NCBI GenBank assembly: GCA_016839405.1
Contig: JAEOUJ010000254.1
Location: 1 to 9,163, forward strand
DNA: 9,163 nucleotides
From: Candidatus Gerdarchaeota archaeon
Lineage (GTDB): Archaea > Asgardarchaeota > Heimdallarchaeia > JABLTI01
Direction: 5' to 3'
The position numbers and the translations under genes are program-made. Positions 1 through 9,163 of this stretch are shown piece by piece. Under the pieces are notes generated by a model. That model searched no databases and was not told the origin of the DNA. It saw nothing but the letters and a program-made list of their open reading frames with translations. The stretch's first letter is position 1. Every line of letters begins with the position of its first letter.

Positions 1-473
1 AATTAGAAAAAAAAGGTCTTTGTGATGTTATAATTACTCAAAATGCTGATGGATTGCATCAAAAAGCTGGTTCTAAAAATGTTCTAGAAATTCATGGTAA
101 TTTTACAAAAGCTCAATGTATTGTATGCGGCTTGAAAATAACCTTTACTGAACCACCTAGTATAATTCCTCCAAAATGCGAATGTGGGGGGCTATTACGC
201 CCTTCAGTCGTATTTTTCTATGAATCATTACCAGAAAAAGAAATTAGACAAGCGATTGATATTGCTAAAAATACTGATTTAATGTTAGTAGTTGGTACTA
301 GTGCTGAAGTAGTACCAGCAGCTTATCTTCCTTCCTATTCTAGAGAAAATAATGCAATTGTACTTGTTTTCAATAAAGAAAAAACAGCCCATTCAAATAT
401 TGCGGATGTATTTATAAAAGGAAAAAGTGAAGAAACATTACCACTGTTTGTTGAAAAATTAATGGAAAAATGA
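1..473 (+). CDS. Sirtuin (SIR2-family NAD-dependent protein deacylase), 5' end missing
   Basis: The gene enters from the left edge, in frame from base 3, and about 156 residues are visible. These cover the C-terminal two thirds of a SIR2 catalytic domain. Visible motifs are TQNADGLHQKAGS (NAD/ribose-binding loop, usually TQNIDGLH), EIHGN with the catalytic His, a zinc site built from CIVC and CEC about 20 residues later, RPSVVFFYESLP (usual form VVWFGExLP), and the NAD-binding GTSAEVVPAA. Known family role: NAD-dependent removal of acetyl or other acyl groups from lysines in the cytoplasm. The N-terminal GAGxS Rossmann motif lies outside the window. A TTG at 54 falls inside the conserved TQNxDGLH motif, so it is not a start. 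The gene ends with TGA and is followed by an 88-base gap to nop5. Substrate class (acetyl or longer acyl) cannot be judged because the diagnostic N-terminal residues are absent. Confidence 0.93.
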   Translation, partial: LEKKGLCDVIITQNADGLHQKAGSKNVLEIHGNFTKAQCIVCGLKITFTEPPSIIPPKCECGGLLRPSVVFFYESLPEKEIRQAIDIAKNTDLMLVVGTSAEVVPAAYLPSYSRENNAIVLVFNKEKTAHSNIADVFIKGKSEETLPLFVEKLMEK

Positions 474-489
474 CTTGAAATATTAAAAA

Positions 490-498
490 TTTATACTT
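490..498 (+). promoter_or_regulatory. Candidate TATA box for nop5-flpA
   Basis: TTTATACTT lies about 70 bases upstream of the nop5 ATG in an AT-rich gap after the sirtuin stop. A start site about 25 bases downstream would give a leader of roughly 40 nt containing the GGAG at 549-552. In such AT-rich DNA this is only suggestive. Confidence 0.3.
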
Positions 499-561
499 TT
501 ACATCGGAATATTTACATTTTAGTTTTAATCTTATTCTATTTGCAATTTGGAGTTAGTAAA

Positions 562-1788
562 ATGCCAATTCATCTCGCTCTTACATTAACAGGACCATTC
601 ATTTTAGATGATGAAGGTAATATCATAAATACTAGGCCATTTAAGTTAGAACCATTTGATGTAGCCAATAAAATTAATCTCTTGGATTCTAATAAATTAC
701 CAGATGAGATAAAGGAAATATTACAAGATCATAAAAAAGATGAGATAATCACTCAGAATATGAAATTAAATAATGCTCTAGTAAGTAATGGATTTAAAAC
801 AAAACTTGATACTTCCGATTCTATAATACATAATTTCCATAAAAACATATCAAACAACTTGATTAGTATGGGTATGTTCAAACAACTAGAAGATTATCAA
901 AGTTTTTTACGTGAAACAACAATTTTTTTGACAAAAAATAGAGTGCGACAAGCAGCTGATAAAAGAGATCGATTAATTGTTCATACTATTGAATCGATTG
1001 ATGATTTGGATAAAACCCTAAATCTGTTCTCAAATAGATTACGAGAATTTTATGGGATGCACTTTCCTGAATTAGTAGATGCTATTGAAAATCATTATAC
1101 TTTTGCTATTATTGTTAGCAATTCGGGTGATAAATCAGAAATAACTGAGAAATTACTTGTTGAAGAGATAAAACTACCGCAAGAAAAAGCTGAACTATTA
1201 CTTGATGCTAGAGAAAAAACAATGGGTACAGAATTGTTAGATCAAGACATTCAAATAATTAAGGATCAAGCTAAAATTGTTGTAGATTTATTTGAACGAA
1301 GGCAAGCCCTTGAAAAATGGATGGAAAAAGCAATGAAAGAAGTTGCGCCAAATATATGTGGTGTTATAAGTCCACTTCTAGGTGCTCGTTTGATTTCATT
1401 AGCTGGTAGTTTGAAAGATCTTGCTTTAAGTGCTTCTAGTAAAATTCAGATATTAGGAGCAGAGAAAGCACTTTATAGAACAATTAAAACAGGTGCCCCA
1501 CCACCAAAACATGGTATTATTTTTCAAGATCCTCGTCTAAATCAAGCTAAATGGTGGCAAAGAGGTAAAATAGCTAGGATAATTTCAGGTAGAATATCAA
1601 TTGCTGCACGAATGGATTATTTTGAAGCTAAAGATGAATCAGAAAAATTATCAAATGAAATAAATGAAAAGATTAAGGAAATCATTGAGAAATACCCAGA
1701 ACAACCAATTAAACAAAAGAAGATTCCTAAAAGTGATAAATCTACATCAAGTAAAACTAGGAAATTTTCTAAGAAGAGAAGCAAATAA
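562..1788 (+). CDS. nop5: Nop5 (Nop56/58-family) core protein of box C/D sRNP
   Basis: The 408-residue protein is the scaffold of archaeal box C/D small ribonucleoproteins. It bridges L7Ae bound to the guide RNA and the methyltransferase fibrillarin. The Nop domain spans about residues 262-355: APNICGVISPLLGARLISLAG, ILGAEKALYRTIKTGAPPPK, the KHG of GAPPPKHG at 311-318, and WWQRGKIAR. The middle (about 125-255) is the helical region expected to form the coiled coil for dimerisation, and the N-terminal third is the fibrillarin-binding domain. The tail after about residue 380 is rich in Lys and Ser, as is common in Nop5. I chose ATG 562 over an in-frame TTG at 541 because GGAG at 549-552 sits 9 bases before the ATG. 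The fibrillarin gene follows after 18 bases, the usual archaeal pairing. Confidence 0.96.
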   Translation: MPIHLALTLTGPFILDDEGNIINTRPFKLEPFDVANKINLLDSNKLPDEIKEILQDHKKDEIITQNMKLNNALVSNGFKTKLDTSDSIIHNFHKNISNNLISMGMFKQLEDYQSFLRETTIFLTKNRVRQAADKRDRLIVHTIESIDDLDKTLNLFSNRLREFYGMHFPELVDAIENHYTFAIIVSNSGDKSEITEKLLVEEIKLPQEKAELLLDAREKTMGTELLDQDIQIIKDQAKIVVDLFERRQALEKWMEKAMKEVAPNICGVISPLLGARLISLAGSLKDLALSASSKIQILGAEKALYRTIKTGAPPPKHGIIFQDPRLNQAKWWQRGKIARIISGRISIAARMDYFEAKDESEKLSNEINEKIKEIIEKYPEQPIKQKKIPKSDKSTSSKTRKFSKKRSK

Positions 1789-1806
1789 AAATAGGAGGAA
1801 TAAAGA

Positions 1807-2493
1807 ATGAACGTTAAACCTTACAAGTCCTTTAATGGAATATTCAATGTTTTTTATCCTGATGGTACTAAAAAAATTGCAACAAAAAATTATACCCCAG
1901 GACAGAAAGTATATGGTGAAGATTTAATTCAAATTGGAAAAACCGAATATAGATTATGGGATCCAACAAGATCAAAACTTGCAGCAGCAATTGTAAAAGG
2001 TTTAAAATTTGTTCCAATTAAATCTGGATTAAAAGTATTATATCTTGGAGCTGCTTCAGGAACAACACCAAGTCACATTTCTGATATTATTGATGAAAAA
2101 GGATTTGAATTTTGTATTGAATTTTCTCCTAGATCAACAAGAGATTTAGTATTCCTCTGTGAAAAAAGAGATAATATGGTTCCTATTTTAGAAGATGCTC
2201 GATATCCCTATAATTATTTACATTTAGTAGATCAAGTTGATATTGTCTATTGTGATATAGCACAACCAGATCAAGCAACTATAATTGCTGATAATGCAAA
2301 GATATTTTTGAAAAAGGGTGGATTTATTCTTTTAGCAATAAAAGCAAGAAGCATTAATTCCACAAAAAATCCTTCTGTAATCTATAAACAGCAAATGAAT
2401 ATTCTCGAAGCAGAAGGATTCGAAATCTTAGAAGCAATTGATTTACATCCTCTTGAAAAAGATCATGCAATGATCTTAGGAAAATTAGTATAA
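1807..2493 (+). CDS. flpA: Fibrillarin-like rRNA/tRNA 2'-O-methyltransferase
   Basis: This 228-residue protein is the catalytic subunit of the box C/D sRNP. It transfers methyl from S-adenosylmethionine to ribose 2'-OH at sites chosen by the guide RNA. The SAM-binding loop GAASGTTPSH is at residues 81-90, VYCDIAQPDQ with Asp150 follows strand 4, and AIKARS with Lys179 is in the usual catalytic position; a C-terminal HAMILGK ends the fold. Length matches archaeal fibrillarin, without the glycine-arginine-rich extension of eukaryotes. A strong Shine-Dalgarno sequence, GGAGG at 1794-1798, lies 8 bases before the ATG and just after the nop5 stop, so the two genes are almost certainly co-transcribed. 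Confidence 0.97.
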   Translation: MNVKPYKSFNGIFNVFYPDGTKKIATKNYTPGQKVYGEDLIQIGKTEYRLWDPTRSKLAAAIVKGLKFVPIKSGLKVLYLGAASGTTPSHISDIIDEKGFEFCIEFSPRSTRDLVFLCEKRDNMVPILEDARYPYNYLHLVDQVDIVYCDIAQPDQATIIADNAKIFLKKGGFILLAIKARSINSTKNPSVIYKQQMNILEAEGFEILEAIDLHPLEKDHAMILGKLV

Positions 2494-2549
2494 GACTTAA
2501 TTGTCACAAAGGAAAGAACTAATAAACTTGAATGTTATCATAAAATAGG

Positions 2550-2581
2550 TAACTCCATATATAACTTAAAAACAGGAGTTA
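2550..2581 (+). promoter_or_regulatory. Inverted repeat enclosing a TATA-like box and covering the ribosome binding site
   Basis: TAACTCC (2550-2556) is the exact reverse complement of GGAGTTA (2575-2581), with 18 bases between. The right arm contains the GGAG that would serve the downstream TTG start at 2588. The spacer holds ATATATAA (2557-2564), a good TATA-like box. If RNA reads through from flpA, the arms could form a hairpin hiding the Shine-Dalgarno. If transcription starts from the TATA box (expected near 2585), the mRNA would be nearly leaderless and the repeat would act only as DNA. Confidence 0.4.
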
Positions 2582-2587
2582 AATTCC

Positions 2588-3457
2588 TTGAAGCTACGAA
2601 GACCAATCCTCAAAAAGTTATTTAAAAATCAAAAAGCTGTATCACAAGTTTTAGCAGCAATGATGATGATCTTTTTGTTTATTACAGCAATAGCTGTTGT
2701 TTGGGCTTGGTTATATCCCACTTATCGACGATTTCAAACGACTAATACATTAAATACAATCACTTCTTATTTCTTAAGAATTGATGAATCCATTTATGAT
2801 TTGTATGGAGAAGGGCCTGGTTCTATTGAAACTATTAGAATAGATCCAACTTATGGGCGAGTTTTATATGAAGCAGGGAAAAATGCTACTTTACATTTTA
2901 GTGATGAAAATGGAGCCTATAGTCAAAATTATCTTTTCACGGAATTAGGAACATTAACCTATTTAATGCAAGGTAGACGTGGTGTTCTATTAAATGAAGG
3001 AGAACATCGTTACCTGAAGGGACCATCTCTTCAATCACATTTCTTTGTTAATGGATCTAATGATAATTTAGTCTATCAAGGTTTAACTAATCTAACTCTT
3101 TTACGACCTGAAGATAATACCATGCGTATTGAATTAGAGTACAGAGTTAGAATCTACTCATGGTTTGACCAAAATACAAATACTCTATCAATAATCGTTA
3201 ATATAATACAATTGGATATAAAAGGATTGGAGTTTGAATTTTTTAATACAAGAAGTTTGAAAATAACATTAAATTCAACAAGAGAAATTTATTTTGATAC
3301 TACAAATGTGGATTCCGATTTTTATGTTGATGGATCAATTGCACCAACAGGTTTTGATCCCTCAGAACGAGCATTATGGTTCGTTAAACCCGGTGCTATT
3401 GCCAATTATGATGTAAATATTCAAATTGTTCTATCACAATTCTTATTTTATTACTAG
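2588..3457 (+). CDS. Archaeal pilin-like (class III signal) exported protein, function unknown
   Basis: A 289-residue protein with a basic N-terminus (residues 1-16, many Lys/Arg), then KAVSQVLAAMMM opening a hydrophobic helix at about 17-42 that ends in WAWLYP. This is the pattern of archaeal type IV pilin/archaellin N-termini (compare the common archaeal form VSPVIA), in which a prepilin peptidase would cut near the Lys16-Ala17 boundary and the helix packs into a filament core or anchors the protein. The remainder is predicted extracytoplasmic, with many Asn, Thr, Tyr and short beta-like stretches; no enzyme motif or cysteine pair is visible. The TTG start is supported by GGAG at 2575-2578, 9 bases upstream; no ATG lies upstream, and the next ATGs fall inside the hydrophobic helix. 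It stands alone between flpA and eL42, with no pilus ATPase or platform protein in view, so assembly into a pilus is unproven. Confidence 0.75.
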   Translation: MKLRRPILKKLFKNQKAVSQVLAAMMMIFLFITAIAVVWAWLYPTYRRFQTTNTLNTITSYFLRIDESIYDLYGEGPGSIETIRIDPTYGRVLYEAGKNATLHFSDENGAYSQNYLFTELGTLTYLMQGRRGVLLNEGEHRYLKGPSLQSHFFVNGSNDNLVYQGLTNLTLLRPEDNTMRIELEYRVRIYSWFDQNTNTLSIIVNIIQLDIKGLEFEFFNTRSLKITLNSTREIYFDTTNVDSDFYVDGSIAPTGFDPSERALWFVKPGAIANYDVNIQIVLSQFLFYY

Positions 3458-3490
3458 GATACAAATTCCTTTTATCTTTTTCATACTAAT

Positions 3491-3500
3491 ACTTAAATAC
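3491..3500 (+). promoter_or_regulatory. Candidate TATA box for eL42
   Basis: ACTTAAATAC lies about 55 bases before the eL42 ATG. A start site about 25 bases downstream would give a leader of roughly 30 nt that includes the GGAG at 3540-3543. Confidence 0.4.
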
Positions 3501-3553
3501 AAGCAATTGTTGCCAAATAGATACTGAAAGTACATTACTGGAGCATGAGTAAT

Positions 3554-3862
3554 ATGGTCAAAATTCCAGCGAAAATGCGAACTTATTGCAAGAAATGCAA
3601 AAAACACACAACAATGACTGTTCGTCAAGAAAAAGGCGGTAGAAGAGGTAGCGGTCTAGTAAAAGGTACAAGGATGAAGAATCGTCATAGTAAAGGCTCT
3701 GGAAATAAGGGAAGATATTCAAAGAAAGCAATTTCGCAAGCAAAAATGGCTTCAAAGACATCCTCCAAAGTTGATTTAAGACTTACATGTGATGAATGTA
3801 AATCTACATGGGTTAAAACCTATCCTAGAGCAAGATCTGTAGAAATCGTAAAGGTTTCTTAA
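3554..3862 (+). CDS. rpl44e: 50S ribosomal protein eL42 (L44e)
   Basis: A 102-residue, strongly basic zinc-ribbon protein of the large ribosomal subunit near the E site. It opens MVKIPAKMRTYC, the family N-terminus. The zinc ligands are Cys12-Cys15 (CKKC) and Cys79-Cys82 (CDEC). Between them lies the Gly/Lys/Arg-rich loop (KGGRRGSGLVKGTR) that penetrates rRNA. I prefer ATG 3554 to the ATG at 3545: GGAG at 3540-3543 is 10 bases before 3554 but only 1 base before 3545, and family members start right at the KIP segment. In many archaea this gene is followed directly by S27e; here it is followed instead by a PAC2 gene after 109 bases. Confidence 0.95.
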   Translation: MVKIPAKMRTYCKKCKKHTTMTVRQEKGGRRGSGLVKGTRMKNRHSKGSGNKGRYSKKAISQAKMASKTSSKVDLRLTCDECKSTWVKTYPRARSVEIVKVS

Positions 3863-3874
3863 AATCCATTTTTT
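3863..3874 (+). terminator. Oligo-T terminator after eL42
   Basis: AATCCATTTTTT follows the stop codon directly, with further T-rich DNA to 3886. Archaeal RNA polymerase terminates at oligo-U stretches without needing a hairpin. The identical 12-mer follows the tusA stop at 7706-7717. Confidence 0.5.
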
Positions 3875-3971
3875 AAATTTCTTTTATTATATATCATATT
3901 TTCCTACTAAAAGTTAGTCATTATATTAAGTAGATTCCATATTAATAGTAAAGATAAATTATTGTGATATT

Positions 3972-4754
3972 ATGAATGAAAAAAATACCTTACTTAAAGT
4001 ACTTAATGATTATAAATTAAAAGATGGCTTATTAATTCAATGTTTTCCAGGTCAAGGATTAGTTGGTAGAATCGCTGGAATGCATTTAATCGATTATTTT
4101 AACGCAAAAAAAGCTGCGAAGATTTTCTCAAGTTATTTTCCACATTTAGTTATATTTCAAGGTGATATAGGTAAATTAGTTCATGCTGAAATTTATGTAA
4201 TTGAAAAAACAACTCCCCCTTTAGTGATTCTAACAGGTGAAAGTCAACCTCAAGAGGGGCCTGAAGGAATGTTTGAAGTGTTGAATACTGTTCTTGATTT
4301 AGCTGAAAAATGGGAAATATCAAAAGTTGTTGCTATAGGTGGATTTAGACCTGCAAATGTTAAAACAACTCCTGATGTTACAGCTTTTGCCTATACAGAA
4401 GAGGATGCTAAATTTTTACAAGATAATAATGTAAAGCTTTTCACAGAAGGACGAGTTAGTGGTGCAGTAGGTGTTTTAACTGCTTTAGCTGCTGAACGAG
4501 GTTTCAACTCATTTGGTATAATGGGCAAAGTACAACCATCAGAGCGCACTCCAGTAGCTTTTGGTGTAGATCCATTAGCTTCGAAAAAAGTCTTAAAAGT
4601 GCTTTCTGATATGTTTGGTTTTGAAATTGATTTATCAAAAATGGATCAAATGATATCTGAAATAGAACAAACAGAAGCGAGTGCTTTAAAAGCAATTGAT
4701 GATTTATCACAAGCTAAAAAAGATAGTACAGAAAGAAGGAATTATTATATATAA
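3972..4754 (+). CDS. PAC2-family protein (proteasome assembly chaperone-like)
   Basis: A 260-residue protein of the PAC2 family, homologous to archaeal PbaB-type proteins and to eukaryotic proteasome assembly chaperone 2. Family signature FPGQGLVGRIAG is at residues 25-36, followed by a strand-rich core with VILTGESQPQ, KVVAIGGFRP and GAVGVLTALAAERG, all typical for this fold. In archaea, PAC2-like proteins bind the C-termini of proteasome alpha subunits or related ATPases; the precise partner of this member is unknown. The last 40 residues are helical and charged. The ATG lacks a clear Shine-Dalgarno (only GTGAT nearby). It is convergent with the Mrp gene and ends 53 bases from it. Confidence 0.88.
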   Translation: MNEKNTLLKVLNDYKLKDGLLIQCFPGQGLVGRIAGMHLIDYFNAKKAAKIFSSYFPHLVIFQGDIGKLVHAEIYVIEKTTPPLVILTGESQPQEGPEGMFEVLNTVLDLAEKWEISKVVAIGGFRPANVKTTPDVTAFAYTEEDAKFLQDNNVKLFTEGRVSGAVGVLTALAAERGFNSFGIMGKVQPSERTPVAFGVDPLASKKVLKVLSDMFGFEIDLSKMDQMISEIEQTEASALKAIDDLSQAKKDSTERRNYYI

Positions 4755-4760
4755 GCGAAC

Positions 4761-4783
4761 TATTTGAGATTTTCTCTCAAATA
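4761..4783. terminator. Hairpin terminator between convergent PAC2 and Mrp genes
   Basis: A perfect 9-bp stem, TATTTGAGA (4761-4769) with TCTCAAATA (4775-4783), and a 5-nt loop TTTTC. It sits in the 53-base gap between two converging stop codons and is followed by T-rich DNA on the plus strand (to 4800). Position and symmetry suggest a shared, two-way 3' end. Confidence 0.65.
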
Positions 4784-4807
4784 ATTCATTTTATTTATTT
4801 AGAATAA

Positions 4808-5656
4808 TTAATATTCAGATTTTATTTCTTTGATAATGTTATCAATTATTTTTTCAATTGCTTTTTGTGAGTCGCCCTCAATAGCAACTATAGGTTTTCC
4901 TGCATCAGCAAGAGGTACAATTTGAGGATCAATAGGTATATCCCCTAAAAATGGTATATGTAATTCCGCAGCTGCATTTTTACCTCCATCTTTACTGAAA
5001 ATATTAATTTCTTTATTACAATGTGGACAACGAAAACCACTCATATTTTCTATTAATCCAATAACTTTCATACCTACTTTTTGAACAAAGCTAATTGATT
5101 TCTTAACATCAAGTAATGCAACTTCTTGTGGTGTTGTTACTATTATAACTCCATCTGCTCGAGGTATCATTTGCGCAACACTTAATGGTTCATCACTTGT
5201 TCCAGGGGGTAAATCAATTATCAAATAATCCAAATGATTCCATTTTACATCACCAAGAAATTGATTAATAGCACCCATTTTCAAAGGACCTCTCCAGATT
5301 ACTGCATCAGATTTATTTTCAAGGAGAAATTCCATTGAAATTACTTTAACTCCATAAGCTGATTCTATAGGGAGTATTTTATTTTGATCTTGATCATAAC
5401 CCGGACGTTCATCTTCTAAACCAATCATTTTTGGCACATTAGGTCCAGTAATATCTGCATCTAAAATTCCAACAGAGAATCCTCTCTTTGCTAAAGATGT
5501 AGCAATGTTAACAGAAACAGTTGTTTTTCCTACACCACCTTTTCCACTTGCGACTACTAAAACATGATCTATATCTTTGAGAGCTGCAATAATTTTCGCT
5601 TTCATAGGATCTATGGCAGGCATTCCAGAAGAAATTTTCTTTTCTTTATCACTCAT
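4808..5656 (-). CDS. Mrp/NBP35 (ApbC)-type P-loop ATPase, Fe-S cluster carrier
   Basis: A 282-residue soluble ATPase of the Mrp/Nbp35 family that carries and delivers Fe-S clusters. The deviant Walker [10 protein letters not shown] is at residues 38-46, the switch region [14 protein letters not shown] follows at about 67, and [12 protein letters not shown] is Walker B. The cluster-binding pair Cys210-Cys213 (CPHC) lies in the usual GFRCPHC context, where a homodimer would bridge a [4Fe-4S] cluster. There is no N-terminal MIP18 (DUF59) domain and no N-terminal ferredoxin-like four-Cys motif, so it is a minimal archaeal form. GAAGGT (plus 5663-5668) is 6 bases before the ATG. It lies downstream of the Tus operon on the same strand, but a terminator hairpin separates them. 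An Fe-S role next to sulfur carriers is biologically sensible. Confidence 0.93.
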
Positions 5657-5742
5657 AATTATACCTTCAAAGATTATTTCAAAAGAAAAGTAAAATTACT
5701 GTTCTTTTAAAATTGCCTTTCATTTTGTAAAGAAAAATATGA

Positions 5743-5765
5743 GACTGAATATACTTTATTCAGTC
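5743..5765 (-). terminator. Intrinsic-type terminator of the tusDCB operon
   Basis: A perfect 9-bp stem, GACTGAATA (5743-5751) with TATTCAGTC (5757-5765), and a 5-nt loop. It lies 15 bases past the tusB stop. On the minus strand the stem is followed by CATATTTTTCTTT, a U-run, as in an intrinsic terminator. The remaining 5669-5730 stretch should hold the Mrp promoter; it is AT-rich with no convincing single box. Confidence 0.65.
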
Positions 5766-5780
5766 GAAGAAAATAACTGA

Positions 5781-6110
5781 TTAGCACCAAGTAATTACTT
5801 TCTCATATTTATCCATAATGATAGAAATTGCTTCATCATAATTTACTGGTTTAATATCAGGATGAATATTTGAACCAATTATACCTCTTGCATCTAGGTC
5901 TTCTTTAATAGCAAAAATTGTTGCACCATGAGATGCTGCTTCAGCGATAATATTTTGTCCACCTTTCCAACAAGCTAATGTGCTATCTTGAATTAAAAGA
6001 ATGCCTATTTCATGTCCTTTCTTTATTTGTGCTTTTGTTATATCAAGTAAAGTTCCTTGAGCAGCACAAGTGTAGATGCTTTTTGAAGTTATATACAAAA
6101 CTTTTGTCAC
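5781..6110 (-). CDS. tusB: TusB/DsrH-like sulfur relay protein
   Basis: A 109-residue DsrH/TusB-type subunit. Family features are the N-terminal strand VLYITSKS, IGILLIQDSTLACWKG, FAIKEDLDARGI, and the closing VNYDEAISIIMDKYEKVITW that is diagnostic of DsrH/TusB. In the TusBCD (DsrEFH) hexamer this subunit supports persulfide transfer. Cysteines are at 15, 47 and the final residue 109. None falls at the TusC/TusD active position, as expected for this subunit. The GTG start at 6110 is chosen because GGAGG (plus 6118-6122) lies 7 bases upstream; an ATG at 6143 would overlap tusC by 20 bases without a Shine-Dalgarno. The GGAGG lies just inside the tusC 3' end region, indicating translational coupling. 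Confidence 0.85.
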   Translation of the reverse strand: MTKVLYITSKSIYTCAAQGTLLDITKAQIKKGHEIGILLIQDSTLACWKGGQNIIAEAASHGATIFAIKEDLDARGIIGSNIHPDIKPVNYDEAISIIMDKYEKVITWC

Positions 6111-6123
6111 TTTTAATCCTCCA

Positions 6124-6483
6124 TTATAATGCAATGGTTGCATCTGCTTCCATCAATAAGTCACTTAATTCTTCTAATGAGATAATTTTTACTTCGAGTT
6201 TCGGATCAAGATCTTCTGCTTTAATTCCTCTTTGTTTTAAAGAAGCTTCACATGCAAAAATTGGTATATCAAATCTATGCATTGCTTCAAGAGCACCCAT
6301 TACTGAGTGATGGCCTATGCCATCTGGTTGTTGATCTTTAATTAGATTGAAAACACCATCATCAATGAATATAGCATCAGTTTCGACATCAAGAACTAAT
6401 AAACCTTGAGCAACACGAATTCCTTCTAAACTATTTATTTGGCCATAAGGTCCCTTGCGAAATAGTACAATTACTCGTTCCAT
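6124..6483 (-). CDS. tusC: TusC/DsrF-like sulfur relay protein
   Basis: A 119-residue DsrE-fold protein matching TusC/DsrF: RKGPYGQINSLEGIRVAQGL (usual form RKPPYGSxNAxEALRxALGL), IFIDDGVFNLIKDQQ, and FACEASLKQRGI. Cys78 sits at the usual DsrE-family active-site position. It is expected to form a hexamer with TusB and TusD that passes persulfide sulfur from TusA to an acceptor, for tRNA 2-thiouridine formation or sulfur oxidation depending on organism. GAGGTG (plus 6489-6494) overlaps the tusD stop codon and lies 5 bases before the ATG, so the two are translationally coupled. Confidence 0.88.
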   Translation of the reverse strand: MERVIVLFRKGPYGQINSLEGIRVAQGLLVLDVETDAIFIDDGVFNLIKDQQPDGIGHHSVMGALEAMHRFDIPIFACEASLKQRGIKAEDLDPKLEVKIISLEELSDLLMEADATIAL

Positions 6484-6492
6484 TTTAACACC

Positions 6493-6858
6493 TCAGGCAG
6501 TAAAAATTAAGATTCGATCAGAATCTTCAACAAATTCACTTAATGCTCCTAGACCATCAAAGTTAGTCCCTTCTACTAACATGTCTTTATTATGAGTTCC
6601 ACGGTATTCAGCACATATAGGGCATGCAACAATTGGGATGCCCTTATTTGCAAGTTCTTTGAATAGGTTAGCAATATTTCTATCCCTATCATCAGATGGC
6701 TTAATTGAATTTACATTATTATAAACACCATCCGTATAAAGATAAATTCCTGTGACTTCGTGACCTGCCTTAATAGCTGCTTGTACCAGTTTTATAACCG
6801 TATCAGAATTCTGAAAGCTATATGGGGAAGTCATTAATAGAAATGCTATTTTGCCCAT
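6493..6858 (-). CDS. tusD: TusD/DsrE-like sulfur relay protein
   Basis: A 121-residue DsrE-fold protein, first gene of the operon. It shows MGKIAFLLMTSPY, an alternating helix-strand core (AAIKAGHEVTGIYLYTDGVY) and VACPICAEYRGT, with Cys79 and Cys82. Cys79 aligns with the active Cys of TusD/DsrE (Cys78 in the well-studied proteins), which carries the persulfide. The C-terminus LGALSEFVEDSDRILIF is typical. I prefer the ATG at 6858 to the one at 6870: GGTGA lies 5 bases before the second ATG, whereas the first has no Shine-Dalgarno and adds only MVKL. The order tusD-tusC-tusB is the standard DsrE-F-H order. Confidence 0.87.
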   Translation of the reverse strand: MGKIAFLLMTSPYSFQNSDTVIKLVQAAIKAGHEVTGIYLYTDGVYNNVNSIKPSDDRDRNIANLFKELANKGIPIVACPICAEYRGTHNKDMLVEGTNFDGLGALSEFVEDSDRILIFTA

Positions 6859-6870
6859 TAATTTCACCAT

Positions 6871-7031
6871 TAAAATCTACATTAACAAAAAACTGTAGTA
6901 TCTGTATAAGTACAACGGTTTATAATCTAAATCTTTTTTTTAACTTTAGAAAATAAATGCTCAAATTTATTTTTATTATTAATTAATGAGGTATCTAGTT
7001 CAAACTATATTTTATAGGATTGATTAAAAAA
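6871..7031. promoter_or_regulatory. Divergent promoter region of the two sulfur-relay operons
   Basis: An AT-rich gap of about 160 bases between tusD (minus) and the DsrE2-like gene (plus). For tusD, the minus-strand ATTATAAA (plus 6919-6926) is the best TATA candidate, placing a start roughly 40 bases before the ATG. For the plus side, CTATATTTTATAGG (7005-7018) is TATA-like but very close to the ATG at 7032, so a short leader or another box is likely. No clear operator palindrome was found. Confidence 0.35.
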
Positions 7032-7451
7032 ATGACTGATAAAAAACGTGTGGCTATTGTTTGCCACTCAGGAACATTAGATAAGGTTTATCCAGTACTT
7101 ATGCTTGCCTCTGCAGGAGGCGCATCAGATATGGAAGTAGATATTTTCTTTACCTTTTGGGGATTAAATTTCCTCAAGAAGAAAGGTTTAAAGAAAGCAA
7201 AGCTTCCCGGTATTATGAGACCTTTCACACCTATGATGAAATGGAAAATTAAGAAAACTGGTATAGCCTCATTACCTGATCTATTAAAAATGACTTTAGA
7301 AACTGAAAATGTTAGATTATATGCATGTACTGCTACTATGGATATAATGAATGTTAAAAAAGAACAATTAATACCTGAAGTAGAAGGATTTATGGGTGCA
7401 GCTAGCTTTCTTGATATTGCATCAGAATGTGATGTACAATTATTCATTTAA
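7032..7451 (+). CDS. DsrE2-like (DsrE/DsrF/DrsH-type) sulfur transfer protein
   Basis: A 139-residue member of the DsrE-superfamily group often annotated DsrE/DsrF/DrsH-like or peroxiredoxin-like. It shows VAIVCHSGTLDKVYPVLMLA, FFTFWGLNFLKKKG, and YACTATMDIMNV, with Cys99 at the position used for sulfur transfer; Cys11 is a second conserved-looking cysteine. The basic segment LKKAKLPGIMRPFTPMMKWK is typical of this group. In sulfur oxidisers and many archaea it occurs beside tusA, and TusA-DsrE2 sulfur exchange has been described there. The start at ATG 7032 is preferred to TTG 7020, which lacks a ribosome binding site; GGAT at 7017-7020 is a weak one for the ATG. tusA follows after 12 bases. 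Confidence 0.87.
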   Translation: MTDKKRVAIVCHSGTLDKVYPVLMLASAGGASDMEVDIFFTFWGLNFLKKKGLKKAKLPGIMRPFTPMMKWKIKKTGIASLPDLLKMTLETENVRLYACTATMDIMNVKKEQLIPEVEGFMGAASFLDIASECDVQLFI

Positions 7452-7463
7452 GAGTTGATTTAA

Positions 7464-7706
7464 ATGGCTGATATACCAAAAGCAGATAAAACATTTGATG
7501 CCCGTGGATTGCAATGCCCGGTACCAATATTAAAAGCTAAAAAGCAAATTCAAACATTAGAAATTGATCAAATCTTAGAAGTTTTATCCACTGATCCTGG
7601 TTCAAAAGAAGACTTCCCAAGATGGTGTAAACGTACCGGCAATGAATTACTAGGTATTTTCGATGAGGAAGATTATGCTCGATATTTCATTAAGAGAAAA
7701 GCATAA
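7464..7706 (+). CDS. tusA: TusA-family sulfur carrier
   Basis: An 80-residue sulfur carrier with the hallmark ARGLQCPVPILKAKK: Cys18 in the CPxP motif at the start of helix 1 carries the persulfide. TDPGSKEDFPRWCKRTGNEL matches the second conserved block, including a second Cys in WCK. It probably shuttles sulfur between the DsrE2-like protein and TusBCD or another acceptor. It is encoded 12 bases after the DsrE2-like gene and is certainly in one transcript with it. The ribosome binding site is weak (GAGTTGAT, 7452-7459). No cysteine desulfurase or TusE/DsrC is encoded in the window. Confidence 0.95.
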   Translation: MADIPKADKTFDARGLQCPVPILKAKKQIQTLEIDQILEVLSTDPGSKEDFPRWCKRTGNELLGIFDEEDYARYFIKRKA

Positions 7707-7717
7707 ATCCATTTTTT
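7706..7717 (+). terminator. Oligo-T terminator after tusA
   Basis: AATCCATTTTTT overlaps the last base of the tusA stop codon and is followed by more T-rich DNA to about 7750. The same 12-mer follows eL42 (3863-3874). Confidence 0.5.
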
Positions 7718-7767
7718 CCCTTCTATTTTTCATTTAATTGTCTCTTTTTGATTTTCCCACAAAAAGG

Positions 7768-7780
7768 CAAACTTTAAAAG
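7768..7780 (+). promoter_or_regulatory. Candidate TATA box/BRE of the permuted 5S rRNA gene
   Basis: TTTAAAAG (7773-7780), preceded by the purine-rich CAAAC (7768-7772), resembles an archaeal BRE plus TATA box. A start about 25-27 bases downstream falls near 7800-7805, just before the flanking stem begins at 7810, which is where a short precursor should start. Confidence 0.5.
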
Positions 7781-7809
7781 TAGAAAGGTAAACGAAAAAA
7801 CTACAAACA

Positions 7810-7958
7810 AAAACCAACCGCCGGAAGTTAAGCCTCTATACGTTATGATAATTACTGATCTGAGTGATCGTTCGGGAACATCATAAAGCTGCGTTGCGAC
7901 GCGGTCAAAGCTAGAGGGTAACACCCGGACCCGTCCGATCCCGGAAACGGTTGGTTTT
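7810..7958 (+). other. Precursor stem and bulge-helix-bulge splice motif enclosing the permuted 5S
   Basis: The 5' arm AAAACCAACCG (7810-7820) pairs perfectly over 11 bp with CGGTTGGTTTT (7948-7958). Inside it come a 3-nt bulge AAA (7945-7947) on the 3' strand, a 4-bp helix CCGG (7821-7824) with CCGG (7941-7944), and a 3-nt bulge AAG (7825-7827) on the 5' strand. This is the 3-4-3 layout recognised by archaeal tRNA splicing endonuclease; the inner helix beyond the second bulge is not formed, so it is a relaxed motif. Cutting after base 2 of each bulge (after 7826 and after 7946) frees a 120-nt RNA whose ends, when joined, restore the canonical 5S sequence. The joined flanks would form a small hairpin. 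Confidence 0.8.
7827..7946 (+). rRNA. rrf: Circularly permuted 5S rRNA (3' half before 5' half)
   Basis: The complete 5S secondary structure can be drawn, but in rotated order. Helix II is CCTCTA (7833-7838) with TAGAGG (7912-7917). Helix V is TTATGAT (7843-7849) with ATCATAA (7880-7886). Helix IV is GATC/GATC (7857-7860, 7866-7869). The loop E 3' side CGGGAAC is at 7873-7879. Helix I is GCTGCGT (7888-7894) with ACGCGGT (7899-7905), closed by loop TGCG where the normal ends would be. Loop A is CAAAGC. Helix III is CCGG (7925-7928) with CCGG (7941-7944), plus the AA bulge and the pairs G7827-C7924 and U7828-A7923, formed across the new junction. Loop C is ACCCGTCCGATC. The segment AAGTTAAGCC (7825-7834) is the universal 5S signature. 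Because CCGGAA occurs at both 7821-7826 and 7941-7946, the circle sequence is the same wherever within it the ends are cut. Size is 120 nt, the normal 5S length. GC is about 52% (74 of 141 bases over 7814-7954), well above the AT-rich flanks. Confidence 0.9.
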
Positions 7959-7996
7959 GTGTTTCCCTTTTATAATCTTTTTTTGTATTATTTTTG
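7955..7996 (+). terminator. T-rich terminator of the 5S unit
   Basis: After the flanking stem come TTTT (7955-7958), CCCTTTT, a run of seven T (7978-7984) and TTTTTG (7991-7996). Serial oligo-T tracts are the usual archaeal termination signal. Together with the TATA-like box they make the 5S a free-standing transcription unit. The rest of the gap, to 8079, is AT-rich and shows nothing definite apart from AAGGT (8068-8072) ahead of the next GTG start. Confidence 0.6.
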
Positions 7997-8079
7997 TTTG
8001 AAATAATGATTTATCAAGAAAAAAATAAAAGTAATAAAAAACGTTGATTTTCAAGTAAGATAGCATCAAGGTATTAAAA

Positions 8080-9120
8080 GTGAATAGAAGAAATAAACCA
8101 TTATTTGGAATTTTAATAATTGTTCTATTTATTAGTTGCTTTACAATAATTTCTACAAATCACTTTGTAGTTGCAGATACCCCAAATATTGTCGCATCAA
8201 TATCTATAGTTGCTGATTTTGCTTCTCAAATTGGTGATGGAATATTTAGTGTTGGTAGTATTGTTTCTGGAACAGAAAATCCTCATATATATGAACCTAC
8301 ACCAAGTGAAATTGAATCTGTTGCAAATGCTGATTTATTTATTAGACTGGGTTTGGAAGATTTAGAGCCATGGGTAGATGCAGTAATATTGGCTAATCCT
8401 GATGTACCGGTTCTAACTTTAGTAAATCCATCAATGATGCGTTATGATCCAATTATAGATGCAGATAATCCTCATGTTTGGATGGATCCAAATAACGTGA
8501 AAATAATGGTAGATAAAATCTATGATGAAATTATTATAATAGATGCTAGCAATTACGCTGTATATGAAACAAATAAAAATAACTACTTAATTGAGTTAGA
8601 TAATTTATTGGATTTAATAAATACTACTAAAACAGAATTTAATGGTTTAAAAGTAATTGTTCATCATCCTTCACTTATGTATTTCTTAGATTTGTTAGAT
8701 GTTGAAAGAATTGGTGCTATTGAAGAGCACGAAGGTGAAGAACCATCACCTGAGCATATTGCAGAATTAATTGCGGATATTAGAAGTAATAATGTTTCAC
8801 TAATTATTAATCAACCCCAGCTGGAAGAAGAACAGGTAATAGAAATAGCTAGAGATACAGGTATAAAAATCGCTGATTTAACTCCTTTATTAGGAGTACC
8901 TGATTTGGAGGGATTTGTTCAAGCTCAAGGAAGAATTATTGATAATTATATTAAAATGATGGAATATAACCTTGAAGCATTAAAAAATCCACATGATCCG
9001 CCAAAAGTTGGTGAAATAACTACTTTTTGGGTAATGGTAGGTATAGGGATTGCGAGTATAATTGGTTCGCTAATTGTTGTGGTTGTTATTCGAATGAAAA
9101 AAAGAAAGGAGCAATTGTAA
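8080..9120 (+). CDS. ZnuA-like metal (Zn/Mn) ABC transporter binding protein, membrane-anchored
   Basis: A 346-residue cluster A-I substrate-binding protein. A signal peptide or anchor covers about residues 7-33 (LFGILIIVLFISCFTIISTN), and the mature part starts at IVASISIVADFASQIG. Metal ligand candidates are His69 (NPHIYEPTP), His132 (NPHVWMDP), His195 or His196 (VIVHHPSLMYFLD) and Asp266 (IADLTPLL), the usual three-His-plus-acid site. The His-rich loop of some ZnuA proteins is absent; a short acidic EEHEGEEPSPEH lies near residue 225. A C-terminal transmembrane helix (about 317-337) with a KKRK tail would anchor it with the domain outside. The GTG start has AAGGT 7 bases upstream. The stop codon overlaps the next start by one base. 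Confidence 0.88.
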   Translation: MNRRNKPLFGILIIVLFISCFTIISTNHFVVADTPNIVASISIVADFASQIGDGIFSVGSIVSGTENPHIYEPTPSEIESVANADLFIRLGLEDLEPWVDAVILANPDVPVLTLVNPSMMRYDPIIDADNPHVWMDPNNVKIMVDKIYDEIIIIDASNYAVYETNKNNYLIELDNLLDLINTTKTEFNGLKVIVHHPSLMYFLDLLDVERIGAIEEHEGEEPSPEHIAELIADIRSNNVSLIINQPQLEEEQVIEIARDTGIKIADLTPLLGVPDLEGFVQAQGRIIDNYIKMMEYNLEALKNPHDPPKVGEITTFWVMVGIGIASIIGSLIVVVVIRMKKRKEQL

Positions 9121-9163
9121 TGTCAAAATTTGTTGATTTTTTTCAAGCCTTTCAATATGAATT
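9120..9163 (+). CDS. Probable ABC-3 family metal permease, N-terminus only
   Basis: An ATG at 9120 shares its A with the stop codon of the binding-protein gene. GGAG at 9108-9111 lies 8 bases upstream. The 14 visible residues read MSKFVDFFQAFQYE, which fits the N-terminus of ZnuB-type permeases, where a short amphipathic segment ending in QYEF or similar precedes the first membrane helix. With only 14 residues the identity rests mostly on gene order. Confidence 0.6.
   Translation, partial: MSKFVDFFQAFQYE

What the first reader, a model, noticed from the sequence alone, without database searches (positions are those of the whole stretch)
7810..7958. A circularly permuted 5S rRNA gene in an archaeon
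All 5S helices I-V and the signature segments (AAGUUAAGCC, CGGGAAC, CAAAGC) are present, but the 3' half lies upstream of the 5' half. Base pairing is complementary in every helix, including helix II and helix III, whose strands are joined in the rotated order, so this is not a degenerate or rearranged pseudogene. Permuted 5S genes are known in some algal/protist mitochondria, and permuted tRNA genes are known in archaea and algae. I know of no archaeal permuted 5S. Standard linear covariance models would miss or truncate it, so the genome may be listed as lacking 5S.
Basis: partly seen in the sequence, partly recalled or inferred. Interest (0 to 1): 0.97.

Follow-up and report, generated by a model that had tools for sequence, protein, structure and literature searches.

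The report
Scrambled 5S rRNA gene in Asgard archaea
This archaeal DNA carries a 5S ribosomal RNA gene with its two halves in swapped order, the same arrangement shows up in about 60% of 227 genomes of its likely Asgard phylum, where an ordinary 5S gene is then usually not found, and the RNA is predicted to be cut out and likely joined into a circle by the tRNA-splicing enzymes.

Summary
Window 7810-7958 holds every 5S rRNA helix, with the 3' half upstream of the 5' half. A covariance model built only from rotated copies of such genes finds 32 of 32 ordinary 5S genes of the same phylum full length (60.9-100.7 bits); the unrotated model gives them at most 32.5. The element is conserved in 9 of 96 close relatives and matches at E <= 1e-9 in 138 of 227 genomes of the phylum. 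Only 5 of the 138 also hold an RF00001 match over cut-off, one of them an archaeal linear 5S.

Cutting both bulges at the usual place and ligating would give a 120-nt circle with an exact 5S junction. The BHB arms match their own partners across genomes (12.3) and not swapped ones (2.5). Best mechanism: excision as a circle by tRNA-splicing endonuclease plus ligase. No RNA data were available; expression and circularity are inferred, and arms kept as an expansion stem remain a serious rival. I found no report of it in the searches made.

The parts
7766..7779 (+). BRE/TATA-like promoter element GGCAAACTTTAAAA, about 40 nt upstream of the BHB; a transcription start near 7803 is inferred
   Evidence: The same element with 0-2 changed bases at nearly the same distance in 9 of 9 close relatives. 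That it is a promoter is inferred from the archaeal BRE/TATA consensus (recalled).
7810..7820 (+). 5' arm of the outer helix (leader, predicted to be removed)
   Evidence: 11 bp with 7948-7958; 9 of 11 pairs change on both sides across 12 sequences
7821..7827 (+). 5' strand of the BHB: CCGG (4-bp helix) + bulge AAG; predicted cut between 7826 and 7827
   Evidence: 3-4-3 BHB geometry found by pairing alone; fold with this helix forced -51.1 against free MFE -52.9 kcal/mol
7827..7946 (+). 120-nt permuted 5S rRNA unit (predicted circle)
   Evidence: 120 nt in 12 of 12 sequences of alignment A1; minimum-free-energy fold of the closed circle is the 5S structure
7833..7838 (+). Helix II, 3' strand (pairs with 7912-7917)
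   Evidence: 5 of 6 pairs change on both sides
7843..7886 (+). Helices V and IV with the loop E region (CGGGAAC)
   Evidence: 6 pairs with double changes in the two helices
7888..7905 (+). Helix I as a closed hairpin GCTGCGT-TGCG-ACGCGGT; in an ordinary gene the two strands are the RNA's ends
   Evidence: 3 of 7 stem pairs change on both sides; by script a 4-nt loop in 103 of 140 hairpins found in 143 rows, UUCG, UGCG or UACG in 75
7906..7928 (+). Loop A, helix II 5' strand, loop B and helix III 5' strand (CCGG 7925-7928)
   Evidence: Alignment and fold
7929..7944 (+). Loop C and helix III 3' strand CCGG (7941-7944), which is also the 3' strand of the BHB central helix
7945..7947 (+). 3' bulge AAA of the BHB; predicted cut between 7946 and 7947, giving junction CCGATCCCGGAA|GTTAAGCC
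7948..7958 (+). 3' arm of the outer helix (trailer, predicted to be removed)
   Evidence: Pairs with 7810-7820
7978..7984 (+). T run downstream, a possible terminator
   Evidence: Sequence; function inferred

Best explanation
Window 7827-7946 carries the sequence of a 5S rRNA gene with its 3' half upstream of its 5' half, and its transcript is predicted to be cut at a bulge-helix-bulge by tRNA-splicing endonuclease and likely ligated into a 120-nt circular 5S rRNA. Shown by sequence: the permuted order; all 5S helices, with compensatory changes in I, II, IV and V; a short hairpin loop that closes helix I; and complementary leader and trailer arms that can form an outer helix, a 4-bp helix and two 3-nt bulges. 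Also shown: splicing by the usual rule (cut after the second bulge nucleotide on each strand) would restore an exact 5S loop-C/helix-III junction. Inferred: transcription from the conserved TATA-like element, cleavage by the endonuclease, ligation by RtcB, and use of the closed circle (or of a product reopened elsewhere) as the ribosome's 5S rRNA. The logic is that of archaeal 16S/23S circular processing and of permuted tRNA genes: the RNA sits in the 'intron' place of a BHB, so its own halves can lie in either order.
For: Permuted order and 5S identity. BHB: by pairing alone, 60 of 134 hits gave a unit of 110-160 nt whose junction passed the filter and opens with the GUUAA motif (the 134 include 3 linear loci). 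With junctions anchored on 5S motifs, 119 of 143 rows could be anchored, giving 94 distinct arm pairs; the mean outer-arm score is 12.3 against 2.5 for permuted partners (maximum of 10,000 permutations 4.03; related genomes are not corrected for), and 50 of 94 lie above the 95th percentile of swapped pairs. In that test 86 of 94 have at least 3 of 4 central pairs, but central pairing was used to choose the register, so this is not independent. In the 12 sequences of A1 the 5' CCGG copy drifts (CTGG in L005 and L008) while the 3' copy stays CCGG, as expected if only the 3' copy is kept. Enzymes: splicing endonuclease PF01974 in 10 of 10 and RtcB PF01139 in 8 of 10 genomes of relatives examined. 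In six loci with another breakpoint the same rule, read by eye, again gives a 5S-like junction (L219, L221-L225). An E. coli 5S with ends joined by 4 nt and opened in loop C, placed in 23S H84, supports growth without free 5S (PMC7283268; abstract, one section and passages), so this permuted topology can work.
Against: No transcript, junction read or ribosome was available. The predicted junction lies at the conserved bulge of helix III, which PMC7812874 names among the least obstructed places for an insertion and where an insertion is kept in one bacterial 5S (passages); so the arms could be kept. The free fold of the window transcript prefers pairing the 5' CCGG with helix III's other strand by 1.8 kcal/mol, as does RNAalifold; my hand-drawn BHB structure scored 11.5 worse. 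The inner helix of the BHB is short. The circle's folding energy is not unusual (z = -0.8; 67 of 300 shuffles fold as well). RtcB was not found in G002 or in G022, whose one contig is nearly its whole genome. In L075-L079 the central helix has 3 of 4 pairs. 24 of 143 rows could not be anchored, and many anchored rows from clades with extra inserts have arm scores near 0. The window's own genome could not be searched.
Confidence: 0.75

Rival explanations
1. A permuted 5S rRNA that stays linear: the arms are kept as an expansion stem at the helix III bulge, or are trimmed by other nucleases, with no splicing and no circle.
For: The free minimum-energy fold is a long continuous stem on the 5S core. 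[quoted passage not shown]
Against: The 3-4-3 BHB geometry with a 5S-exact junction recurs with unrelated arm sequences. Repeats of CCGGAA at both ends make sense for splicing, not for a plain stem. Some genes open elsewhere in loop C.
Confidence: 0.2
2. The gene is permuted and circularised, but the circle is reopened at helix I so that the mature RNA is an ordinary linear 5S (a sub-case of the best explanation).
For: 16S and 23S circles of archaea are widely believed to be re-linearised (PMC12918454, abstract start and passages). Permuted tRNAs are reopened by RNase P and tRNase Z (recalled). tRNase Z matures the 5S 5' end in Haloferax (PMC7714728, passage).
Against: Helix I is capped by short loops, UUCG, UGCG or UACG in 75 of 140, which leaves little to remove. 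Circular 23S is reported inside archaeal ribosomes (PMC12918454, title and passages).
Confidence: 0.25
3. A degenerate 5S copy or a regulatory RNA that resembles 5S, while an ordinary gene serves the ribosome.
For: The window's own genome is not held, so an ordinary gene there cannot be excluded. G055 has both a permuted and a linear-order 5S.
Against: 23 of 44 pairs with double changes. In 137 of 138 genomes with the permuted gene, RF00001 gives no archaeal match over cut-off in ordinary order (that three of the five matches are bacterial-like and one is the permuted gene itself was judged by eye). Ordinary genes were found in 65 of 65 out-of-phylum genomes tested, but these were picked for having a weak model hit, so that contrast is not blind.
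Confidence: 0.02
4. Artefact: a read-through of tandem ordinary 5S genes, or a misassembly.
For: Tandem ordinary 5S genes do give hits with the permuted model (G291 and G349: 51.7 and 51.1 bits).
Against: Units with short helix I loops and private, complementary arms occur in many separate assemblies (94 distinct arm pairs), some of them contigs as long as the stated genome (G020, G022, G026, G028, G061).
Confidence: 0.01

Closest known systems
Permuted organelle-encoded 5S rRNAs (Valach et al. 2014; seen only as a citation in PMC10085705; the paper is not held)
   Same: 5S rRNA with rotated order
   Different: Organellar, not in a cell's own genome; I know of no BHB there (recalled, not checked)
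Circularly permuted tRNA genes of archaea and red algae (recalled; Soma et al. 2007 seen only as a reference)
   Same: Halves reversed, BHB at the ends, circular intermediate (there observed, here predicted)
   Different: 5S rRNA, not tRNA; the closed end is a short hairpin loop with no known end-processing site
Archaeal 16S/23S maturation by BHB excision and circularisation; circularly permuted 23S of Pyrococcus furiosus (PMC7758197, passages; PMC12918454, passages)
   Same: RNA in the intron place of a BHB, cut by splicing endonuclease and ligated into a circle
   Different: The genes themselves are in normal order; PMC12918454 says processing of 16S and 23S, but not 5S, often involves circularisation
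Circular 5S isoforms in Halobacterium salinarum and Sulfolobus (PMC12558985, passages)
   Same: Circular RNAs with 5S sequence
   Different: Variable ends, from 5S in those species; the authors suggest a part in degradation
Engineered circularly permuted 5S in E. coli 23S-cp5S (PMC7283268; abstract, one section, passages)
   Same: Native ends joined by a 4-nt connector, opened in loop C (construct CH84), supports growth
   Different: Man-made and fused into 23S rRNA; the abstract reports aberrant 50S subunits in such cells
5S expansion segments, e.g. at the helix III bulge (PMC7812874, passages)
   Same: Extra stem rooted at the place where these genes open
   Different: There the 5S halves are in normal order and the insert is internal

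Membership tests
5S rRNA (RF00001) | Helices I-V of the three-way junction, with the conserved segments | tested here: met
5S rRNA (RF00001) | Scores as 5S with the Rfam model in normal order | tested here: not met
   No hit in the window; two side-by-side sub-threshold matches, 23.9 and 16.7 bits, in relative G001. Expected for a permuted gene
5S rRNA (RF00001) | Homology to ordinary 5S genes once rotated | tested here: met
   HMM test 60 of 60; rotated-model test 32 of 32. RF00001 itself on the rotated letters could not be run
5S rRNA (RF00001) | Sits in the large ribosomal subunit | not testable with these tools
   No RNA or ribosome data
BHB-processed permuted RNA gene | 3' half upstream of 5' half, native ends joined by a short linker | tested here: met
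BHB-processed permuted RNA gene | Bulge-helix-bulge of 3-4-3 nucleotides at the gene ends whose cutting restores the mature sequence | tested here: met
   Sequence and pairing; BHB definition from PMC7714728 (passage). Not the lowest-energy fold
BHB-processed permuted RNA gene | Splicing endonuclease and ligase present | tested here: inconclusive
   PF01974 in 10 of 10, PF01139 in 8 of 10 genomes of relatives; window genome not held
BHB-processed permuted RNA gene | Circular RNA intermediate observed | not testable with these tools
   No RNA data
Organellar permuted 5S | Encoded in a mitochondrial or plastid genome | tested here: not met
   Window codes archaeal Nop5-type, fibrillarin and L44 proteins; fibrillarin 80% identical to a Heimdallarchaeota MAG
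5S expansion segment | Insert inside a 5S of normal order | tested here: not met
   Order is rotated; whether the arms are kept like an expansion stem was not testable

The most novel reading that the evidence does not exclude
[quoted passage not shown] The gene was opened at more than one place in 5S, and a linear 5S with a BHB-like insert at the same site (L233) marks the route by which permutation arose.
Probability: 0.48. Interest if true: 0.98.

Novelty: new variant of a known kind. Interest (0 to 1): 0.95.

Why it matters
As far as I know, 5S rRNA genes of cellular genomes had only been described in one order; permuted ones were known from organelles. This would explain why 5S could not be predicted in the closed Heimdallarchaeum genomes, and it shows that the standard Rfam model misses a core ribosomal gene in most sampled genomes of a phylum. 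It adds characters (permuted or linear, breakpoint, inserts) for tracing Asgard evolution and its link to eukaryotes, whose 5S is linear (recalled). It predicts a natural circular rRNA made by tRNA-splicing enzymes, directly testable in Asgard cultures and metatranscriptomes.

Tried and rejected
Tandem or misassembled ordinary 5S: rejected (units with private complementary arms in many assemblies). Degenerate copy: judged very unlikely from covariation and conservation. Permuted 5S outside the phylum: the three strongest out-of-phylum hits of R2 (G291, G349, G298) are ordinary linear 5S. Of 165 out-of-phylum genomes searched, 98 have an R2 hit at E <= 0.01; 65 of these 98 were checked with RF00001 and all 65 hold an ordinary gene over cut-off; the other 33, and the 67 without a hit, were not checked.

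That handles G001-G227 are the 227 phylum genomes and G228-G392 lie outside is read from the handle numbering. That the phylum is Asgard rests on the record title of L001 (Candidatus Heimdallarchaeota), which NCBI places in Promethearchaeati. G061 is called Odinarchaeum LCB_4 only because its contig is 1,418,269 bp and that genome is 1.418 Mbp. G020 (3,326,783 bp) is near the 3.32 Mbp of Ca. H. endolithica, not proven.

A first alignment mixed strands and was redone. The motif-anchored BHB scripts mis-anchor clades with extra inserts; the blind one finds false optima in some loci. An argument that long arms would clash with H84 was dropped when PMC7812874 was read again; for that reason confidence in splicing was lowered from 0.82 to 0.75, the kept-arms rival was raised from 0.10 to 0.20, and the novel case was lowered from 0.55 to 0.48. 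Rows dropped before counts: 11 rows of nine loci (L226, L227, L228, L230, L233, L038, L034, L036, L229; linear, out-of-phylum or differently permuted) were left out of 154, leaving the 143, in which some genomes appear twice; L037 and L194 (bacterial-like 5S) were left out of the 34 linear sequences, leaving 32.

Full report
What was claimed and what is there. The finding places a circularly permuted 5S rRNA gene at 7810-7958. The sequence shows the three named signatures in the stated order. Rfam finds nothing in the window at E <= 1 and ARAGORN no tRNA. The window is archaeal: ten of its ORFs were scanned and nine match Pfam families, among them SIR2, Nop/Nop5, fibrillarin, L44, PAC2, an Mrp-like ParA, DrsE_2, TusA and ZnuA. 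Its fibrillarin is 80% identical to one from 'Candidatus Heimdallarchaeota archaeon isolate MAG_147' (L001), whose genome became handle G001.

Is it more than chance? The element was found at 86-92% identity in 9 of 96 relatives of G001 (G001-G009), and more weakly in G022 (69%, E 7.6e-7) and G026 (67%, E 0.02) in the same order. The 12 aligned sequences keep 98.9% of the cells of 44 pairs; 23 pairs change on both sides and 0 of 500 shuffles reach that. I drew that structure with the alignment in view. RNAalifold on its own finds the outer helix and helices I, II, IV and V, but pairs the 5' CCGG with helix III's 5' strand in place of the BHB. Helix III and the BHB centre hardly vary in the 12, so they are not tested by covariation there.

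Is it 5S? An HMM trained on 32 ordinary linear 5S genes of the phylum scores the window unit 24.6 bits as it lies and 60.5 when opened at the helix I loop. 60 of 60 units tested (selected from 134 hits by a BHB and junction filter) score higher rotated, in nearly all with the best opening at or near the helix I loop. A covariance model R3 made from 20 rotated units (opening points chosen with that HMM) finds 32 of 32 ordinary genes of the phylum at 60.9-100.7 bits and 3 out-of-phylum loci at 64.9-103.5, full length. The unrotated R2 gives the 32 at most 32.5 bits and the three 48.2-51.7. The window scores 151.9 with R2 and 56.9 with R3. RF00001 itself sees only split parts, for example 23.9 and 16.7 bits side by side in G001, under its cut-off of 38.

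How it probably works. The ends of the gene can form an 11-bp outer helix, then a 4-bp helix CCGG/CCGG with a 3-nt bulge on each strand (AAG, AAA): the bulge-helix-bulge recognised by archaeal splicing endonucleases (PMC7714728, passage). Cutting after the second bulge nucleotide on both strands and joining gives CCGATCCCGGAA|GTTAAGCC, the ordinary 5S sequence, and a unit of 120 nt in 12 of 12 sequences of A1; in other lineages it ranges from about 115 nt to about 155 nt where there are extra inserts. A search by pairing alone gave a filter-passing junction in 60 of 134 hits. In the motif-anchored test 119 of 143 rows were anchored, with 94 distinct arm pairs. The arms match their own partners (mean 12.3) and not permuted ones (2.5; maximum of 10,000 permutations 4.03), and 50 of 94 lie above the 95th percentile of swapped pairs. 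86 of 94 have 3 or 4 central pairs, but that was part of the choice of register. The low scorers are mostly clades with extra inserts, which the script mis-anchors. Relatedness of genomes is not corrected for. With the BHB forced, the window transcript folds at -51.1 against -52.9 kcal/mol for the free fold. The closed circle's best fold is the 5S structure, although its energy is not unusual (z -0.8).

Helix I is a closed hairpin in 140 of 143 rows by script. The loop is 4 nt in 103, and UUCG, UGCG or UACG in 75; 11 rows were given 27-nt loops, most of them probably mis-assigned. A BRE/TATA-like element GGCAAACTTTAAAA lies upstream in the window and, with 0-2 changes, in 9 of 9 close relatives. 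Splicing endonuclease is in 10 of 10 and RtcB in 8 of 10 genomes examined. Transcription, cutting, ligation and use in the ribosome are inferred; no RNA was seen. [quoted passage not shown]

Spread. With the 12-sequence model R1, 134 of 227 genomes of the phylum match at E <= 0.01. With R2, 151 match at E <= 0.01 and 138 at E <= 1e-9; the 13 weaker ones are mostly genomes with a linear gene. RF00001 finds a match over cut-off in 64 of 227 (strict filters). Five genomes are in both sets. By eye, G024, G130 and G153 hold bacterial-like 5S, likely contamination; in G027 the match covers the permuted gene; G055 has a linear-order 5S with an insert at the permutation site that reads as a BHB intron (L233) but could be an expansion segment. 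59 genomes are linear only and 30 are neither. Of the 30, RF00001 gives weak matches in 3, of which G107 and G139 look permuted by eye. G061, a single 1,418,269-bp contig, matches the closed Ca. Odinarchaeum yellowstonii LCB_4 genome in size (PMC9246712 passage) and has the BHB GGTAGTATCG-CGTG-AAA / CACG-GAA-CGATACTACC (L094). Outside the phylum the model's top three hits are ordinary genes, and 65 of 65 genomes checked (of 98 with a hit, of 165 searched) hold an ordinary 5S.

More than one breakpoint (read by eye). In G120, G137, G138, G141, G143 and G144 (L219, L221-L225) the gene opens on the 5' side of loop C; in L221 the BHB rule gives ACCCGGTC|CCATCCGAACCCGG. In G107 (L229) it opens just before helix III. 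Two clades (L104, L106-L109 and others; L173-L191) have extra inserts that can be drawn as BHB introns whose removal restores the 5S sequence. These suggest that permutation and BHB introns in 5S are linked, as proposed for permuted tRNAs (recalled).

Against prior work. Permuted 5S is known in organelles (Valach 2014, seen only as cited in PMC10085705). The closed Heimdallarchaeum genome paper says 5S could not be predicted by existing HMMs (PMC8813620, passages). A 2026 paper says processing of 16S and 23S, but not 5S, often involves circularisation in archaea (PMC12918454, passages). In E. coli a 5S with joined ends opened in loop C supports growth inside 23S (PMC7283268). Full-text searches for 'circularly permuted 5S' and 'permuted 5S' gave 0 papers. 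The passages I read report no permuted archaeal 5S gene; the other papers were seen as listings only, some lists being cut. The library holds open-licence papers only, so a report elsewhere cannot be excluded.

Verdict. That the permuted gene is real and conserved in much of the phylum I put at about 0.98. BHB excision as a circle is the best mechanism (0.75, lowered from 0.82 on checking PMC7812874). That most Asgard ribosomes hold the closed circle I put at about 0.48.

Noticed in passing
L233 (G055:C117), minus strand about 978-1115: A linear-order 5S gene with a roughly 23-nt insert that reads as a BHB intron (CACG-GAA ... CGTG-AAA) at the site where other genes are permuted; a possible ancestor-like state, or an expansion segment. 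G055 also holds permuted copies.
   Followed up: partly
L229/L248 (G107:C63), minus strand: A 5S permuted at a different breakpoint, just 5' of helix III (by eye).
   Followed up: partly
L219, L221-L225 (G120, G143, G144, G137, G138, G141): Permuted 5S opened on the 5' side of loop C; a BHB can again be drawn (by eye).
   Followed up: partly
L104, L106-L109, L114 and relatives: About 32-nt hairpin insert between the outer helix and the 5S start; can be drawn as a second BHB intron.
   Followed up: partly
L173-L191: About 30-nt insert in loop C that can be drawn as a BHB intron (TCCG-AAA ... CGGG-AAC).
   Followed up: partly
L083 (G034:C510) 1501-1650 and 1658-1807: Two adjacent permuted 5S genes with different arms but similar cores.
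   Followed up: no
L252 (G215:C15): A linear 5S with a roughly 34-nt insertion after GTTAA, maybe an intron or expansion segment.
   Followed up: no
L152, L160, L164, L167, L169, L170, L188: Permuted 5S genes with extra inserts in helix IV, the helix III/loop C region or helix I (by eye).
   Followed up: no
G024:C310, G130:C68, G153:C263 (L037, L194, L247): Bacterial-like 5S genes in draft genomes of the phylum, likely contaminating contigs (by eye).
   Followed up: partly
window 2588-3457: 289-aa protein with an N-terminal hydrophobic segment and no Pfam match at E <= 0.001, between the fibrillarin and L44 genes.
   Followed up: no
window 5781-7706: Run of small ORFs beside an Mrp-like ATPase; 7020-7451 is DsrE-like and 7464-7706 TusA-like; the minus-strand ORFs at 5781-6870 were not tested.
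   Followed up: no
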